64,000 bases of DNA from Variovorax sp. UMC13. GTDB lineage: Bacteria; Pseudomonadota; Gammaproteobacteria; Burkholderiales; Burkholderiaceae_C. Of this stretch, positions 1 through 64,000 are shown one piece after another. The translations under genes were made by a program, and so were the position numbers. The stretch spans positions 248,001-312,000 of the forward strand of contig NZ_LZZW01000003.1 of assembly GCF_014170375.1 (NCBI RefSeq). The letters run 5' to 3'. How positions within the stretch are numbered: the first letter of the stretch is position 1; every line of letters begins with the position of its first letter. Under the pieces are notes generated by a model. It was not told the origin of the DNA, searched no databases, and saw only the letters and a program-made list of their open reading frames with translations.

Positions 1-399
1 CAGCCGCGGGTTGATGGCCTTCAGGCTGTCCCAGTCGAGGCCGTAGCGGCGCAGGGTGCCGGCCTTGAAGTTCTCGACCAGCACGTCGCAGTCGCGCACC
101 AGCGTGCGCACCAGCTCGGCGCCCGCGGGCTTGGCGAAGTCGATCGCGATCGAGCGCTTGTTGCGGTTGCAGGCCAGGAAGAAGTTCGAATCGCGGCCCT
201 GGCCGGGCTGCTGCGGTTCCAGCGCCACGCCGAGTTCGCGCGCGTCGTCGCCGCGGCCGGGGCTCTCGACCTTGACGACGTCGGCGCCCATGTCGCCCAG
301 CAGCTGCGCGCACCAGGGGCCGGCGAGCACGCGGCTCAGGTCGAGCACGCGCAGGCCGTCGAGCGCGCGGCCGGGTGGGGGGGTGACGGTGGTGTTCAT
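1..399 (-). CDS. CaiB/BaiF (class III) CoA-transferase, N-terminal part, cut by the window edge
   Basis: Family III CoA-transferases move CoA between acyl-CoA donors and carboxylic acids in the cytoplasm. The 133 visible residues carry the family N-terminus: LDGLRVLDLSRVLAGPWCAQ, then a GDMGADVVKVESPGRGDD stretch and NRNKRSIAIDFAKPAG. The catalytic Asp of the family lies further on and is outside the window. The ATG at 397-399 overlaps the stop of the upstream Bug-receptor gene in a TCAT (ATGA on the coding strand) arrangement, so translation is probably coupled. The gene is last in the visible part of a minus-strand cluster with two Bug receptors and an acyl-CoA dehydrogenase, which suggests activation of an imported organic acid. 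The substrate cannot be told. Confidence 0.9.
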   Translation of the reverse strand, partial: MNTTVTPPPGRALDGLRVLDLSRVLAGPWCAQLLGDMGADVVKVESPGRGDDARELGVALEPQQPGQGRDSNFFLACNRNKRSIAIDFAKPAGAELVRTLVRDCDVLVENFKAGTLRRYGLDWDSLKAINPRL

Positions 400-1367
400 T
401 CGATCAATCCCTTGGCGCGCAGCCGTGCCACGCGTTCCTTCTCGCGGGCCGAGGTCGCCAGTGCGTACCGGCGATAGTCCTCTGAGCCCAGGTAGTTGAT
501 CGGCTGGTTCAGCTGGTCGAGCACGCGCTGGCCGGCCACGGATTCGAGCGCCTTCTTGAAGGCGTCGTGCACGACCTTGACGCGTGCCGGCTCCATGCCG
601 GCCGGGCCGGCGATGCCGTAGGGCGAGTCGATCACGGCGTCGATGCCCAGCTCCTTGAGCGTGGGCACTTGCGGGTAGCGCTTCACGCGCTGGGGCGTGA
701 GCATCACGAGGTAACGCATCTTGCCTGCGTCGATGTGCGGCACGGCCACGCCCGACAGGGGCGCGGCGTCGATGTGGCCGCCGAGGATGGCGTTGGTCAC
801 TTCGGCATCTCCTTTGAACGGAATCATGTTGAACTGCAGCCTGGCGGCTTCGCCCACTTCGTCCATCACGATGCGCGGCGTGCCGACCGCGCCGGTCGCG
901 CCGATGTTGATCTTGCCGGGTCGCCTGGCCGCATCGGCCGCCAGGTCCTTCCAGCTCTTCCAGGGTGCATCGGCCTTGACCGCCAGGCCGAAGGCATAGT
1001 CGGACAGCAGGATCACGTACGAGAAGCTGCTGGCCGGATCGAAGGGTACCTTGTTGATGAAGGGTTCGCGGTAGACCGAGGCCGGCAGCACGCCCAGCGT
1101 GTAGCCGTCGGGCGCGGCGCGCGTGAGCATCGCGGCGGCGTTGGTGCCGCTGGCGCCGGGCCGGTTGTCCAGCACGATGGGCTGGCCCAGCGCCTTGCCG
1201 GCTTCCTCGGCCACGGCCCGCAGGTGCTGGTCGGTCGGGCCGCCCGCGCCATAGGGCACGACCAGCGTGATCGGGCGCTGCGGATAGGCCTGGCCCCAGG
1301 ACGCGGCGGCGGCGAGGCACAGTGCGGCGAGGGTCAGGGCGTGGCGATGGCGGGCGATGAATTGCAT
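396..1367 (-). CDS. Bug-family (TctC-like) periplasmic tricarboxylate-transporter receptor
   Basis: This is a 323-residue exported solute-binding protein. A signal peptide runs to about residue 27 (hydrophobic LTLAALCLAAAASWGQA), followed by the family opening YPQRPITLVVPYGAGGPTD. That glycine-rich loop contacts the ligand carboxylate in Bug proteins. IVLDNRPGASGTNA and the DGYTLG turn are also typical. The length is normal. It is translationally coupled to the CoA-transferase gene downstream and lies 33 bp after the next Bug gene. No TctA or TctB membrane subunit is in the window, so the receptor either shares a distant permease or has a sensory role. The ligand is unknown; the CoA-transferase suggests a carboxylic acid. 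Confidence 0.9.
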   Translation of the reverse strand: MQFIARHRHALTLAALCLAAAASWGQAYPQRPITLVVPYGAGGPTDQHLRAVAEEAGKALGQPIVLDNRPGASGTNAAAMLTRAAPDGYTLGVLPASVYREPFINKVPFDPASSFSYVILLSDYAFGLAVKADAPWKSWKDLAADAARRPGKINIGATGAVGTPRIVMDEVGEAARLQFNMIPFKGDAEVTNAILGGHIDAAPLSGVAVPHIDAGKMRYLVMLTPQRVKRYPQVPTLKELGIDAVIDSPYGIAGPAGMEPARVKVVHDAFKKALESVAGQRVLDQLNQPINYLGSEDYRRYALATSAREKERVARLRAKGLIE

Positions 1368-1400
1368 GGTTCGTCTCTTGTTTTTTGGGGAGGGCGCGCG

Positions 1401-2375
1401 TCAGTCCAGCTGCGCGCCGGACTTCTTCACGATGTCCTTCCACTTGTCGCGCTCCGACACGATGAAGCGGCCGAGCTGGGCGGGCGAGTTGTCGCGCGCG
1501 GCCTCCAGGCCCTGCGAGGCGAAGAGCTGCTTGACCTTGGGCGTGTCGAGCACCTCGACGAAGGCGTGGTTGAGCTTGGCGATGCGATCGGGCGGCGTGC
1601 CGGCCGGCGCGACGATGCCGAAGAACACGCTGACGTCGTAGCCGGCCACGCCCTGTTCGGCGACGGTCGGCAGTTCGGGCAGGGCCTGCGAGCGCGCGGC
1701 CGTGGTGATGCCCAGCGCGCGCAGCTTGTCGGTCTTGACGTAGGGCAGGGCGGTGAGCACGTCGGTGAAGCTCATGCTCACCTGGCCGCCCAGCAGGTCG
1801 TTGAGCGCCGGGCCCGTGCCCTTGTACGGGATGTGCTGCAGGTCGATGCCGGCGGTGGCGTTGAACAGCACGCCGGCCAGGTGCGAGGACGCGCCGTTGC
1901 CCGACGAGGCATAGCTGAGCTTGCCCGGGTTGGCCTTGGCGTAGGCGATCAGCTCCTTGACGTTCTTCACCGGCAGCGCGGGATTCACCACCAGGATGTT
2001 CGGCAGGTAGCCGACCTGGATCACGGGCGCGAAGCTCTTCACCGGGTCGTAGCCCGGCTTGCGGTAGAGGCTCACGTTGATCGCCAGCGGGCCCGAGGTG
2101 CCGAACAGCAGCGTCTGGCCGTCGGGCGTGGCGCGCGCCACGTAGTCGGCGCCGATGTTGCCGCCCGCGCCGGCGCGGTTCTCCACGATCATCGGCTGGC
2201 CCAGCCGGTCCTTCATCTCGGCCGCCAGCGTGCGCGCCATCGCATCGGTCGGGCCGCCGGGCGGGAAGGGGATCACCAGCGTGATCGGCTTGTCGGGGAA
2301 GCTGTCGGCGTGGGCCGCGGGCAGCAGGGGAAGCGTCGCGATGCCGGCGAGCACGAGGGTGGCGAGAAGTCGCAT
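1401..2375 (-). CDS. Bug-family (TctC-like) periplasmic receptor
   Basis: This 324-residue protein has a signal peptide (MRLLATLVLAGIATLPLLPA, cleavage after AHA) and the Bug core DSFPDKPITLVIPFPPGGPTDAMA, VENRAGAGGNIGADYVA and DGQTLLFG. The ATG at 2373-2375 is chosen because GGAGA lies 9 nt upstream and the signal peptide begins there; the frame is open further upstream but that part overlaps the acyl-CoA dehydrogenase coding sequence. It is only moderately similar to the Bug receptor just downstream, so the pair probably recognise different ligands. Both sit between an acyl-CoA dehydrogenase and a CoA-transferase gene on the same strand. Confidence 0.9.
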   Translation of the reverse strand: MRLLATLVLAGIATLPLLPAAHADSFPDKPITLVIPFPPGGPTDAMARTLAAEMKDRLGQPMIVENRAGAGGNIGADYVARATPDGQTLLFGTSGPLAINVSLYRKPGYDPVKSFAPVIQVGYLPNILVVNPALPVKNVKELIAYAKANPGKLSYASSGNGASSHLAGVLFNATAGIDLQHIPYKGTGPALNDLLGGQVSMSFTDVLTALPYVKTDKLRALGITTAARSQALPELPTVAEQGVAGYDVSVFFGIVAPAGTPPDRIAKLNHAFVEVLDTPKVKQLFASQGLEAARDNSPAQLGRFIVSERDKWKDIVKKSGAQLD

Positions 2376-2412
2376 GGGTGTTGTCTCCGTTGTCTGTTCT
2401 GGATGGAATGGC

Positions 2413-4104
2413 TCAGGCGGCTTGCCAGTCGGCCGGCACCTGCGGCGCGGCCAGCGGGTCGCGCGGCAGCACGCGGTGCAGCAGCACCGACTGGGCCCAG
2501 CCCACGCGTTGGGCCGAGCCGCCGCGCGCGCCTTCCCAGGCCATCGCGATCGCGCTGACCACGTGGTAGAGGGCCGAGGCGGCCTGGCGCGCGAGCCGGT
2601 CGCCGCCGTCCTCGGCCGCGAGCAGCGTGAGGCGGGCCGCGCGCTCCAGCGCCTCGCGCAGCGCCGCGGCGAAGGCGGGCGCCAGCGGGGCGTCGTCGAC
2701 CAGTGCCGAGAAATGCGCCTGCAGCACCGGCAGCGAACCCTCGCGCTTGACCGCGCGCAGCACGTCGAGCGCGACGATGTTGCTGGTGCCTTCCCAGATC
2801 GAGCCCAGGTGCGCATCGCGCAGCAGCCGCGGGTCGCTCCATTCCTCGATGTAGCCGCAGCCGCCGCGCACTTCCATCGCATCGCCCGTGACCTTGCGCG
2901 CATCGCGGCAGGCGCGGAACTTGATCAGCGGCGTGAGGATGCGCAGCAGCGGGTAGGCGCCGGCGTCGCCGCCGTCGGAGCGCGCCAGCGCCTGCGCGGT
3001 CTGGAACACCATGCTGCGCGCCTGCTCGGCGGGCAGCCGCAGCTTATCCAGCTGGCGCTGCATCAGCGGCATGTCTTCCAGCCGCTGGCCGAAGGCGCGG
3101 CGCTCGTGCGCGATGTACTCGGCCTCGGCCACCGCGCGGCGCATCAGGCCGGCCGCGCGCACGCCGTTCGACAGCCGCGAGTTGTTCACCATGTCGGCCA
3201 TCTGCACGAAGCCGCGGCCCTGCTCGCCCACCAGGTAGGCCAGCGCGCCTTCCAGCCGGATCTCGCCGCTGGCCATCGAGCGCGTGCCTAGCTTGTCCTT
3301 GAGCCGCAGGATGCGGTAGCGGTTGGCGCTGCCGTCCTCGAGCCGGCGCGGCAGCAGGAACAGCGACACGCCCTTGAGGCCGGGCGCGCCGCCGTCGACG
3401 CGGGCCAGCACCATCGCGAAATCGGCGTCGGGGTTGGAGCAGAACCACTTGTCGCCCGTCAGCCGCCATTGGCCTTCGCCGTCCTGGTGTGCGCGCGTCT
3501 CGGTGGCGGCGATGTCGGAGCCGGCGGCCTGCTCGGTCATGAACATCGCGCCCTGCGCCAAGGTGTCGAAATCGAGCGACTGGAAGCGCGGCATGAAGCG
3601 TTCGACCAGTTCGGGGCTGCCGAACTTCTTCAGGGTGCGGGCCAGCGAATCGGTCATCGAGACCGGGCAGCACAGGCCGAACTCGGCCTGCACGAAGAGA
3701 TAGGTCAGCACGTACTTGACCAGCGGCGGCATGCGGCCTTGCCAGCCCAGCGTCTCGTCGCGGTGCGACATGGCGGCCAGGCCGAACTCGCTCAGCGCGA
3801 GCCGTTCCATCTCGACGTAGGCCGGGTGCTTGTGCACCTGCGGATCGTCGATGCCGGTGCGGGTGCGCAGGGTGAGCGTGGGCGGGTTCTGGTCGGCGAT
3901 GTGCGCGAGTTCGTCGAGCCGGCCGCCGGCCAAGGCGCCAAGCCGCTCGAAGTGCGGGCGCATGTGGGCCAGCAGGTCGGCCGGCAGGTAGAGCGCCAGC
4001 AGGCGGTGCAGCTCGGTGTCGTGGTCGAACAGGCTCCGGCCATGACGGTCGGGCACGGGATGGGCGGCAATCTCGCCGACGGATGCGGCAGCTTGGCTCG
4101 GCAT
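2413..4104 (-). CDS. AidB-like acyl-CoA dehydrogenase family flavoprotein
   Basis: This 563-residue protein is longer than ordinary acyl-CoA dehydrogenases (about 380-400) and fits the AidB subgroup, which has extra N- and C-terminal regions. The FAD/acyl core is visible as MTEQAAGSDIAATETRA, TGDKWFCSNPDADF and KDKLGTRSMASGEI. The AidB-type signature GGCGYIEEWSDPRLLRDA followed by GSIWEGTSNIVALD is near residues 420-455. AidB binds FAD and DNA in the E. coli alkylation response, but many homologues in catabolic clusters probably act on acyl-CoA. Here the neighbours (CoA-transferase, Bug receptors, divergent LysR) favour catabolism. AGGAG precedes the ATG at 4104. It is the first gene of the minus-strand cluster. 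Confidence 0.85.
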   Translation of the reverse strand: MPSQAAASVGEIAAHPVPDRHGRSLFDHDTELHRLLALYLPADLLAHMRPHFERLGALAGGRLDELAHIADQNPPTLTLRTRTGIDDPQVHKHPAYVEMERLALSEFGLAAMSHRDETLGWQGRMPPLVKYVLTYLFVQAEFGLCCPVSMTDSLARTLKKFGSPELVERFMPRFQSLDFDTLAQGAMFMTEQAAGSDIAATETRAHQDGEGQWRLTGDKWFCSNPDADFAMVLARVDGGAPGLKGVSLFLLPRRLEDGSANRYRILRLKDKLGTRSMASGEIRLEGALAYLVGEQGRGFVQMADMVNNSRLSNGVRAAGLMRRAVAEAEYIAHERRAFGQRLEDMPLMQRQLDKLRLPAEQARSMVFQTAQALARSDGGDAGAYPLLRILTPLIKFRACRDARKVTGDAMEVRGGCGYIEEWSDPRLLRDAHLGSIWEGTSNIVALDVLRAVKREGSLPVLQAHFSALVDDAPLAPAFAAALREALERAARLTLLAAEDGGDRLARQAASALYHVVSAIAMAWEGARGGSAQRVGWAQSVLLHRVLPRDPLAAPQVPADWQAA

Positions 4105-4211
4105 GGGCTTGTCTCCTGGTTCGCCCGCATTCTTCGGTGGCCGATGATTCTTGTCTAATATCGATTTGGTCTTGATCTATCCGATCTGCCTATCGTCGAA
4201 AGGACGCCCCC
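4105..4211. promoter_or_regulatory. Divergent promoter region between the AidB-like gene and the LysR gene
   Basis: The gap between the two divergent starts is AT-rich around 4150-4195, unlike its flanks. It contains GAT and ATC half-sites spaced by 9 nt (4163-4177) and further GATC and TATC words. This is where a LysR-type regulator would be expected to bind, but the dyad is imperfect and I could not fix -35 and -10 boxes with confidence. Confidence 0.35.
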
Positions 4212-5111
4212 ATGGAGCTGCGCCACCTGCGCTATTTCGTCGTGCTGGCCGAGGAGCTGCACTTCGGCCGCGCGGCGCGGCGGCTCGCGATCTCGCAGCC
4301 GCCGCTGAGCGTGGCCATCCGCCAGCTCGAGGAGTCGGTCGGCGCGCAGCTGTTCGAGCGCAACAGCAAGGCGGTGCGCCTCACGGCCGCCGGCCAGACG
4401 CTGCAGGCCTCGGCGCGTACGTTGCTGCGCGACGCCGAGGAGGCGGCGACCGAGGCGCGCCAGGTGGCACAGGGCTCGGCCGGGCGGCTGCGCATCGGCT
4501 TCGTCGGCGCCATGCTCTACCGCGGCCTGCCGCAGGCGCTGACGCGCTTCCAGGCCGCGCATCCGGCGGTGCGCGTGAGCCTGGTGGAGCTCAATTCCGG
4601 CGAGCAGATGACCGAGCTGCTGCAGGACCGCATGGACGTGGGCTTCGTCCACACCGGCCGCGTGCCGGCCGAGCTGCAGGCGCGGCTGCTGGTGTCCGAA
4701 CCCTTCGTCGCCTGCCTGCCGGCCGTCCACCGGCTGGCGCGCAAGCGCGCGGTGGCACTGGCCGACCTGCGCGGCGAACCCTTCGTGCTGTTCTCGCGCA
4801 GCGCCTCGCCCGACTACCACGCGCGCATCCTCGCGATCTGCGCCGAGGCCGGCTTCTGGCCCGAGGTGCGGCAGGAGGTGCGGCACTGGCTGGCCGTGGT
4901 GTCGATGGTCTCGCAGGGCCTGGGCGTGGCGCTGGTGCCCGACGCGATGCGCCATTCGGCGCTCAAGGGCGCGGTGTTCCGGCCGCTCGAGGAGGCCACG
5001 CCGCCCTCGGAGGCCTACGGCGTCTGGCCCGCAGGCTCGCCCAACGTGCTGGTGCCGCGGCTGCTCGATGCGGTGGTGCGCAGCCTGGGGCCGCGCGCGG
5101 CGACGGCCTGA
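4212..5111 (+). CDS. LysR-type transcriptional regulator
   Basis: This 299-residue regulator has the LysR winged helix-turn-helix at residues 1-60: MELRHLRYFVVLAEELHFGR, then ARRLAISQPPLSVAIRQLEE and LFERNSKAVRLTAAGQ. A periplasmic-binding-protein-like effector domain follows (about 90-295, RIGFVGAMLYRGLPQAL onward). The N-terminus ELRHLRYFVVLAEELHF is typical of the CatR/BenM/CbnR group that responds to aromatic catabolites or organic acids. AAGGA sits upstream of the ATG. Its divergence from the CoA-transferase/Bug/dehydrogenase cluster makes that cluster the likely target. The ligand is unknown. Confidence 0.92.
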   Translation: MELRHLRYFVVLAEELHFGRAARRLAISQPPLSVAIRQLEESVGAQLFERNSKAVRLTAAGQTLQASARTLLRDAEEAATEARQVAQGSAGRLRIGFVGAMLYRGLPQALTRFQAAHPAVRVSLVELNSGEQMTELLQDRMDVGFVHTGRVPAELQARLLVSEPFVACLPAVHRLARKRAVALADLRGEPFVLFSRSASPDYHARILAICAEAGFWPEVRQEVRHWLAVVSMVSQGLGVALVPDAMRHSALKGAVFRPLEEATPPSEAYGVWPAGSPNVLVPRLLDAVVRSLGPRAATA

Positions 5112-5159
5112 TTGCAATTCGCCGCGCCGGCCCTAGATGGAAAGGTACAGAGGAAGAAA

Positions 5160-5597
5160 ATGACCGACACCCTGCACATCGTCTGCCCGCACTGCCACAC
5201 CACCAACCGCGTGCGCACCGACCAGCTCGGTAGCGCACCCGACTGCGGCAGCTGCCACCAGCATCTGTTCGCGGGCCGCTCGGTGGCCCTGAACGAATCC
5301 GCCTTCGACCGCCACATCGCACGCAACGAGATCCCGGTGCTGGTCGACTTCTGGGCGCCGTGGTGCGGTCCTTGCCGCCAGATGGCGCCGGGCTTCGAAG
5401 CCGCGGCGGCGAGGCTGGAGCCGCGCGTGCGCCTGGCCAAGGTCGACACCGAGGCCGTGCCCGCGCTGGGCGCGCGCTTCAACATCCGCAGCATCCCCAC
5501 GCTGGCGCTGTTCAAGGGCGGCCGCGAGATCGCGCGGCAGGCCGGCGCCATGGGGAGCGCCGACATCGTGCGCTGGGCCGAGGCGCAGCTGCGCTGA
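5160..5597 (+). CDS. trxC: Thioredoxin 2 (zinc-finger thioredoxin)
   Basis: TrxC is a cytoplasmic disulfide reductase with an extra N-terminal zinc finger. Both parts are visible: zinc ligands Cys9, Cys12, Cys29 and Cys32 (CPHC and CGSC), then a thioredoxin fold with the active site WCGPC (Cys69, Cys72) and the cis-proline region IRSIPTLALFKGG. The 145-residue length is normal. The ATG at 5160 is preferred over an upstream in-frame start because AGAGGAAG lies just before it and the zinc finger starts immediately after. The stop codon directly abuts the stop of the convergent glycosyltransferase gene: the two stops share the palindrome TGATCA. Confidence 0.95.
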   Translation: MTDTLHIVCPHCHTTNRVRTDQLGSAPDCGSCHQHLFAGRSVALNESAFDRHIARNEIPVLVDFWAPWCGPCRQMAPGFEAAAARLEPRVRLAKVDTEAVPALGARFNIRSIPTLALFKGGREIARQAGAMGSADIVRWAEAQLR

Positions 5598-6593
5598 TCA
5601 GCGCCGGACCTTCTCCAGCACCCGCGTCAGCTTGTTGGCGATGCGCTGGGGCAGGGTCCAGCCGTTGAGCCGGGCCATCCGCGGCGAGCGCCAGCGGGCG
5701 AACTCCGCTTCGGCCGAGCCACCCGGGTCGGCGTTGCGGATCAGGGCCAGCAGCGCATCGGCGTAGTAGGGGAAGATCCGCTCGGGGCTGAAATGGGTTT
5801 GCCAGGCCCGGTGCGCGGCCTCGCCCATGGCCAGGTAGTCGGCCGCCCGGGCCTCGAGCCGTTGCTGCAGCGACGGCAACTCGGCCTCGGGGACCTGGAC
5901 CGACAGGCTGCGCCAGTCCGGCCCCGGCGGCTCGACGAAGCCGTCGGCCAGGATCGCCGGCGCCACGCCCAGCGCCATGCTCTCGAACACCCGCATCGAC
6001 GCCGGGGCCCAGCCGCCCGGGCACAGCGAGAACTTGCCCGAGCGCAGCAGCTCGACATAGCGCCGCTTCTCGTCTGGTCCGTGGTTGAGCCAGCTCTCGG
6101 TGGACTCGACCTTGAACGCCGGCGAGCGGCCGCAGACCTCGAGCAGGCCCTGGCGCAGCTTGCGGTTCGACTTGGGGTTGCCGCGCCAGGTGGCCAGCAG
6201 CGTGGCCGGCGGTCGCGGCGTGCCGGCCTGGGCCGCCACCTCCTCGTTGGGCTGGGCGACGAAGGGGATGGCCGCATGCAGCGTCGGATCGAAGCGGCTG
6301 CGCTGCAGGCAGGTGTAGAGGCCGCGCAGCAGGCCGGCCGCGGCGTCGTCCTCGTTGAGCGTGTAGACCTTGTGCGGGAAGCGCCCCACGACCGGATCGG
6401 CCGCCAGCATGTCGATGTAGCGCCACTCGCGGAAGGCCCAGGGCTCGTGCAGGATCAGCGCGTCGGCCTCCTCGATTTCGCCGACTTCGACGACGCCGGG
6501 GCGGGTCAGCAGTTCGGCGCGCAGCGCGTCGAGACGTTGGGGGTCGGCGCTGGCCAGCGGTGTGTCGGCGGGCGTGAGAAAGCAAAGCTTCAT
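5598..6593 (-). CDS. Exostosin-like (GT47-type) glycosyltransferase family protein
   Basis: This 331-residue cytoplasmic protein has no signal peptide and begins MKLCFLTPADTPLA. The C-terminal half has the exostosin-type nucleotide-sugar site: GKFSLCPGGWAPASMRVFES followed by MALGVAPAILADGFVEPPGPDW, with the glutamate after RVF expected to hold the sugar nucleotide. The first half (ADALILHEPWAFREWRYIDM; YTLNEDDAAAGLLRGLYTCL) looks like the usual acceptor-side fold. The ATG at 6593 is chosen over one 8 codons earlier because it gives the shorter conserved start; the Shine-Dalgarno (AGG) is weak. No other polysaccharide genes are nearby, so the acceptor is unknown. Confidence 0.7.
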   Translation of the reverse strand: MKLCFLTPADTPLASADPQRLDALRAELLTRPGVVEVGEIEEADALILHEPWAFREWRYIDMLAADPVVGRFPHKVYTLNEDDAAAGLLRGLYTCLQRSRFDPTLHAAIPFVAQPNEEVAAQAGTPRPPATLLATWRGNPKSNRKLRQGLLEVCGRSPAFKVESTESWLNHGPDEKRRYVELLRSGKFSLCPGGWAPASMRVFESMALGVAPAILADGFVEPPGPDWRSLSVQVPEAELPSLQQRLEARAADYLAMGEAAHRAWQTHFSPERIFPYYADALLALIRNADPGGSAEAEFARWRSPRMARLNGWTLPQRIANKLTRVLEKVRR

Positions 6594-6694
6594 GCGGCGA
6601 TACCTGGAAGAAGGCACCGGACCCGGCGCTGCACCGCAATATAAGGTCAGGGGTCGCCGACCCCGCGTATTGGCCGAAAGTTTGAGCTTTTGAC

Positions 6695-7366
6695 CTACAT
6701 CCAGCGCGTCAGCCGGCCGTTGTGCATGGTGCCGATGCGATCCGCCATCACCCGCGCTTCCTGCTCGTTGTGCGTGACCAGCACCGCGGTCTGGCCGGCC
6801 TGGCGCAGGATGTCGCGCACCTCGGCCGTGAGCCGCTCGCGCGTCGCGCCGTCGAGGTTGGAGAAGGGCTCGTCGAGCAGCAGCAGCGCGGGCGCGGGCG
6901 CGAGCGCGCGGGCCAGCGCGATGCGCTGCTGCTGGCCGCCCGACAGCTCGTGCGGAAAGCGCGCGCCGGCCTCGGCCAGGCCGACCAGCGTCAGCATCTC
7001 CCGCACCCGCGCCGTGCGTTCGGCCACGGCCGCGCGCGGCATGCCGAAGCCCACGTTCTGTGCGGCCGTGAGGTGCGGGAACAGCGCGTACTCCTGGAAC
7101 ATCATGCCGACGCGCCGCTTCTCGGGCGGCAGGTGGCGCTCGGCCGTCGACAGCAGCACCTCGCCCAGTTCGATGCGGCCCGCGCGCACCGGCTCGAAGC
7201 CCGCGATGGCGCGCAGCACCGTGGTCTTGCCGCAGCCCGAGGGGCCGAGCAGGCAGCCGATCCGGCCGGCCTCGAGCGCCAGCGAGAAGCCCTCGACCAC
7301 CGTGTGCAGGCCGCGCGGGCCCTGGTAGCCGAGTCGCAGGTCGTGGATGTTCAGGGCGGCGGTCAT
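6695..7366 (-). CDS. fbpC: Ferric iron ABC transporter ATP-binding protein (FbpC-like, short form)
   Basis: This cytoplasmic ATPase energises ferric-iron import by the FbpB permease. Walker A is GPSGCGKTT (41-49), then the Q-loop MMFQEYALFPHLT, the signature LSGGQQQR (141-148), Walker B LLLLDEP (161-167) and the H-loop VTHNEQEA. At 223 residues it ends soon after the nucleotide-binding domain (MHNGRLTRWM, stop TAG), whereas classical FbpC proteins are about 350 residues with a C-terminal TOBE-like regulatory domain. The ATG overlaps the fbpB stop (TCAT at 7363-7366), indicating translational coupling. Expected to be Fur-controlled with the rest of the operon. Confidence 0.88.
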   Translation of the reverse strand: MTAALNIHDLRLGYQGPRGLHTVVEGFSLALEAGRIGCLLGPSGCGKTTVLRAIAGFEPVRAGRIELGEVLLSTAERHLPPEKRRVGMMFQEYALFPHLTAAQNVGFGMPRAAVAERTARVREMLTLVGLAEAGARFPHELSGGQQQRIALARALAPAPALLLLDEPFSNLDGATRERLTAEVRDILRQAGQTAVLVTHNEQEARVMADRIGTMHNGRLTRWM

Positions 7367-9060
7367 GGGTGGAGATTCTCGGAGAGCGGGGCGCCGGCGT
7401 CGGGTGCGCCGCGGAACTGCGTGCGCGCCAGCAGCACCACCGGCAGCAGGCCGGCCACCACGATGGCCAGTGCCGCGATGGCGCCTTCCTCGTAGGTGCC
7501 GCGGGCCGCTTCGGCGTAGAGCCAGGTCGCGAGGGTGTCGAAGTTGGCGGGCCGCAGCAGCAGCGTGGCGGGCAGCTCCTTCATCGCGTCGACGAAGACC
7601 AGCAGCGCGCTGGCCGCGATGGCCGGTTGCAGCAGCGGCAGGTGCACGCGGCGCAGCGTGCCGCCGGCGTTCTCGCCGAGCAGGCGCGAAGCCTGTTCGA
7701 GCGCGGGCGGGATGCGCGCCAGGCCGGATTCGATGCCGCCCACGGGCATGGCCAGGAAGCGGATCACGCAGGCGACCACCAGCACCACGCCCAGCCCCAT
7801 CAGCGGCAGCCCGGGCAGGCGAAGCCCTTCGGCCAGCTGCGCATCGAAGGCCAGCGCGGGCGTGAGCAGGCCGATGGCCAGCACCGTGCCCGGCAGCGCA
7901 TAGCCCAGCGTCGCGACCCGCGCCTGCCAGCGCGCGCGGTTGGGCATCGAGCCATGGCTGCGCGCGGTCCAGGCGACCACCAGGCCGGCCGCCACCGCGA
8001 TCACGGTCACGCCCATGGCCAGCGCCAGCGTGTTGCCCAGGCTGTGCACCAGCCCTTGCGACACGCCCTGGCCCAGCCGCAGGCGCTTGAAGCTTTCCCA
8101 CACCAGGTAGGCCGCCGGCGCGGCGAAGCCGATCAGCACCGGCAGCGCCGCGGCCGCGGTCGCGGCCCAGGCGGCGGCACCGCGCAGCGCGCGCGGCTGC
8201 ATCGCGCGCATGCGCTGCGCCGAACCGAAGCGCTGGTGGCGCCGGCCGTGACGTTCGAGCAGCACCAGCAGCACCACCACTAACAGCATCGCGCAGGCGA
8301 TCTGCGCCGCGCCCGCGAGGTCGGAGCGCGTGATCCAGGTCGTGTAGACGGACACGGTCAAGGTGTTGATGCCCAGGAATTCCGAGGCCCCGATGTCGTT
8401 GAGCGTCTCCAGCAGCGCCAGGCTCAGGCCCACCGCCAGTGCCGGCCGCGCGAGCGGCAGCGCCACGCGCCGGAAGGCGCCGAAGCGGCCTTCGCCCAGC
8501 GTGCGCGCGGCCTCCATCAGGTGGGCCGGCTGCGTCATGAACATCGCGCGCGCCGTCATGTAGACATAGGGGTAGAGCACGAAGCCCAGCACGAAGATCG
8601 CGCCGCCCATCGAGCGCAGGTCGGGCAGGCGGAACTGGCGCGGGCTGTCGTAGCCCAGCAGCCAGCGGATCGCGCCTTGCACCGGGCCGATGGGGTGCAG
8701 CAGGTCGAGGTAGGCGAAGGCCACGATGTAGGTCGGCATCGCCAGCGGCAGCAGCAGCGCCCAGTGCAGCACGCGCCGCCCGGGGAAATCGCAGCTGCTC
8801 ACAAGCCAGGCGCAGCCCGTGCCGATGACCAGCACCACCGTGCCCACCCCCGCCAGCAGCACGGCAGTGTTGAGCGCGGCCTGCGGCAGCACATAGCGCA
8901 GCAGGTGCGCCCAATGCGAAAGATCGGCGCCCAGCGCCAGCCAGGCGAGCGTGACCACCGGCGCCAGCACGCCCAGCGCCACCAGCAACGTGGCAGCCCG
9001 CCACAGCGGCCCGGCCGCGCGAAGACCTTCAGGACGACGGCCGAAACTCAAACCCAACAC
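7363..9060 (-). CDS. fbpB: Ferric iron ABC transporter permease (FbpB-like, duplicated permease domains)
   Basis: This 565-residue inner-membrane protein has two fused binding-protein-dependent permease domains. EAARTLGEGRFGAFRRVALPLARPA (first EAA loop) lies in the N-half and LEQASRLLGENAGGTLRRVH (second EAA loop) in the C-half, each flanked by several hydrophobic helices, about 12 in all. This is the usual FbpB layout. The reading frame begins at GTG 9058-9060; an in-frame ATG is not available upstream and the Shine-Dalgarno is weak, so a nearby start is possible. It lies between fbpA and fbpC on the same strand, separated from fbpA by two copies of a GC-rich repeat. Confidence 0.9.
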   Translation of the reverse strand: MLGLSFGRRPEGLRAAGPLWRAATLLVALGVLAPVVTLAWLALGADLSHWAHLLRYVLPQAALNTAVLLAGVGTVVLVIGTGCAWLVSSCDFPGRRVLHWALLLPLAMPTYIVAFAYLDLLHPIGPVQGAIRWLLGYDSPRQFRLPDLRSMGGAIFVLGFVLYPYVYMTARAMFMTQPAHLMEAARTLGEGRFGAFRRVALPLARPALAVGLSLALLETLNDIGASEFLGINTLTVSVYTTWITRSDLAGAAQIACAMLLVVVLLVLLERHGRRHQRFGSAQRMRAMQPRALRGAAAWAATAAAALPVLIGFAAPAAYLVWESFKRLRLGQGVSQGLVHSLGNTLALAMGVTVIAVAAGLVVAWTARSHGSMPNRARWQARVATLGYALPGTVLAIGLLTPALAFDAQLAEGLRLPGLPLMGLGVVLVVACVIRFLAMPVGGIESGLARIPPALEQASRLLGENAGGTLRRVHLPLLQPAIAASALLVFVDAMKELPATLLLRPANFDTLATWLYAEAARGTYEEGAIAALAIVVAGLLPVVLLARTQFRGAPDAGAPLSENLHP

Positions 9061-9092
9061 ACACCGCCCATGAACTGATTTATTGACTTATT

Positions 9093-9195
9093 CCAGGAAC
9101 ACCGTGGAACCGGCTTCGCCGGGCCACCGGTGTTGCCCCCGGAAGGGGGAAGGGCGACGCGACACGAAGTGCGCAAAGCCCCTCGGGGGAGAGCC
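9093..9195 (-). repeat. GC-rich intergenic hairpin repeat, copy 1
   Basis: One of three copies in the window. Read on the minus strand it runs from GGCTCTCCCCC through the shared core GCGCACTTCGTGTCGC to CCCCCTTCCGGGGG, GGCCCGGCGAAGCCGG and CGGTGTTCCTGG. It contains two short hairpins, CCCCC-TTCC-GGGGG and CCGGC-TTC-GCCGG. It follows copy 2 in the fbpA-fbpB gap, in the orientation of those genes. Confidence 0.85.
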
Positions 9196-9204
9196 AGTGC
9201 TTTC

Positions 9205-9287
9205 GGCTTCGCCGGGCCACTGGTGTTGCCCCCGGAGGGGGGAAGGCGGAAGCGACACGAAGTGCGCGACGCCCTCGGGGGGGAGCC
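9205..9287 (-). repeat. GC-rich intergenic hairpin repeat, copy 2
   Basis: It shares most positions with copy 1, including the core GCGCACTTCGTGTCGC and the CCCCCTCCGGGGG hairpin. On the minus strand it starts with the last base of the fbpA stop codon, so the element begins exactly at the end of the coding sequence. It could attenuate transcription between fbpA and fbpBC, which would favour extra binding protein over permease. Confidence 0.85.
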
Positions 9288-10351
9288 TATTGATCGAATC
9301 CGACCTTGTCGACCAGCGCGCTCGCCTGCTTGCGGTACTTCGCGATCTCGGTCAGCGGCAGCGGATCAACCTTCAGCTCGCCGATGGCCTGGCCGATGAT
9401 CGGGTCGAGCGCCACGCCCTTGCGCACCGGGTACTCGTAGTTGGCCTGCGCGTACAGCGACTGGGCCGATTCCGACACCAGGAACTCGAGCAGCTTGACC
9501 GCATTGGCGCGCTGCGGCGCGTTCTTCGCCACCGAGGCGCCGCTGATGTTGACGTGCGTGCCGCCGCTCTTGGCGTTGGCGAAGGTCGGGCGGATCACCT
9601 GGATCGCATCGCCCCACTTGCGCGCATCGCTGCCTTCCTTCGAGGCCTTCATCTGGCCCACGTAGTAGGAGTTGGCCAGGCCGATGTCGCAGATGCCGCC
9701 CAGAATGTCGCGCGCCACATCGCGGTCGCCGCCGGTGGCCTTGCGTGCCAGGTTGGCCTTCACGCCGCGCAGCCACTGCTCGGTCTTGGCTTCGCCGTCG
9801 TGCGCGATCAGCGAGGCGATCAGCGCGGTGTTGTAGGGGTGCTGGCCGGCGCGGATGCAGACCTTGCCCTTCCACTTGGGATCGGCCAGGTCTTCGTAGC
9901 GGAAGCTGTTGATCTTCATCGCCTTGTCGGCGTACAGCACGCGGGCGCGCATCGACAGGCCGAACCACTGGCCGTCGGCGCCGCGCAGGTTGGCCGGGAT
10001 CGCGGATTCGAGCACGGCCGACTTCACCGGCTGCGTCACGCCGCCTTCGACCAGGTCGAGCAGGTTGCCCGCATCCACCGTCATCAGCACGTCGGCCGGC
10101 GAGCGCGCGCCCTCGGCCTTGACGCGCTCGAGCAGGCCGTCCTTCACGAACACCGTATTGACCTGGATCTTGGTGGTCGCCGTGAAGGCCGACAGCAGCG
10201 GCTGGATCAGGCCGGGCTCGCGCGTGGTGTAGAGCGTGAGCGACTCGGCGGCCTGGGCCGGCAGCGCGGCTGCGGCGAGGCAGGCGATGGAAACGAGGGA
10301 GCTCAGGGCACGCAAGGGGCTGCGGCCGGTCGCGCGCAGGCGGTCGGTCAT
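9287..10351 (-). CDS. fbpA: Ferric iron ABC transporter periplasmic binding protein (FbpA-like)
   Basis: This 354-residue exported protein has a signal peptide of about 34 residues (SIACLAAAALPAQA). The mature start is AESLTLYTTREPGLIQPLL, typical of class I ferric-binding proteins. Near the C-terminus the run AQANYEYPVRKG supplies the paired tyrosines that coordinate iron in FbpA/FutA proteins, preceded by NISGASVAKNAPQ. AGGAGA precedes the ATG. It is the first gene of a minus-strand operon fbpA-fbpB-fbpC, with a Fur-box candidate 67-85 nt upstream. The partners and tyrosine pattern make iron the likely ligand. Confidence 0.92.
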   Translation of the reverse strand: MTDRLRATGRSPLRALSSLVSIACLAAAALPAQAAESLTLYTTREPGLIQPLLSAFTATTKIQVNTVFVKDGLLERVKAEGARSPADVLMTVDAGNLLDLVEGGVTQPVKSAVLESAIPANLRGADGQWFGLSMRARVLYADKAMKINSFRYEDLADPKWKGKVCIRAGQHPYNTALIASLIAHDGEAKTEQWLRGVKANLARKATGGDRDVARDILGGICDIGLANSYYVGQMKASKEGSDARKWGDAIQVIRPTFANAKSGGTHVNISGASVAKNAPQRANAVKLLEFLVSESAQSLYAQANYEYPVRKGVALDPIIGQAIGELKVDPLPLTEIAKYRKQASALVDKVGFDQ

Positions 10352-10417
10352 GAAGGGGTTCTCCTGGGTGGACGTCGAGGGGGCTGCCGGATGGCGGCCG
10401 CGGCCTCATCGGGCGGT

Positions 10418-10436
10418 GCCGATGCGAATCATTATC
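10418..10436. promoter_or_regulatory. Fur-box candidate upstream of fbpABC
   Basis: The right half AATCATTATC (10427-10436) matches the E. coli 19-bp Fur consensus at 10 of 10 positions; the left half GCCGATGCG matches at 4 of 9. It lies 67-85 nt upstream of the fbpA start in the divergent gap with the acyl-CoA ligase gene. The remaining gap (10437-10651) holds an AT-richer patch near 10535-10625 that may carry the ligase promoter; I see no other gene there. Confidence 0.65.
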
Positions 10437-10651
10437 AAGTTCACCGACCGGGAGGCCGGCGATTGGACCTACAAGGCTGCGGCCTATTCCGCCCGCAGGA
10501 GAAGGGGAAAAGGGTTTTCCCTTGGCCCATGTTCTGCATTGCAGTCCTGAACTGAGTCGATCGGCCCATTCTGCAGACTGAAGAACTGCTCGGCGGAATA
10601 AGATTCCGCAAAATCGCAGTACCTGAAGTGCGCAGCCAAGACGGAGACACC

Positions 10652-12199
10652 ATGCCAGCCCTTGCCCATTCCGGCGCCGCGCCCACGCGCCTGCACCAGC
10701 TGATCGACCCCTGGGTCGCCGCCCGGCCCGACGCCCTGGCCGTGGCCGATGCCCATGTGTCGCTCGACTACGCGCGACTGCACGCGGTGACCGTGGCCGC
10801 GGCGGCCCAGCTCCAGGCGCTGGGCGTGCGGGCCGGCGACCGGGTGCTGATCGTGGGCGAGAACTGCGCGGCCGTCGGCGTCTTCGTGCTCGCGCTGAGC
10901 CGGCTCGATGCCTGGGCCAGCGTCATCAACGCCCGGCTGTCGGCGCGCGAGGTCGACGACTTCGTGGTCCATTCGGGCGCGCGCCGCGTGCTCTACACCA
11001 CCCACGTCTCGCCCGATGCAGAGAAACATGCGCAGCGCCATGGCGCGCAACGCGTCGACTGGCAGGGCCTGGGCCCGCTGCCGGTCGGCCCGCTGGCCGA
11101 GGCGGTCGAGGCCGAGCCCTGCCATGCGGCGGCCGAGGACCAGGTCGCGGCGCTGATCTACACCTCCGGCACCTCGGGCGCGCCCAAGGGCGTGATGCTG
11201 ACCCATGCCAACCTGATGTTCGCGGCCATGGCCTCGGTCCACATCCGCCGCTTCGGGCCCGGCGACCTGATCTACAGCGCGCTGCCCATGGCCCACGTGG
11301 TGGGCCTGTCGACCCAGTTCCTGGGCTGCATGGCCAGCGGCTCGGCCGTGCTGCTCGAGCCCCGCTTCTCGCCCGCGGCCATGGCCCGGGCCTTCGCCGA
11401 CAAGGGCGTGACCGCCTTCACCGGCGTGCCCGCCATGTTCGTCAAATTGCTCGAATGGTCGCGCGACCAGGGCGTGCCGCTGGCGGCGCCCAAGCTGCGC
11501 TTCCTCTGCGTGGCGGGCTCGCCGCTCACGCCCGCGCTCAAGGCCGACGTGGAGCAGGTCTTCGGCCTGCAGCTCAACAACGGCTACGGCCTGACCGAGA
11601 CCGCGCCCACCGTGGCCCAGACCCGCATCGACGTGCGGCGCGACGACTGCGCGGTCGGCGTGCCGCTGCCGGGCGTCAAGACGCGCATCGTCGACGCCAC
11701 GGGCGCCGAGGTGCCCGATGCACAGATCGGCGAACTGTGGGTGCGCGGGCCCAACCTCATGAAGGGCTACTACCGCAACGCGGCGCAGACGCGTGCGGCG
11801 ATCAACGCCGAGGGCTGGTTCAACACCGGCGACATGGCGCGGCGCACCGACGACGGCGCGCTGCTGATCGTGGGACGCAGCAAGGAACTGATCATCCGCT
11901 CGGGCTTCAACGTCTACCCGGTCGAGGTCGAGCAGGTGCTCAACAGCCATCCGGACGTGGTGCAGTCGGCGGTGGTCGGCCGCACGGTCGAGCACAACGA
12001 GGAGGTGGTCGCCTTCATCGAGACGGTGTCGGGCACGGCCTTCGACGAGCCGGCCCTGCGCCTCTACCTGCGCGAGCGGCTCTCGCCCTACAAGCTGCCC
12101 ACCGAGATCCACTGCCTGGCGCAGCTGCCGACCACGCCCTCCGGAAAGATCCTCAAGACCGCGCTCGAGGCCATCGCGCGCCAGCAGACCGCCGCCTGA
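10652..12199 (+). CDS. AMP-forming acyl-CoA ligase (long-chain fatty-acid/aryl acid-CoA ligase family)
   Basis: A 515-residue cytoplasmic adenylating enzyme that makes an acyl-AMP and then an acyl-CoA. The P-loop motif YTSGTSGAPKGVMLTH lies near residue 170, NNGYGLTETAPTVAQ near 310, and the hinge and C-terminal motifs GRSKELIIRSGFNVYPVEVE and PTTPSGKILKTAL carry the catalytic lysine close to the end. The ATG at 10652 is chosen because GGAGACACC precedes it; the frame also opens at a GTG 8 codons upstream. The carboxylate substrate is not apparent. A nitronate monooxygenase-like gene follows 42 bp later, probably in the same transcript. Confidence 0.9.
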   Translation: MPALAHSGAAPTRLHQLIDPWVAARPDALAVADAHVSLDYARLHAVTVAAAAQLQALGVRAGDRVLIVGENCAAVGVFVLALSRLDAWASVINARLSAREVDDFVVHSGARRVLYTTHVSPDAEKHAQRHGAQRVDWQGLGPLPVGPLAEAVEAEPCHAAAEDQVAALIYTSGTSGAPKGVMLTHANLMFAAMASVHIRRFGPGDLIYSALPMAHVVGLSTQFLGCMASGSAVLLEPRFSPAAMARAFADKGVTAFTGVPAMFVKLLEWSRDQGVPLAAPKLRFLCVAGSPLTPALKADVEQVFGLQLNNGYGLTETAPTVAQTRIDVRRDDCAVGVPLPGVKTRIVDATGAEVPDAQIGELWVRGPNLMKGYYRNAAQTRAAINAEGWFNTGDMARRTDDGALLIVGRSKELIIRSGFNVYPVEVEQVLNSHPDVVQSAVVGRTVEHNEEVVAFIETVSGTAFDEPALRLYLRERLSPYKLPTEIHCLAQLPTTPSGKILKTALEAIARQQTAA

Positions 12200-12241
12200 G
12201 CGCCGCGCTTCCGTTTTTCGCAACTTCACCAGGAGCCTCGC

Positions 12242-13195
12242 ATGGCCCTTCCCGACCTCCTCAAGGACCGGCTGTCCCTGCCGCTGATCGGCTCGCCGCT
12301 GTTCATCATCTCGAACCCCGAGCTCGTGCTGGCCCAGTGCCTGGCCGGCGTGGTCGGCTCCTTCCCCGCGCTCAACGCGCGGCCCAAGGAACTGCTCGAC
12401 GAATGGCTCACGCAGATCACCGGCACGCTGGCCGCGGCCCGCGCGGCCGAGCCGCAGCGGCGCATCGCGCCCTTCGCGGTCAACCAGATCATCCATGCGT
12501 CGAACGACCGGCTCGACCACGACATGGCGCTGTGCGTGAAGCACCGGGTGCCGATCGTGATCACCAGCCTCTCGGCGCCCACCGACTACGTGGCACCGAT
12601 CCATGCCTACGGCGGCCTGGTGTTCCACGACGTGACCAATGTGCGGCATGCGAAGAAGGCGCTCGAGGCCGGCGTCGACGGCCTGATCCTGGTGTGCGCG
12701 GGCGCGGGCGGCCACGCCGGCACCATGAGCCCCTTCGCGCTGGTCAGCGAGGTGCGCCAGTTCTTCGACGGCCCGATCGCGCTCTCGGGCTCGATCACCT
12801 CCGGTGCGCACGTGGCGGCGGCGCGCGCGATGGGCGCCGACCTGGCCTATGTGGGCACGCGCTTCATCGCCACGCCCGAGGCCAATGCGCAGGAGGGCTA
12901 CAAGAAGATGATCGTCGACAGCGCCGCGGCCGAGGTCACCTACACGCCGCTGTTCACCGGCGTGCACGGCAACTACCTGGCCCGCAGCATCGCGGCCGCA
13001 GGGCTGGACCCGGCGAACCTGCCGACCGCCGACAAGACCTCGATGAACTTCGGCTCGACCCGCATCAAGCCCTGGAAGGACGTCTGGGGCGCGGGGCAGG
13101 GCGTGGGCAACATCCGCGAGGTGCTGCCGACGGCGGACCTGATCGCGCGCATGGTGCGGGAGTACCGCTCTGCGCTCAACCACATGGCGGCTTGA
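12242..13195 (+). CDS. Nitronate monooxygenase / 2-nitropropane dioxygenase-like FMN enzyme
   Basis: A 317-residue TIM-barrel flavoprotein. Family features are the N-terminal PLIGSPLFIISNPELVLAQC, the phosphate-binding GLILVCAGAGGHAGTMSPFAL near residue 145, SGSITSGAHVAAARAMGADL near 185 and the C-terminal VWGAGQGVGNIREVLPTADL. Relatives oxidise alkyl nitronates or act as NAD(P)H-dependent flavin enoyl reductases (FabK-like); sequence alone does not separate these. AGGAG lies upstream of the ATG. It follows the acyl-CoA ligase and is followed directly by a copy of the GC-rich repeat. Confidence 0.85.
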   Translation: MALPDLLKDRLSLPLIGSPLFIISNPELVLAQCLAGVVGSFPALNARPKELLDEWLTQITGTLAAARAAEPQRRIAPFAVNQIIHASNDRLDHDMALCVKHRVPIVITSLSAPTDYVAPIHAYGGLVFHDVTNVRHAKKALEAGVDGLILVCAGAGGHAGTMSPFALVSEVRQFFDGPIALSGSITSGAHVAAARAMGADLAYVGTRFIATPEANAQEGYKKMIVDSAAAEVTYTPLFTGVHGNYLARSIAAAGLDPANLPTADKTSMNFGSTRIKPWKDVWGAGQGVGNIREVLPTADLIARMVREYRSALNHMAA

Positions 13196-13198
13196 CAT

Positions 13199-13297
13199 GG
13201 TTCTCCCCCAGTCTTCGCGCACTTCGTGTCGCTTCGCCAACCCCCTTCCGGGGGCGACACCTGCGGCCCGGCAAAGCCGGTTCCGCGGTGTCCCTGG
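13199..13297 (+). repeat. GC-rich intergenic hairpin repeat, copy 3
   Basis: This plus-strand copy begins three bases after the stop of the nitronate monooxygenase-like gene. It has the shared core GCGCACTTCGTGTCGC, the hairpin CCCCCTTCCGGGGG and the end GCCGGTTCCGCGGTGTCCC. Relative to the gene before it, its orientation is the same as that of copies 1 and 2 relative to fbpA. Confidence 0.85.
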
Positions 13298-13332
13298 TCC
13301 TGAGGCATCGCGCTTCTTTCGGAGTCCATGAC

Positions 13333-14463
13333 ATGAAGGTCGGAGTACCAGCGGAGACGCTGGCCGGAGAAACACGCGTGGCGGTGACGCCGGAGACCGC
13401 GAAGAAGCTGGTGGCGCAGGGCCACGTGGTGATCGTTCAATCGGGCGCGGGCGTGGCGGCCAGCGTGACCGATGCGGCCTATGAAGCCGTCGGTGCGCGC
13501 ATCGTCGACGCGGCCGAGGCTTTTGGCGCCGAGATCGTGCTCAAGGTGCGTGCGCCGTCTGATGCCGAAGCCGCGCGGCTCAAGCCCGGGGCGGTGGTCA
13601 TCGGCATGCTCAATCCCTTCGATGCCGCGGGCCTGCAGCGCCTGGCCGCGGCCGGTGCCGTGGGCTTCGCCCTGGAAGCGGCCCCGCGCACCACGCGCGC
13701 CCAGAGCATGGACGTGCTCTCCTCCCAGGCCAACATCGCCGGCTACAAGGCCGTGATGATCGCGGCCGACCAGTACCAGCGCTTCTTCCCCATGCTCATG
13801 ACGGCGGCCGGCACGGTCAAGGCGGCGCGTGTGGTGATCCTGGGTGTCGGCGTGGCCGGCCTGCAGGCCATCGCCACGGCCAAGCGCCTGGGGGCGGTCA
13901 TCGAAGCCTCCGACGTGCGCCCCAGCGTGAAGGAACAGATCGAATCGCTGGGCGGCAAGTTCATCGAGGTGTCCTACGACACGCCCGAAGAGAAGGAAGC
14001 CGCTGTCGGCGTGGGCGGTTATGCCAAGCCCATGCCCGCGAGCTGGCTGGCGCGCCAGCAGGTCGAGGTGGCCAAGCGCGTGGCGCTGGCGGACATCGTG
14101 ATCAGCACGGCGCTGATCCCGGGCCGCGCGGCCCCGACGCTGATCACCGAAGAGATGGTCAAGTCCATGAAGCCGGGCTCGGTGATCGTGGACATCGCAG
14201 CCGGCAAGGGCGCCGATGGCGTGGGCGGCAACTGCCCGCTGTCCGAGGCCGACAAGACCGTGGTCAAGCACGGCGTGACCATTGTGGGCGAGACCAATCT
14301 GCCCGCGCGCGTGGCGGCCGATGCGTCGGCGCTGTATGCGCGCAACGTGCTGGACTTCCTCAAGCTGATTTGCCCCAAGGAGGGCGGCCTGAAGATCGAC
14401 CTCGAGGACGACATCGTGGCGGCCTGCCTGGTCACGCGCGACGGCCAAGTGACGCGCAAGTAA
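13333..14463 (+). CDS. pntAA: NAD(P) transhydrogenase subunit alpha, part 1 (NAD-binding domain I)
   Basis: This 376-residue cytoplasmic domain binds NAD(H) in the proton-translocating transhydrogenase. It opens [20 protein letters not shown], has the RQD-loop-like [20 protein letters not shown] and the nucleotide-binding [18 protein letters not shown] with [18 protein letters not shown], and continues to [17 protein letters not shown]. In E. coli this domain is fused to membrane helices in PntA; here the alpha subunit is split. pntAB follows 17 bp later and then pntB, so the three form one operon. GGAG lies about 8 nt before the ATG. Confidence 0.95.
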
Positions 14464-14480
14464 AAGAACAAGGAGCCGAC

Positions 14481-14810
14481 ATGGATTCCGTCAACCCGAC
14501 CGTCATCAACCTGATCATTTTCGTGCTGGCCATCTACGTGGGCTACCACGTGGTGTGGACGGTCACGCCCGCGCTGCACACGCCGCTGATGGCGGTGACC
14601 AACGCGATCTCCGCGATCGTGATCGTGGGCGCGATGCTCGCGGCCGCGCTCACCACCACGCCGCTGGGCAAGACCATGGGCGTGCTGGCCGTGGCGCTGG
14701 CCGCGGTCAACGTCTTCGGCGGCTTCCTGGTGACCCGGCGCATGCTGGAGATGTTCAGGAAGAAAGAGAAGAAGGCACCGGCTGCCAACAAGCAGGGAGA
14801 CGCAGCATGA
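14481..14810 (+). CDS. pntAB: NAD(P) transhydrogenase subunit alpha, part 2 (membrane domain)
   Basis: A 109-residue membrane protein with three to four hydrophobic helices ([52 protein letters not shown]) and a basic tail [15 protein letters not shown]. It matches the alpha2 subunit of split transhydrogenases and contributes to the proton channel. AAGGAG precedes the ATG. Its stop overlaps the pntB start in an ATGA junction, so the two are translationally coupled. Confidence 0.93.
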
Positions 14811-16243
14811 GCATGAGCCTCGTCACGCTGCTGTACCTGGTGGCCAGCGTCTGCTTCATCCAGGCCCTGAAGGGCCTGAGCCACCCCACCACGTCGATCC
14901 GCGGCAACATCTTCGGCATGACCGGCATGGCGATCGCCGTGCTGACGACCATCGCGCTGATCCATGGCCAGGCCAAGGCCCTGAACATCGACTTCGGCAC
15001 CGGCATCGCCTACGTGCTGGTGGCGCTGGTCGTGGGCGGTGGCCTGGGCGCCTACATGGCCAACAAGGTCGAGATGACCAAGATGCCCGAGCTGGTGGCC
15101 TTCATGCACAGCATGATCGGCCTGGCGGCCGTGTTCATCGCGGTCGGGGCCGTGGCCGAGCCTTGGGCCTTCGGCATCGCGGTACAGGGCACGCCCATCC
15201 CCACGGGCAACCGCCTGGAGCTGTTCCTGGGTGCGGCCATCGGCGCCATCACCTTCAGCGGCTCGGTCATCGCCTTCGGCAAGCTCTCGGGCAAGTACAA
15301 GTTCCGCCTGTTCCAGGGCGCGCCGGTGCAGTTCCAGGGCCAGCACATGCTCAACCTGGTGCTGGGCCTCGCGACCGTCGCGCTGGGCCTGGTGTTCGTC
15401 TTCACCGAGAGCTGGAGCGCCTTCTTCGCAATGCTCGCGCTGGCCTTCGTGATGGGCGTGCTGATCATCATCCCGATCGGCGGCGCGGACATGCCGGTGG
15501 TGGTGTCGATGCTCAACAGCTACTCGGGCTGGGCGGCCGCGGGCATCGGCTTCAGCCTGAACAACGCGATGCTGATCATCGCGGGCAGCCTGGTGGGCAG
15601 CTCGGGCGCGATCCTGAGCTACATCATGTGCAAGGCCATGAACCGCAGCTTCTTCAACGTGATCCTGGGCGGCTTCGGCGGCGAGGCGGTCACGGCCGGC
15701 GGCGGGGCCAAGGAGCAGCGCCCGGTCAAGAGCGGCAGCGCGGACGATGCGGCCTTCGTGCTCAGCAACGCCGAGACGGTGGTGATCGTGCCCGGCTACG
15801 GCCTGGCGGTGGCACGGGCCCAGCATGCGGTCAAGGAACTCGCGCAGAAGCTCACCGACAAGGGCATCACGGTGAAGTACGCGATCCACCCGGTAGCCGG
15901 GCGCATGCCGGGGCACATGAACGTGCTCCTGGCCGAGGCGGAGGTGCCCTACGACCAGGTGTTCGAGATGGAGGACATCAACGGCGAGTTCGGGCAGGCG
16001 GACGTGGCGATCATCCTGGGGGCGAACGACGTGGTGAACCCTGCGGCGCACACCAAGGGCAGCGCGATCTACGGCATGCCGATCCTGGAGGCCTACAAGG
16101 CCAAGACGGTGATCGTGAACAAGCGCAGCATGGCCGCGGGCTATGCGGGCCTGGACAACGAACTCTTCTACATGGACAAGACCATGATGGTCTTCGGCGA
16201 CGCCAAGAAGGTCGTGGAGGACATGGGCAAGGCGATCGAGTAG
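14807..16243 (+). CDS. pntB: NAD(P) transhydrogenase subunit beta
   Basis: A 478-residue subunit with about nine membrane helices in the first 290 residues ([20 protein letters not shown] onward, including [20 protein letters not shown]) and a C-terminal NADP(H)-binding domain [43 protein letters not shown] and [14 protein letters not shown]. The complex couples proton re-entry to reduction of NADP+ by NADH and so supplies NADPH. The start at 14807 overlaps the pntAB stop. Length and motifs are complete. Confidence 0.96.
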
Positions 16244-16295
16244 GCCGCGCAGACCGCAAAGGCCGATCCACATCAGCACAACGAAGGAGCTGGAC

Positions 16296-17036
16296 ATGAC
16301 GGACAAGAGGACAGACAAGAAAGCGATCCTGGTGATCGGCGCGGGCGATGCCACCGGCAGCGCCATCGCCAAGCGTTTCGCGCGCGAGGGCTACATCGCC
16401 TGCGTGACGCGCCGGCAGGCCGAGAAGCTCGCGCCGCTGGTCGACGAGATCAAGGCCGAGGGCGGCGAGGCGCACGGCTTCGGCAGCGATGCGCGCAAGG
16501 AAGAGGAGATGGTGGCGCTGGTCGAGCAGATCGAGCGCGACATCGCGCCGATCGAGGTGGCGGTGTTCAACATCGGCGCCAACGTGCGCTTCAGCATCAC
16601 CGAGACCACGGCGCGCGTGTACTTCAAGGTCTGGGAGATGGCCTGCTTCGGCGGCTTCCTCATGGGCCGCGAGACCGCCAAGGTGATGCTGCCCCGCGGC
16701 CGCGGCACGATCATCTTCACGGGCGCTACGGCCAGCCTGCGCGGGCGCGACGGCTATGCGGCCTTCTCGACCGCCAAGCAGGGCCTGCGCGCGCTGGCCC
16801 AGAGCATGGGCCGCGAACTCTGGCCCAAGGGCATCCACGTGGCGCACCCGGTGATCGACGGCGCGATCGACACCGAGTTCATCCGCACCACCTTCCCCGA
16901 GCGCTACGCGCTCAAGGAGCAGGGCGGCATCCTGAGCCCCGAGGCGATCGCCGACGCCTACTGGCAGATCCACATGCAGCCGCGCAACGCGTGGACGCAC
17001 GAGACCGAACTGCGTCCCTGGATGGAGGCCTGGTGA
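16296..17036 (+). CDS. SDR-family protein lacking the catalytic tyrosine
   Basis: This 246-residue Rossmann protein looks like a classical short-chain dehydrogenase, but the glycine motif reads GAGDATGSAIA rather than TGxxxGIG. The active-site Tyr-x3-Lys is Phe157-STA-Lys161 (in AAFSTAKQGLRALAQSMG). Classical SDRs with Phe in place of Tyr form a recognised divergent subgroup of unclear activity, so a standard dehydrogenase reaction should not be assumed. AAGGAG precedes the ATG. The stop overlaps the start of the following enoyl-CoA hydratase-like gene by one base (TGATG), and the operon continues to a DsbA-like protein and two Bug receptors. Confidence 0.85.
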   Translation: MTDKRTDKKAILVIGAGDATGSAIAKRFAREGYIACVTRRQAEKLAPLVDEIKAEGGEAHGFGSDARKEEEMVALVEQIERDIAPIEVAVFNIGANVRFSITETTARVYFKVWEMACFGGFLMGRETAKVMLPRGRGTIIFTGATASLRGRDGYAAFSTAKQGLRALAQSMGRELWPKGIHVAHPVIDGAIDTEFIRTTFPERYALKEQGGILSPEAIADAYWQIHMQPRNAWTHETELRPWMEAW

Positions 17037-17800
17037 TGAGCCAAACGACGAACGACATCTCGCGCGCGCTCGAGGCCGGCGTGCTGCGCCTGGGCTTCGA
17101 CCGCCCGGCACGCAAGAACGCCATGACCGGCGCGATGTACCTCGCACTGGCCGAGGCGCTGCAGCAGGCCGACGTCGACGACGCGGTGCGCGTGGTGGTG
17201 ATCCACGGCAACGAGGACGCCTTCTGCGCTGGCAACGACATCGGCGACTTCGCAGCCGCCGCGCCCAGCGCGGGCGAGCGCCCCTCGGCACGCTTCATGA
17301 AGGCGCTGCTGCGCATGGGAAAGCCCGTGGTCGCGGCGGTCAACGGGCCGGCCGTGGGCATCGGCGCGACCATGCTGCTGCACTGCGACCTGGTCTATGC
17401 GGGCAGCGCCGCGAAGCTGGTGTTTCCCTTCGCCAAGCTGGGCCTGTGCCCGGAGTTCGCCTCGACGCTGCTGCTGCCGGCCAAGCTCGGCCACCAGCGC
17501 GCGGCGGCGCTGCTGATGCTGGGCGAGCCCTGCACCGCGGCCGAGGCGCAGGCGCTGGGCCTCGTCAATGCGGTGCTGCCGCCGGCCGAGGTGCTGCCGC
17601 AGGCCTTGAAGGTGGCGGCGCAGCTGGCCGCGACCTCGGCGCCGTCGCTGCGCGCCACCAAGGCGCTGATGCGCGGCGAGGAACTCGCGGGCTACGAGGC
17701 GCGCATCGCGCAGGAGAACGCGCACTTCGCGCAGCTGCTCGATTCGCCCGAGGCGAAGGCCGCCTTCGCCGCGTTCCTGCAGCGCGGCAAGGGCGGCTGA
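17036..17800 (+). CDS. Enoyl-CoA hydratase/isomerase family protein (isomerase-like active site)
   Basis: A 254-residue crotonase-fold enzyme. NEDAFCAGNDIGDF and NGPAVGIGATMLLHCDLVYA form the CoA/oxyanion site. The first hydratase glutamate is replaced (GIGATM where hydratases have CELA), while LGLCPEFASTLLLPAKLG keeps one acidic residue in the pattern seen in delta3-delta2-enoyl-CoA isomerases. An isomerase is therefore more likely than a hydratase. It starts inside the stop of the preceding SDR gene. The substrate is unknown. Confidence 0.85.
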   Translation: MSQTTNDISRALEAGVLRLGFDRPARKNAMTGAMYLALAEALQQADVDDAVRVVVIHGNEDAFCAGNDIGDFAAAAPSAGERPSARFMKALLRMGKPVVAAVNGPAVGIGATMLLHCDLVYAGSAAKLVFPFAKLGLCPEFASTLLLPAKLGHQRAAALLMLGEPCTAAEAQALGLVNAVLPPAEVLPQALKVAAQLAATSAPSLRATKALMRGEELAGYEARIAQENAHFAQLLDSPEAKAAFAAFLQRGKGG

Positions 17801-17841
17801 GCAAACAAGCGCCTTTCAGACCACAAGACAAGGAGACCACC

Positions 17842-18468
17842 GTGCGCACCCCCGTTCCCGTTCACTTCATGTTCGATTTCGGCAGCCCGAATGCCTACAT
17901 GTGCCACCGCGTGATCCCCGAGATCGAGGCCCGCACCGGTGCCGTGTTCACCTACGTGCCGCTGCTGCTCGGCGGGCTGTTCAAGCTCAGCAACAACCGC
18001 TCGCCGGCCGAGGCCTTTGCCGACATCGCGAACAAGCGCGCCTACGACAAGCTCGAGGTGCGCCGCTTCGTCGCCAGGCACGGGCTCTTGCGCTACCAGC
18101 CCAATCCCTTCTGGCCGGTCAACACGCTGCAGACCATGCGCGGCGCGGTGGCGGCGCAGAAGCTGGGCTGCTTCGAGTCCTATGTGGAGACGGTCTACAC
18201 CGCCATGTGGGAGCAGGGGCTGGACATGGCCGACCGCGAGGTCATCGTGCGCACGCTGGACGCGGCCGGGCTCGACGGCCTGGCGATCCACGAGGGCACG
18301 CAGGACGCCGAGGTCAAGGCCGAACTGATGGCCAACACGCAGCGCGCCTACGAACGCGGCGCCTTCGGTTCGCCGACCTTCTTCGTCGGCGACGAGATCT
18401 TCTTCGGCAAGGACCGGCTGCGCGAGGTCGAGGAAGAGATCGTGCGCGCGCAGGCCGCCGCGGCCTGA
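17842..18468 (+). CDS. DsbA-fold 2-hydroxychromene-2-carboxylate isomerase-like protein
   Basis: A 208-residue kappa-class glutathione-transferase-like protein. FMFDFGSPNAYMCHRVIPEI near the N-terminus has the serine (FGSP) that replaces the CxxC of thiol oxidases, as in HCCA isomerases. The C-terminal GAFGSPTFFVGDEIFFGKDR is also diagnostic. There is no signal peptide, so it is cytoplasmic. The start is GTG at 17842, chosen because AAGGAGACC lies just upstream. HCCA isomerases act in naphthalene-type aromatic degradation with glutathione, but paralogues occur in many catabolic operons; only the family assignment is firm. Confidence 0.85.
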   Translation: MRTPVPVHFMFDFGSPNAYMCHRVIPEIEARTGAVFTYVPLLLGGLFKLSNNRSPAEAFADIANKRAYDKLEVRRFVARHGLLRYQPNPFWPVNTLQTMRGAVAAQKLGCFESYVETVYTAMWEQGLDMADREVIVRTLDAAGLDGLAIHEGTQDAEVKAELMANTQRAYERGAFGSPTFFVGDEIFFGKDRLREVEEEIVRAQAAAA

Positions 18469-18509
18469 GCGCGCCGACGACCCCATCCCAAGAGAGACAG
18501 GAGACAAGA

Positions 18510-19493
18510 ATGAACACCCGACTTTTCATGCGCACGCTCGGTGCGGCCTGCGCGCTGGCCGCCCTTGCGCCCCTGGCGCAGGCGCAGGACAGTGTCACCA
18601 ACTACCCGGTGCGGCCGATCCGCGTGATGATCGGCTTCGCGCCCGGCGGCTCGACCGATGCGCCGATGCGCGTGCTGGCCGAGCGCGTGGGCAAGATCCT
18701 CAAGCAGCCGGTGGTGATCGAGAACAAGCCCGGCGCGGCCGGCGTGATCCCGACGCAGGTGCTGCAGTCCTCGCCCAACGACGGCTACACGCTGGCCATC
18801 GCGCCGGCCGGCGTCTACCGCATCCCCTACACCACCGACCTCAAGTGGGACCCGGCCACCGACCTGAGCTACGTCATCGGCATCACCGGCTATGCCTTCG
18901 GCACGGTGGTGCAGTCCTCGTCCTCGATCAAGACCATGGCCGACTTCATCGCCCAGGCCAAGGCCCGGCCCGGCGAAGTCACCTACAGCACGCCGGGCGT
19001 GGCGACCACCAACCACCTGACGATGGAGCAGGTGTCGCGCATCGCGGGCATCCAGCTCAACCACGTGCCCTACAAGGGCTCGGCCGAATCGCTGCAGGGG
19101 CTGCTCGCGGGCCAGGTCGACTCGGCCGCCGAGACCTCGGCCTTCGTGCCGCAGGTGGACAGCGGCAAGCTGCGGCTGATCGCGGTCTGGGGCGCCAAGC
19201 GCATGGCGCGCTACCCCAACGTGCCCACGCTCCGCGAGCTGGGCATCGACATCGTCCAGACCTCCCCCTGGGGCCTGGTCGCGCCCAAGGGCACCGACCC
19301 GCGCATCGTCGCGCGGCTGCACGACGCCTTCAAGGAGGCGATGGCCTCGCCGGCCTTCCTCGAGGTGCTGGCGCGCTACGACATGGAGCCCGACTACCGG
19401 AGTTCCAAGGACTTCCAGCACTTCGCCGTCGAGTCGATGAAGCGCGAGAAGGCCATCCTCGACACGCTGGGGCTGAGCCGCGCGCGGCAATGA
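18510..19493 (+). CDS. Bug-family (TctC-like) periplasmic receptor
   Basis: A 327-residue exported receptor with a signal peptide ending near ALAPLAQAQ and the Bug loop VRPIRVMIGFAPGGSTDAPM, then VVIENKPGAAGVIPTQVLQS, DGYTLAIAPAG and NHVPYKGSAESLQGLLAGQ. GACAGGAGAC lies before the ATG at 18510. It is clearly paralogous to the next gene (PMRVLAE and KQPVVIENKPGAAG are shared word for word), so the two arose by tandem duplication. No membrane subunit is adjacent. Confidence 0.9.
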   Translation: MNTRLFMRTLGAACALAALAPLAQAQDSVTNYPVRPIRVMIGFAPGGSTDAPMRVLAERVGKILKQPVVIENKPGAAGVIPTQVLQSSPNDGYTLAIAPAGVYRIPYTTDLKWDPATDLSYVIGITGYAFGTVVQSSSSIKTMADFIAQAKARPGEVTYSTPGVATTNHLTMEQVSRIAGIQLNHVPYKGSAESLQGLLAGQVDSAAETSAFVPQVDSGKLRLIAVWGAKRMARYPNVPTLRELGIDIVQTSPWGLVAPKGTDPRIVARLHDAFKEAMASPAFLEVLARYDMEPDYRSSKDFQHFAVESMKREKAILDTLGLSRARQ

Positions 19494-19527
19494 CCGCGCG
19501 CGCAAGAACAAGGACGGAGACAAGACC

Positions 19528-20508
19528 ATGAAGACACGACAGTTCCTCGCGGGCGGCCTGGCCGCCGCCGCCGTGGGCCTGCTGGGCGGGGCCTCGACGG
19601 CCATCGCGCAGGAGGCCTTCCCCGCGCGCCCGATCAAGGTCATGCTGGGCTTCCCGCCCGGCGGCTCGACCGACACGCCGATGCGCGTGCTGGCCGAGGA
19701 CGTGGGCCGCATCCTCAAGCAGCCGGTGGTGATCGAGAACAAGCCCGGCGCGGCCGGCCTCATGCCCGCGCAGCTGCTGCAGTCGGCGCCGGCGGACGGC
19801 TACACGGTGGGCGTGATCCCGGGCAACCTGTTCCGGCTGCCCTACACCGGGACCATGAACTGGAATCCGGCCACCGACATCACGTATGTGATCGGCCTCA
19901 CGCAGTTCGTCTACGGCGTGGTGGTGCCGCCCAACTCGCCCTTCAAGACCTGGGACGACCTGCTGGCCTATGCCAAGGCCAACCCCGGCCAGCTGACCTA
20001 TGCGACCTCGGGTGCCTACCTCGCGCAGCACATCACGATGGAGCAGATCGCGCGCATCAAGAACGTGAAGTTCAACCACGTGCCCTACAAAGGGACGGCC
20101 GAGGCCCTGAACGCGGTGATGGGCGAGCATGTGATGGCCGCGGCCGACACCTCGGGCTGGGGCCAGGCGGTCGAGGCCGGGCGGCTGCGCTTGCTGGTGA
20201 CCTTCAACGAGAAGCGCATGGCCAAGTTTCCCGACGTGCCCACGCTCAAGGATGTCGGCATCGACTTCCCGCCGCCCTCGGCCGCCTGGGGCCTGGCGGT
20301 GCCGAAGAACACGCCGCCGGCGGTGGTGCAGAAGCTGCACGATGCGTTCAAACAAGCCATGGAGCTGCCGGGCTTCCGCAACGCGCTGGCCCAGTACTAC
20401 ATGGAGCCTTCGTACATGAGCTCGGCGCAGTACCAGCAGTTCGCCGCCGCCTCGGTCAAGCGCGAGAAGACGCTGCTCGACGAGATCGGCTTCGTGCGCG
20501 ACAAATAA
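19528..20508 (+). CDS. Bug-family (TctC-like) periplasmic receptor, paralogue of the preceding gene
   Basis: A 326-residue exported protein with a signal peptide through GGASTAIAQE, the ligand loop RPIKVMLGFPPGGSTDTPM, then KQPVVIENKPGAAGLMPAQL, DGYTVGVIPGN and NHVPYKGTAEALN. It sits 34 bp after its paralogue at the end of a five-gene operon. The residues after DGYT and around the middle (LTQFVYGVVVPPNSPFKT) differ from the neighbour, so the ligands may differ. The convergent IclR gene begins 17 bp later on the opposite strand. Confidence 0.9.
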   Translation: MKTRQFLAGGLAAAAVGLLGGASTAIAQEAFPARPIKVMLGFPPGGSTDTPMRVLAEDVGRILKQPVVIENKPGAAGLMPAQLLQSAPADGYTVGVIPGNLFRLPYTGTMNWNPATDITYVIGLTQFVYGVVVPPNSPFKTWDDLLAYAKANPGQLTYATSGAYLAQHITMEQIARIKNVKFNHVPYKGTAEALNAVMGEHVMAAADTSGWGQAVEAGRLRLLVTFNEKRMAKFPDVPTLKDVGIDFPPPSAAWGLAVPKNTPPAVVQKLHDAFKQAMELPGFRNALAQYYMEPSYMSSAQYQQFAAASVKREKTLLDEIGFVRDK

Positions 20509-20525
20509 GCAGGCCGCGCCCGGCC

Positions 20526-21386
20526 TCAGCGCCGCGCGCCGAGCTGCTGCTCGATGCGGCGCACCGTCTCGATCACGCGCGGGCGGATCTCCTGCATGAA
20601 GCTCTCGCGCGACAGCAGCTGCGCCGGGCCGGCCGCGTTGATCACCATCACCGGCAGGCCCTGGCCCAGCTGCAGCGGCACCGCGATGCCGTGGATCTCC
20701 TTCTGCCATTCGCCGAAGGAGCTGCAGCAGCCGTGCTCGGCCAGGTCCGACACGCCCTGGCGGATGCCCTGGGCGATGCGCGGCCAGGAGGTCGGGTCCA
20801 GGGCCTCGATGCGTTCCTCCAGGCCCTGGCGCTCGCCGGGCGTCACGCCGGCCAGGTAGGCCCGGCCCATGGCCGTGGTCGCGAGCGGGATGCGCGAGCC
20901 GATGTCCAGCCGCAGCGTCACGATCGACTGCCCGCGGCAGACCTCGATGTAGAGCATCGACATGCCGTCGCGGATGCCCAGCGAGATCTGGCTGCCGGTG
21001 GCGTTGGCCAGGTCCTCCATCAGCGGGCGGCTGACCTCCTTGACGTCGAGCCGCGCCAGCGTGGTGCCGCCCAGCGTGAGCGTGGCCATGCCCAGCCGGT
21101 AGCGGCCCGACTCCTCGACGTGGTGCAGGTAGCCCAGCTTGGTCAGCGTGTAGGTCAGCCGCGTGACGGTGGACTTGGGCAGCTTGCAGCGCTCCGACAG
21201 GTCCTGGTTGCCCAGCCGCTCCTCGCCCGACTTGAAGCAGCGCAGCACCTCGAGCCCGCGCGCCAGCGCGGTCACGAAATGGCGGTCTTCCTTGCCGTGG
21301 GCGCTGCCGGTGGCTTCGTCGTCGGGGTCTTCGCCGGCGTCGACGGGGGAGGGGGCCGATCTCTTGTTCATGGTGTGGTGCTGCAC
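20526..21386 (-). CDS. IclR-type transcriptional regulator
   Basis: A 286-residue regulator with an N-terminal winged helix (TALARGLEVLRCFKSGEERL, then LSERCKLPKSTVTRLTYTLT and LGYLHHVEESGRYRLG) and a C-terminal effector domain (KEVSRPLMEDLANATGSQIS; LPVMVINAAGP). The first start is GTG at 21386; an ATG five codons later (21371) is equally possible because neither has a clear Shine-Dalgarno. It is divergent from a maleylacetate reductase-like gene, its likely target, and convergent with the SDR/Bug operon. Homologues often control aromatic-acid or beta-ketoadipate catabolism. Confidence 0.92.
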   Translation of the reverse strand: MQHHTMNKRSAPSPVDAGEDPDDEATGSAHGKEDRHFVTALARGLEVLRCFKSGEERLGNQDLSERCKLPKSTVTRLTYTLTKLGYLHHVEESGRYRLGMATLTLGGTTLARLDVKEVSRPLMEDLANATGSQISLGIRDGMSMLYIEVCRGQSIVTLRLDIGSRIPLATTAMGRAYLAGVTPGERQGLEERIEALDPTSWPRIAQGIRQGVSDLAEHGCCSSFGEWQKEIHGIAVPLQLGQGLPVMVINAAGPAQLLSRESFMQEIRPRVIETVRRIEQQLGARR

Positions 21387-21458
21387 AGCGGTTTTTTAAT
21401 CTGCCATGGAGGTACTCCGACCCCGCATGGTCCCTCTTGTCTCTTCAAAGGACTCGAT

Positions 21459-21477
21459 TGCAGAATTCTAGACTGCA
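21459..21477. promoter_or_regulatory. Dyad in the IclR/dehydrogenase divergent gap, operator candidate
   Basis: TGCAG-N9-CTGCA forms a perfect 5-bp inverted repeat around the AT-rich centre AATTCTAGA, 49 bp before the dehydrogenase ATG. IclR proteins bind short dyads of this size between divergent genes. The assignment rests on position and symmetry only. Confidence 0.45.
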
Positions 21478-21525
21478 TTGCAAAACATTTGGCCCTTGCT
21501 GAGCCTTCCCACACAGGAGACCTTC

Positions 21526-22728
21526 ATGCCCACCCTCACGCCCACCGGCATCCACAGCTTTCCCGCCATCGAGCGCGTGCGCTTCGGCCAGCCGGCCGCC
21601 GCGGCCGTCGCCGTCGAAGCCGCCCAGGCCGGCGCGCAGCGCGTGTTCATCATGGCCAGCCGCACGCTCAACACGCGCACCGAGGCGATCCGCGAGATCG
21701 AGGCCGCGCTCGGCGAGCGCCATGCGGGCACCTACGACGGCATGCCGCAGCACACCACGCGCAGTGGCGTTTCGCGCGCCGCGCTGGCGGCGCAGGAGGC
21801 CGGTGCCGACCTGATCGTGGCGGTGGGCGGCGGCTCGGTGATCGACGGCGCGAAGATGGTCACGCTGTGCCTGCGCCACGGCATGACCGACGAGCACCTG
21901 GAGGCGCTCGACCGCTTCGAGGTCAAGCTGGGCGACGACGGCAAGCCGGTGCGGCCGGTGTTCGATGGGCCCACGGTGCGCATGGTCGCGGTGCCCAGCA
22001 CGCTCAACGGCGGCGAGTTCAACGCGGGCTGCCTGGTGACCGACGAGCGCCGCAAGCACAAGCAGACCTTCTTCCACATCCACATGATGCCGCGCGCGAT
22101 CGTGCTCGACCCGGCGCTCACGCTGCACACGCCCGAGACGCTGTGGCTGGGCTCGGCCACGCGCGCGCTCGACCATGCGATCGAGGCGCTGCTGTCGGTC
22201 ACGCCCACGCCGCTGGCCGATGCGGTGGTGCTGTCGGGCATCGCGCGCATGGCGGCGGTGCTGCCGAAGTGGCAGGCCGCGCCGCACGACCTCGCGCTGC
22301 GCGCCGAATGCCAGATCGCCTCCTGGCTGTGCTCCTACGGCCTGTCGAGCCGCGGCGCGCAGGGCGGCGTGATGATGGGGCCGAGCCATGCGATCGGCCA
22401 TGTGCTGGGCGGCACCTGCGGCGTGCCGCACTACCACTGCACGCCGGTGCTGATGCCGGCCGTGCTGCGCTGGAGCGAGAGCGCCACCGCCGACCGCCAG
22501 CGGCTGCTCGCGCAGGCGCTGGGCCAGCCTGCGCTGTCGGCCAGCGAGGCCTTCGCGCGCCTGGTCGCGTCGCTGGGCCTGCCGGCCAACCTGCGCGCGG
22601 TGGGGGTGGACGAAAGCCGCTTCGACGAGATCGCGAAGATCAGCATGCACGAGATCTTCACGCGCGGGAACGCGCGCCAGATCACCACGCCGGCCGACGT
22701 GCGCGAAATCCTCGCGCTCGCGGCCTGA
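21526..22728 (+). CDS. Iron-containing alcohol dehydrogenase family protein (maleylacetate reductase-like)
   Basis: A 400-residue group III dehydrogenase: NAD-binding GADLIVAVGGGSVIDGAKMV, substrate-domain AVPSTLNGGEFNAGCLVTDE and the C-terminal metal region GPSHAIGHVLGGTCGVPHYH. In FucO-type enzymes the first metal ligands are Asp and His in DALTH; here the motif is RALDHAIEA, so the Asp position is Arg, a pattern closer to maleylacetate reductase-like members that need no tightly bound iron. CAGGAGACC precedes the ATG at 21526. Divergent from IclR, it may reduce a ring-cleavage product, but the substrate is not established. Confidence 0.85.
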   Translation: MPTLTPTGIHSFPAIERVRFGQPAAAAVAVEAAQAGAQRVFIMASRTLNTRTEAIREIEAALGERHAGTYDGMPQHTTRSGVSRAALAAQEAGADLIVAVGGGSVIDGAKMVTLCLRHGMTDEHLEALDRFEVKLGDDGKPVRPVFDGPTVRMVAVPSTLNGGEFNAGCLVTDERRKHKQTFFHIHMMPRAIVLDPALTLHTPETLWLGSATRALDHAIEALLSVTPTPLADAVVLSGIARMAAVLPKWQAAPHDLALRAECQIASWLCSYGLSSRGAQGGVMMGPSHAIGHVLGGTCGVPHYHCTPVLMPAVLRWSESATADRQRLLAQALGQPALSASEAFARLVASLGLPANLRAVGVDESRFDEIAKISMHEIFTRGNARQITTPADVREILALAA

Positions 22729-22737
22729 GCGCGGGGC

Positions 22738-22869
22738 TCAGACCAGTTCGGTACCTTCGCGTCTGGCGGCGCGCATGTCGCGGTACAGCGCGACGCACAG
22801 CACGACCAGCACGAGGGTGGCGATCACGGGCCATACCAGCACGTAGGCGGTCAGGGCAAGAGTGGACAT
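22738..22869 (-). CDS. 43-residue putative transporter small subunit
   Basis: A short gene encoding MSTLALTAYVLVWPVIATLV, a continuing hydrophobic stretch to LCVALYRD and a basic tail MRAARREGTELV. It has one membrane helix with a cytoplasmic positive C-terminus. AAGGAGAG lies 8 nt before the ATG. It follows the symporter gene by 33 bp on the same strand. Short single-helix proteins of this kind occur next to sodium:solute symporters in proteobacteria and are named putative transporter small subunits, by analogy with the small partners of other symporters. The function is inferred from position and shape. Confidence 0.75.
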   Translation of the reverse strand: MSTLALTAYVLVWPVIATLVLVVLCVALYRDMRAARREGTELV

Positions 22870-22902
22870 GGATGCTCTCCTTGAGGATGGGTATGCGGGC
22901 GC

Positions 22903-24522
22903 TCAGTGGGTCTGGAAGGCGACCACGCGCTCGCCGATCGAATCGAAGTCGAAGCGCTTCCTGACGCTCAGGCTCAGGCCGACGCAGACCAGCGTGCTCA
23001 CGCCGTAGGCGGTGAGCGAGCTCAGCAGCACCGGGTAGTCGCGCAGGAAGCCGACGGCGAAGGGTGCGAAGACCACGGCCGTGAGCAGGCCCAGCACGCA
23101 ACCGGTGGTGCGGCCGAAGAAGCCGAAGCTCATCAGGCCGATCACCACGCCGCCGCCGATGGCCGCGCAGAGCTCGAACAGCGTGCCGATCGCGCCCTGC
23201 ATCGGCAGCAGCTCGAAGCGCGCGACCAGGAACATCGCGAAGGCCGCGATCACCGCGCCGGTGAAGGCCTTGTTGGTCACGCGGTCCCAGAACAGGCTCG
23301 CGATCACCGGGAACACGATGGCGCCCCACAGCGCGCCGACGAAGATCAGCATGGTCAGGATGTCGAGCTTCATGCTCGCGAAGATCACGCCGACCGCGGT
23401 CGCGACAATCATCGTGAGGCGGCCGATCCACAGCATCAGCGTAGGGTCGGGCTTGCCGCGCGCGAGGTTCTTGCCGTAGACGTCGGTCATCACGATGGCC
23501 GACAGCGCCGAGAGGTCGGAGTCCGCGGTCGACGACAGCGAGCCGATCACCATGATGAAGAACAGGCCGATGGCGAAGGGGGGCAGGTAGGTCGCGGCCA
23601 TCTGCGGGATCAGGTTGTTGAGGTCGCCCTCGAGCGGCTGCACGCCGGCCAGAAGCGCCAGGAAGCCCAGCATGCCCAGGCCGATCACGATCGAGGCATA
23701 GCCGATGGTGGCGGTGATGAAGGTCGGCTTGATCAGGTCCTCGCGCACCGCGAACAGGCGCTGCGCGATGGTCTGGTTGCCGATCGCATAGGCCAGCACG
23801 GCCACGAAGAAGGGCGCGCCCTGTTCCAGCGCGGCGGTCCTGGAGAAGAAGTCGCCCTGCTCGGCCGTGAGCCGCGGCAGGCCTTCGGCGAACAGCCCCG
23901 GCCCGCCGAGCTCGAAGAAGATCATCGGGATGATGATCACGGCCGCGAGGCTCATCGCCATCAGCTGGCCGAAGTCGGTCAGCACCGAGGAGCGGAAGCC
24001 CGACCACAGCGTGTACGAGAGCACGCCCACGCCCGCGATCAGCACGCCGTGGATGAAGCTCAGCGGCGACAGCACGTCAACCAGTGCGCCGGCCGCGGTG
24101 AAGTTCACCATCAGGCTGATGCCGCTGCCCAGGATGTTGGAGCCGGCCAGGATCATCTGGCTCGAGCGGCCGTGGCGCGCATGCATGATCTCGCCCAGCG
24201 TGTGGGCCTTGGGCGCGAGCTGGCGGAAGCGCTTGCCGAAGGGGTAGATGAACAGGATCATCAAGGCGCCCCAGAAGCCGTAGTGCAGCGCGCCCGACAG
24301 CCCGTACTTGTAGCCCGAGCTCGCGGCCGCATAGAAGGAGGCGGCCCAGATCCAGGTGGCGGTCATGCTGGCGGCCGACATGCCGAAGCCGATCGCGTTG
24401 TTCGACACCATGTAGCCGTCGACGCTTTCCTTCTTCTTGCCGATGCGCAAGGACATCAGGAAGGTGAGGCCGTAGAAGGCCAGCATCAGCAGGATGACGG
24501 TGGTGGTGGACAGTTGGAACAA
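22903..24522 (-). CDS. Sodium:solute symporter (SSS family)
   Basis: An inner-membrane sodium-coupled transporter of about 539 residues with some 13 hydrophobic helices. Family cues are the early DGYMVSNNAIGFGMSAASMT, the glycine-rich TATWIWAASFYAAASSGYKY and the sodium-site region FFIMVIGSLSSTADSDLSAL. The start is read as TTG at 24520-24522 because AAGGAG sits 8 nt before it and FQLSTTTVILLMLAFYGLTF begins the first helix; an ATG at 24567 is in frame but has no such signal. It is followed by a 43-residue partner. The substrate is not evident; relatives carry monocarboxylates, pantothenate or urea. Confidence 0.85.
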   Translation of the reverse strand: MFQLSTTTVILLMLAFYGLTFLMSLRIGKKKESVDGYMVSNNAIGFGMSAASMTATWIWAASFYAAASSGYKYGLSGALHYGFWGALMILFIYPFGKRFRQLAPKAHTLGEIMHARHGRSSQMILAGSNILGSGISLMVNFTAAGALVDVLSPLSFIHGVLIAGVGVLSYTLWSGFRSSVLTDFGQLMAMSLAAVIIIPMIFFELGGPGLFAEGLPRLTAEQGDFFSRTAALEQGAPFFVAVLAYAIGNQTIAQRLFAVREDLIKPTFITATIGYASIVIGLGMLGFLALLAGVQPLEGDLNNLIPQMAATYLPPFAIGLFFIMVIGSLSSTADSDLSALSAIVMTDVYGKNLARGKPDPTLMLWIGRLTMIVATAVGVIFASMKLDILTMLIFVGALWGAIVFPVIASLFWDRVTNKAFTGAVIAAFAMFLVARFELLPMQGAIGTLFELCAAIGGGVVIGLMSFGFFGRTTGCVLGLLTAVVFAPFAVGFLRDYPVLLSSLTAYGVSTLVCVGLSLSVRKRFDFDSIGERVVAFQTH

Positions 24523-24915
24523 GAAAGCGTCTCCTTCTTTCGCCGCACACGCCGCGACGCGACGCATGGCCGCGGTGCGGCATGGCGTTGTGGCGACCCC
24601 GGTCCTCCTGCACTCGGGCAGGTCATGGTCGAGCGCATGCTCGAAGGGTCACGTACAAAAGAAAAGACTGACAGGGGACGCGCGCGAAGAACAACGCGAT
24701 TCGACGTCCGGTGTGCGCACGCGCACGTGCATGCGGATGCGCAACCCTGCAGCCACGTACCGGCAGCGCCGGAGAGTGTCGCGAGCACCTGCGGGTGCCG
24801 CGTGAGTGAGTAAGCGAATGAAAGTCTAGCATCCGCCTGCACCGGGCGGCCTGCTTTAACCCTACGCCAGCGTTCGGCCCTTGCGCTGCAGGTCGACCTG
24901 GCGTAGTGGTCTGGA
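24523..24915. other. Intergenic region upstream of the symporter gene
   Basis: About 390 bp without a convincing gene. It should hold the minus-strand promoter of the symporter. A 9-bp inverted repeat, CTACGCCAG at 24862-24870 and CTGGCGTAG at 24898-24906, sits just after the stop of the hydrolase gene and could form a stem with a 27-nt loop. I found no clear -35/-10 pair and no further structure. Confidence 0.5.
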
Positions 24916-25959
24916 TCAGAGGCGGTCGGCGTCGATCACCGCCTGCGCGAAGGCCTGCGGTGCTTCCTGCGGCAGGTTGTGGCCGATGCCGCCGGTGAGC
25001 GTGCGGTGCGCGTACTTGCCCGTGAACTTGCTGCGGTAGGCCGAGGGATCGAGGAAGGGCGCGCCGTTGGCATCGCCTTCCAGCGTGATCGTGGGCACGC
25101 CGATCGCGGGCGCCGTCGACAGCCGCTGCTCGATGGCGTCGTAGCGCGGTTCGCCCGGCGCCAGGCTCAGGCGCCAGCGATAGTTGTGCAGCACGATGGC
25201 CACGTGGTCGGGGTTGTCGAGCGATGCGGCGCTGCGCTCGAAGGTCGCGGCATCGAAGCGCCACTTCGGCGATGCGCTCTCCCAGATCAGCTTCGCGAAC
25301 TCGCGCCGGTACTGCGTGTAGCCGGCCGCGCCGCGCGCGGTGGTGAAGTAGTACTGGTACCACCAGTCGAACTCGGCCTTGGGCGGCAAGGGGCGCTTGC
25401 CGGCTTCGAGGTTGGTCATGAGGTAGCCGCTCACCGAGACCAGCGAGCGGCAGCGCTCGGGCCACAGCACGGCCATGATGCAGGCCGTGCGTGCGCCCCA
25501 GTCGAAGCCGGCGATGCTCGCACGTTCGATCTTCAGCGCGTCCATCAGCGCCAGGATGTCGAGCGCCACGGCCGACTGCTGCGCGTTGCGCAGCGTGCTG
25601 TCAGAAAGAAAGCGCGTGCTGCCGTGGCCGCGCAGGTGCGGCACGATCACGCGGTAGCCCGCGGCCGCGAGCAGCGGCGCGGCGTCGACGAAGCTGTGGA
25701 TGTCGTAGGGCCAGCCATGCAGCAGGAGGGCCACCGGCCCGTCGGCCGGGCCGAGCTCGGCGTAGCCGATGTTCAGCAGGCCGGCATCGATCTGCCGGAT
25801 CGACGCGAAGGCCGTGTGGCCACCGCTTCGGCCCGCGGCCGGGACGGCTTCAGTGGCCTGTGCGTGGGCACTGGCCGCGAGGCCCAGTTGCGCGGCGGCG
25901 AGGGTGGCGGCGGCCGCGCCGAAGAAGTGGCGGCGTTGGGGGTCGAGGGGCGTGGACAT
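24916..25959 (-). CDS. Exported alpha/beta hydrolase (epoxide hydrolase/dehalogenase-like)
   Basis: A 347-residue hydrolase with a twin-arginine-type leader: QRRHFFGAAAATLAAAQLGL followed by AASAHAQA. The fold shows the oxyanion motif LLLHGWPYDIHSF, the nucleophile elbow GFDWGARTA with Asp rather than Ser, and the terminal histidine in GGIGHNLPQEAP. An Asp nucleophile is the mark of epoxide hydrolases and haloalkane dehalogenases. The ATG at 25959 is chosen because the leader starts there; the frame is open further upstream but is not coding-like. The natural substrate is unknown and no catabolic partner is adjacent. Confidence 0.85.
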   Translation of the reverse strand: MSTPLDPQRRHFFGAAAATLAAAQLGLAASAHAQATEAVPAAGRSGGHTAFASIRQIDAGLLNIGYAELGPADGPVALLLHGWPYDIHSFVDAAPLLAAAGYRVIVPHLRGHGSTRFLSDSTLRNAQQSAVALDILALMDALKIERASIAGFDWGARTACIMAVLWPERCRSLVSVSGYLMTNLEAGKRPLPPKAEFDWWYQYYFTTARGAAGYTQYRREFAKLIWESASPKWRFDAATFERSAASLDNPDHVAIVLHNYRWRLSLAPGEPRYDAIEQRLSTAPAIGVPTITLEGDANGAPFLDPSAYRSKFTGKYAHRTLTGGIGHNLPQEAPQAFAQAVIDADRL

Positions 25960-26262
25960 CGGTTCTCTCCAGGGCGTTTGCGATGGAGACAGTGGGCCCG
26001 CGCGATGTATCCGGGGTGTGTTCGGATCGGGCCGATTTGCATGCCCGTGTAGCCCCGGGGCGCGCAGAGACACTGCGATACAGAAAGCCGGTGGCCGGCG
26101 GCCTGTCAAGAAACGGTCATTCGGCACGGCGAGCATTGCAGGTTTGGATTCACCTCCCGCCGCTTTGTCGCGTTCATTCACTTCCTTCTTCCCGCCGCTG
26201 CTGCAGCCCCCCTGCCGGCAGGCGGGCGCGCGCGCCGCTGGCGGAAGAGGGTGGCCGGCCGC
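25960..26262. other. Divergent intergenic region between the hydrolase and the surface-signalling locus
   Basis: About 300 bp. AT-richer patches lie near 26105-26190 (CAAGAAACGGTCATTCGG and the TTCATTCACTTCC stretch) and must hold the promoter of the STN-receptor/sigma operon. The ECF-type element seen before the anti-sigma and exoprotein genes is not clearly present here. No gene is seen. Confidence 0.4.
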
Positions 26263-26946
26263 ATGCGCCGGCACGCCGTGACGCCGGCCTGGGCGCGCGC
26301 GCTGGTGGCCGTGTGCTGCGTGGCGGGCGCCCATGGCGTCGCGTCGGCCGACACCGCCGAGGGCCTGTTCGACTTCGACCTGGCCAGCCAGCCGCTGGCC
26401 TCGGCCCTGCGGGTCTATGCGACCACGGTCCGTCGCCCCTCGGTCTTTCGCAGCGAGATGGTGGCCGGCAGGACCTCGAGTGCATTGCACGGCCGCTATT
26501 CGGCGGAGGCCGCGCTCGCGCTGCTGCTGGCAGGCACCGGGCTGGGGGTCGAGACCGTCGATTCGGGCGGCGTGCAGGCCATGGTGCTGGTGGCCGCGCC
26601 GATGGCGGCGCTGGCGCTGCGGCCGTCGGGCCTGTCGCTGGGCGACTACGCGGGCCTGCTGCAAGCGGGCGTGTGGTCCGGCTTCTGCGAGGACGCGCGC
26701 ACTGCGCCCGGCGCCTACCGCGCGCTGCTGCGTTTCCAGGTCGACGGCGCGGGGCAGGTGCAGCGGCCCCGGCTGCTGGGGCCTTCCGGCGATGCGCTGC
26801 GCGATGCGGCGCTGCTGGAGGTGCTGCAGCGGGTGCGCATGGCACAGGCGCCGCCGCCGGACTTCCCGCAGCCCGTGACCCTGCTCATCGAACCGCACCG
26901 CGCGCACGGCGGCCCGCGCTGCACCGACGGGCTCGCCGGGCCATGA
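26263..26946 (+). CDS. VreA-like cell-surface signalling receptor: STN domain plus TonB-like C-terminus, no beta-barrel
   Basis: A 227-residue exported protein. After a signal peptide ending at GVASA comes an STN domain (FDFDLASQPLASALRVYATT; RYSAEAALALLLAGTGLGVE). A short linker leads to a TonB-like C-terminal domain (YRALLRFQVDGAGQVQRPRL; PSGDALRDAALLEVLQRVRM; PVTLLIEP). Normal cell-surface-signalling receptors carry the STN on a TonB-dependent barrel; this one has none, the same design as P. aeruginosa VreA of the PUMA3 system. It probably passes a periplasmic signal to the FecR-type anti-sigma factor. The ATG at 26263 gives the better leader; GTG 26251 is an alternative. The stop overlaps the sigma gene (ATGA). 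Confidence 0.8.
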   Translation: MRRHAVTPAWARALVAVCCVAGAHGVASADTAEGLFDFDLASQPLASALRVYATTVRRPSVFRSEMVAGRTSSALHGRYSAEAALALLLAGTGLGVETVDSGGVQAMVLVAAPMAALALRPSGLSLGDYAGLLQAGVWSGFCEDARTAPGAYRALLRFQVDGAGQVQRPRLLGPSGDALRDAALLEVLQRVRMAQAPPPDFPQPVTLLIEPHRAHGGPRCTDGLAGP

Positions 26947-27479
26947 CCGACAACGCCCATCCCGCCCTGTCCGATTACCTGAGCCGGCACTACGCGCGGC
27001 TCAAGCTGCGCGTGGCCCGGCTGCTGGGCAGCGAGGACCTGGCGGGCGACGCGCTGCAGGACACCTGGCTGCGGCTGCAGGGCCAGCCGGACGAGGCCGC
27101 GCCGATCCGCAGCCCGACGGGCTACCTGATCCGCGTCGCGGTCAACATCGCGGTCGACATCCAGCGCCGGCAGAGCCGCTCGGCCTCGGTGGAGGAGATC
27201 GAGGCCTTCATCGACCCGGCGCCCGGCCCGGCGCAGACCGCCGAGGCGCGCTCCGATCTCCAGGCGATGCTCGCGTTGCTCGAGCGGCTGCCCGAGCGCC
27301 GCCGCCAGGTCTTCCTGCTGGTGCACCTGGACGGCCTGCCGCACAAGGAGGTCGCGCAGGCGCTGGGGATCTCGATGCGCACCGTGGCCTACGAGTTGAA
27401 GAGCGCGCACGAGACCCTGCACCAGGGCCTGCAGCAAGGGGCCGGTCCGCGCCGGGCGAGGCCCATGGAAAATCCATGA
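26943..27479 (+). CDS. ECF sigma factor (FecI/VreI-like)
   Basis: A 178-residue RNA polymerase sigma factor with region 2 (LSDYLSRHYARLKLRVARLL; DALQDTWLRLQ; TGYLIRVAVNIAVDIQRRQS) and region 4 (LERLPERRRQVFLLVHLDGL; HKEVAQALGISMRTVAYELK). These lengths and the DALQDTWLRL and ERRRQVFLL words are typical of FecI-type iron-starvation and cell-surface-signalling sigma factors. Its start overlaps the receptor stop, so receptor and sigma factor are co-translated. Probable targets are the two matching promoter elements ahead of the anti-sigma and exoprotein genes. Confidence 0.9.
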   Translation: MTDNAHPALSDYLSRHYARLKLRVARLLGSEDLAGDALQDTWLRLQGQPDEAAPIRSPTGYLIRVAVNIAVDIQRRQSRSASVEEIEAFIDPAPGPAQTAEARSDLQAMLALLERLPERRRQVFLLVHLDGLPHKEVAQALGISMRTVAYELKSAHETLHQGLQQGAGPRRARPMENP

Positions 27480-27488
27480 TCGAAAAAG

Positions 27489-27519
27489 TTTGCAGTTTCG
27501 GCGTGCGCCATTCGTCCTT
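27489..27519 (+). promoter_or_regulatory. Candidate ECF-sigma promoter ahead of the anti-sigma gene
   Basis: TTTGCAG (27489-27495), a 15-nt spacer, then TTCGTCCTT (27511-27519). The same words with a 16-nt spacer precede the exoprotein gene. A CGTC core in the -10 box is usual for FecI-type and other ECF sigma factors. It lies 76 nt before the FecR ATG, in the gap after the sigma gene. Confidence 0.6.
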
Positions 27520-27594
27520 CCTGGATATGGCCCTGCTTGCACCCTCTCGCGACACCCCGGCGCGCCGCGCCGCGCGCGGCCGGCGGGCGAACGC

Positions 27595-28605
27595 ATGAGC
27601 ACCGCCTTGCCATCCGACGCCCTCGATGCGGGCGCCACCGAGCGCCTGCAGGCGCAGGCCTGGGTCTGGCTGCGGCTGTTGCATTCGGGCCGGGCGCGGG
27701 TGCACGACCTCGACGGCCTGCGGCGCTGGCTGCGTGCCGCGCCCGCGCACCAGGCCGCCTTCGACGGGGCCAAGCAGCAGTGGGCCGCGCTCGCGCCCCT
27801 GTCGCGCGAAGCGCTGCGTGCCGACGCCGGCCTGGCGCAACGGCACGCCCAGTTGCGCGCGGCCCGGCCGGTGCGCACCCGCGGCACGCCGGGCCGGCGG
27901 GCCTTCCTGGGCATGGCCGGCGCGGGCGCGCTGGCCGGCCTGGTCGGCGTCGCGCTGGTGCATCCGCCGGCCGAGCTGTGGCCCGCCGCCGGCGAATGGG
28001 GCGCCGACCTGCGCACCGCCACCGGGGAGCAGCGCACGGTGACGCTCGAAGGGCGGGTCGGGCTGATGCTCAACACCCGCACCAGCGTGCGCCTGCGTGG
28101 CACCGGCATCGACCTGCTGGCCGGCGAGGCGGCGATCGACCTGCGGGCCAGCGCGCAGCCCTTCGGCGTGGTGGCCGGCGCGGGCCGCAGCGTGGCCGAG
28201 GGCGGCCGCTTCGAGGTGCGCCACCTCGACGGCCGCGTCTGCGTGACCTGCATCGAGGGCCAGGTGCGCATCGCGCATCCCGCGGCCGAACGCCGGCTGC
28301 GCGCGCGGCAGCAGGCCGTGTACACGGCCGATGCCATGGGGAACGCGGTCGACATCGATGCGGCGGACGCCACCGCCTGGCAGAAGGGCGAGCTGGTCTT
28401 CAACGAGACGCCGCTGCACGAAGTCATCGCCGAGATCAACCGCTACCGCCCGGGCCGCATCGTGCTGATGAACACGCAGCTGCGTGACAGGCCCGTGACC
28501 GGCAGCTTCTTCACCGCCTCGCTGGACGAGGCGCTGCTCCAGCTGCGCCACGGCTTCGGGCTGCAGGCGCGGACGCTGGTGGGTGGTCTGGTCGTCCTGA
28601 GCTGA
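27595..28605 (+). CDS. FecR/VreR-like transmembrane anti-sigma factor
   Basis: A 336-residue single-pass inner-membrane protein. The cytoplasmic N-domain (AQAWVWLRLLHSGRARVHDL; LRRWLRAAPAHQAAFDGAKQ) is the sigma-binding FecR N-terminal type; a membrane helix follows near 101-121 (FLGMAGAGALAGLVGVALVH). The periplasmic FecR domain (RTATGEQRTVTLEGRVGLML; GIDLLAGEAAIDLRA) comes next, and an STN-like tail (FNETPLHEVIAEINRYRPGR; TASLDEALLQLRHGF). The tail is where receptors of this class dock. The start at 27595 is preferred over TTG 27490, which lies within the promoter element. Confidence 0.9.
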   Translation: MSTALPSDALDAGATERLQAQAWVWLRLLHSGRARVHDLDGLRRWLRAAPAHQAAFDGAKQQWAALAPLSREALRADAGLAQRHAQLRAARPVRTRGTPGRRAFLGMAGAGALAGLVGVALVHPPAELWPAAGEWGADLRTATGEQRTVTLEGRVGLMLNTRTSVRLRGTGIDLLAGEAAIDLRASAQPFGVVAGAGRSVAEGGRFEVRHLDGRVCVTCIEGQVRIAHPAAERRLRARQQAVYTADAMGNAVDIDAADATAWQKGELVFNETPLHEVIAEINRYRPGRIVLMNTQLRDRPVTGSFFTASLDEALLQLRHGFGLQARTLVGGLVVLS

Positions 28606-28656
28606 GGGCGGCGCCGCAAGCGCGCGGCAGCCTTCGTCTCTTCGGTCGGAATTATT

Positions 28657-28688
28657 TTTGCAGTCGACCGGGGGCGTCGTTCGTCCTT
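28657..28688 (+). promoter_or_regulatory. Candidate ECF-sigma promoter ahead of the giant exoprotein gene
   Basis: TTTGCAG (28657-28663), a 16-nt spacer, then TTCGTCCTT (28680-28688), followed by TCGGTATCGG. It matches the element at 27489-27519 in both words, and both are preceded by an AT-rich run. It sits 60 nt before the ATG of the exoprotein gene. Confidence 0.65.
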
Positions 28689-28747
28689 TCGGTATCGGAG
28701 CCTGCATGGCGCCGTGAGACCGATCCCCACCTTCGACTGGACACCCG

Positions 28748-31700
28748 ATGAGCAGACGCGAACCCCAGGCCCCCACGACCCCGCGCACGTTGCGCGCACC
28801 GCATCGATCGCAACGCAGGCTGGCGCCGATCGCGCGGGCGATCGCCGTCGTGCTGGCCACGGGCGGCGTGCTCGCCGATGCCCACGCGCAGCGCGCGCTG
28901 GGCGCGGCCTGGCTGGCGCAGAAGAACGTGATCCAGGGCACGGCACAGGCCACGGGCCGGCTGCCCAACGGCCAGCCGGTGTCGAGCCTCACGAACCCCA
29001 CGCAGCAGCGCGACAACGCGCAGATGCAGCGCTCGCTCGACAACCTCAACCTCGCGGCACGCGGCATCGCGGCGCAGCAGGCGGCCCAGGAAGCGGCACG
29101 GCTGGCAGCGTTGAACGGAACGGCCACGGTGCCCGATGGCCTGGTCGACGGCGGCCTCAAGGTCGACACGAACAGCCTCACGGCCGGCTGGCTCAACGCC
29201 AAGGCGCCGGTGCAGAGCGCCGCGGGCGGGCGCACGGTGGTGGGCATCGAGCAGACCGACGAGAAGGCGATCCTCAACTGGGAGAGCTTCAACGTGGGCC
29301 GGAACACCACGGTGAAGTTCGACCAGAAGGGCGGCGCGAAGGCCGACGGCACCAACGGCTGGATCGCGCTCAACCGCATCAACGACCCCAGTGGCAAGCC
29401 GAGCCAGATCGCGGGCCAGATCCAGGCCGACGGGTCGGTCTACATCGTCAACCGCAACGGCATCGTCTTCAACGGCAGCGCGCAGGTCAACACGCGTTCG
29501 CTGGTGGCGAGTTCGCTGGCGCTGAGCGACAAGCAGTTCAAGCTCGGCATCAACAAGTCGCAGTACTTCGACGATGCCTACCAGGGCCAGGCCGATGCGT
29601 TCGCGATCCCGCAGTTCGGCCTCTTCACGGCCGAGCGTCCGGACATCAACCTGGGCTTCGTCAAGGGCGTCGATGGCGCGCCCGACACGCTGGGCGGCGT
29701 GGCGCGCTTCGATCCGGGCGCGGCGCCCGGCGCGGTGCAGGTGCAGGCCGGCGCGCAACTGGCCGTCGAGGCGGGCGGCAAGATCATGCTGTTCGCGCCC
29801 AAGGTCCACAACGCGGGCACGGTGTCCGCACCCGACGGCCAGGTGATCCTGGCGGCCGGCGAGAACGTGCACATCAACACCTCCAAGCTGGGCGACAAGA
29901 ACGGCGTGCGCGGCCTGGAGGTCGCGGTCTCGGCCGTGCCGGGCTGGGCCTTCGCCTGGACGCACATGGAGAACGCGCTGTCCAGCAATCCGGTGCAGTG
30001 GAACCGCGAATTCGTGCAGGGCCTGCGCGACGCGGTGCTGCCGGGCATGGCGGCCCGCACCGCCGCCATCGGCTACGACGTGAGCAACAGCGGCATCGTG
30101 CAGTCCGAGCGCGGCAACATCACGCTGCAGGCGCAGGACATCCACCAGAACGGCGTACTGACGGCGAGCACCGCGCTCAACAACCGCAATGGCTCCATCC
30201 TGCTGCGCGCCTGGGGCCAGGGCACGCACGCCTACCAGAACAGCGACAACCACGACATCCTGATCAACTGGCTGGCCGGGACGCTGACGCTGGGCGAAGG
30301 CAGCGTGACCCGGGTCATGCCCGACGCCAGCGACACCAGCCTGATCGAGACCACCGCGCTGGCGACCCGCTACCAGCCGGGCCGCATCGCGCTCTACGGC
30401 CAGCTGATCGACCTGCGGCCGCGCGCCGGCGTGCTCGCGCCCTCGGGCACGATCGAGATCGAGTCGGCGGTCAACCCGCTCTACACGCAGCTGCCGGGCT
30501 ACCGCCCCGGCAGCTTCGGCGACGGCAGCCGCGTCTACCTGGACGCCGGCGCCTACGTCAGCGTGGCCGGCATCCAGGGCGCGGCCGTGGACATGTCGCG
30601 CAACTTCGTCGAGGCCGAGCTGCGCATCAACGAACTGCGCGATTCGCCGCTGCTGCTCGATTCCTGGGTGCGCGGCAAGAAGGTCATGGTCGACCGCCGG
30701 GCCTCGGGCGTGTTCACCGACGGCCCGATGGCCGGCGTCGAATGGGTCAAGAACAGCGCCGGCGTGATGGTGCCGGGCGCCTGGGCAGGCACGCCGATCG
30801 GTGACGTCACCGGCTGGGTCGGGGTCGGCATTACCGACATGAAGGAGCTCTCGACCGATGCGGGCCGGATCACCGTGCGCGCCGGCGGCGAGTTCATCTC
30901 GCGCCCCGGCTCGCTGTTCGACGTCTCGGGTGGATCGGTGCGCTACAGCGACGGCCTGAACACCGCGACCAAGCTGATGGGCGCGGACGGCCGCGTCTAT
31001 GCCATGGACAAGGCCTTCTCCGACCGCGACTACACCGGTATCGCCGGCCGCTACACCCAGGTGCACCAGCGCTGGGGCGTGTCGGAGGCCTTCGTCTCCC
31101 CGCTGATCGGGCGCAACGCGATCGAAGCGGGCTACACCGAAGGCCGCAATGCCGGCTCGGTCGTGCTCTTCGCCGGCAAAGGCTTCGTGCTCGAAGGCGA
31201 CTATGCGGGCGGCGTGGTGGTCGGCGAACGCCAGCAGAAGCAGCCCTCGAAGAACGGCGGCGGCCGGCTCGAGTTCGGCGGCGGCAGCGTCGAGGACCGG
31301 CCCTGGTCGCTGGGCGACCTGGTCGTCAGCCATGACCCGCACCGGCTCGCGGCCGACTTCCGTTCCACCTCGGTGCTGGGCGCCGACTTCATCGCCGCGC
31401 CGCGCCCGGGCCGCAACGAGGAGCCGGGCAAGCTGAGCTACATCCTGGACGACACGCTGAGCCAGTCGCGCATGGGCTCGATCACCTTCCACATGCGGCG
31501 CGACTTCACGCTCGCCGAAGGCGCGGTGCTCGACATGGCGCCGGGTGCCAGCCTGATGATCAACGAGTTCGAGAACTCGACCAACACCGTCACCATCGAC
31601 GGCACGTTGCGCGCGCCCGGCGGCAACATCAGCGCGCTGGCGGCGATGGGCACGCTGCGCATCGGCGCGCAGGGCCGCTTCGACACCGGCGGCCAGTGGA

Positions 31701-34700
31701 TCAACACCTGGCTCGACGGCGTACAGCCCGCGCGCTGGGCCATGGACGGGGGCAGCATCCTGCTGTCGGCCAAGGACTTCGAGGTCGACAGCCGCGCCGT
31801 GCTCGACGTCTCGGGCGGCGGACGGGTCGACACCGGCGCCCGCGGCCTGCCGACGCTGCGGGTCGGCCAGGCCGGCCTGATCACGCTCGACGGCGTGGAC
31901 GGGCGCACCGACCTGGGCGCGCTCGACATGCGCGCGCTGGCGGCGGGCTCCGCCGGCCGGCTCGCGATCAGCACCGGCGCGGTGGTGCAGCTCGGCGGCG
32001 AGCGCAACGACCCGGCCCGCCTCTGGCTGCCGGAAACGCTCTACACCGAACGCGGCTTCGGCGTGGTGAGCATCGCGGGCCGGGCCGACATCGGCGTGGC
32101 CGACGGCGCCGTGCTCAGCCTGGTGCCGTTCAGCCTCGACACCGGCGGCTTCGACCACCGCCTGCTGGCCAGCGGCGCCCGCCTGGCCGATGCCGCGCCG
32201 GCCGTGCGGCTGCCGGCAGCGCAGCGCTTCGCACGCAAGCCCTCGGAGCTGAGCCTGAGCAACACCTCGAGCCGGATCACGATCGGCGCCGGTGCATCGG
32301 TCGGTGTCGACACCGGCGGCCGCATCCAGCTCAAGGCCGAAGGCGGCGCCGTCACGGTGCAGGGCACGCTCAGCGCGCCGGCCGGCGCGATCACGGTCGA
32401 GGCGGGGCAGGTCACGCTCGAGGCCGACGCGCAACTGCTGGCGCGCGGCGCCGCGCTGATCGCCCCCGATGCCAAGGGCCGGCTGAGCGGCCGGGTGCTG
32501 GACGGCGGGCGCATCGAGCTGGTCGGCGGCATGACGGACCTGGCCAGCGTGGCGCTGCAGGCCGGCTCGCTGGTCGACGTCTCGGGCAGCAGCGGCCAGG
32601 TCGACAGCCCCGCGGCCGGCCGCTTCGGTGGCGAGGCCGCCGGCACGCCGCTGCTGCGGCTGGACAGCGACGGCGGCAGCATCCGCGTGCAGGGCGCGCT
32701 CGCGCTCGACGGCCGCCTGGCCGGCCATGCGGGCGGGGCCTCCGCCAGCGGCGGCGCGCTGACCCTGACCGACAGCGGCGTGAAGCCGGCGGGCGGCATC
32801 ACCGTGCCCACGCGCCTCTACTACCGCGACAAGGCCGGCGTGATCCGCAACGGCCTCTACACGACACTCGACCTGGACATCTTCGACGAGTACGGCACCG
32901 CGCCGCTGCGGCTCACGGCCGCCATGCGCACGGCCCTGACCAACCTGTCGCCGGTGCAGGCCAGCGGCATGCTGATCGACGATGGGGGGAGCGGCGGTGG
33001 CGGCGTGACCGTGCAGAAGCCGTGGGAAGCCAACCCGGTGCTGGACGCCCGCGTGGTCCAGCTGCTCAACACCCACTTCTTCTCGAACGCCACGGCGACG
33101 CAGAGGATCCAGATCGGCGACGTGCAGGTCTCGGCCAGTTCGCATGTCTCGCAGAAGTCGCTGGCCGACGGCGGCTTCGCCGACCTCTCGCTCAACGGCA
33201 AGGTCTCGCTGAACAACGTGCAGTTGCAGGCGGGCCGTTCGATCACCATCGGCGGCACGCTGAGCGGCCTGAACGGCAGCAGCGCCAGCCTCAGCGCGCC
33301 GCACCTGATGCTCGGCGGCATCGGCGGCGGCGCGACCCCGGCCGCCAACACCGCGCAGTCGGGCGGCCAGCTCACGCTCAAGGGCCAGCTGATCGACATC
33401 CAGGGCAGCAACGCGCCCGGCGCGGGCATGCGCATCGGCGGCTTCGCGCGCACGGTGATCGAGGGCCAGGACCTGCGCTTCATCGGCGAATTCCCGGCGC
33501 AGTTCTCGGGCGCGCTCAACACCGACATCACGCTCGGCGTCGACGGCGACCTGGTCGTGCGCGCCGGCCAGGTCTATCCGTCGACCGGCATGACCGGCAT
33601 CCTGCGCGCCGGCGACTCGATCACCGTCGAGCGCTTCGGCGAGGCCGGCCCCGCGCCCCTGTCGGCCGGCGGCACGCTGCGCCTCGAAGCGCCGGTGATC
33701 GAACAGAACGGCGTGCTGCGCGCACCCTTCGGCCAGATCGAGCTGGTCGCCGGCCAGCGCCTGACGCTGGGCGCGGGCAGCCTGAGCTCGGTCTCGGGCG
33801 CGGGCCTGAACGTGCCCTACGGCAGCCTGATCAACAACGAGCACTGGCAGGACCCGCGCAAGGCGCCGAACACGGTGACGCCGTCCGAGGGCGCGCTGGT
33901 CGCGCCGCCCGAGAAGCGCATCACGCTCAAGGCGCCGGAGGTCGGCCTGGCGGCGGGCGCGGTGCTCGACATCAGCGGCGGCGGCGACCTGTTCGCGGCC
34001 GAATTCGTGCCGGGCCCGGGCGGCTCGCACGACGTGCTCAACGTGCCCGGCATGTACGCCGTGCTGCCGGGCTACGGCAGCGCGGCGCCGGTGGCCGGTG
34101 CGCCGGCGGGCCGGCGCGTCTGGCTGGCCGGCAGCCCGGGCCTCGCGGCCGGCTGGTACACGCTGCTGCCGGCCCGCTACGCGCTGCTGCCCGGCGCCTT
34201 CGCGGTGCAGGACAACGGCCGCGCCTGGCTGGGCACGGCGGCCCGGGCCTCGACCCAGCCCGACGGCAGCCATGTGGTGCAGGGCCGGGCCGGCGACGCG
34301 CTGGGCCCGGTGAGCGACGCGCCCGCCACCGGCTGGCGCGTGATGTCGGGCGCGACGCTGCGCCAGTACACCGAGTACAACGAGGCCGCATCGAACGCCT
34401 TCTTCTCGTCCGAGGCCTTCAGGCTCACGCAGTACCGCCTGACCGGACGCGACATCGTCACGCCCCGGCTGGCGCGCGACGGCGGCGCGGTGGTGTTCGA
34501 CGCCACCGCCAGCCTGGTGCTGGACGGCAGCCTGAAGTCCGCGCCCGACACGGGCGGACGCGGCGGCCTGGTCGACATTGCCGGCCAGAAGATCGCCATC
34601 GTCGGCCGCGGCCTGGATGCGGCCGACCTGCGCGCCGACGGCTACCTGGTCATCGACGCGGCGAGCCTGTCGAACTTCGGCGCCGGCAGCCTGCTGGTGG

Positions 34701-37700
34701 GCGGCAAGCGCATCGGCAACCCGCAGGGCCTCGGGCTCGAGGTGACGGCCACCGACATCGTGGTGCGCAACGGCGCCGGCTCGGCGCTGAGCGGGCCGGA
34801 GATCATCCTGGCGGCCAGCGAGCAGGTCGGCATCGACAGCGGCAGCGTGCTGCGCGCCGTCGGCACGGTCTCGCCCGGCGGCGGGAAGCTGGTCGTCAAG
34901 CCGCGCGTGGCGGCGGTCTACACCGACCCCGACGGCAACCTCGACGACAACAACGATGGCGTGATCGACGCCAAGGACACCAAGGACGACGTGCTGACCA
35001 GCCCGGCGCGCGACCACGGCGCGCTGGTCCGCCTGTCGAACGGCGACGCCACCACCGTGCTGCGCGAAGGGGTGGACACCACCACCGGCGGGCGGGTGCG
35101 CATCGGCGAAGGCGCGGTGCTGCAGGGCGGCGCCTCGCTGCTGATCGACGCGACCCGCACGACCGAGCTGGCGGGCTCGGCGCGGCTCTCGGCCGAGCGG
35201 CTGTCGGTGGCGGCCGGCCGCATCAGCTTCGGCGGCGGCAGCGAAGGCATGCTGCTGGACACGGCCACGCTGGCGCAGCTGTCGAACGCCAAGGCCCTCA
35301 CGCTGCGCAGCTACTCGAGCTTCGACTTCTACCGCTCGCTCGACCTCGGCGCCGCCGGCCTGGTCGCGCTGACCTTCGACGGCGCGACCTTCGCCAGCCG
35401 CGCGCCGGGCGACCTGAGGATCCAGGGCGACACCGTGACCCTGGCCAACAGCGGCGGCGCGGCCGCCGTCGATCCCGCGCAGGCCGGTGGCGCCTTCGTC
35501 CTCGACACCCGCACGCTGGTGCTGGGCGGCGGCGACAAGGCCTTCGCCGGCTTCGGCCGCATCGAGCTGGCCGCGCGCGAGCAGATCGTCGGCGAAGGCA
35601 AGGGCAGCCTGTCGGGCGCGAGCGCGCTGACGCTGCGCACGCCGCTGCTGACCGGCCGCGGCGGCGCGGTGCAGTCGATCGCCACCACCGGCGACCTGCA
35701 GGTGCTGGCGTCGGCTTCGTCCGGCACGGCGGCGGCGGCGCCGCAGGACAGCCTGGGCTCGCGCCTGTCGCTGAGCGGGCGCAACCTGCTGTTCGCCAGC
35801 CAGGCGCTGGCGCTGGGCGGCAGCATCGAACTCGGCGCCACCGGCGGCAGCGTGGTGGTGGCCGACGGCGCGCGGCTCGACGTGGGCGGCTTCGCCAAGA
35901 ACTTCTTCGACGTCGCCGACTTCGCCGACGCGGGCCGCATCAGCCTCTCGGCCCTGGGCGGTGACGTGCGCCTGGCCGCCGGCAGCCGCCTCAACCTGGC
36001 CGCGCACCGGGACGGCGGCAGCGCCGGCACGCTGAGCCTGGCCGCCTCGGGCGGCGGCACGGTGGTGCTCGACGGCGCCATCGCCGCGCAGGCCGGCGCC
36101 GGCGGCAAGGCCGGCGCCTTCGCGCTGGACATCGCCGCGCTGCCGGACTTCGCGGGCTTCAGCCAGCGGCTCAACGACGCGGGCTTCAACCGCTCGCGCC
36201 AGTTCCGCATCCGCCAGGGCGACGTCGCGCTGGGCGGCCTCACCACGGTGGAGGACTTCGTGCTGACGGCCGACCAGGGCCGCGTCGACATCAGCGGCAG
36301 CATCGATGCGCGCGCGGCCTACGGCGGCGCGGTGCGCATCACCGGCGGCAACGGCGTCGCCATGCAGGCCGGCGCGCAGCTGCGGGCCGGCGCCACCGGC
36401 GAACTGGGCAGCGGCCGGGTCACGCTCGACGCCGCCGGCGGATCGCTGGACCTGCAGGGCGGCCTGATCGACGTGGTGGGCGCGGACGGCGGCAAGGTGC
36501 GCCTGCGCGCGCGGCAGAGCGCCGACCACCGTGACCTGCAGGTCACGGCGCTGCGCACCGCGATCCAGGGCGCGCGCTCGGCGGTGCTCGAAGGCGTGCG
36601 CGGCTACGACGTGGCCGACTACGACGGCCGCAGCGTCGACGCGGTGAAGGCCGATGCGGTCGCCGACGCCGCGCGCTTCGCCGCCCTGGCGCCGGCGCTG
36701 GCCGCGCGCCTGGGCCGCGGCGACATCGCCATCGCCGCCGGCATCGAGATCGCCAGCGCCGGCGACCTGGTGATGAACGGCGACTGGAACCTGTTCCGCG
36801 ATTTCGCCGCCAGCCGCGAAGGCAGCCTGACGCTGCGCGCCGGCGGCAACCTGCTGTTGAACGGCCACCTGAGCGACGGCTTCGACCAGGCCGGGCGCGA
36901 CGGCGTGCTGCAGGACGCCGCCTCCTGGGACCTGCGCCTGGTCGCCGGCGCCGACCTCGCCTCGGCCGACCGGCTCGCGCTCCGGCCGCTGGCCGGGCTG
37001 GCAGCGGGCACGGGCTCGGTCGTCATCGGCACGGCCAACACCAGCACCGACCCGGCGCTCGACAACGGCGCCGGCAAGCTGCTGCGCACCGGCACCGGCG
37101 ACCTCACGGTCCGCGCCGGCCGCGACTTCACGCTGGCGCACAAGGATTCGGTGGCCTACACCGCCGGCCGCAAGGACATGACGACCTGGGCCGACTTCAC
37201 GACCGCGCGCGCCGACGCCACCTACGGCGTGGCCGGCGGCCACCTCGACCTGGCCGCGCAGGGCGACATCGGCGCGCAGGCCTCGGGCCAGCGCTACACC
37301 GAATGGCTCAACCGCCAGGGCATGGTGAACCAGGACGGCTACTTCGGCGAGTACTCGATCCGCTCTGGCACCCGGCCGGACGGCAGCTACGGCCCGATCG
37401 TCGAGGGCCCCGCCCAGTCGAGCTGGTGGGTCAACTACGGCGAGTTCCGCCAGGGCGTGGGCGCGCTGGGTGGGGGCAACGTTAAGGTCAGCGCGGGCGG
37501 TGACCTGCGCGACCTCGGCGTGATGCTGACAACCAACCTGCGGCTGCGCGGCGGCCTGCGCCCGGGCGCGGCGATGGCGCAGGAAATGCGCAACGGCGGC
37601 CTGATGACGGTCGATGCCGGCGGCGCGATCCGCGGCGGCCAGTACTACGTGGCACGCGGCGCGGCCGAGCTCCGCGCCAACGAGACCGCGACCGGCCACG

Positions 37701-40129
37701 GTATCCAGGTCCGGCGCAGCAGCGGCAGCACCACGCAGGACGTGGTCGGCGACTTCGCGCTGGCGCCGGTGCTCTCGCTGGGCGACGCCACGCTCAGCCT
37801 GCGCACGGCCGGCCACCTGCTCTTGCAGGCGGTCATCGACCCCCTGCTGGTGCGCTACGGCGACGGCTACAACGCGTCCGGCAACCAGAACGACTACCAG
37901 GCCTACATGAGCGGCTACACCGGCCGCAGCGCGCTGCGGCTGTCGTCCACCGGCGGCGACCTGACGCTGGTCAACCAGGCGGAGTTCGCCTTCAGGGACG
38001 TGGCGCTGCAGGGCGCCACCACCACCCAGGACGGGCTGGTCGGCAAGGGCTCCAACCGCTTCCCGGCGATCACGCAGGCCACTGCGATGAACGGCTCGCT
38101 GGAGATCCAGGGGCCGATGTTCGTCATGCCCGGCAGCACCAACGACGTGCGGCTGCTGGCGCAGAAGGACGTGTTCTTCAACAACCGGAACTACAGCCTG
38201 CTCCGCGCCCTCGCCGGCAACACCCGCTACAACGCGACCTACAACAACGAGCCCTACGCCGAGATCATCATGTCGTACGCGACGCCGGAGATGATGCCGT
38301 CGGCCTTTGCGCCGCTGGGCAACTTCCGCCAGGTCAACCTCGATGCGCTGCTGCGCAACGTGCAGGGGCCCAGCGTCGACATCGGCGCCTTCCCCGGCGG
38401 CCGCTACAGCGAGCTCAAGAACCCGGAGGTGCTGCCGCTGGCCGGCGACCGCGAGCCCAGCCGCGTCTACGCCTCGCAGGGCTCGGTGCTGGGCCTGGAC
38501 ATGATGGCCAGCGAGCAGACCTGGACCCGCGCCGGCACCGACATCCGCGGCCTGCGCATGAGCGGGCGCAACAACCACGCCGACGACGTGACCCTGCTGG
38601 AGGCCGGCAACGACATCCTCGCGATGACGCCGCTGCGCCCGCGCGGCGGCAGCGGCGTCGTGATGCAGGGCGCGGGCACGCTGCTGCTGACGGCCGGGCG
38701 CGACGTGTATGCCGACGACGTGCAGATCCGCAGCGTCGGCAACCAGCTCTTCGACGGCGCCAACCGCCCCTTGCCCGACACCCGGGTCAAGGGCCTGCCC
38801 GACCAGGGCGCGGCGATCACCGTGATGGCCGGCATGAACCACGCCGCCGGCTACGAGGCCTTCGCCAGCGCCTACCTCGATCCGGCGCAGGTCGCGGCCA
38901 TGCCCGAGCACCTCAAGGCCCGCGCGGCCGACGGCCGCATGCTGCCGATCTACCTGACCGACCAGGTCGAGCGCCGCGCGAACGGCCAGGAGAAGACGGT
39001 GCGCCGCGGCCTGGTCTCGTACATGAAGGACATGACCGGCGAGACGCTGGACCCGCTGGCCGCCTGGGCGCGTTTCCAGACCCTGCAGCCGCTGGCCCGC
39101 GAGCAGTTCCTGCGCCAGGTCTACCTGCTCGAGCTGCGCGAGGCCGGCCGCGACCAGAACGAGCCGGGCACCGGCGGCCTGCCGCGCAACGGCGGCTACA
39201 ACCGCGGCTACGCGGCGATCGCCACGCTGTTCCCGGGCGACCGGTGGAAGGGCGACGTGGCGGCCAACAAGCTGATGCTGCGCACCATGGCCGGCGGCGA
39301 CATCGACGTGCTCACGCCAGGCGGCGGCCTGCAGGTGGCGGCGCTGGGCGCGACCGTGCCCGACGGCTACGGCCTGGTCACGCTGGCCTCGGGCCACATC
39401 AACGTCTTCGCCAGGGAGGACGTGACGGTCAACCGCTCGCGCATCCTGTCCTTCGTGCCCGAGGCGACGCAGCAGGGCAGCGACCAGATCATCTGGTCGA
39501 CGGTGGGCGACATCGACGCGGGCCGGGGCTCGAAGACCGTGCGCGTGCCGTCCGGCCCGGACATCGGCACCGACGTCGACGGCAACACCACGGTGCGCGA
39601 GCGTTCCGACATGAGCGGCAGCGGCATCGGCACCGTGGGCGACGGCGACGTCGACCTGGTCGCGCCGCTGGGCACGGTCAATGCGGGCGACGCCGGCCTG
39701 CGGGTGGCGGGCAACCTCAACATCGCGGCGCTGCAGGTGCTCAACGCCGACAACATCCAGGTCAAGGGCGAGATCAAGGGCCTGCCGGTGATCGCGGCGG
39801 TCAACATCGGCGCGCTGACCAACGCCAGCGCGGCGGCATCGCAGGCGGCGGCCGCGGCGCAGGAGGTGCTGCAGCGCGAGCGCGCGGCGGCCCGCCAGAC
39901 CCTGCCCTCGGTGTTCACGGTGCGGGTGCTGGGCTTCGGCGGCGAACCCGCGGCGCCGGGCGCCCAGGGCGCGCCCGCCTCGGGCCCACCCGCGCCCCGG
40001 CCCGCGAACCGCGCGGCCTACGACCGTTCGAAGATGGTGCAGATCGTCGGCCTGGGCGCCGACATGGACGCCGCCGGCTGGCAGCGCCTGACCGAGGCCG
40101 AGCGCCGCAGCGTGCAGCAGGACCGGTGA
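28748..40129 (+). CDS. Giant TpsA/filamentous-haemagglutinin-type exoprotein (3,793 residues)
   Basis: A large secreted beta-helix protein. The N-terminus has an extended basic leader (RSQRRLAPIARAIAVVLATG to DAHAQ) and, at about residues 160-260, a TPS secretion domain (TDEKAILNWESFNVGRNTTV; IQADGSVYIVNRNGIVFNGS). Most of the rest is repetitive beta-helix sequence with words such as LDVSGGG, GGTLRLEAP and AGRDFTLAH. The C-terminal 900 residues look like the DUF3739 region of filamentous-haemagglutinin family proteins, ending in a Pro/Ala-rich tail. I found no cysteine, as usual for TPS passengers. An EF-hand-like loop lies at 2066-2077. No TpsB pore gene is in the window. Likely roles are adhesion or contact; expression is probably under the adjacent ECF sigma factor. 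Confidence 0.88.
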   Translation: MSRREPQAPTTPRTLRAPHRSQRRLAPIARAIAVVLATGGVLADAHAQRALGAAWLAQKNVIQGTAQATGRLPNGQPVSSLTNPTQQRDNAQMQRSLDNLNLAARGIAAQQAAQEAARLAALNGTATVPDGLVDGGLKVDTNSLTAGWLNAKAPVQSAAGGRTVVGIEQTDEKAILNWESFNVGRNTTVKFDQKGGAKADGTNGWIALNRINDPSGKPSQIAGQIQADGSVYIVNRNGIVFNGSAQVNTRSLVASSLALSDKQFKLGINKSQYFDDAYQGQADAFAIPQFGLFTAERPDINLGFVKGVDGAPDTLGGVARFDPGAAPGAVQVQAGAQLAVEAGGKIMLFAPKVHNAGTVSAPDGQVILAAGENVHINTSKLGDKNGVRGLEVAVSAVPGWAFAWTHMENALSSNPVQWNREFVQGLRDAVLPGMAARTAAIGYDVSNSGIVQSERGNITLQAQDIHQNGVLTASTALNNRNGSILLRAWGQGTHAYQNSDNHDILINWLAGTLTLGEGSVTRVMPDASDTSLIETTALATRYQPGRIALYGQLIDLRPRAGVLAPSGTIEIESAVNPLYTQLPGYRPGSFGDGSRVYLDAGAYVSVAGIQGAAVDMSRNFVEAELRINELRDSPLLLDSWVRGKKVMVDRRASGVFTDGPMAGVEWVKNSAGVMVPGAWAGTPIGDVTGWVGVGITDMKELSTDAGRITVRAGGEFISRPGSLFDVSGGSVRYSDGLNTATKLMGADGRVYAMDKAFSDRDYTGIAGRYTQVHQRWGVSEAFVSPLIGRNAIEAGYTEGRNAGSVVLFAGKGFVLEGDYAGGVVVGERQQKQPSKNGGGRLEFGGGSVEDRPWSLGDLVVSHDPHRLAADFRSTSVLGADFIAAPRPGRNEEPGKLSYILDDTLSQSRMGSITFHMRRDFTLAEGAVLDMAPGASLMINEFENSTNTVTIDGTLRAPGGNISALAAMGTLRIGAQGRFDTGGQWINTWLDGVQPARWAMDGGSILLSAKDFEVDSRAVLDVSGGGRVDTGARGLPTLRVGQAGLITLDGVDGRTDLGALDMRALAAGSAGRLAISTGAVVQLGGERNDPARLWLPETLYTERGFGVVSIAGRADIGVADGAVLSLVPFSLDTGGFDHRLLASGARLADAAPAVRLPAAQRFARKPSELSLSNTSSRITIGAGASVGVDTGGRIQLKAEGGAVTVQGTLSAPAGAITVEAGQVTLEADAQLLARGAALIAPDAKGRLSGRVLDGGRIELVGGMTDLASVALQAGSLVDVSGSSGQVDSPAAGRFGGEAAGTPLLRLDSDGGSIRVQGALALDGRLAGHAGGASASGGALTLTDSGVKPAGGITVPTRLYYRDKAGVIRNGLYTTLDLDIFDEYGTAPLRLTAAMRTALTNLSPVQASGMLIDDGGSGGGGVTVQKPWEANPVLDARVVQLLNTHFFSNATATQRIQIGDVQVSASSHVSQKSLADGGFADLSLNGKVSLNNVQLQAGRSITIGGTLSGLNGSSASLSAPHLMLGGIGGGATPAANTAQSGGQLTLKGQLIDIQGSNAPGAGMRIGGFARTVIEGQDLRFIGEFPAQFSGALNTDITLGVDGDLVVRAGQVYPSTGMTGILRAGDSITVERFGEAGPAPLSAGGTLRLEAPVIEQNGVLRAPFGQIELVAGQRLTLGAGSLSSVSGAGLNVPYGSLINNEHWQDPRKAPNTVTPSEGALVAPPEKRITLKAPEVGLAAGAVLDISGGGDLFAAEFVPGPGGSHDVLNVPGMYAVLPGYGSAAPVAGAPAGRRVWLAGSPGLAAGWYTLLPARYALLPGAFAVQDNGRAWLGTAARASTQPDGSHVVQGRAGDALGPVSDAPATGWRVMSGATLRQYTEYNEAASNAFFSSEAFRLTQYRLTGRDIVTPRLARDGGAVVFDATASLVLDGSLKSAPDTGGRGGLVDIAGQKIAIVGRGLDAADLRADGYLVIDAASLSNFGAGSLLVGGKRIGNPQGLGLEVTATDIVVRNGAGSALSGPEIILAASEQVGIDSGSVLRAVGTVSPGGGKLVVKPRVAAVYTDPDGNLDDNNDGVIDAKDTKDDVLTSPARDHGALVRLSNGDATTVLREGVDTTTGGRVRIGEGAVLQGGASLLIDATRTTELAGSARLSAERLSVAAGRISFGGGSEGMLLDTATLAQLSNAKALTLRSYSSFDFYRSLDLGAAGLVALTFDGATFASRAPGDLRIQGDTVTLANSGGAAAVDPAQAGGAFVLDTRTLVLGGGDKAFAGFGRIELAAREQIVGEGKGSLSGASALTLRTPLLTGRGGAVQSIATTGDLQVLASASSGTAAAAPQDSLGSRLSLSGRNLLFASQALALGGSIELGATGGSVVVADGARLDVGGFAKNFFDVADFADAGRISLSALGGDVRLAAGSRLNLAAHRDGGSAGTLSLAASGGGTVVLDGAIAAQAGAGGKAGAFALDIAALPDFAGFSQRLNDAGFNRSRQFRIRQGDVALGGLTTVEDFVLTADQGRVDISGSIDARAAYGGAVRITGGNGVAMQAGAQLRAGATGELGSGRVTLDAAGGSLDLQGGLIDVVGADGGKVRLRARQSADHRDLQVTALRTAIQGARSAVLEGVRGYDVADYDGRSVDAVKADAVADAARFAALAPALAARLGRGDIAIAAGIEIASAGDLVMNGDWNLFRDFAASREGSLTLRAGGNLLLNGHLSDGFDQAGRDGVLQDAASWDLRLVAGADLASADRLALRPLAGLAAGTGSVVIGTANTSTDPALDNGAGKLLRTGTGDLTVRAGRDFTLAHKDSVAYTAGRKDMTTWADFTTARADATYGVAGGHLDLAAQGDIGAQASGQRYTEWLNRQGMVNQDGYFGEYSIRSGTRPDGSYGPIVEGPAQSSWWVNYGEFRQGVGALGGGNVKVSAGGDLRDLGVMLTTNLRLRGGLRPGAAMAQEMRNGGLMTVDAGGAIRGGQYYVARGAAELRANETATGHGIQVRRSSGSTTQDVVGDFALAPVLSLGDATLSLRTAGHLLLQAVIDPLLVRYGDGYNASGNQNDYQAYMSGYTGRSALRLSSTGGDLTLVNQAEFAFRDVALQGATTTQDGLVGKGSNRFPAITQATAMNGSLEIQGPMFVMPGSTNDVRLLAQKDVFFNNRNYSLLRALAGNTRYNATYNNEPYAEIIMSYATPEMMPSAFAPLGNFRQVNLDALLRNVQGPSVDIGAFPGGRYSELKNPEVLPLAGDREPSRVYASQGSVLGLDMMASEQTWTRAGTDIRGLRMSGRNNHADDVTLLEAGNDILAMTPLRPRGGSGVVMQGAGTLLLTAGRDVYADDVQIRSVGNQLFDGANRPLPDTRVKGLPDQGAAITVMAGMNHAAGYEAFASAYLDPAQVAAMPEHLKARAADGRMLPIYLTDQVERRANGQEKTVRRGLVSYMKDMTGETLDPLAAWARFQTLQPLAREQFLRQVYLLELREAGRDQNEPGTGGLPRNGGYNRGYAAIATLFPGDRWKGDVAANKLMLRTMAGGDIDVLTPGGGLQVAALGATVPDGYGLVTLASGHINVFAREDVTVNRSRILSFVPEATQQGSDQIIWSTVGDIDAGRGSKTVRVPSGPDIGTDVDGNTTVRERSDMSGSGIGTVGDGDVDLVAPLGTVNAGDAGLRVAGNLNIAALQVLNADNIQVKGEIKGLPVIAAVNIGALTNASAAASQAAAAAQEVLQRERAAARQTLPSVFTVRVLGFGGEPAAPGAQGAPASGPPAPRPANRAAYDRSKMVQIVGLGADMDAAGWQRLTEAERRSVQQDR

Positions 40130-40785
40130 TGCACGGCCTCACGGTGGAACCCATGGCGGAGCGCGGCGACGCCGCCGTCCCGGCCCTGCCGGGCCTGCCG
40201 CTGCGCGAGGTGCTGGTGCGCCACTACGCCACGCTGCGCCGGCGCCTGACGCGGCAGCTGCGCTGCCCCGAGTTCGCGGCCGAGTGCCTGCACGAGCTCT
40301 GGCTCGGCCTGGGCGAGGCTGTGGCCGATGCGCTGGACCGGCCCGAGGCCTACGTCTATCGCGCGGCTTCCAACCTCGCGATGGACCGCCTGCGCACGCG
40401 CAGCCTGTGGCAGTACGTGGACGAGAGCGAGGCCTCCGAGCTCGCCGACCTGTCGCCCGGGCCGGCCCAGCTCACGGAGATGCGCTCGGAGATCGCGGCC
40501 ATCGACCAGGCCTTCCAGCAGCTGCCGCGGCGCCACCGCGCGGTGCTGGTGGCGATCCGCGTCGATGCCTGCAGCCGCAGCGAGGTGGCGGCGCATTTCG
40601 GCATCTCGCTGCGCACCGTCGACACGGTGCTGCGCCAGTCGCTGGACCACTGCGCGCAGCAGACCGGGCTGCGCATCGCGGGCGGCGTGAGCGCGCCGCG
40701 CCGCGGCCTGGCCCCGCGCCGCCGGATGCATCCAGCGGCGGCGGCCACAGTCTGTCAGGCCGCCTGCGCCCCGAGCGCGATGTAG
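40129..40785 (+). CDS. Second ECF-type RNA polymerase sigma factor
   Basis: A 218-residue sigma-70 family protein. Region 2 is visible as LREVLVRHYATLRRRLTRQL, CLHELWLGLGEAVADALDRP and AYVYRAASNLAMDRLRTRSL. Region 4 is LPRRHRAVLVAIRVDACSRS and VAAHFGISLRTVDTVLRQSL. The start overlaps the exoprotein stop by one base (TGATG), so it is co-translated with the giant gene. The tail after region 4 (about residues 185-218, Arg/Pro/Ala-rich with two Cys) is longer than usual and overlaps the convergent acyl-CoA dehydrogenase gene by 31 bp. No second anti-sigma gene is present. Confidence 0.85.
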   Translation: MHGLTVEPMAERGDAAVPALPGLPLREVLVRHYATLRRRLTRQLRCPEFAAECLHELWLGLGEAVADALDRPEAYVYRAASNLAMDRLRTRSLWQYVDESEASELADLSPGPAQLTEMRSEIAAIDQAFQQLPRRHRAVLVAIRVDACSRSEVAAHFGISLRTVDTVLRQSLDHCAQQTGLRIAGGVSAPRRGLAPRRRMHPAAAATVCQAACAPSAM

Positions 40786-41894
40786 CGCGCCAGGTGGTGG
40801 TCCTCGTCGCCCAGCTGGTGGTCGATCATGACCAGCCGCTTGGCGTAGTGGGCCAGCGGCAGCTCCCAGGTCATGCCGATGCCGCCGTGCATCTGGATGC
40901 TCTCCTCGGCCACCAGCGTGCCGACGCGGCCGATGGTGAACTTGGCGGCCGACAGCGCGCGTTCGCGCGTCGTGCGGTCGGCGTCGTCGAGCGCGGCCGC
41001 GGCGTTGATCACGGCCGAGCGGGCCTGCTCGATCTCCAGCAGCAGCTGCGCCATGCGGTGCTGCAACGCCTGGAAGCTGCCGATGGGCACGCCGAACTGC
41101 TTGCGCGTGCGCAGGTACTCGAGCGTGGCCTGGCGCGCCGCGTCCATCGCGCCCAGCGATTCGGCGCACAGCGCGAGCAGGCCGCGGCCGACCGCGTGCT
41201 CGAGCAGCGCGAAGCCTTCGCCTTCGGTGCCCAGCAGCGCCTCGGCGCCCAGCACCACCTTGTCGAACGTGAGCTCCGCAGCCCGGCCGCCGTCCACGCG
41301 CGGGTAGCCGCGCAGCGACAGGCCCGCGGTGTCGCGCGGCACCAGGAACAGCGAGAGGCCGGCCTCGTCGGCCTGTTCGCCGGCCGTGCGCGCGCTCACC
41401 AGGAACAGTTCGGCCTGCTCGCCCTGCAGCACCACGGCCTTGGCGCCGTCGAGGCGCCAGCCCTCGCCGCTGCGGCGCGCGGTGGTGGCCACGTTCGCGA
41501 GTTCGTAGTGCGATGCGGGCTCGTCGTGCGCCAGCGCGGCCACGGTGCGGCCTTCGATCACCGCGTCCAGCAGCGGCCTGTGCGCCGTGCCGCCGGCCCG
41601 CGCGATCGCACTGCCCACCACCAGCGCGCCCAGGAAGGGTTCGACCACCAGCCCGCGGCCCAGGCTCTCGAAGACCACGGCGATGTCGAAGCCGTCGCCG
41701 CCGAAGCCGCCCTCGGCCTCGCCGAACAGCGCGCCCAGCGCGCCGAGTTCGGCGAAGCGCTGCCAGAGCTCGGTGCTGAAGCCGCGCGTCGACTGCGCGA
41801 TGTGGTCGCGGGTGGCGAAGCCGTACTGCTCGGCCACGAAGCGGTCCAGCGTTTCCGCCAGCATGCGGCGTTCTTCGGTGTGTTCGAAGTTCAT
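40755..41894 (-). CDS. Acyl-CoA dehydrogenase, PimD-like (small) subunit
   Basis: A 379-residue flavoprotein: MNFEHTEERRMLAETLDRFV, FGEAEGGFGGDGFDIAVVFE, the middle domain WRLDGAKAVVLQGEQAELFL and the C-terminal helix domain with MHGGIGMTWELPLAHYAKRL. The usual C-terminal catalytic Glu motif (YEGT) is absent. It resembles the small subunit of pimeloyl-CoA dehydrogenase, which pairs with the 398-residue protein encoded 10 bp upstream. It is last in a minus-strand beta-oxidation operon. The substrate is inferred only by operon similarity. Confidence 0.85.
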   Translation of the reverse strand: MNFEHTEERRMLAETLDRFVAEQYGFATRDHIAQSTRGFSTELWQRFAELGALGALFGEAEGGFGGDGFDIAVVFESLGRGLVVEPFLGALVVGSAIARAGGTAHRPLLDAVIEGRTVAALAHDEPASHYELANVATTARRSGEGWRLDGAKAVVLQGEQAELFLVSARTAGEQADEAGLSLFLVPRDTAGLSLRGYPRVDGGRAAELTFDKVVLGAEALLGTEGEGFALLEHAVGRGLLALCAESLGAMDAARQATLEYLRTRKQFGVPIGSFQALQHRMAQLLLEIEQARSAVINAAAALDDADRTTRERALSAAKFTIGRVGTLVAEESIQMHGGIGMTWELPLAHYAKRLVMIDHQLGDEDHHLARYIALGAQAA

Positions 41895-41904
41895 GGTGTC
41901 GCGC

Positions 41905-43101
41905 TCACAGTCCCAGGATCATCTTGGAGATGATGTTCTTCTGGATTTCGTTGGAGCCGCCGAAGATCGACAGCTTGCGGTTGTTGAAGTACAGCGCCGC
42001 GGCGCCGGCCGCGTCGGCCGGGCCCACGGGCGCCTCGCCATAGCCCTCGTGCAGCGCGGCCTCGATGTAGGGCTGCGCATAGGGGCCCATCGCGCGGCGC
42101 ATCAGCGACGACAGCTCCTGCCGCAGCTCGGTGCCGCGGATCTTGAGCATCGAGCTCTCGGCCCCGGGCACGCCGCCGCCGGCCACGGCCGCGAGCACGC
42201 GCAGGTTGGTGGTCTTCATGTTCTCCAGGTCGATCTCGGCGCGCGCCAGGCGCGCGGCGAACAGCGGGTCCTGCGCCAGCGGGCGGCCGTTGCGGCGCTG
42301 CGTGGCGGCGGTGCGGCGCAGGCGCTCCAGCAGCGCCACCGAGAAGCCCACGCCCGCGATGTTGGTGCGCTCGTAGGTCAGCAGGTACTTGGCGTAGGTC
42401 CAGCCCTTGTTTTCCTCGCCCACCAGGTTCTCCGCCGGCACGCGCACGTCGGTGAAGAACACCTCGTTGACCTCGTGCTCGCCGTCGAGCGTGATGATGG
42501 GTCGCACTTCGACGCCGGGCGAGGCCATGTCGACCAGCAGGAAGCTGATGCCCGCCTGCTTGCTGCCTTCCTTCGAGGTGCGCACCAGGCAGAAGATCAT
42601 GTTGGCGTGCTGGCCCAGCGTGGTCCAGGTCTTCTGGCCGTTGACCACGTAGTGCTCGCCCTCGCGCACCGCGGTGGTCTTGACCGAGGCCAGGTCCGAG
42701 CCGGCGCCCGGCTCCGAATAGCCCTGGCACCACCAGTCGCTGCCGTCGAGGATGCGCGGCAGCCAGTGGCGCTTCTGCGCCTCGTTGCCGTACTTGATGA
42801 GCACTGGCGCGAGCATGTTGACGCCGAAGGGCACCACGCGCGGCGTGCCGTAGAGCGCGCACTCGTTCTCGAAGATGAACTTCTCGATCGCGGTCCAGCC
42901 CGGGCCGCCGTGCTCCTTGGGCCAGTGGTTGCCCAGCCAGCCCTGCGCGTTGAGGATCGCGTGCCACTCGACCATGTCGGCCTTGGCCGGCCGCTTGCCG
43001 CTGCGCACCAGGTCCGACAGGCGGGCCGGCACCTTGGCCGCGAGAAAGGCCTGCACCTCGCGGCGGAAGGCTTCTTCTTCAGGGGTGAAATTCAGGTCCA
43101 T
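41905..43101 (-). CDS. Acyl-CoA dehydrogenase, PimC-like (large) subunit
   Basis: A 398-residue flavoprotein: MDLNFTPEEEAFRREVQAFL, WHAILNAQGWLGNHWPKEHG, the FAD site WWCQGYSEPGAGSDLASVKT, NGQKTWTTLGQHANMIFCLV and the C-terminal IFGGSNEIQKNIISKMILGL. The common YEGT catalytic Glu is replaced by GGSN; LLTYERTNIAGVG offers a glutamate at the alternative position used by some family members. The pattern fits the large subunit of pimeloyl-CoA-type heteromeric dehydrogenases. It lies 12 bp after the thiolase gene. Confidence 0.88.
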   Translation of the reverse strand: MDLNFTPEEEAFRREVQAFLAAKVPARLSDLVRSGKRPAKADMVEWHAILNAQGWLGNHWPKEHGGPGWTAIEKFIFENECALYGTPRVVPFGVNMLAPVLIKYGNEAQKRHWLPRILDGSDWWCQGYSEPGAGSDLASVKTTAVREGEHYVVNGQKTWTTLGQHANMIFCLVRTSKEGSKQAGISFLLVDMASPGVEVRPIITLDGEHEVNEVFFTDVRVPAENLVGEENKGWTYAKYLLTYERTNIAGVGFSVALLERLRRTAATQRRNGRPLAQDPLFAARLARAEIDLENMKTTNLRVLAAVAGGGVPGAESSMLKIRGTELRQELSSLMRRAMGPYAQPYIEAALHEGYGEAPVGPADAAGAAALYFNNRKLSIFGGSNEIQKNIISKMILGL

Positions 43102-43113
43102 GAAGGCAGTCGT

Positions 43114-44295
43114 TCAGAAGATCTCGAACAGGCCCGCGGCGCCCATGCCGCCGGCGATGCACATGGTGACCACCGCGTACTTCGCGCCGCGGCGCTTGCC
43201 TTCGATCAGCACATGGCCCGCGAGCCGCGCGCCGGTCATGCCGAAGGGGTGGCCGATGGAGATGCTGCCGCCGTTGACGTTGAGCAGTTCGTCCGGCAGG
43301 CCGAGCCTGTCACGGCAGTAGATCGACTGCGAGGCGAAGGCCTCGTTGAGTTCCCACAGGCCGATGTCGCTGACCTTCAGGCCATGGCGCTGCAGCAGCT
43401 TGGGCACCGCGAACACCGGGCCGATGCCCATCTCGTCGGGCTCGCAGCCGGCCACGGCCATGCCGCGGAAGGCACCCAGGGCCTTCAGGCCCAGGCGCTC
43501 GGCCTCCTTGGCCTCGACCAGCACGCAGGCCGAGGCGCCGTCGGACAGCTGCGAGGAGTTGCCGGCGGTGATGAACTTGTCGGGCCCGTTGACGGGCGCG
43601 AGCTTGGCCAGCGCCTCGTAGGTGGTGCCGCGGCGGTTGCAGTTGTCGGCATCGACCGTGACTTCGCGCTGCGTCACCGCGCCCGTGGCCTTGTCGGTGA
43701 CGGCCATGGTGGTCGTGACCGACACGATCTCGTCGCGGTAGCGGCCGGCCAGCTGGGCCTCCTCGGTGCGGCGCTGGCTCTCGGCGGAGAAGATGTCCTG
43801 CGCTTCGCGGCTGATGCCGTAGCGCGAGGCCACGATGTCGGCGGTCTCGATCATCGACAGGTAGAGGTCCGGCTTGTGCTGCTGGATCCAGGGGTCGATG
43901 CCGGTTTCGCCGTCCTCGCGCGAGCGGATGCCCGAGATGCTCTCGACGCCGCCCGCGATCATGGCCGGCGCGCCGTCGACCACGATGCGGCCCGCGGCGA
44001 TCGCGATGGCCTGCAGGCCCGAGGCGCAGAAGCGGTTGACCGTGGTGCCCGCGATGCCGATCGGCAGGCCGGCGCGGATCACGCTCTGGCGCGCGATGTT
44101 GCGGCCGGTGCGGCCTTCGGGGTAGCCGCAGCCGAGCACCGCGTCCTCGATCAGCGCGGGGTCGATGCCCGCGCGCTCGACCGCGGCGCGCACCGCGAAG
44201 GCGGCCAGCGTGGGGCCGGGCGTGATGTTGAATTCGCCGCGGTGCGCCTTGGTGAGCGGGGTGCGGGCGGTTGAAACGATGACGGCTTCGCGCAT
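43114..44295 (-). CDS. Acetyl-CoA acyltransferase (thiolase)
   Basis: A 393-residue thiolase that cleaves 3-ketoacyl-CoA with CoA in beta-oxidation. The nucleophile is Cys90 in [19 protein letters not shown]; the base-region motifs are [34 protein letters not shown] and the C-terminal [15 protein letters not shown]. All four catalytic elements are intact. CGGAGACC precedes the ATG at 44295. The gene lies 29 bp downstream of the FadB-like gene, in the order expected for a complete oxidation operon. Confidence 0.95.
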
Positions 44296-44324
44296 GGTGT
44301 GGTCTCCGGAAATGAAGGGGTGGG

Positions 44325-46451
44325 TTATTCGGTCTTGTTCAGGCTCGCGAAGTCGGCGCCGCGCGCCACCAGCTCGACCAGCAGCGGCGAGGGCTGCCAG
44401 AAGATCGGGTCTTCCTTGGCGAAGGCCTCGATGTCGGCCAGCACCGTGGCCAGGCCGACCGTGTCGGCGTAGTGCATCGGGCCGCCGCGGTAGCGCGGGA
44501 AGCCGTAGCCCGAGAGGAAGGCCACGTCCACGTCGAGCGGGCGCAGCGCGATGCCTTCGTGCACGACGTTGGCGCCCTCGTTGACCATCGCCGCCATGTA
44601 GCGGCGCACGATCTCGGCATCGCTGAAGGGGCGCGGCGTGACGCCGGCGCGGGCGCGCTCGGCCTCCACGATGGCCAGCACCTCGGGGTCGGGCTGGCCG
44701 GTGCGTGCGCCTTCGGGGTAGCGGTAGAAGCCGCGGCCGGTCTTCTGGCCAAACCAGCCGCGCTCGCAGAGGCGGTCGGCGATCTGCACGTAGCGCGCCT
44801 TCGGGTCGCGCGTGGCGGCGCGGCGCTTGCGCGTGGCCCAGCCGATGTCGCCGCCCGCGAGGTCGGCCACCTGGAACGGGCCCATGGGGTAGCCGAAGTC
44901 GCGCAGGGCCTGGTCGATCTGGTAGGGCGAGGCGCCGTCTTCCATCATGTGGTCGGCCGCGGCGCGGTACACCGCGAGCACGCGGTTGCCGATGAAGCCG
45001 TCGCACACGCCGGCGCGCACCGGCACCTTCTTCAGCTGCCTGGCGAGCGCGAAGGCGGTGGCGACGGCCTCGGCGCCGGTGGTGGCGGACACCACGATCT
45101 CCAGCAGCTTCATGATGTTGGCCGGCGAGAAGAAGTGCAGGCCGATCACGTCGGCCGGGCGCGATGTGGCGGCGGCGATGCGGTCAATGTCGAGGTAGGA
45201 GGTGTTGGTCGCGAGCAGCGCGCCGGGCTTGCACACGCGGTCGAGTTCGGCGAAGACCGCGAGCTTGACGTCCATGTCCTCGAACACGGCCTCGATCACC
45301 AGGTCGACCTCGGCCAGCGCGTCGTAGCGCGTGCTGCCGTCGAAGCGCGCCATCACCGCGGCCTTGGCCTCGGCGCTCAGGCGGCCCTTGGCGACCAGGC
45401 CGTCGTAGACCTTCTCGACGTTGGCGCGGCCCCGCGCCAGCGCGGCCTCGTCGCGCTCGACCATGGTCACGGGCAGGCCCGCGTCGAGCACCGACACCGC
45501 GATGCCCGCGCCCATGGTGCCGCCGCCCACGATGCCCACGTGGGCGAGCGGGCGCGGCTTGGCGCTGCGGGTCTCGGGCGCCTTGGCCACTTCGCGCTCG
45601 GCGAAGAAGGCGTGGATCAGCGCGGCCCGCTGCGGGCTGGCCAGGCATTCGGTGAAGGCCGCCCGTTCGAGCGCCAGGCCGTCGTCGAAGGGCTGGTCGA
45701 GCGCGGCCTGCACCGCGTCGACGATCTTCAGCGGCGAGAACAGGCCGCGCGCCTTCTTCGCGGTTTCGGCACGCGCGGCATCGATCGCGGCCTGGCTCGC
45801 GGCGCGGTCCTGCAGGCCGCTCGCATCGCGCGTGGGACGGGGCAAGGCGCCGCGGGCGAGCAGTTCGCGCGCGTAGCCGAGGCCGGCTTGCGTGGCATCG
45901 CCGGCCTCGCTGAGCTGGTCGGCCAGGCCCAGCGCCAGCGCTTCCTTCGCGCCGACGTGGCGGCCGCTGAGCATGAGGTCGAGCGCGGCCTTGGCGCCGA
46001 TCAGGCGCGGCGTGCGCTGGGTGCCGCCTGCGCCGGGCAGCAGGCCCAGCAGCACCTCGGGCAGGCCGAGCCTGGCGTCGGGCAAGGCGATGCGGTAGTG
46101 CGCCGACAGCGCGACCTCGAGCCCGCCGCCCAGCGCGGCGCCGTGCAGCGCGGCGATCACGGGCTTGGCGCAGCCTTCGAGCCGGCGGCAGACCTCGGGC
46201 AGCGCGGGCGGCTGCGGCGCCTGGCCGAACTCGCGGATGTCCGCGCCGGCGATGAAGCCGCGGCCCCGGCCCACCAGCAGCAGGGCGCGCACCGAGGCAT
46301 CGGCCTCGGCCGCTTCGATGGCGGCCAGCAGGCCGCGGCGCACGGCCGCGCTCAGCGCATTGACCGGCGGGTTGTCGACGGTCACGACCAGGACGCCGTC
46401 GGCGATGCGGTAGTTCACGGGGGAGGGAGAGGAGGGAAGGGCGTCGGTCAT
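44325..46451 (-). CDS. Bifunctional enoyl-CoA hydratase / 3-hydroxyacyl-CoA dehydrogenase (FadB/FadJ-like)
   Basis: A 708-residue two-domain enzyme for steps two and three of beta-oxidation. The N-terminal crotonase domain (1-190) has [13 protein letters not shown], the paired glutamates Glu112 (GGGLEVAL) and Glu132 ([14 protein letters not shown]). The dehydrogenase starts near 300 with [20 protein letters not shown], followed by [29 protein letters not shown] and a C-terminal helical domain with [15 protein letters not shown]. It is the first gene of a minus-strand operon with thiolase and two acyl-CoA dehydrogenases. A LysR gene is divergent across a well-marked operator region. Confidence 0.95.
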
Positions 46452-46535
46452 CGTCGTTGTCTCGTGCGGGCGGCGCGTGCCGAGGCACGGCCTGGGAAAG
46501 GAGCCGGTGCCGCATTCTTCGGGGCCCAGGGCGTC

Positions 46536-46584
46536 TTGACAATGGGATGGCTGATTGACATGCTGTCAAAGAATTTTTGACAAT
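46536..46584. promoter_or_regulatory. LysR operator cluster in the fadB-like/LysR divergent gap
   Basis: TTGACA-TGC-TGTCAA (46555-46569) is a perfect 15-bp palindrome and fits the LysR T-N11-A rule. TTGACAAT occurs on both sides, at 46536-46543 and 46577-46584. The three sites are spaced about 19-22 bp, near two helical turns, as usual for a LysR recognition site plus activation sites. They lie between the divergent starts at 46451 and 46608. Confidence 0.65.
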
Positions 46585-46607
46585 CAACCGGCGAGGGCAG
46601 CGCAAGC

Positions 46608-47522
46608 ATGGCAACGGAGATGGACTTGAGCGCGCTCGCGCTGCTGGTGGAGATCCTGGACGCGGGCAACCTCAGCGAGGCCGCGCGGCGGCTGCGCATG
46701 AGCCGGGCCAACGTGAGCTACCACCTGGCGCAGCTCGAGCGCTCGGTGGGTGCGCAACTGGTGCGCCGCACCACCCGGCGTGCCGAGCCGACCGAGATCG
46801 GCCTGCGGCTCTATGCGCACGGGCGCCGGATCCAGAACGAGCTGCTGGCCGCGCGCGAGTCGGTGTCTTCGCTGGGCGACGAACTGCGCGGCCAGGTGCG
46901 CCTGAGCGTGCCCAGCGGCTACGGCCAGCTGGTGATGTCCGACTGGCTGCTGGACTTCAAGCGGCGCTACCCGGGCATCGTGCTCAACGTGATGTTCGAG
47001 AACCGGGTCGACGACCTGCTGCGCGACGAGGTCGACTTCGCGATCCGCGTGATGCCCGAGCCGCCGGCCGCGCTGGTGGCGCGCGAGCTGGGCGTGGTGC
47101 GCTACGTGGCCTGCGCCTCGCGCGCCTATGCGGCGGCGCACGCGCTGCCGACGCAGCTCGCGGACCTTGCCGGCGCGCCGGTGATCACGGCCTCGGTGGT
47201 CGGCAAGCAGCTGCGCGTGTCGGCCTATGCCGAGGGCGAGCGCGAGGAACTGCTGCTCGAGCCCACGCTGATCTCGGAGAACTTCGTGTTCCTGCGCCAG
47301 GCCATCCTGGCCGGCCTGGGCATCGGGCTGGTGCCCGACTACGTGGTGCAGCCGGACATCGCGAGCGGCGAGGTGGTGACGGCGCTCGACGCGCTGCAGC
47401 TGAGCATCTTCGGCACCCGCATGTTCATGCTCTACATGCCCAACCGCCACCACACGCGCGCGGCCTCGACCTTCATCGACTTCATCCTCGCGCGGGCGAA
47501 GGAAGAGGGCCGGCGGCCCTGA
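46608..47522 (+). CDS. LysR-type transcriptional regulator
   Basis: A 304-residue regulator with the winged helix at residues 5-65 (LSALALLVEILDAGNLSEAA; RLRMSRANVSYHLAQLERSV; LVRRTTRRAEPTEIGLRLYA) and the effector domain afterwards (GQVRLSVPSGYGQLVMSDWL; FVFLRQAILAGLGIGLVPDY). GCGAGGG lies upstream of the ATG; an in-frame ATG four codons later is possible. It faces the acyl-CoA oxidation operon, and its likely binding sites are in the gap. Its inducer would be an acyl-CoA or fatty/dicarboxylic acid, by inference. Confidence 0.92.
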   Translation: MATEMDLSALALLVEILDAGNLSEAARRLRMSRANVSYHLAQLERSVGAQLVRRTTRRAEPTEIGLRLYAHGRRIQNELLAARESVSSLGDELRGQVRLSVPSGYGQLVMSDWLLDFKRRYPGIVLNVMFENRVDDLLRDEVDFAIRVMPEPPAALVARELGVVRYVACASRAYAAAHALPTQLADLAGAPVITASVVGKQLRVSAYAEGEREELLLEPTLISENFVFLRQAILAGLGIGLVPDYVVQPDIASGEVVTALDALQLSIFGTRMFMLYMPNRHHTRAASTFIDFILARAKEEGRRP

Positions 47523-47542
47523 GGACCGGGCCTGGCGGGGCG

Positions 47543-47558
47543 GCGCGCATCAGCGCGC
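47543..47558 (+). terminator. Small hairpin after the LysR gene
   Basis: GCGCGC-ATCA-GCGCGC forms a 6-bp stem with a 4-nt loop, 21 bp after the LysR stop, followed by the pyrimidine-rich CTTCTTCTTTG. The lack of a true T-run makes intrinsic termination uncertain. The rest of the 47559-47938 gap holds the regulatory elements of the M20 gene. Confidence 0.4.
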
Positions 47559-47702
47559 GCTGAACCTTCTTCTTTGCCGTCGACGCGGCCCGGCAGCCCC
47601 CCGCACCAAGGAAGCGCAAATGGCCAAATGCCGGGCCAACATGGCGCAATTCGGCAAATATCTGCCAATTAATGCACCTCATCCTGGCGCTGAAGATATC
47701 CC

Positions 47703-47751
47703 GGACGGATTTCCGTTCGACGTAATTGAGCGTTGTACGAATATCCGTACG
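47703..47751 (+). promoter_or_regulatory. Two matching 17-bp dyads, likely activator sites upstream of a sigma-54 promoter
   Basis: Site 1 (47703-47719) and site 2 (47735-47751) agree at 13 of 17 positions, with the shared pattern GNACGNATNTCCGTNCG. Site 1 contains ACGGA-TT-TCCGT and site 2 GTACG-N6-CGTAC, both perfect inverted repeats. They start 32 bp apart, about three helical turns, and end 80 bp before the -24 element, the usual place for enhancer-binding-protein sites. The DctD-like regulator encoded downstream is the natural candidate. Confidence 0.6.
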
Positions 47752-47831
47752 CGTCTGAACGATCCAGCGCGCTTCAAGCGGCGGATTTGCGGGTTTTCAG
47801 ATCGAAACTCGGGTTTACGAGGTAAACAAGC

Positions 47832-47847
47832 TGGCACAGACCATGCT
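47832..47847 (+). promoter_or_regulatory. Sigma-54 (-24/-12) promoter of the M20 peptidase gene
   Basis: TGGCACAGACCATGCT has the invariant GG (47833-47834) and GC (47845-47846) at the required 10-nt spacing and differs little from the TGGCACG-N4-TTGCW consensus. Transcription would start near 47858, giving an 80-nt leader to the ATG at 47939. Confidence 0.75.
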
Positions 47848-47938
47848 CCAGTACGCATGCCCCGATTCTCGTGAGCGACCCCGTGTGCAAATGCCGGCGC
47901 AAGCTGATTTGCATCAATCCGTAGTTCCAGGAGTAGAA

Positions 47939-49705
47939 ATGATCGATATAAGTAATTGGCGTCTTTCGGTAATGACCGCCGCATTGTTCCTTGCCGCGTG
48001 CGGCGGCAGCAACGACACGCAGGTCGCGACCACGCCTCCAGTGAGCGAAAACCCCACGCCTTCCCCGGATCCATCGACCCCGACCGATCCCAATAAATTC
48101 GTCATTCCGCCGGAAGTCGTCGCGGCTGCGGCCAAGATCGATGGCGATGCGCAAATCAAGGCCTTGCTGGCGGACCAGAGTTCGGCCACCGCCGCGAAAT
48201 CGCGCTGGAATCAATTCCTCGAACTGGTGAAAATCGCCTCGCCGTCGCGCTCCGAACTCCGTATGGCCGCCGAAATTCACCAGCGCATGACGAACGAGTG
48301 GGGATTTTCTCCCACCGAAATCAAGACCCGTGCCGACGGCATCATGTACGGCACCGACGTTAATGTGGTGGACGGCCTGCCGGTCTATAACGCCTGCGTC
48401 GAAATCAAGGGCTCCTATTCCAGTTCGGCCGCCGCGAAGCATTACAACGGTCAATTCCCGAAGGTGCTGGTCGAAGGCCACATCGACGTGGTGAATCCGG
48501 AAAGCCTGCCGCCGGCCGGCGATCCCTTCAACAAGATCCGCCTGCAGCCTTTCAGCCAGCCGGTGGTCGAAACGCCGGCCCAGCTCGCCGCGATCAACGA
48601 CGTGCTGCGCTTCGATGGGACCGGCCGGGTCATCGAGGACACGAACTACGGCATCGCCAGCAAGGTCTTCGCCAACGAAGCCGCCGCGAAGGACGGCGGC
48701 GGCGTGCGGGTGTATGTGCCGGGCTACGGCGACATGATGTCCAGCACCTCCAATGCCTTCGTGCTCGCCGCGGCGATGAAGAAGTTCAAGATTCGGCCGG
48801 TCTACGACGTCTGGATCTGCGGCACGGCGGGCGAGGAAGGCAAGGGCAACCTGGCCGGCATGAAGCAGCTCTTCGGCTTCGAGCAGGACCTGGGCACCGG
48901 ATCGAACCCGCTGAACTTCGTCTCCAGCATGGGCCTGGAAGGCGGCGGCACCGTCAACTTCCTGGGCAGCTACCGCTTCGAGATGAAGTTCAAGGCGCCG
49001 GCCACGGCCGGCAGCGGCGACCCGAGCGCGCCGGAAGCCATGGCCGCCGCCATCGCGAAGATCGCCGAGGTGAAGACCCCCTCCGAACTTCGCAAGGATG
49101 CACCCCGGACGACCTACACGGTCGGCCGCGCATCCTGCGAGGCGCCGGCGGCCGGCAGCAGCGTCGTGCCTAGCTGCTCGCTGGAAGTCGACATGCGCTC
49201 GCCGATCACGGAAACCCTCAACGAGGTGCGCGCTTCCATCGTGCCGCAGTTCCAGGCCGGCCTGATGGCGGAGAACGCCCGTTACAGCCGTACCGAGGGC
49301 AGCGCGCAAGCCCTGTCCATGGAGCAGGTCTGGTACGGACTGCGTCCCGCCTTCGTCCTGACGCAGCCCAACACCCCGGCGATCCATGCCGGCATCCAGT
49401 CGGGCCTGACCACCGGGACGGACACCCGCACCACGGTCAACACCTCGTCGGGCAGCCTGAACGACAACGTGCCGGCCAACACCGGCGTGCCGACCTACAA
49501 CTTCACCCTGGCCTCCAATGCCGCGGGTGCGGGCGGTCATGCCTTCTGGGAGTGGGGCACGCGCGGCGCGCCCGAGCTCGAGGTGCAGCGCATGCGTCGT
49601 GTGCTCACCGCCACCCTGATCCAGTCCGGCTACCACGCCGCGGACGGCACCATCGTGCAGCCCTCCGTCGGTCCCATCGGCAACCGCACCCGCGAAGTGC
49701 GCTAA
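47939..49705 (+). CDS. M20-family metallopeptidase, lipoprotein, with a degenerate lid domain
   Basis: A 588-residue zinc-peptidase-like lipoprotein. The lipobox LFLAAC places the lipidated Cys at 21, followed by a Thr/Pro-rich tether (TTPPVSENPTPSPDPSTPT). Metal and catalytic residues of the M20 fold are present: His181-Ile-Asp183 (VEGHIDVV), Asp265 (GYGDMMSS), Glu299-Glu300 (TAGEEGKGN) and His534 (GAGGHAFWEW). The lid/dimerisation domain (about 341-422) is recognisable by GSYRFEMKFKAP and TTYTVGRASC but has ATAGSGDPSAP where other members have GGHS. AGGAG precedes the ATG at 47939. A sigma-54 promoter lies upstream and a separate lid protein is encoded next. Substrates may be peptides or N-acyl amino acids in the periplasm. 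Confidence 0.85.
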   Translation: MIDISNWRLSVMTAALFLAACGGSNDTQVATTPPVSENPTPSPDPSTPTDPNKFVIPPEVVAAAAKIDGDAQIKALLADQSSATAAKSRWNQFLELVKIASPSRSELRMAAEIHQRMTNEWGFSPTEIKTRADGIMYGTDVNVVDGLPVYNACVEIKGSYSSSAAAKHYNGQFPKVLVEGHIDVVNPESLPPAGDPFNKIRLQPFSQPVVETPAQLAAINDVLRFDGTGRVIEDTNYGIASKVFANEAAAKDGGGVRVYVPGYGDMMSSTSNAFVLAAAMKKFKIRPVYDVWICGTAGEEGKGNLAGMKQLFGFEQDLGTGSNPLNFVSSMGLEGGGTVNFLGSYRFEMKFKAPATAGSGDPSAPEAMAAAIAKIAEVKTPSELRKDAPRTTYTVGRASCEAPAAGSSVVPSCSLEVDMRSPITETLNEVRASIVPQFQAGLMAENARYSRTEGSAQALSMEQVWYGLRPAFVLTQPNTPAIHAGIQSGLTTGTDTRTTVNTSSGSLNDNVPANTGVPTYNFTLASNAAGAGGHAFWEWGTRGAPELEVQRMRRVLTATLIQSGYHAADGTIVQPSVGPIGNRTREVR

Positions 49706-49716
49706 GGAACACCCAC

Positions 49717-50172
49717 ATGAACACGCAATTTCTGAAGAAGGCGGCCTGCCTGGCCGCGTTGACACTGGCCGGCCTGTCCGCCCACGCCCAGCAGACGGGC
49801 ACCGTCGCGGTCGAGTTCCAGGGGCCGGGGGGCCACAGCAGCGGCAACTACGGTCGCACCAGCGCCCTTCACGCCGCGGGGCGCGCGGTGATCTTCCTGC
49901 AGCAGGCCAACCTGCCGCATGGCAGCTACACCATCACCAACGTGACCGGCGGCAACTCGGTAAACAGCATCGCCTCCGATGGCCTGATCGAACTGCAGCT
50001 GACGGCGGCCGACGCGACGGCCTATGCCGACGTGGTGAGCAAGATCACGGCTGCGGCCAAGGCGGGCGCCGATGCGGAAAACGCCTTCCGGGGCGTCAAG
50101 GCGGGTGACGTGACGGCCGGCGCGCCGGCGCATATCCGCTACACCGTGAACCCGGGCCTGGCCCTGCGTTGA
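49717..50172 (+). CDS. Secreted stand-alone M20 lid (dimerisation) domain protein
   Basis: A 151-residue protein with a signal peptide (ACLAALTLAGLSAHA) and then only the sequence of an M20 dimerisation domain: VEFQGPGGHSSGNYGRTSAL with His40, a helix LHAAGRAVIFLQQANLP, and NVTGGNSVNSIASDG. No catalytic-domain motifs are present, and it is less than half the length of any M20 enzyme. It starts 11 bp after the lipoprotein peptidase stop. In dimeric M20 enzymes the histidine of the GGHS loop completes the partner's active site, and it is missing from the neighbour's own lid; a role as its partner in trans is my inference. A degenerating duplicate is the alternative. Confidence 0.75.
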   Translation: MNTQFLKKAACLAALTLAGLSAHAQQTGTVAVEFQGPGGHSSGNYGRTSALHAAGRAVIFLQQANLPHGSYTITNVTGGNSVNSIASDGLIELQLTAADATAYADVVSKITAAAKAGADAENAFRGVKAGDVTAGAPAHIRYTVNPGLALR

Positions 50173-50176
50173 GCCA

Positions 50177-50220
50177 TGGCCGGTGCTGCCGGGCGCACGG
50201 GTGCCCGGCAGCACCGGCCA
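50177..50220 (+). terminator. Strong GC-rich hairpin after the lid-protein gene
   Basis: A perfect 18-bp stem (TGGCCGGTGCTGCCGGGC at 50177-50194 and its complement at 50203-50220) with an 8-nt loop begins 5 bp after the stop codon. No T-run follows, so it may terminate with Rho or protect the mRNA 3' end. It separates the M20 pair from the solute-binding protein/two-component genes. Confidence 0.65.
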
Positions 50221-50350
50221 ATGACCCAGGTCGTGCAAAAGCCTCGATCATGTCGACATGCCTGCACGGGCCTGCAATTCAAATTCATAGATCGCCGTGG
50301 TGAATCGAAATCCTGCAAAGGCGCAAGAGACGTTGATCTTTAGACAACTC

Positions 50351-51256
50351 ATGGCATGTCGTGGGTGGTCAGTGATTTGTCGGTTGATTGCCATTTTGGC
50401 GCTCGGCAGCACGTGTGCAGCGCATTCCCAGGACATCGACACGCTGAAGCGCATTGCGGACACCGGCACCGTTCGCCTGGGCCACCGCGAATCGTCCATT
50501 CCATTTTCCTATTACGACGAAAAGCGCAATGCGGTCGGTTTTTCACATGACCTCATGTTGAAGATCGTCGACACGCTCAAATCGAATCTTGGGCTCCCGG
50601 GATTGACGATCAAATTGGTGCCGGTGACGCCGCAGAACCGCATGGCGCTGGTGCAGAACGGCAGCGTGGATATCGAATGCGCATCGACCACCCACAATCG
50701 CGAGCGCGCCCGCCAGGTCGCTTTTTCCACCTCTTTTTTCCAGATCGGGACACGTCTTCTTACACACCGGGCCTCGGGCATCCATGATTTCCCCGATCTG
50801 GCGGGTAAACGCGTGGCCGTGACTTCGGCAACGACCTCCGAGCGGCTGCTGAGAACCTACAATGAACGTTCGGCCAAGGGCTTTCGCATCCTGGTGGGCA
50901 AGGACCACGGCGAATCCTTCGAATTGGTGACGAGCGGCAGGGCCGATGCCTTCATGATGGACGACGCCCTGTTGTACGGCGAGCGCGCAAAAGTGGCGAA
51001 TCCGCAGGATTGGGATGTGGTGGGCACGCCGATGTCATCCGAAGTGTACGGATGCATGATGCGATTGAAAGACCATCAGCTCAAGAAGATCGTCGACGGT
51101 GCCCTGATAAAAATGATGACAAGCGGAGACATATTGAAGGTGCACCAGAAGTGGTTTCAAAAACCCATTCCACCGCGCGGGCTGAATCTGGCCTGGCCGG
51201 CTTCGCCGGAATTGCGGGATCTGTACGCACATCCCAACGACCAGCCGTCGGAATAG
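50351..51256 (+). CDS. Periplasmic amino-acid-type solute-binding protein (GltI-like)
   Basis: A protein of about 301 residues in the family 3 extracellular solute-binding group: signal peptide VICRLIAILALGSTCAAHSQ, then IDTLKRIADTGTVRLGHRES, SIPFSYYDEKRNAVGFSHDL, QNGSVDIECASTTHNRERAR and SGRADAFMMDDALLYGERA. It resembles glutamate/aspartate binding proteins. ATG 50351 is preferred because the leader begins there; a GTG at 50297 is in frame and no Shine-Dalgarno decides between them. No ABC permease or ATPase is adjacent; instead a sensor kinase gene starts 7 bp after its stop, so a role in ligand sensing is likely. The codons are more AT-rich than the neighbourhood. Confidence 0.85.
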   Translation: MACRGWSVICRLIAILALGSTCAAHSQDIDTLKRIADTGTVRLGHRESSIPFSYYDEKRNAVGFSHDLMLKIVDTLKSNLGLPGLTIKLVPVTPQNRMALVQNGSVDIECASTTHNRERARQVAFSTSFFQIGTRLLTHRASGIHDFPDLAGKRVAVTSATTSERLLRTYNERSAKGFRILVGKDHGESFELVTSGRADAFMMDDALLYGERAKVANPQDWDVVGTPMSSEVYGCMMRLKDHQLKKIVDGALIKMMTSGDILKVHQKWFQKPIPPRGLNLAWPASPELRDLYAHPNDQPSE

Positions 51257-51263
51257 CGCCCCC

Positions 51264-53105
51264 ATGGTGCGGGGTCCGGCAATTGCCAATATTCTCAAGG
51301 CCGCCATCGGCGTCGTGGCGCTGGTGCTGATCGCCGCCGCCGCGATGTTTTCCTATCAGCGGGGAAAAGAAAGCGGTATTCGACAGCTCATGACCGAAGC
51401 CAACCACCGGCTCGATCTTTTTGCATCGGCGGTGGAGGGCGTTGCCAAGCCGCTCGAAAACATTCCGGCCACCATCCAGTTGCATCCGGACGTGCTGGAG
51501 ATCCTGCGCACGCCCGGCACGCTGCGCACCACCCGCGCGGTGAACGACTATCTCCGGCGCCTCAATGCCCATGTGGGCGGGCTGGCGGCCTTCACCCTCA
51601 ACGTGCGGGGCGTGGTGGTGGCTTCGAGCAACACCTCCGCGCAGGACGACAGCCTGCTGGGCACCGACGTCTCCTTCCGGCCGTATTTCCTCGATTCGCT
51701 CGCCGGCCGTGTGGGCAAGCATTTCTCCATCGGCATCGACGGCGGCGGCGCCGGCTACTTCGTCTCGTACCCGGTGCGGGACGGCGCGGTGGTGGTGGGC
51801 GTGGCGGTGATCAAGATCGGGCTGCACCCGGTCGACCAGCTCTGGGACCTGGTCGGTTCGCCCGCGTTGATCGCGGACGCCAACCAGGTGGTGATCCTCG
51901 CGTCGCGGCCCGAATGGCGCTACCGCGCGCTCTCGCCGCTGTCCGTGGAGCAGCGCGTGAACCTGCAGCTCACCCGGGCCTATTCCGACCTGGAGATCCT
52001 GCCGGTCCAGGATTTCCTGAACATCGGCGCCGATGGCGACGTCCGGACCGACGGCCAGAAGATGACGCTGATCCGTCCGCTCGACGGCATGGACTGGCGC
52101 GTCAGCATCGTGCTCGACCTGAAGCAGGTGCACCGCACCGCGAGGATGGCCGCGCTCACCGGCGGCGGCGCCGCCACCTTGCTGCTGCTGCTGGCGCTGG
52201 CCGCGGTCCAGTGGCGGCGCATCGCCAAGCAGCGCCGGCTGGTGCGGCGGATGCTGGAGCAGTCGAACGTGGCCCTCGAGATCAAGGTCGCGGAGCGTAC
52301 GCACGACCTCAGCACCATCAACGACCAGTTGCGCCGCGAGGTGCACGAGCGCAACGTGGCCGAGCAGTCCTTGCGGGCCGCGCAGAGCGAGCTGGTGCAG
52401 GCGGGCAAGATGGCGGTGCTGGGGCAGCTCTCGGCCGGCATCACCCACGAGCTCACCCAGCCGCTGGGCGCGATGCGCACCATTGCCGGCAATGCCGAGG
52501 AATTCCTGCTGCGCGGAAAATCCGACAGCGCGATCCAGAACCTGAAGATCCTCGGCCGCCTGGTCGACCAGATGGGCGGGATCATCCAGCCGCTGAAGAA
52601 CTTCGCCCGCAAGTCCGAGCCTGTCTTCCAGAAGGTCGACCTGAGCAAATCGCTGGGCGACGCGCTCTTTCTCCTGAGCAGCAGGATCCGCGCGCTCCAG
52701 GTCGAGATCCGCAACCCGGTCGCGAAGGGCCAGTTCTTCGTTCGCTGCGAACAGAACCGGCTCGAGCAGGTGCTGATCAACCTGCTGAGCAATTCGCTGG
52801 ATGCGCTCGAAGCGCAGGATTCGCCGCGGGTCATCACGGTCGAGGCCGAGCAGGGCGGCGATGGGCCATGCGATGCCCGCATGACCCGCATCAGTGTTTC
52901 GGACAACGGCGCGGGCATGGACGAAGCCACGCGCGCCCGCTTGTTCGAACCTTTTTTCACCACCAAGGAAAGTGGCGCGGGCCTCGGCCTGGGCCTGGTC
53001 ATTTCGCGCGACATCCTGACCGAGTTCGGCGGCACGATCGAAATCGTCTCCACGCAGGGTCGCGGCACCTGCTTTCGTTTGAGGATACCGTCGTATGAAC
53101 CGTGA
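51264..53105 (+). CDS. DctB-like membrane sensor histidine kinase
   Basis: A 613-residue inner-membrane kinase. TM1 (about 8-28, ILKAAIGVVALVLIAAAAMF), a periplasmic double-Cache-type sensor domain (30-290; SFRPYFLDSLAGRVGKHFSI; GGGAGYFVSYPVRDGAVVVG), TM2 (ALTGGGAATLLLLLALAAVQ), then a coiled coil (about 320-385). The HisKA box is LGQLSAGITHELTQPLGAMR with phospho-acceptor His395. The ATPase shows N-box NRLEQVLINLLSNSLDALEA, SVSDNGAGMD, FEPFFTTKESGAGLGLGLVI. This matches DctB, which senses C4-dicarboxylates and phosphorylates DctD. The gene overlaps the regulator by 11 bp. The ligand may instead be supplied by the upstream binding protein. Confidence 0.92.
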   Translation: MVRGPAIANILKAAIGVVALVLIAAAAMFSYQRGKESGIRQLMTEANHRLDLFASAVEGVAKPLENIPATIQLHPDVLEILRTPGTLRTTRAVNDYLRRLNAHVGGLAAFTLNVRGVVVASSNTSAQDDSLLGTDVSFRPYFLDSLAGRVGKHFSIGIDGGGAGYFVSYPVRDGAVVVGVAVIKIGLHPVDQLWDLVGSPALIADANQVVILASRPEWRYRALSPLSVEQRVNLQLTRAYSDLEILPVQDFLNIGADGDVRTDGQKMTLIRPLDGMDWRVSIVLDLKQVHRTARMAALTGGGAATLLLLLALAAVQWRRIAKQRRLVRRMLEQSNVALEIKVAERTHDLSTINDQLRREVHERNVAEQSLRAAQSELVQAGKMAVLGQLSAGITHELTQPLGAMRTIAGNAEEFLLRGKSDSAIQNLKILGRLVDQMGGIIQPLKNFARKSEPVFQKVDLSKSLGDALFLLSSRIRALQVEIRNPVAKGQFFVRCEQNRLEQVLINLLSNSLDALEAQDSPRVITVEAEQGGDGPCDARMTRISVSDNGAGMDEATRARLFEPFFTTKESGAGLGLGLVISRDILTEFGGTIEIVSTQGRGTCFRLRIPSYEP

Positions 53106-54537
53106 TGAATGTGCCGGCAGCAACCTGATGGTCCTGCTGGTGGAAGACGAGCCCGACATGCGCCTGGGCTGCACGCAGGCGCTGGACCTCGACGGCATCC
53201 CCTCCCGCGCGGTGGCGAGCGTGGAGGAGGCCCGCCCCTTGCTGCAGCCCGGCTTTCCCGGCGTGGTCATCACCGACATGAAGCTGCCCGGCGACGACGG
53301 CCTGGCGCTGATCAAGTTCTGCCGCCAGCTCGATGCCGAACTGCCGGTGGTGATGATCACCGGGCACGGCGACGTCCGGCTGGCCGTGGAAGCCATGCGA
53401 AACGGCGCCTACGATTTCATCACCAAGCCCTTTTCCAGGGAGACGCTGCTGGACGTGACCCGACGCGCCCTCGAGAAGCGGCGGCTTACGCTGGAAGTGT
53501 TGAAGCTGCGGCGGAGCCTGGCGGACCTGCACGGTTTCGAGCGGCAACTGGTCGGCGCCTCCGAACACATCAAGAACGTGCGCACACTGACGGCGGAGCT
53601 GGCCGCCTCGCCCATCGACGTGCTGATCTCCGGTGAAACGGGCACCGGCAAGGAAGTGGTCGCGCAGGCACTGCACACCCAGTCCGACCGCCGCCAGGGG
53701 CCCTTCGTCGCCATCAACTGCGGCGCCATGTCCGACCAGCTTCTCGATGGCGAGCTCTTCGGGCACGAGCCGGGCGCCATGCCGGGCGCGCTGGAAAAAC
53801 GCATCGGCAAGATCGAGTTCGCGAACGGCGGCACCCTGTTCCTGGACGAGCTGGAGTCGATGTCCATCTCGATGCAGATGAAGCTGCTGCGGGTGATCCA
53901 GGACCGCAAGATCGAGCGCATCGGCTCCAACGAGCAGCTGCATGTGGACGTCCGCATCATCGCGGCGACCAAGATCAACCTGCTGCAGGCCGCGCAGGAA
54001 GGGACGTTCAGGGCCGACCTGTACTACCGGCTGAACATCGCCTCGGTCAAGATGGCACCCTTGCGCGAGCGGCGGGAGGACATCCCGGTCCTGCTCAACC
54101 ACTTCCTGCTGCTGGCCTCGAGCCGCTATGCGCGACCGCTGCCCGAGATCAGCCAGGCGCAGCAGAACCAGCTGCTGGCACACGACTGGCCCGGCAATGT
54201 GCGGGAGCTCAAGAACATCGCCGAATGCCTGGTGCTCAACGTGCCGTGCGGCGTCATCACCCGGCGCGAGCCCGACGCGGACCCCGACCTGGACAACGAT
54301 CCCGGCCTGGTCGACATGGTCGAGAACTTCGAAAAAGCGATCATCGAGAGCGTGCTGGTCAAGCACAGCGGCAACGCGTCCCTGAGCGCCCGCTCGCTGA
54401 AGGTGCCCAAGACCACGCTGGCCGACAAGCTGAGGAAATACAACCTCTCGACCAGGCGCGACGACGGTCCGCTCGCCGCGACGCGGGTGCGCCCCGAAGG
54501 CGCCGCGGAAAGAGATCCGCAGGAAGCCGTGGAGTAA
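53095..54537 (+). CDS. DctD-like response regulator with sigma-54 AAA+ domain and a variant GAFTGA loop
   Basis: A 480-residue regulator: receiver domain (1-125) with acidic pocket VEDEPD and phospho-acceptor Asp61 (VITDMKLPG); AAA+ domain with Walker A GETGTGKE (180-187), Walker B GGTLFLDE (245-252) and sensor DLYYRLNIASVKMAPLRERR. The C-terminal Fis-type helix-turn-helix is NASLSARSLKVPKTTLADKL. The loop that contacts sigma-54, GAFTGA, reads GAMPGA (227-232), with Phe and Thr both changed, so normal sigma-54 activation cannot be taken for granted. It is the likely binder of the dyads upstream of the M20 gene. Confidence 0.92.
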   Translation: MNRDECAGSNLMVLLVEDEPDMRLGCTQALDLDGIPSRAVASVEEARPLLQPGFPGVVITDMKLPGDDGLALIKFCRQLDAELPVVMITGHGDVRLAVEAMRNGAYDFITKPFSRETLLDVTRRALEKRRLTLEVLKLRRSLADLHGFERQLVGASEHIKNVRTLTAELAASPIDVLISGETGTGKEVVAQALHTQSDRRQGPFVAINCGAMSDQLLDGELFGHEPGAMPGALEKRIGKIEFANGGTLFLDELESMSISMQMKLLRVIQDRKIERIGSNEQLHVDVRIIAATKINLLQAAQEGTFRADLYYRLNIASVKMAPLRERREDIPVLLNHFLLLASSRYARPLPEISQAQQNQLLAHDWPGNVRELKNIAECLVLNVPCGVITRREPDADPDLDNDPGLVDMVENFEKAIIESVLVKHSGNASLSARSLKVPKTTLADKLRKYNLSTRRDDGPLAATRVRPEGAAERDPQEAVE

Positions 54538-54550
54538 GGCGCCGAGGGCC

Positions 54551-55096
54551 TTAGGCTCTCTTCAGTTCGAACACCAGGCAGGTGGTGGTGGCGTGCGCGT
54601 ACAGCGTGCCGTCGGGCCCGAGTAGCCGTGCCTCGGCGGTGGCCAGCTGGCGGCCGCAGTGGATCACCCGGCCTTCGGCGCGCACGCGCTGCACCTTGGG
54701 CGTGACCGCCTTCACGTAGTTCACGCCCAGCTCGGCCGTGGTGTAGCTGCGGCCCGCCGGCAGCATGGTGTGCACCGCGCAGCCCAGCGCCGAATCGAGC
54801 AGCGTCGCGACCCAGCCGCCGTGGACGGTGCCCAGCGGGTTCAGGTGCCGCGCCATCGGCGTGCCCTGGAACACCGACACGCCGGCCTGCACCGAGAGCA
54901 CGGTGAAGTCGAGCGTCTTGGCGATGGCGGCGTAGGGAATCTCGCCGTCGATCATGGCCTGCATGATCTGGAGGCCGCTCTTGCCCTCGATCTGTTCGAG
55001 GGCCGCGACCCCGGGGCCGGGCCCGGCATCGAGGCGCTCGGTGATGCGGCGTTCTTCTTCGATCCAGGCTTCGAGCTGGTGGGCGGGTGATGTCAT
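54551..55096 (-). CDS. PaaI-family (hotdog-fold) thioesterase
   Basis: A 181-residue hotdog protein. The diagnostic stretch is NPLGTVHGGWVATLLDSALG followed by AVHTMLPAGRSYTTAELGVN and YVKAVTPKVQRVRAEGRVIH. It probably hydrolyses an acyl- or aryl-CoA in the cytoplasm. The N-terminal 60 residues are longer than in minimal PaaI proteins. The ATG at 55096 is chosen because AAGGGGAA lies upstream; the frame extends to 55156 but overlaps the regulatory region. It is divergent from a MarR gene that probably controls it, and its stop lies 13 bp from the end of the response-regulator gene. Confidence 0.88.
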   Translation of the reverse strand: MTSPAHQLEAWIEEERRITERLDAGPGPGVAALEQIEGKSGLQIMQAMIDGEIPYAAIAKTLDFTVLSVQAGVSVFQGTPMARHLNPLGTVHGGWVATLLDSALGCAVHTMLPAGRSYTTAELGVNYVKAVTPKVQRVRAEGRVIHCGRQLATAEARLLGPDGTLYAHATTTCLVFELKRA

Positions 55097-55134
55097 GCCT
55101 ATGTTCCCCTTGTGGGCTTTGGGATGGAGGGTAA

Positions 55135-55163
55135 GTTGCATATGCAACAGTTGCACCTACAAT
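55135..55163 (+). promoter_or_regulatory. MarR operator/promoter: GTTGCATATGCAAC palindrome over -35, TACAAT -10
   Basis: GTTGCATATGCAAC (55135-55148) is a perfect 14-bp palindrome. It contains a -35-like TTGCAT (55136-55141), which is 16 nt from TACAAT (55158-55163). Another GTTGCA half-site follows at 55150-55155. A MarR dimer bound here would block its own -35 box and could block the divergent thioesterase promoter. Confidence 0.65.
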
Positions 55164-55171
55164 AATATCCC

Positions 55172-55627
55172 ATGAGCACCACCATCAAGCCGAGCGGCTG
55201 CACCAACTTCAAGGTCCGGCAACTGTCGCGCCGGCTGTCGCAGCGCTATGACGCCGAGGTCGCGCAGAGCGGCCTCAAGACCACGCAGTACTCGCTGCTG
55301 TCGAACCTGGCGCGGCTGGGCCCCTCGCGTCCGGTCGACCTGGCGGCCGAACTCCAGATGACGGCCTCGACGCTGAGCCGCAACCTGCAGCCGCTGATCG
55401 CCGCGGGCTGGATCGTGCAGAGCGCGGGTGCCGACGCGCGCAGCCAGCTGGTGCAGGTCACCGAGTCGGGCGAGGCCAAGCGCCGCGAAGCGCAGCAGTA
55501 CTGGAAGACGGCCCAGCAGAAGATGAACACGCTGCTGGGCGTGGAGCGCGTGATCGCGCTGCACCAGCTGATCGACGAAGCGATGGCGCTGCTCGGCGCC
55601 GACGACGGCTCGGCCGTCGACGACTGA
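55172..55627 (+). CDS. MarR-family transcriptional regulator
   Basis: A 151-residue winged-helix regulator: FKVRQLSRRLSQRYDAEVAQ (dimer helix), TQYSLLSNLARLGPSRPVDL, LQMTASTLSRNLQPLIAAGW (recognition helix) and QSAGADARSQLVQVTESGEA (wing). The ATG at 55172 lies only about 9 nt after the -10 box, with no Shine-Dalgarno, so the message may be leaderless. It is divergent from the thioesterase gene and is followed 104 bp later by MFS and MATE transporter genes, plausible further targets. Confidence 0.9.
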   Translation: MSTTIKPSGCTNFKVRQLSRRLSQRYDAEVAQSGLKTTQYSLLSNLARLGPSRPVDLAAELQMTASTLSRNLQPLIAAGWIVQSAGADARSQLVQVTESGEAKRREAQQYWKTAQQKMNTLLGVERVIALHQLIDEAMALLGADDGSAVDD

Positions 55628-55731
55628 TCGCCATCCCACCCAGGACCTCCCACACTTTTCTTCGCGTGTGCCAGCCCACGCAGGCACGCGTCTCTCGCCT
55701 CCTCACATTCCATTCCAACAGCCGAGGTCCC

Positions 55732-57042
55732 ATGTTCGCCACCCAAGTTTCCGCATGGCTGCAGCGCCGCGGCATCCACTACGGATGGATCGTCGCCGCC
55801 ATCACCTTCCTGACCATGCTGACCATGTCGGCGGCCCTGGGCCTGCCGGGCGCGATGCTGCAGCCGCTGACCAAGGAGTTCGGCTGGAGCACCGAGCAGA
55901 TCTCGTCGGCGCTGGCGCTGCGCTTCGCGCTGTTCGGCCTGATGGGCCCCTTCGCCGCGGTGCTGATGGAGCGCTACGGCCTGCGCGCGGTGATCTGCAC
56001 CGGCCTCACGCTGGTCGGCCTGGGCATGGCGCTGGTCACCATGGCCTCGCAGCTGTGGCAGCTGTTCGTGCTCTGGAGCCTGCTGCTGGGCCTGGGCACC
56101 GGCATGACCGCGCTGGTGCTCGGCGCGGTGGTGGCCAACCGCTGGTTCGTGGCGCGCCGCGGCCTGGTGATCGGCATGCTCACCGCCAGCTCGGCCACTG
56201 GCCAGCTGGCCTTCCTGCCCTTCGCGGCCTGGATGATCGAGCACTGGGGCTGGCGTTCGGCCATCGTGCCGATCGTGATCGGCAGCATCCTGATCGGCGT
56301 GCTCGCGCTGTGCCTGATGCGCAACCGGCCTTCGGACATCGGCCTGCTGCCCTATGGTGAAACGCCCGGCACGCAGCCCGCGGCACCCGCCGTTGCCGCG
56401 CCGATGATGAATTTCGCCACGCCCTTCCGCGTGCTCAAGGAAGTCTCGACCAACCGCACCTTCTGGATCCTGGCCGGCACCTTCTTCATCTGCGGCCTGA
56501 GCACCAACGGCCTGGTGCAGACCCACTTCATCTCGCTGTGCGGCGACTACGGCATGGCGGCCGTGCCCGCCGCCTCGGTGCTCGCGATGATGGGCGCCTT
56601 CGACTTCGTCGGCACCATCCTCTCGGGCTGGCTGTCGGACCGCTACGACAACCGCAAGCTGCTCTTCTGGTACTACGGCCTGCGCGGGCTCTCGCTGTTC
56701 TGGCTGCCGCATTCGGAATTCACCATCTACGGCCTGGGCATCTTCGCGATGTTCTACGGCCTCGACTGGATCGCCACCGTGCCGCCGACCGTCAAGCTCG
56801 CGGGCGCGGCCTTCGGCCCGGCCAAGGTGGGCCTGGTGTTCGGCTGGATCTTCGCCGCGCACCAGCTGGGCGCCGCCACCGCCGCCTACGGCGCGGGCTT
56901 CGCGCGCACGCTGCTGCTGACCTACACGCCGGCGCTCTACGCCGCCGGAGCCGCCTGCCTGGTGGCCGCGGTGATCGTGATGCTGATCCGCCGCCCCGCG
57001 GCCAAGGCCGGCGCGGCGGTCACGGCCGGCGCGCGTGCCTGA
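55732..57042 (+). CDS. MFS transporter
   Basis: A 436-residue inner-membrane transporter with 12 predicted helices, beginning WLQRRGIHYGWIVAAITFLT. The MFS loop between helices 2 and 3 is MERYGLRAVICTGLTLVGLG, and a matching SDRYDNRKLLFWYYGLRGLS lies in the second half. It resembles monocarboxylate/oxalate-formate type MFS proteins. The ATG at 55732 is preceded by CGAGG; an in-frame GTG-type start 22 codons earlier has no coding support. It is followed 21 bp later by the MATE gene. The substrate is unknown. Confidence 0.88.
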   Translation: MFATQVSAWLQRRGIHYGWIVAAITFLTMLTMSAALGLPGAMLQPLTKEFGWSTEQISSALALRFALFGLMGPFAAVLMERYGLRAVICTGLTLVGLGMALVTMASQLWQLFVLWSLLLGLGTGMTALVLGAVVANRWFVARRGLVIGMLTASSATGQLAFLPFAAWMIEHWGWRSAIVPIVIGSILIGVLALCLMRNRPSDIGLLPYGETPGTQPAAPAVAAPMMNFATPFRVLKEVSTNRTFWILAGTFFICGLSTNGLVQTHFISLCGDYGMAAVPAASVLAMMGAFDFVGTILSGWLSDRYDNRKLLFWYYGLRGLSLFWLPHSEFTIYGLGIFAMFYGLDWIATVPPTVKLAGAAFGPAKVGLVFGWIFAAHQLGAATAAYGAGFARTLLLTYTPALYAAGAACLVAAVIVMLIRRPAAKAGAAVTAGARA

Positions 57043-57063
57043 ACACCCGCACCAGGAACTGCG

Positions 57064-58476
57064 ATGACCACCACCTCGGACCTCGACCCCCGCACCCGCC
57101 TGCTGCTCGAGGCGCCCATCGTGCCCACCCTGCTGCGCCTGGCCGCGCCCAACGTGGTGGTGATGGTGGCGCAGGCCTCGGTCGGCCTGATCGAGACCTA
57201 CTTCGTCGGCAAGCTCGGCACCGACGCGCTGGCCGGCATGGCGCTGGTGTTCCCGATCGTGATGCTGATGCAGATGACCTCGGCCGGCGCGGTGGGCGGC
57301 GGCATCGCCTCGGCCATCGCGCGCGCCTTGGGCGCCAAGCGCATGGACGATGCGCGCGCGCTGGTGCTGCACGCGATCGCGGTGGCGCTGTGCTTCGGCG
57401 TGCTCTTCAGCGTGGTGCTGCTGTTCGGCGGCCGCTGGCTCTATGCGGAGATGGGCGGCAGTGGCGCCTCGCTGGAAGCGGCCGTCACCTACTCGCACTG
57501 GGTGTTCGCGGGCGCGGTGCTGGTCTGGCTCTTCAACTCGCTGGCGGCCGTGATCCGCGGCACCGGCAACATGGCGGTGCCCGCCAACGTGACGGTGGCC
57601 GGCGTGGTGGTGCTGATCCCGCTGTCGCCGCTGCTGATCTTCGGCTGGGGCCCGGTGCCGGCCATGGGCATCGCGGGCGGCGCCATGGCGCTGCTGCTGT
57701 ACTACCTGCTGGGCACCGCGGCACTGCTGCTCTACATGCGCTCAAAGCGCAGCCTGCTCAAGCTCTCGTTCGCCGGCCTGCAGCTGCGCTGGCCGCTGTT
57801 CCGCGACATCCTGCGCGTGGGCCTGATCTCGGCCATCGCGACGGTCTGCGTCAACCTGTCGATCGGCGTCGCGACTGCCTTGGCCGGCCAGTTCGGGCCG
57901 GGCGCCATCGCGGGCTACGGCACCGCTTCGCGGCTCGAGTACCTGCTGGTGCCGCTGGTCTTCGGATTGGGCGCGCCGCTGCTGGCCATGGTCGGCACCT
58001 GCATCGGCGCCGGCCAGCGCGAGCGCGCGCTGCACGCCAGCTGGATCGGCGTGGGCATGGCCTTCGCGCTGACCGAGACCATCGGCCTGGCCGCGGCGCT
58101 GTTCCCGCGCCCCTGGCTGCTGCTGTTCGGCAACGACCCGGCCATGCTCGAGGCCGGCACGCACTACCTGCGCGCGGTGGGGCCGTTCTACGGCTTCTTC
58201 GGCGTCGGCCTGGTGCTGTACTTCGCGTCGCAAGGCGCGGGCCGGCTCTACTGGCCGGTGATCGGCAACCTCGCGCGGCTCGCGGTCGCGGGCCTGGGCG
58301 GCTGGCTGGCGCTGCGCTGGAGCGGCGAGCTGACGCAAGTCTTCGTCGCGCAGGGCGTGGCGCTGGTGGTCTACGGCGTGATCACGGCCGCGGCCATCGC
58401 CGGCGGCGCCTGGTTCGGCCGCGTGGGCTGGCCGCGCACGCCGCGCGCCTTGATGCAGCGGCTGCAAGGCGCGTGA
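57064..58476 (+). CDS. MATE-family multidrug/organic cation efflux protein
   Basis: A 470-residue inner-membrane protein with 12 hydrophobic helices. Its start PIVPTLLRLAAPNVVVMVAQ and VGLIETYFVGKLGTDALAGM match the MATE N-half; the second half repeats the fold with VGLISAIATVCVNLSIGVAT and IAGYGTASRLEYLLVPLVFG. MATE proteins expel cationic drugs or metabolites against sodium or proton gradients. It forms a likely operon with the MFS gene upstream and the SDR gene 46 bp downstream. Confidence 0.92.
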   Translation: MTTTSDLDPRTRLLLEAPIVPTLLRLAAPNVVVMVAQASVGLIETYFVGKLGTDALAGMALVFPIVMLMQMTSAGAVGGGIASAIARALGAKRMDDARALVLHAIAVALCFGVLFSVVLLFGGRWLYAEMGGSGASLEAAVTYSHWVFAGAVLVWLFNSLAAVIRGTGNMAVPANVTVAGVVVLIPLSPLLIFGWGPVPAMGIAGGAMALLLYYLLGTAALLLYMRSKRSLLKLSFAGLQLRWPLFRDILRVGLISAIATVCVNLSIGVATALAGQFGPGAIAGYGTASRLEYLLVPLVFGLGAPLLAMVGTCIGAGQRERALHASWIGVGMAFALTETIGLAAALFPRPWLLLFGNDPAMLEAGTHYLRAVGPFYGFFGVGLVLYFASQGAGRLYWPVIGNLARLAVAGLGGWLALRWSGELTQVFVAQGVALVVYGVITAAAIAGGAWFGRVGWPRTPRALMQRLQGA

Positions 58477-58522
58477 GCGCGGTTCCTCATCCCTCCTTTC
58501 TTCCTCACCCCGAAAGCAATCC

Positions 58523-59218
58523 ATGAAGCTCCAAGATTCCGTCGTCTTCATCACCGGCGCCAACCGCGGCCTGGGCCTGGCCTTCGCACAGGCCGCGCTG
58601 GCCGCCGGCGCACGCAAGGTCTATGCGGCCGCCCGCAACCCGGCCAGCATCACGCTCCCGGGCGTGGTGCCGATCGCGCTCGACGTCACCGACGCGGCGC
58701 AGGTCGCGGCCGCGGCGCGCGACTGCGGCGACGTGACGCTGCTGATCAACAACGCGGGCATCTCGCTGGGCTCCGACCTGCTGTCGCCCAATTCGGTCGA
58801 GAAAGCGCGCGCCGAGTTCGAGACCAACTTCTTCGGCGTCTGGGCGCTGGCCGCGGCCTTCGCGCCGGTGCTCAAGGCCAACGGCGGCGGCGCCATCGTC
58901 AACGTGCTGTCGGCGCTGGCCTGGGCCACCTTCCCGAGCGTGGCCACCTACAGCACCAGCAAGGCGGCGGCCTGGTCGCTGAGCAACGGCCTGCGCAACG
59001 AGCTGCGCGAGCAGGGCACGCAGGTGACCAGCCTGCACGTGGGCTACATGGACACCGACATGACCGACGGCATCGACGCGCCCAAGAGCGCACCGGCCGA
59101 CGTGGCACGCGTCACGCTCGAAGGCGTGGAGGCCGGATTGTTCGAGGTGCTGGCCGACGACGTGAGCCGCGGCGTCAAGGCCAGCCTGTCGAGCGCCACG
59201 CCGGCTTACGCGGGCTGA
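58523..59218 (+). CDS. Short-chain dehydrogenase/reductase (canonical active site)
   Basis: A 231-residue Rossmann enzyme with the full classical SDR set: TGANRGLG (11-18), NNAG (76-79), catalytic Ser130 and Tyr143-x3-Lys147 (YSTSK). The cofactor preference is not evident, but the Arg after the glycine motif favours NADP. It lies in the transporter cluster and could modify a compound handled by the MFS/MATE pumps. The contrast with the SDR at 16.3 kb, which lacks the Tyr, is useful. Confidence 0.9.
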   Translation: MKLQDSVVFITGANRGLGLAFAQAALAAGARKVYAAARNPASITLPGVVPIALDVTDAAQVAAAARDCGDVTLLINNAGISLGSDLLSPNSVEKARAEFETNFFGVWALAAAFAPVLKANGGGAIVNVLSALAWATFPSVATYSTSKAAAWSLSNGLRNELREQGTQVTSLHVGYMDTDMTDGIDAPKSAPADVARVTLEGVEAGLFEVLADDVSRGVKASLSSATPAYAG

Positions 59219-59243
59219 GCGCGCGACAACGTCCCGATCGCCA

Positions 59244-59711
59244 TCAGAGCCCGAGTTCGCTCAGCCCTGGATGGTCGTCGGGCCGGCGGCCCAGCGGCCA
59301 GTGGAACAGGCGCTGGGATTCGTCGATGGCCAGGTCGTTGATGCAGGCGAAGCGGCGCTTCATCAGGCCGTTGGGCGCGAACTCCCAGTTCTCGTTGCCG
59401 AAACTGCGGAACCACTGGCCCGAGGCGTCATGCGATTCGTAGGCGTAGCGCACCGCGATGCGGTTGCCGGCAAAGGCCCAGAGCTCCTTGATCAGCCGGT
59501 AGTCGAGTTCCCGCGCCCACTTCTGTTCGAGGAACGCGCGCGCGGCCTCGCGGCCCACGGGGAAGTCGGTGCGGTTGCGCCACACGGTGTCTTCCGTGTA
59601 GGCCAGGCTGACGCGTGCGGCGTCACGGGTGTTCCAGCCGTCTTCGGCCAGGCGGACCTTCTGCACGGCGGTCTCGTGCGTGAAGGGCGGAAGGGGTGGG
59701 CGCGTGTCCAT
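59244..59711 (-). CDS. DUF1348 / SnoaL-like (NTF2-fold) protein
   Basis: A 155-residue protein with the DUF1348 signature: [40 protein letters not shown] and [20 protein letters not shown], then [20 protein letters not shown] and [14 protein letters not shown]. Members adopt the cone-shaped NTF2 fold and have no settled enzymatic role. It is convergent with the SDR gene and separated from the LysR gene upstream by 105 bp. Confidence 0.9.
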
Positions 59712-59816
59712 GGCGGGGCTCCTGTGGATCGATGGGTGACGATGCCTGGAAGGCTAGCACCGGGCCTCGCGCTGCAGTGCTGCGGAATCGGCAATGCACT
59801 TTTCTCCGCCGCGGCC

Positions 59817-60716
59817 TCACTGCAGGTTCGGGTTCTGGCGCAGCGTTTCCACCGCCATGTCGATGAAGGCGCGCACCTTGCGCGTGGCATGCCGGCCTTC
59901 GCGGTGCACCACATGGATGGGCAGCGCGGGGCGCTCGAAATCCTCGAGCACCAGCTTCAGCGTGCCCTCCTGCAGCGCCCGCGCGATGTGATAGATCGGC
60001 AGCCGCGTGATACCGAAGCCCGCGGTGGCGGCGTCGGCGGCGGACTCGTTGGTGTTGGTCGACAGGCGCGGCTGGAAGCGCACCTGCACCGGCTTGTCGC
60101 CATCGAGGAAGCGCCACTCCAGCGTGGGCGACACGCCGGTGGCGGCCACGATCACGTGCGCGGCCAGGTCCTCGGGCCGCTGCGGCACGCCGTGGCGCGC
60201 CAGGTACTCGGGCGAGGCGCAGTGCACCTGCCGCACGCGGCCGACCCGCGTGGCCTGCAGCGACGAATCGGGCAGGGCGCCGATGCGCACCGCCACGTCG
60301 ACACCCTCGTCGACCAGGTTGACCACCCGATCGAGAAACCAGCACTGCATGTCGACCTCGGGGTATTGCGCGAGGTAGTGGCGCACGACGGGCGCGACGT
60401 GCATGCGGCCGAAGTTCACCGGCGAGGTGATGGTCAATTGCCCGCGCGGTGCGGCGTGCGTGCCCGCGGCCGAACTCTCGACGTCCTCGAGATCCGCCAG
60501 CAGGCGCCGGCAGCCGTCTGCATAGCCGCCGCCGGCTTCGGTGAGCCGCACGAAGCGCGTGGTGCGCGTGAGCAGGCGCGTGCCCAGGCGTTCCTCGAGT
60601 TCGGTGACGGCGCGCGTCACCACCGAGGGCGAGACGTTGAGCTTGCGCGCGGCCGAGGCGAAGCCGCCGGTATCGACGACGGCCAGGAAGGCCGACATGG
60701 CCTGTATGCGATCCAT
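59817..60716 (-). CDS. LysR-type transcriptional regulator
   Basis: A 299-residue regulator: MDRIQAMSAFLAVVDTGGFA, ARKLNVSPSVVTRAVTELEE and LGTRLLTRTTRFVRLTEAGG form the winged helix; the effector domain starts near GQLTITSPVNFGRMHVAPVV. This N-terminus is typical of the large AaeR/DmlR-like group in beta-proteobacteria. The ATG at 60716 is chosen because AGAGGAAC lies upstream and the helix starts there; the frame is open further but non-coding. It is divergent from the glutathione S-transferase/flavoprotein pair. A 10-bp palindrome AATGATCATT (60806-60815) in the gap is a possible operator. Confidence 0.92.
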   Translation of the reverse strand: MDRIQAMSAFLAVVDTGGFASAARKLNVSPSVVTRAVTELEERLGTRLLTRTTRFVRLTEAGGGYADGCRRLLADLEDVESSAAGTHAAPRGQLTITSPVNFGRMHVAPVVRHYLAQYPEVDMQCWFLDRVVNLVDEGVDVAVRIGALPDSSLQATRVGRVRQVHCASPEYLARHGVPQRPEDLAAHVIVAATGVSPTLEWRFLDGDKPVQVRFQPRLSTNTNESAADAATAGFGITRLPIYHIARALQEGTLKLVLEDFERPALPIHVVHREGRHATRKVRAFIDMAVETLRQNPNLQ

Positions 60717-60870
60717 ACCCGGGTTCCTCTGTGGCAGCGCGTGGTTGTTCGTGAATCGAGAAGAGTGACTTGCCGCAGACGGGGATTCTAGAGAGCGCCC
60801 GAAAAAATGATCATTGGTCCCAGCCCCGGTGCTTGCCGGTCTGTTCTTTCTCGAAACCAGGAAATCCACC

Positions 60871-61482
60871 ATGAAGCTCTACCACCACCCGCTGTCCGGC
60901 CACTCGCACCGTGCCCGCCTGTTCCTGTCGCTGATCGGCGTGCCGCACGAACTGGTCGAGGTCGACCTTGCCAAGGGCGCGCACAAGGCGCCGGACTACC
61001 TGCGCATCAATCCCTTCGGCCAGGTGCCCGCGCTCGACGACGCCGGCACCATCGTGACCGACTCGAACGCGATCATGGTCTATCTCGCACGCAAGCTCGG
61101 CAAGACCGAATGGCTGCCCACCTCGCCCCTCGTCGAGGCCCGCATCCAGAAGTGGCTCAGCGTGGCCGCGGGGCAGATCGCCTACGGTCCGGCCGCGGCG
61201 CGGCTCATCACGGTCTTCGGCGCGAACTTCCGCCCCGAGGAAGTGATCCAGCGTGCGCACGGCGTGCTGGCGCTGATCGAGGCCCAGCTGTCCTCGCAGG
61301 CCTTCATCGCCGCCGAGCAGCCGACCATTGCCGACGTCGCGCTCTACAGCTACATCGCCCGCGCACCCGAGGGCAACGTCGACCTCTCGGACTACCCGCA
61401 GGTCCGGGGCTGGCTCGCGCGCATCGAGGCGCTGCCGGGCTTCGTCGATTTCCGCCGCACCCCGGTGGGGCTCGGGGCCTGA
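60871..61482 (+). CDS. Glutathione S-transferase
   Basis: A 203-residue cytosolic GST: thioredoxin-like N-domain ([40 protein letters not shown] with the cis-Pro and the Ser that hold glutathione) and an alpha-helical C-domain ([35 protein letters not shown]). The catalytic Ser/Tyr near the N-terminus is probably in PLSGHS. AGGAAA precedes the ATG. It lies 33 bp before a large flavoprotein gene, which suggests co-expression in detoxification. Confidence 0.92.
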
Positions 61483-61515
61483 GCCTTCACCACAGCGAAC
61501 GCGGAGCACCAGCCC

Positions 61516-63579
61516 ATGTCGACCCCGTCCACGCAGATTCCCGCTTCGCCCTGGCATGCGGGCGAACTCGCGATCCAGCAGAGCATCGGCGTGGTCGAAC
61601 ACATGGACCGGCCGGGCCGGCTCTATGTGCGGAACTTCCTGCTCGACCAGCATCGCGAGTTCTATCCACTGCTGCCCTTCATCGCGATCGGCGCGGTCGA
61701 CCCCGCGGGCGATGCCTGGGCCACGATGCGGGCCGGCGAGCCCGGTTTCCTGCAGGCGCCCGACACCGGCACGCTGCGGGTGCGCTCGCGGCGCGAGGCG
61801 GCCGATCCGGCCGAGACGGGCATAGCCGATGGCCACGCGGTGGGCATGGTGGGCGTCGACCTGCTGACGCGCCGGCGCAACCGGCTCAACGGCACGGTGC
61901 GGCGCGATGGCGCGGAGGGCTTCGACCTGGCCGTCACGCAGAGCTTCGGCAACTGCCCGCGCTACATCCAGAATCGCCGCTTCTCGCTGGTGCGCGATCC
62001 GCAGGAGCCGGCCCGGCCACCGGCCGTGCATCTCGATGCCCTCGATGCGCGCGCACGGCAGCTGATCACGGCCGCCGACACCTTCTACGTGGCCTCGTAC
62101 GTGGACCGCGACGACGGCACGCGGCAGGTCGACGTGTCGCATCGCGGCGGCAAGCCCGGCTTCGTGCGCATCGGCGACGACGGCGTGCTCACCATCCCGG
62201 ACTTCAACGGCAACCTGTTCTTCATGACGCTGGGCAACCTGCTGCTCAATCCGAAGGCCGGCCTGCTGTTCGTCGATTCGGCCACGGGCGACATGCTGCA
62301 GATGACCGGCGACGCCGAGGTGGTGCTCGACTCGCCCGAGATCGCGGCCTTCGAAGGGGCCGAGCGCCTGTGGCGCTTCCGGCCGCGGCGCGTCGTGCAC
62401 CGGCCCGAGGGGCTGCCGCTGCGCTGGACCTTCGAAGCCGACGGCTGGTCGCCCCATCTCGCGATGACCGGCGACTGGGCGCAGGCCGCGCAGCGCCTCG
62501 AGGCCGCGGCACTGGCCGAACGCTGGCGGCCGTTTCGCGTGGCGCGCACGGTGGACGAGAGCGCGACGATCCGATCGCTCCATCTCGAACCGATGGATGG
62601 CATCGCGATCGTTCCGCACCAGGCCGGGCAGCACCTGCCGGTGCGCGTCGTGCTGCCGGAAGCCGAGGCCCCGGTGCAGCGCAGCTACACGCTCTCGACC
62701 GCGCCCTCCGATGGCGCGTACCGCATCAGCGTCAAGCGCGAGGGCCCTGTGTCGCAGCACCTGCATGCGCTGAAGGAAGGCGACCTGCTCGAAGTGCGCG
62801 CGCCCGCGGGCCGCTTCACGCTCGACGCGGCGCAGCGCAGGCCGGCCGTGCTGCTGGCCGCGGGTGTCGGCATCACGCCGATGCTCGCGATGCTGCGCCA
62901 CGTGGTGCACGAGGGCGCACGCACGCGCACCTTGCGGCCGACCTGGCTGTTCCAGTCGGCGCGTACCGTGGGCGAGCGTGCCTTCGATGCGGAGATCGCC
63001 GCGCTCGTGCAGGCCGGCAAGGGCGGCGTGCACTGGGTCCGCGTGCTGAGCGCGCCGCAGGGCGCGAAGGCGGGCCTGGACTTCGATGCCGAAGGCCGCA
63101 TCGACATGGCACTGCTCCAGGCCACGCTGCCCTTCGGCGACCACGACTTCTATGTGTGCGGCCCACCGGCGTTCATGCAGTCGGTCTACGACGGCCTGCG
63201 CGGCCTCGGGGTGGCGGATGCGCGCATCCATGCCGAAGCCTTCGGGCCGGCCTCGCTGCAGCGCAAGGCGGACGCCCGTGCCGTCCAGGCATCGGCGCCC
63301 GCGGCCACGCAGCCGGTGCGCCTGGTCTTCGCCACCTCGGGCAAAGAGGCGCGATGGAAGCCGGGCGACGGGTCCTTGCTGGAAGCGGCCGAGGCGCGCG
63401 GCCTGGCGCCGGCCTTCGGTTGCCGCGGCGGCAGCTGCGGCACCTGCAGCACGCGCGTGCTGCAGGGCGCGGTCAGCTACGCCACGCCGCCATCCTTCGC
63501 GGTGGCGGAGGGCGCGGCGCTGATCTGCTGCGCGGTGCCGGCGGCGTCTTCAGGCGAGGCCTTGCACCTCGCGCTGTGA
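61516..63579 (+). CDS. Fusion flavoprotein: PNPOx-like domain + FNR-type reductase + 2Fe-2S ferredoxin
   Basis: A 687-residue soluble protein in three parts. Residues 40-320 resemble pyridoxamine-phosphate-oxidase-like FMN proteins (ADTFYVASYVDRDDGTRQVD; FNGNLFFMTLGNLLLNPKAG). Residues 335-590 form an FAD/NAD(P) reductase (QAGQHLPVRVV; RSYTLS near 389; LAAGVGITPMLAMLRHV near 449; FYVCGPPAFMQ). The C-terminus is a plant-type ferredoxin with Cys636, Cys641, Cys644 (CRGGSCGTC) and Cys671/672. Electrons could pass from NAD(P)H via FAD to the iron-sulfur cluster. It follows a GST gene by 33 bp. The physiological acceptor is unknown. Confidence 0.9.
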   Translation: MSTPSTQIPASPWHAGELAIQQSIGVVEHMDRPGRLYVRNFLLDQHREFYPLLPFIAIGAVDPAGDAWATMRAGEPGFLQAPDTGTLRVRSRREAADPAETGIADGHAVGMVGVDLLTRRRNRLNGTVRRDGAEGFDLAVTQSFGNCPRYIQNRRFSLVRDPQEPARPPAVHLDALDARARQLITAADTFYVASYVDRDDGTRQVDVSHRGGKPGFVRIGDDGVLTIPDFNGNLFFMTLGNLLLNPKAGLLFVDSATGDMLQMTGDAEVVLDSPEIAAFEGAERLWRFRPRRVVHRPEGLPLRWTFEADGWSPHLAMTGDWAQAAQRLEAAALAERWRPFRVARTVDESATIRSLHLEPMDGIAIVPHQAGQHLPVRVVLPEAEAPVQRSYTLSTAPSDGAYRISVKREGPVSQHLHALKEGDLLEVRAPAGRFTLDAAQRRPAVLLAAGVGITPMLAMLRHVVHEGARTRTLRPTWLFQSARTVGERAFDAEIAALVQAGKGGVHWVRVLSAPQGAKAGLDFDAEGRIDMALLQATLPFGDHDFYVCGPPAFMQSVYDGLRGLGVADARIHAEAFGPASLQRKADARAVQASAPAATQPVRLVFATSGKEARWKPGDGSLLEAAEARGLAPAFGCRGGSCGTCSTRVLQGAVSYATPPSFAVAEGAALICCAVPAASSGEALHLAL

Positions 63580-63589
63580 GCGGCAAGGC

Positions 63590-64000
63590 TCAGTACGCGC
63601 CCATGTAGTCGCGCTTGCCGACCTCGACGCCGTTGTGGCGCAGGATCGCATAGGTGGTCGTCACATGGAAGAAGAACTGCGGCAGGCCGTAGTGCAGCAG
63701 GTAGGCACTGGCCGAGAGCTTCTTCTCCTTGGGCGTGCCGGGGCGCAGCACGATCTCCAGCGATTCGCTGGCTGCGAACTGTTCGGGCGTGAAGCTCGCC
63801 AGATGGTCCTTCGCCTTGGCGATCAGCGCCTGCAGGTCGGCGAAGCTGGTCTCGGTGTCGGGCCACGAGGGCACGGGCGCACCCGCGAGGCGCGAGCCGA
63901 TGCCCTTGGCGAAGTCCGCGGCGATCTGCACCTGGCGCACGAGCGGGAACATGTCGGGGAACAGGCGTGCCTGCAGCAGGGCGGCGGGCTCGATCTTCTT
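63590..64000 (-). CDS. DUF1993 family protein, N-terminus outside the window
   Basis: The visible 136 residues read in frame from the window edge: KKIEPAALLQARLFPDMFPL, VRQVQIAADFAKGIGSRLAG, SFADLQALIAKAKDHLASFT and LLHYGLPQFFFHVTTTYAIL. This is the DUF1993 family, small helical-bundle proteins of unknown function, with the metal-site-like HYGLPQFFFH stretch intact. The ATG at 63952 is internal to the family sequence, so the true start lies beyond 64000. It is convergent with the fusion flavoprotein gene, 10 bp from its stop. Confidence 0.85.
   Translation of the reverse strand, partial: KKIEPAALLQARLFPDMFPLVRQVQIAADFAKGIGSRLAGAPVPSWPDTETSFADLQALIAKAKDHLASFTPEQFAASESLEIVLRPGTPKEKKLSASAYLLHYGLPQFFFHVTTTYAILRHNGVEVGKRDYMGAY

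What the first reader, a model, noticed from the sequence alone, without database searches (positions are those of the whole stretch)
47939..50172. M20 peptidase with a defective lid next to a secreted stand-alone lid protein: possible active site completed in trans
The lipoprotein peptidase keeps its metal and catalytic residues (His181, Asp183, Asp265, Glu299/Glu300, His534), but its lid has ATAGSGDPSAP where M20 lids carry GGHS. The next gene, 11 bp away, encodes a signal peptide plus a bare lid domain with GPGGHSSGNYGR (His40) and GGNSVNSIAS. In dimeric M20 enzymes (DapE, aminoacylase-1) the lid histidine of one subunit completes the other's active site. Inference: the small protein supplies the histidine in trans, making a split, subunit-regulated peptidase anchored at a membrane. 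I know of no described system of this form.
Basis: partly seen in the sequence, partly recalled or inferred. Interest (0 to 1): 0.8.

Follow-up and report, generated by a model that had tools for sequence, protein, structure and literature searches.

The report
Peptidase borrowing its lid residues
A bacterial M20-family peptidase lacks two conserved residues of its lid, and the next gene encodes a bare lid protein that has exactly those two and lacks the one the peptidase keeps, so the two proteins are predicted to work together as one enzyme with a shared active site.

Summary
A 588-aa M20-type hydrolase (47939-49705) and a 151-aa lid-only protein (49717-50172) lie 11 bp apart. All 39 peptidase loci found in named genomes have the lid-only gene directly downstream. 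In 260 genomes of two groups, 33 have both genes (one with a shortened peptidase gene, one cut by a contig end), none has the peptidase alone, and one has the lid alone. The decisive test comes from carboxypeptidase G2, where the lid Arg288 of one chain interacts with His229 and Asn275 of the other chain. At the aligned positions, intact M20 relatives have all three (H 65/65, N 64/65, R 65/65). Split peptidases keep only Arg (H 0/45, N 4/45, R 45/45). Lid-only proteins keep only His and Asn (H 47/47, N 47/47, R 1/47). A heterodimer with one catalytic site would leave just this reciprocal loss. In the peptidases the only invariant His are two metal ligands. Binding, activity and substrate are untested; membrane anchoring is not general. 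Closest known: homodimeric M20 enzymes (CPG2, DapE, PahZ2) and heteromeric AbgAB, whose subunits are both full length.

The parts
47939..49705 (+). catalytic subunit: predicted exported M20-type hydrolase (588 aa), signal with lipobox LAAC; metal and catalytic set H181, D183, D265, E299, E300, E334, H534
48959..49291 (+). the peptidase's own lid: keeps Arg420 (VDMRS), lacks the GGHS His and SVNSI Asn; Cys400 and Cys413 at the flanks of the SVNSI-equivalent loop
49717..50172 (+). lid-only subunit (151 aa): predicted signal peptide, then a bare M20 dimerisation domain with His40 and Asn83, no Arg (Thr96)
50177..50220 (+). hairpin with a 20-pair stem (one G-U) right after the lid gene, possibly the end of the transcript (no run of T; the terminator scan did not call it)

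Best explanation
The two genes likely encode one enzyme, a heterodimeric M20 hydrolase in which the lid-only protein would supply His40 and Asn83 to the active site of the peptidase, whose own lid would supply Arg420. Shown: adjacency, co-occurrence, kept metal ligands, and reciprocal loss of the cis and trans lid residues. Inferred: both proteins are exported, their lids pair as in the CPG2 or DapE homodimer, His40 helps form the oxyanion hole, and Asn83 with Arg420 holds the substrate carboxylate. The logic is that in a homodimer each lid serves the partner's site with His and Asn and its own site with Arg; once one subunit has no catalytic domain, its Arg and the other subunit's His and Asn are no longer needed. 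The substrate is unknown.
Against: No complex was modelled and no binding or activity is known. The counts are not independent: lid-only rows and split-peptidase lids each form one clade, so the pattern is one origin conserved, not many gains. Arg is present at the lid-only position in 8 of 121 database rows. 13 of 45 split lids hold some His, two of them in the loop though not at the GGHS column (L076, L083), and 1 of 61 distinct split-peptidase ORFs holds the string GHS somewhere, place not checked. One genome (G055) has an intact lid-only gene with no peptidase. All 20 pair-bearing genomes of that family also have an intact relative, so a role of the lid with that enzyme is not excluded there. 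In PepD, an M20 enzyme with a same-chain arrangement, changing the equivalent His did not lower activity (PMC6271292). The peptidase model is of middling quality (pLDDT 69.5), and the peptidase falls below Pfam's M20 cut-offs.
Confidence: 0.84

Rival explanations
1. The lid-only protein is a regulator (inhibitor, cap or chaperone) that binds the peptidase lid without contributing catalytic residues.
For: A bare dimerisation domain could occupy the dimer interface; the pairing alone fits this too.
Against: It would not explain why His and Asn are kept in 47 of 47 lid-only rows and lost at the aligned positions of the peptidase, while Arg behaves the other way.
Confidence: 0.07
2. The lid-only protein serves another M20 enzyme of the cell, and the peptidase works alone with a remodelled, possibly disulfide-braced lid.
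For: Orphan lid-only gene in G055, which also has intact PahZ2-like enzymes; all 20 pair-bearing genomes of that family have such an enzyme; invariant Cys400 and Cys413 in the peptidase lid.
Against: 15 of the 23 pair-bearing genomes searched showed no intact PahZ2-like M20 at E <= 0.001 (23 of the 39 loci were given; some are incomplete assemblies); strict adjacency to the split peptidase; intact M20s already carry their own His and Asn (65/65 and 64/65).
Confidence: 0.06
3. The pair is the debris of a broken or partly duplicated M20 gene without function.
For: Two decaying cases exist: a shortened peptidase gene in G502 and a third lid-only copy with stops in G521.
Against: The same two ORFs with the same invariant residues persist across Burkholderiales and an acidobacterial class.
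Confidence: 0.02

Closest known systems
Carboxypeptidase G2, DapE, aminoacylase-1: homodimeric M20 enzymes
   Same: two-metal catalytic domain; lid His and Asn from one chain meet Arg from the other (CPG2, PMC6271292; DapE His194, PMC10815964; aminoacylase-1 recalled)
   Different: two identical full-length chains and two active sites; here one catalytic chain and one chain reduced to the lid
PahZ2 poly(aspartic acid) hydrolase (7ljh) and its intact PahZ2-like relatives
   Same: best sequence and structure match of both proteins
   Different: PahZ2 carries GGHS, SVNS and DMRS in one lid; the split peptidase is only distantly related and has extra N-terminal stretches
AbgA-AbgB, p-aminobenzoyl-glutamate hydrolase of E. 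coli
   Same: heteromeric M20 enzyme made of two homologous subunits encoded together (PMC5082436, passages)
   Different: both subunits are full length; its authors considered a split into a catalytic and an interaction subunit and found homology over the whole length instead
Prozyme-type activation by a dead paralogue (trypanosome AdoMet decarboxylase; recalled, no call)
   Same: a catalytically dead homologue turns on the active subunit in trans
   Different: there the partner is a whole pseudoenzyme; here it is a single lid domain thought to donate residues itself

Membership tests
M20 metallopeptidases (catalytic subunit) | two-metal ligand and catalytic set H/D, D, E-E, E or D, H | tested here: met
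   kept in 41 rows (window counted twice) except L083, where the frame changes near a contig end, and L099, cut by a contig end
M20 metallopeptidases (catalytic subunit) | Pfam PF01546 and PF07687 gathering scores | tested here: inconclusive
   20.9 bits against 24.6, and 19.3 against 21: matched below the cut-offs
M20 metallopeptidases (catalytic subunit) | catalytic domain plus inserted lid fold | tested here: met
Self-complementing M20 homodimer (CPG2/DapE type) | each chain carries lid His, Asn and Arg | tested here: not met
   peptidase lacks His and Asn; lid-only lacks Arg
M20 dimerisation domain PF07687 (lid-only protein) | Pfam gathering score and fold | tested here: met
AbgAB-type heteromeric M20 enzyme | two homologous full-length subunits | tested here: not met
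   second subunit is 151 aa with no catalytic domain found
Heteromeric enzyme of any kind | physical complex and joint activity | not testable with these tools
   single-chain prediction only; no assay

The most novel reading that the evidence does not exclude
A two-key enzyme born by stripping a homodimer: one subunit keeps catalysis, the other is reduced to a dedicated lid subunit that completes the oxyanion hole, and both halves stay inert until they meet outside the cytoplasm.
Probability: 0.5. Interest if true: 0.82.

Novelty: new variant of a known kind. Interest (0 to 1): 0.73.

Why it matters
It would show that evolution can split the shared active site of a homodimeric hydrolase asymmetrically, leaving a natural complementation pair in which the trans role of the M20 lid can be tested directly, by adding or withholding one small protein. 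It also suggests a function for a family of short proteins that databases name only by the domain (1039 hits of similar length, of which the best 120 were seen).

Tried and rejected
Alternative His inside the peptidase: rejected, no third invariant His in 38 rows. Fusion of peptidase and lid-only domain in one chain: none in 121 peptidases (the window and the 120 listed relatives of 602), and the extra ~100 aa of the one 691-aa member examined (P0138) is N-terminal and not a lid. A conserved third gene as a substrate hint: of the 14 largest ORF clusters printed, apart from the two genes none is in more than 8 of 40 loci; those in 5 to 8 are confined to Parasutterella-type loci, and a LysR-type cluster is in 4 (window, L062, L071, L081). 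That script's ORF picking recovered only 35 peptidases and 27 lid genes of 40 loci, so it under-detects; the 39 of 39 count rests on the profile searches. Spread to Acidimicrobiia and Cyanobacteria suggested by two record titles (L075, L070): those genomes came up inside the class of L076, so I do not count them as other phyla. Origin of the lid-only gene from the peptidase's own lid by recent duplication: not supported, the two clades are not sisters, though deep branches are weak. Sequence comparison of the two lids alone is not significant (E 0.17). Similarity of the two distance matrices (r 0.94) was not used as evidence, since shared descent gives it anyway. Literature: listings 19, 37, 38, 51, 52, 53, 61, 62 and 76 showed no paper on a stand-alone M20 lid subunit by title and abstract start; listings 52, 53 and 62 showed 20 of 83, 2286 and 24 papers; open-access library only. 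The best-explanation odds went from 0.85 to 0.84 and the second rival's from 0.05 to 0.06 after a recount showed that all 20 pair-bearing genomes of the G055 family also hold an intact relative.

Full report
WHAT IS THERE. The window encodes a 588-aa protein (47939-49705, +) and, 11 bp on, a 151-aa protein (49717-50172, +). The first begins with a signal carrying a lipobox (LAAC); the second has, by eye, a signal peptide ending near AHA. Pfam sees PF01546 and PF07687 in the first below the cut-offs, and PF07687 alone in the second above it. Both find PahZ2 (7ljh) as the best solved relative by sequence and by fold. A hairpin with a 20-pair stem (one G-U) follows the lid gene; the terminator scan did not call it.

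IS THE PAIR REAL. A scan of a collection of 84,980 species genomes with two peptide patterns drawn from a 30-row peptidase alignment confirmed 39 loci; it is not exhaustive. Profile searches find the lid-only ORF immediately downstream, same strand, in 39 of 39; gaps run from -1 to 51 bp with median 17, start codons chosen by script. In L099 the peptidase is cut by a contig end, and in L083 its frame changes near a contig end. Twelve pairs of listed database proteins sit on contigs of equal length, which is suggestive only. Whole-genome co-occurrence: in the family of G055 (67 genomes) 20 have both, 1 has the lid-only gene alone, 0 the peptidase alone, 46 neither (one of the 20, G502, has a shortened peptidase gene). 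In the class of locus L076 (193 genomes) 13 have both and none has one alone (one, G539, is cut by a contig end). The score gap that separates lid-only from intact enzymes is wide (93.9 bits or more against 80.0 or less). The pair is sporadic elsewhere: 1 of 37 genomes of the window's genus and 1 of 398 of its phylum (where at most 10 candidates a genome were scored), both the window's own genome. Named hosts include Variovorax, Ramlibacter, Comamonas, Lampropedia, Parasutterella and Acidobacteria.

THE DECISIVE TEST. In dimeric M20 enzymes the active site is shared. [quoted passage not shown] For DapE, His194 of the opposite chain forms the oxyanion hole (PMC10815964, passages), and lid deletion abolishes activity (PMC4012986, abstract and passages). 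Aligning CPG2 to the intact relative in the window's own genome puts His229, Asn275 and Arg288 on its GGHS His, SVNT Asn and DIRS Arg (positions counted, with a numbering offset of 22 that fits all three). If the two window proteins make one such site, the peptidase should keep Arg and may lose His and Asn, and the lid-only protein the reverse. That is what is found in distinct lid sequences: intact enzymes 65/65 His, 64/65 Asn, 65/65 Arg; lid-only 47/47, 47/47, 1/47; split peptidases 0/45 (two of them a gap), 4/45, 45/45. The four Asn lie in a variable loop without the SVNSI motif. The intact rows had been picked with a lid profile rich in GGHS, so I repeated the motif count on rows picked by the peptidase profile: of 70 distinct ORFs two are fragments of split peptidases, and the other 68 have GHS in 68, a VN-type motif in 65 and DxRS in 67. 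By plain motif, 61 distinct split-peptidase ORFs have VN[STA]I in 0 and DMRS in 61, with GHS somewhere in 1; 47 lid-only ORFs have GHS 47, VN[STA]I 47, DMRS 0. In the larger database lists (the window plus 120 of each): lid-only His 121, Asn 121, Arg 8 of 121; peptidases loop His 0, Arg 121 of 121. Among 26 columns conserved in intact lids, the His and Asn motif columns survive in lid-only and the Arg-side columns (R346, T391, T392, D418, R420, S421, L427) in the peptidase; E-N is kept in both, and a few columns in neither. The only invariant histidines left in 38 full-length peptidases are H181 and H534, both metal ligands.

HOW IT MOST LIKELY WORKS. Inferred: both proteins reach the periplasm, the two lids pair side by side as in M20 homodimers, and the lid-only protein closes over the two-metal site with His40 (oxyanion hole) and Asn83, while Arg420 of the peptidase's own lid binds the substrate's carboxylate. 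The lid-only protein has no catalytic site, so the peptidase's own His and Asn and the partner's Arg fell free of selection. Two invariant Cys (400, 413) now flank the peptidase loop that lost the Asn and may form a disulfide (inference). The substrate is unknown; Glu or Asp at position 334 differs between the soil and gut branches.

LIMITS. Counts are of related sequences: lid-only rows form one clade (support 92) and split lids one clade (100), so the reciprocal loss probably happened once and was then kept. An orphan lid-only gene in G055 keeps His and Asn without a peptidase within the 15 kb fetched or elsewhere in that genome, which the model does not explain. All 20 pair-bearing genomes of that family also hold an intact relative, whereas 15 of 23 other pair-bearing genomes searched do not. 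PepD tolerates loss of its lid His (PMC6271292). Membrane anchoring is not general: a lipobox pattern in 9 of 37 judged peptidases (L065 has a near-match, and the starts of L066 and L072 are uncertain).

NOVELTY. Heteromeric M20 enzymes are known: AbgA and AbgB form a heterotetramer, and their authors theorised one catalytic and one interaction subunit but found full-length homology in both (PMC5082436, passages). A natural pair in which one subunit is reduced to the bare lid was not seen in nine literature listings (titles and abstract starts, some capped at 20) of an open-access library, so I call it a new variant of a known kind.

Noticed in passing
L151 7581-7991 (G055, same gene as in L033): Orphan lid-only gene with intact His and Asn motifs beside a dinB-like gene and a transporter-like gene (names by reading the translations), no peptidase in the 15 kb fetched.
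   Followed up: partly
L152 1674-2502 (G502): Peptidase gene reduced to its last 140 residues while the lid-only gene stays intact; not at a contig end.
   Followed up: partly
L153 4221-4548 (G521): Third lid-only copy with stop codons, no peptidase match within the 9 kb fetched; the genome also has two intact pairs.
   Followed up: partly
window 50177-50220: Hairpin with a 20-pair stem, -53 kcal/mol for the 66 bases folded, z -7.5, without a T run.
   Followed up: partly
peptidase position 334: Glu in 26 and Asp in 15 of 41 rows (window counted twice); might mark different substrates.
   Followed up: no
P0138 (691 aa); 11 listed peptidases of 691-696 aa: N-terminal extension of about 100 aa before the M20 part in P0138; the other ten were not examined one by one.
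   Followed up: no
L070, L075: Records titled Cyanobacteria and Acidimicrobiia whose genomes fall in the same class as the acidobacterial locus L076 in this tool: probably mislabelled titles.
   Followed up: no
window 46608-47522 and 50297-54537: By eye, a LysR-like regulator upstream and a binding-protein, histidine-kinase and sigma54-type regulator group downstream; among the 14 clusters printed, only the upstream regulator clusters with ORFs of three other loci.
   Followed up: no
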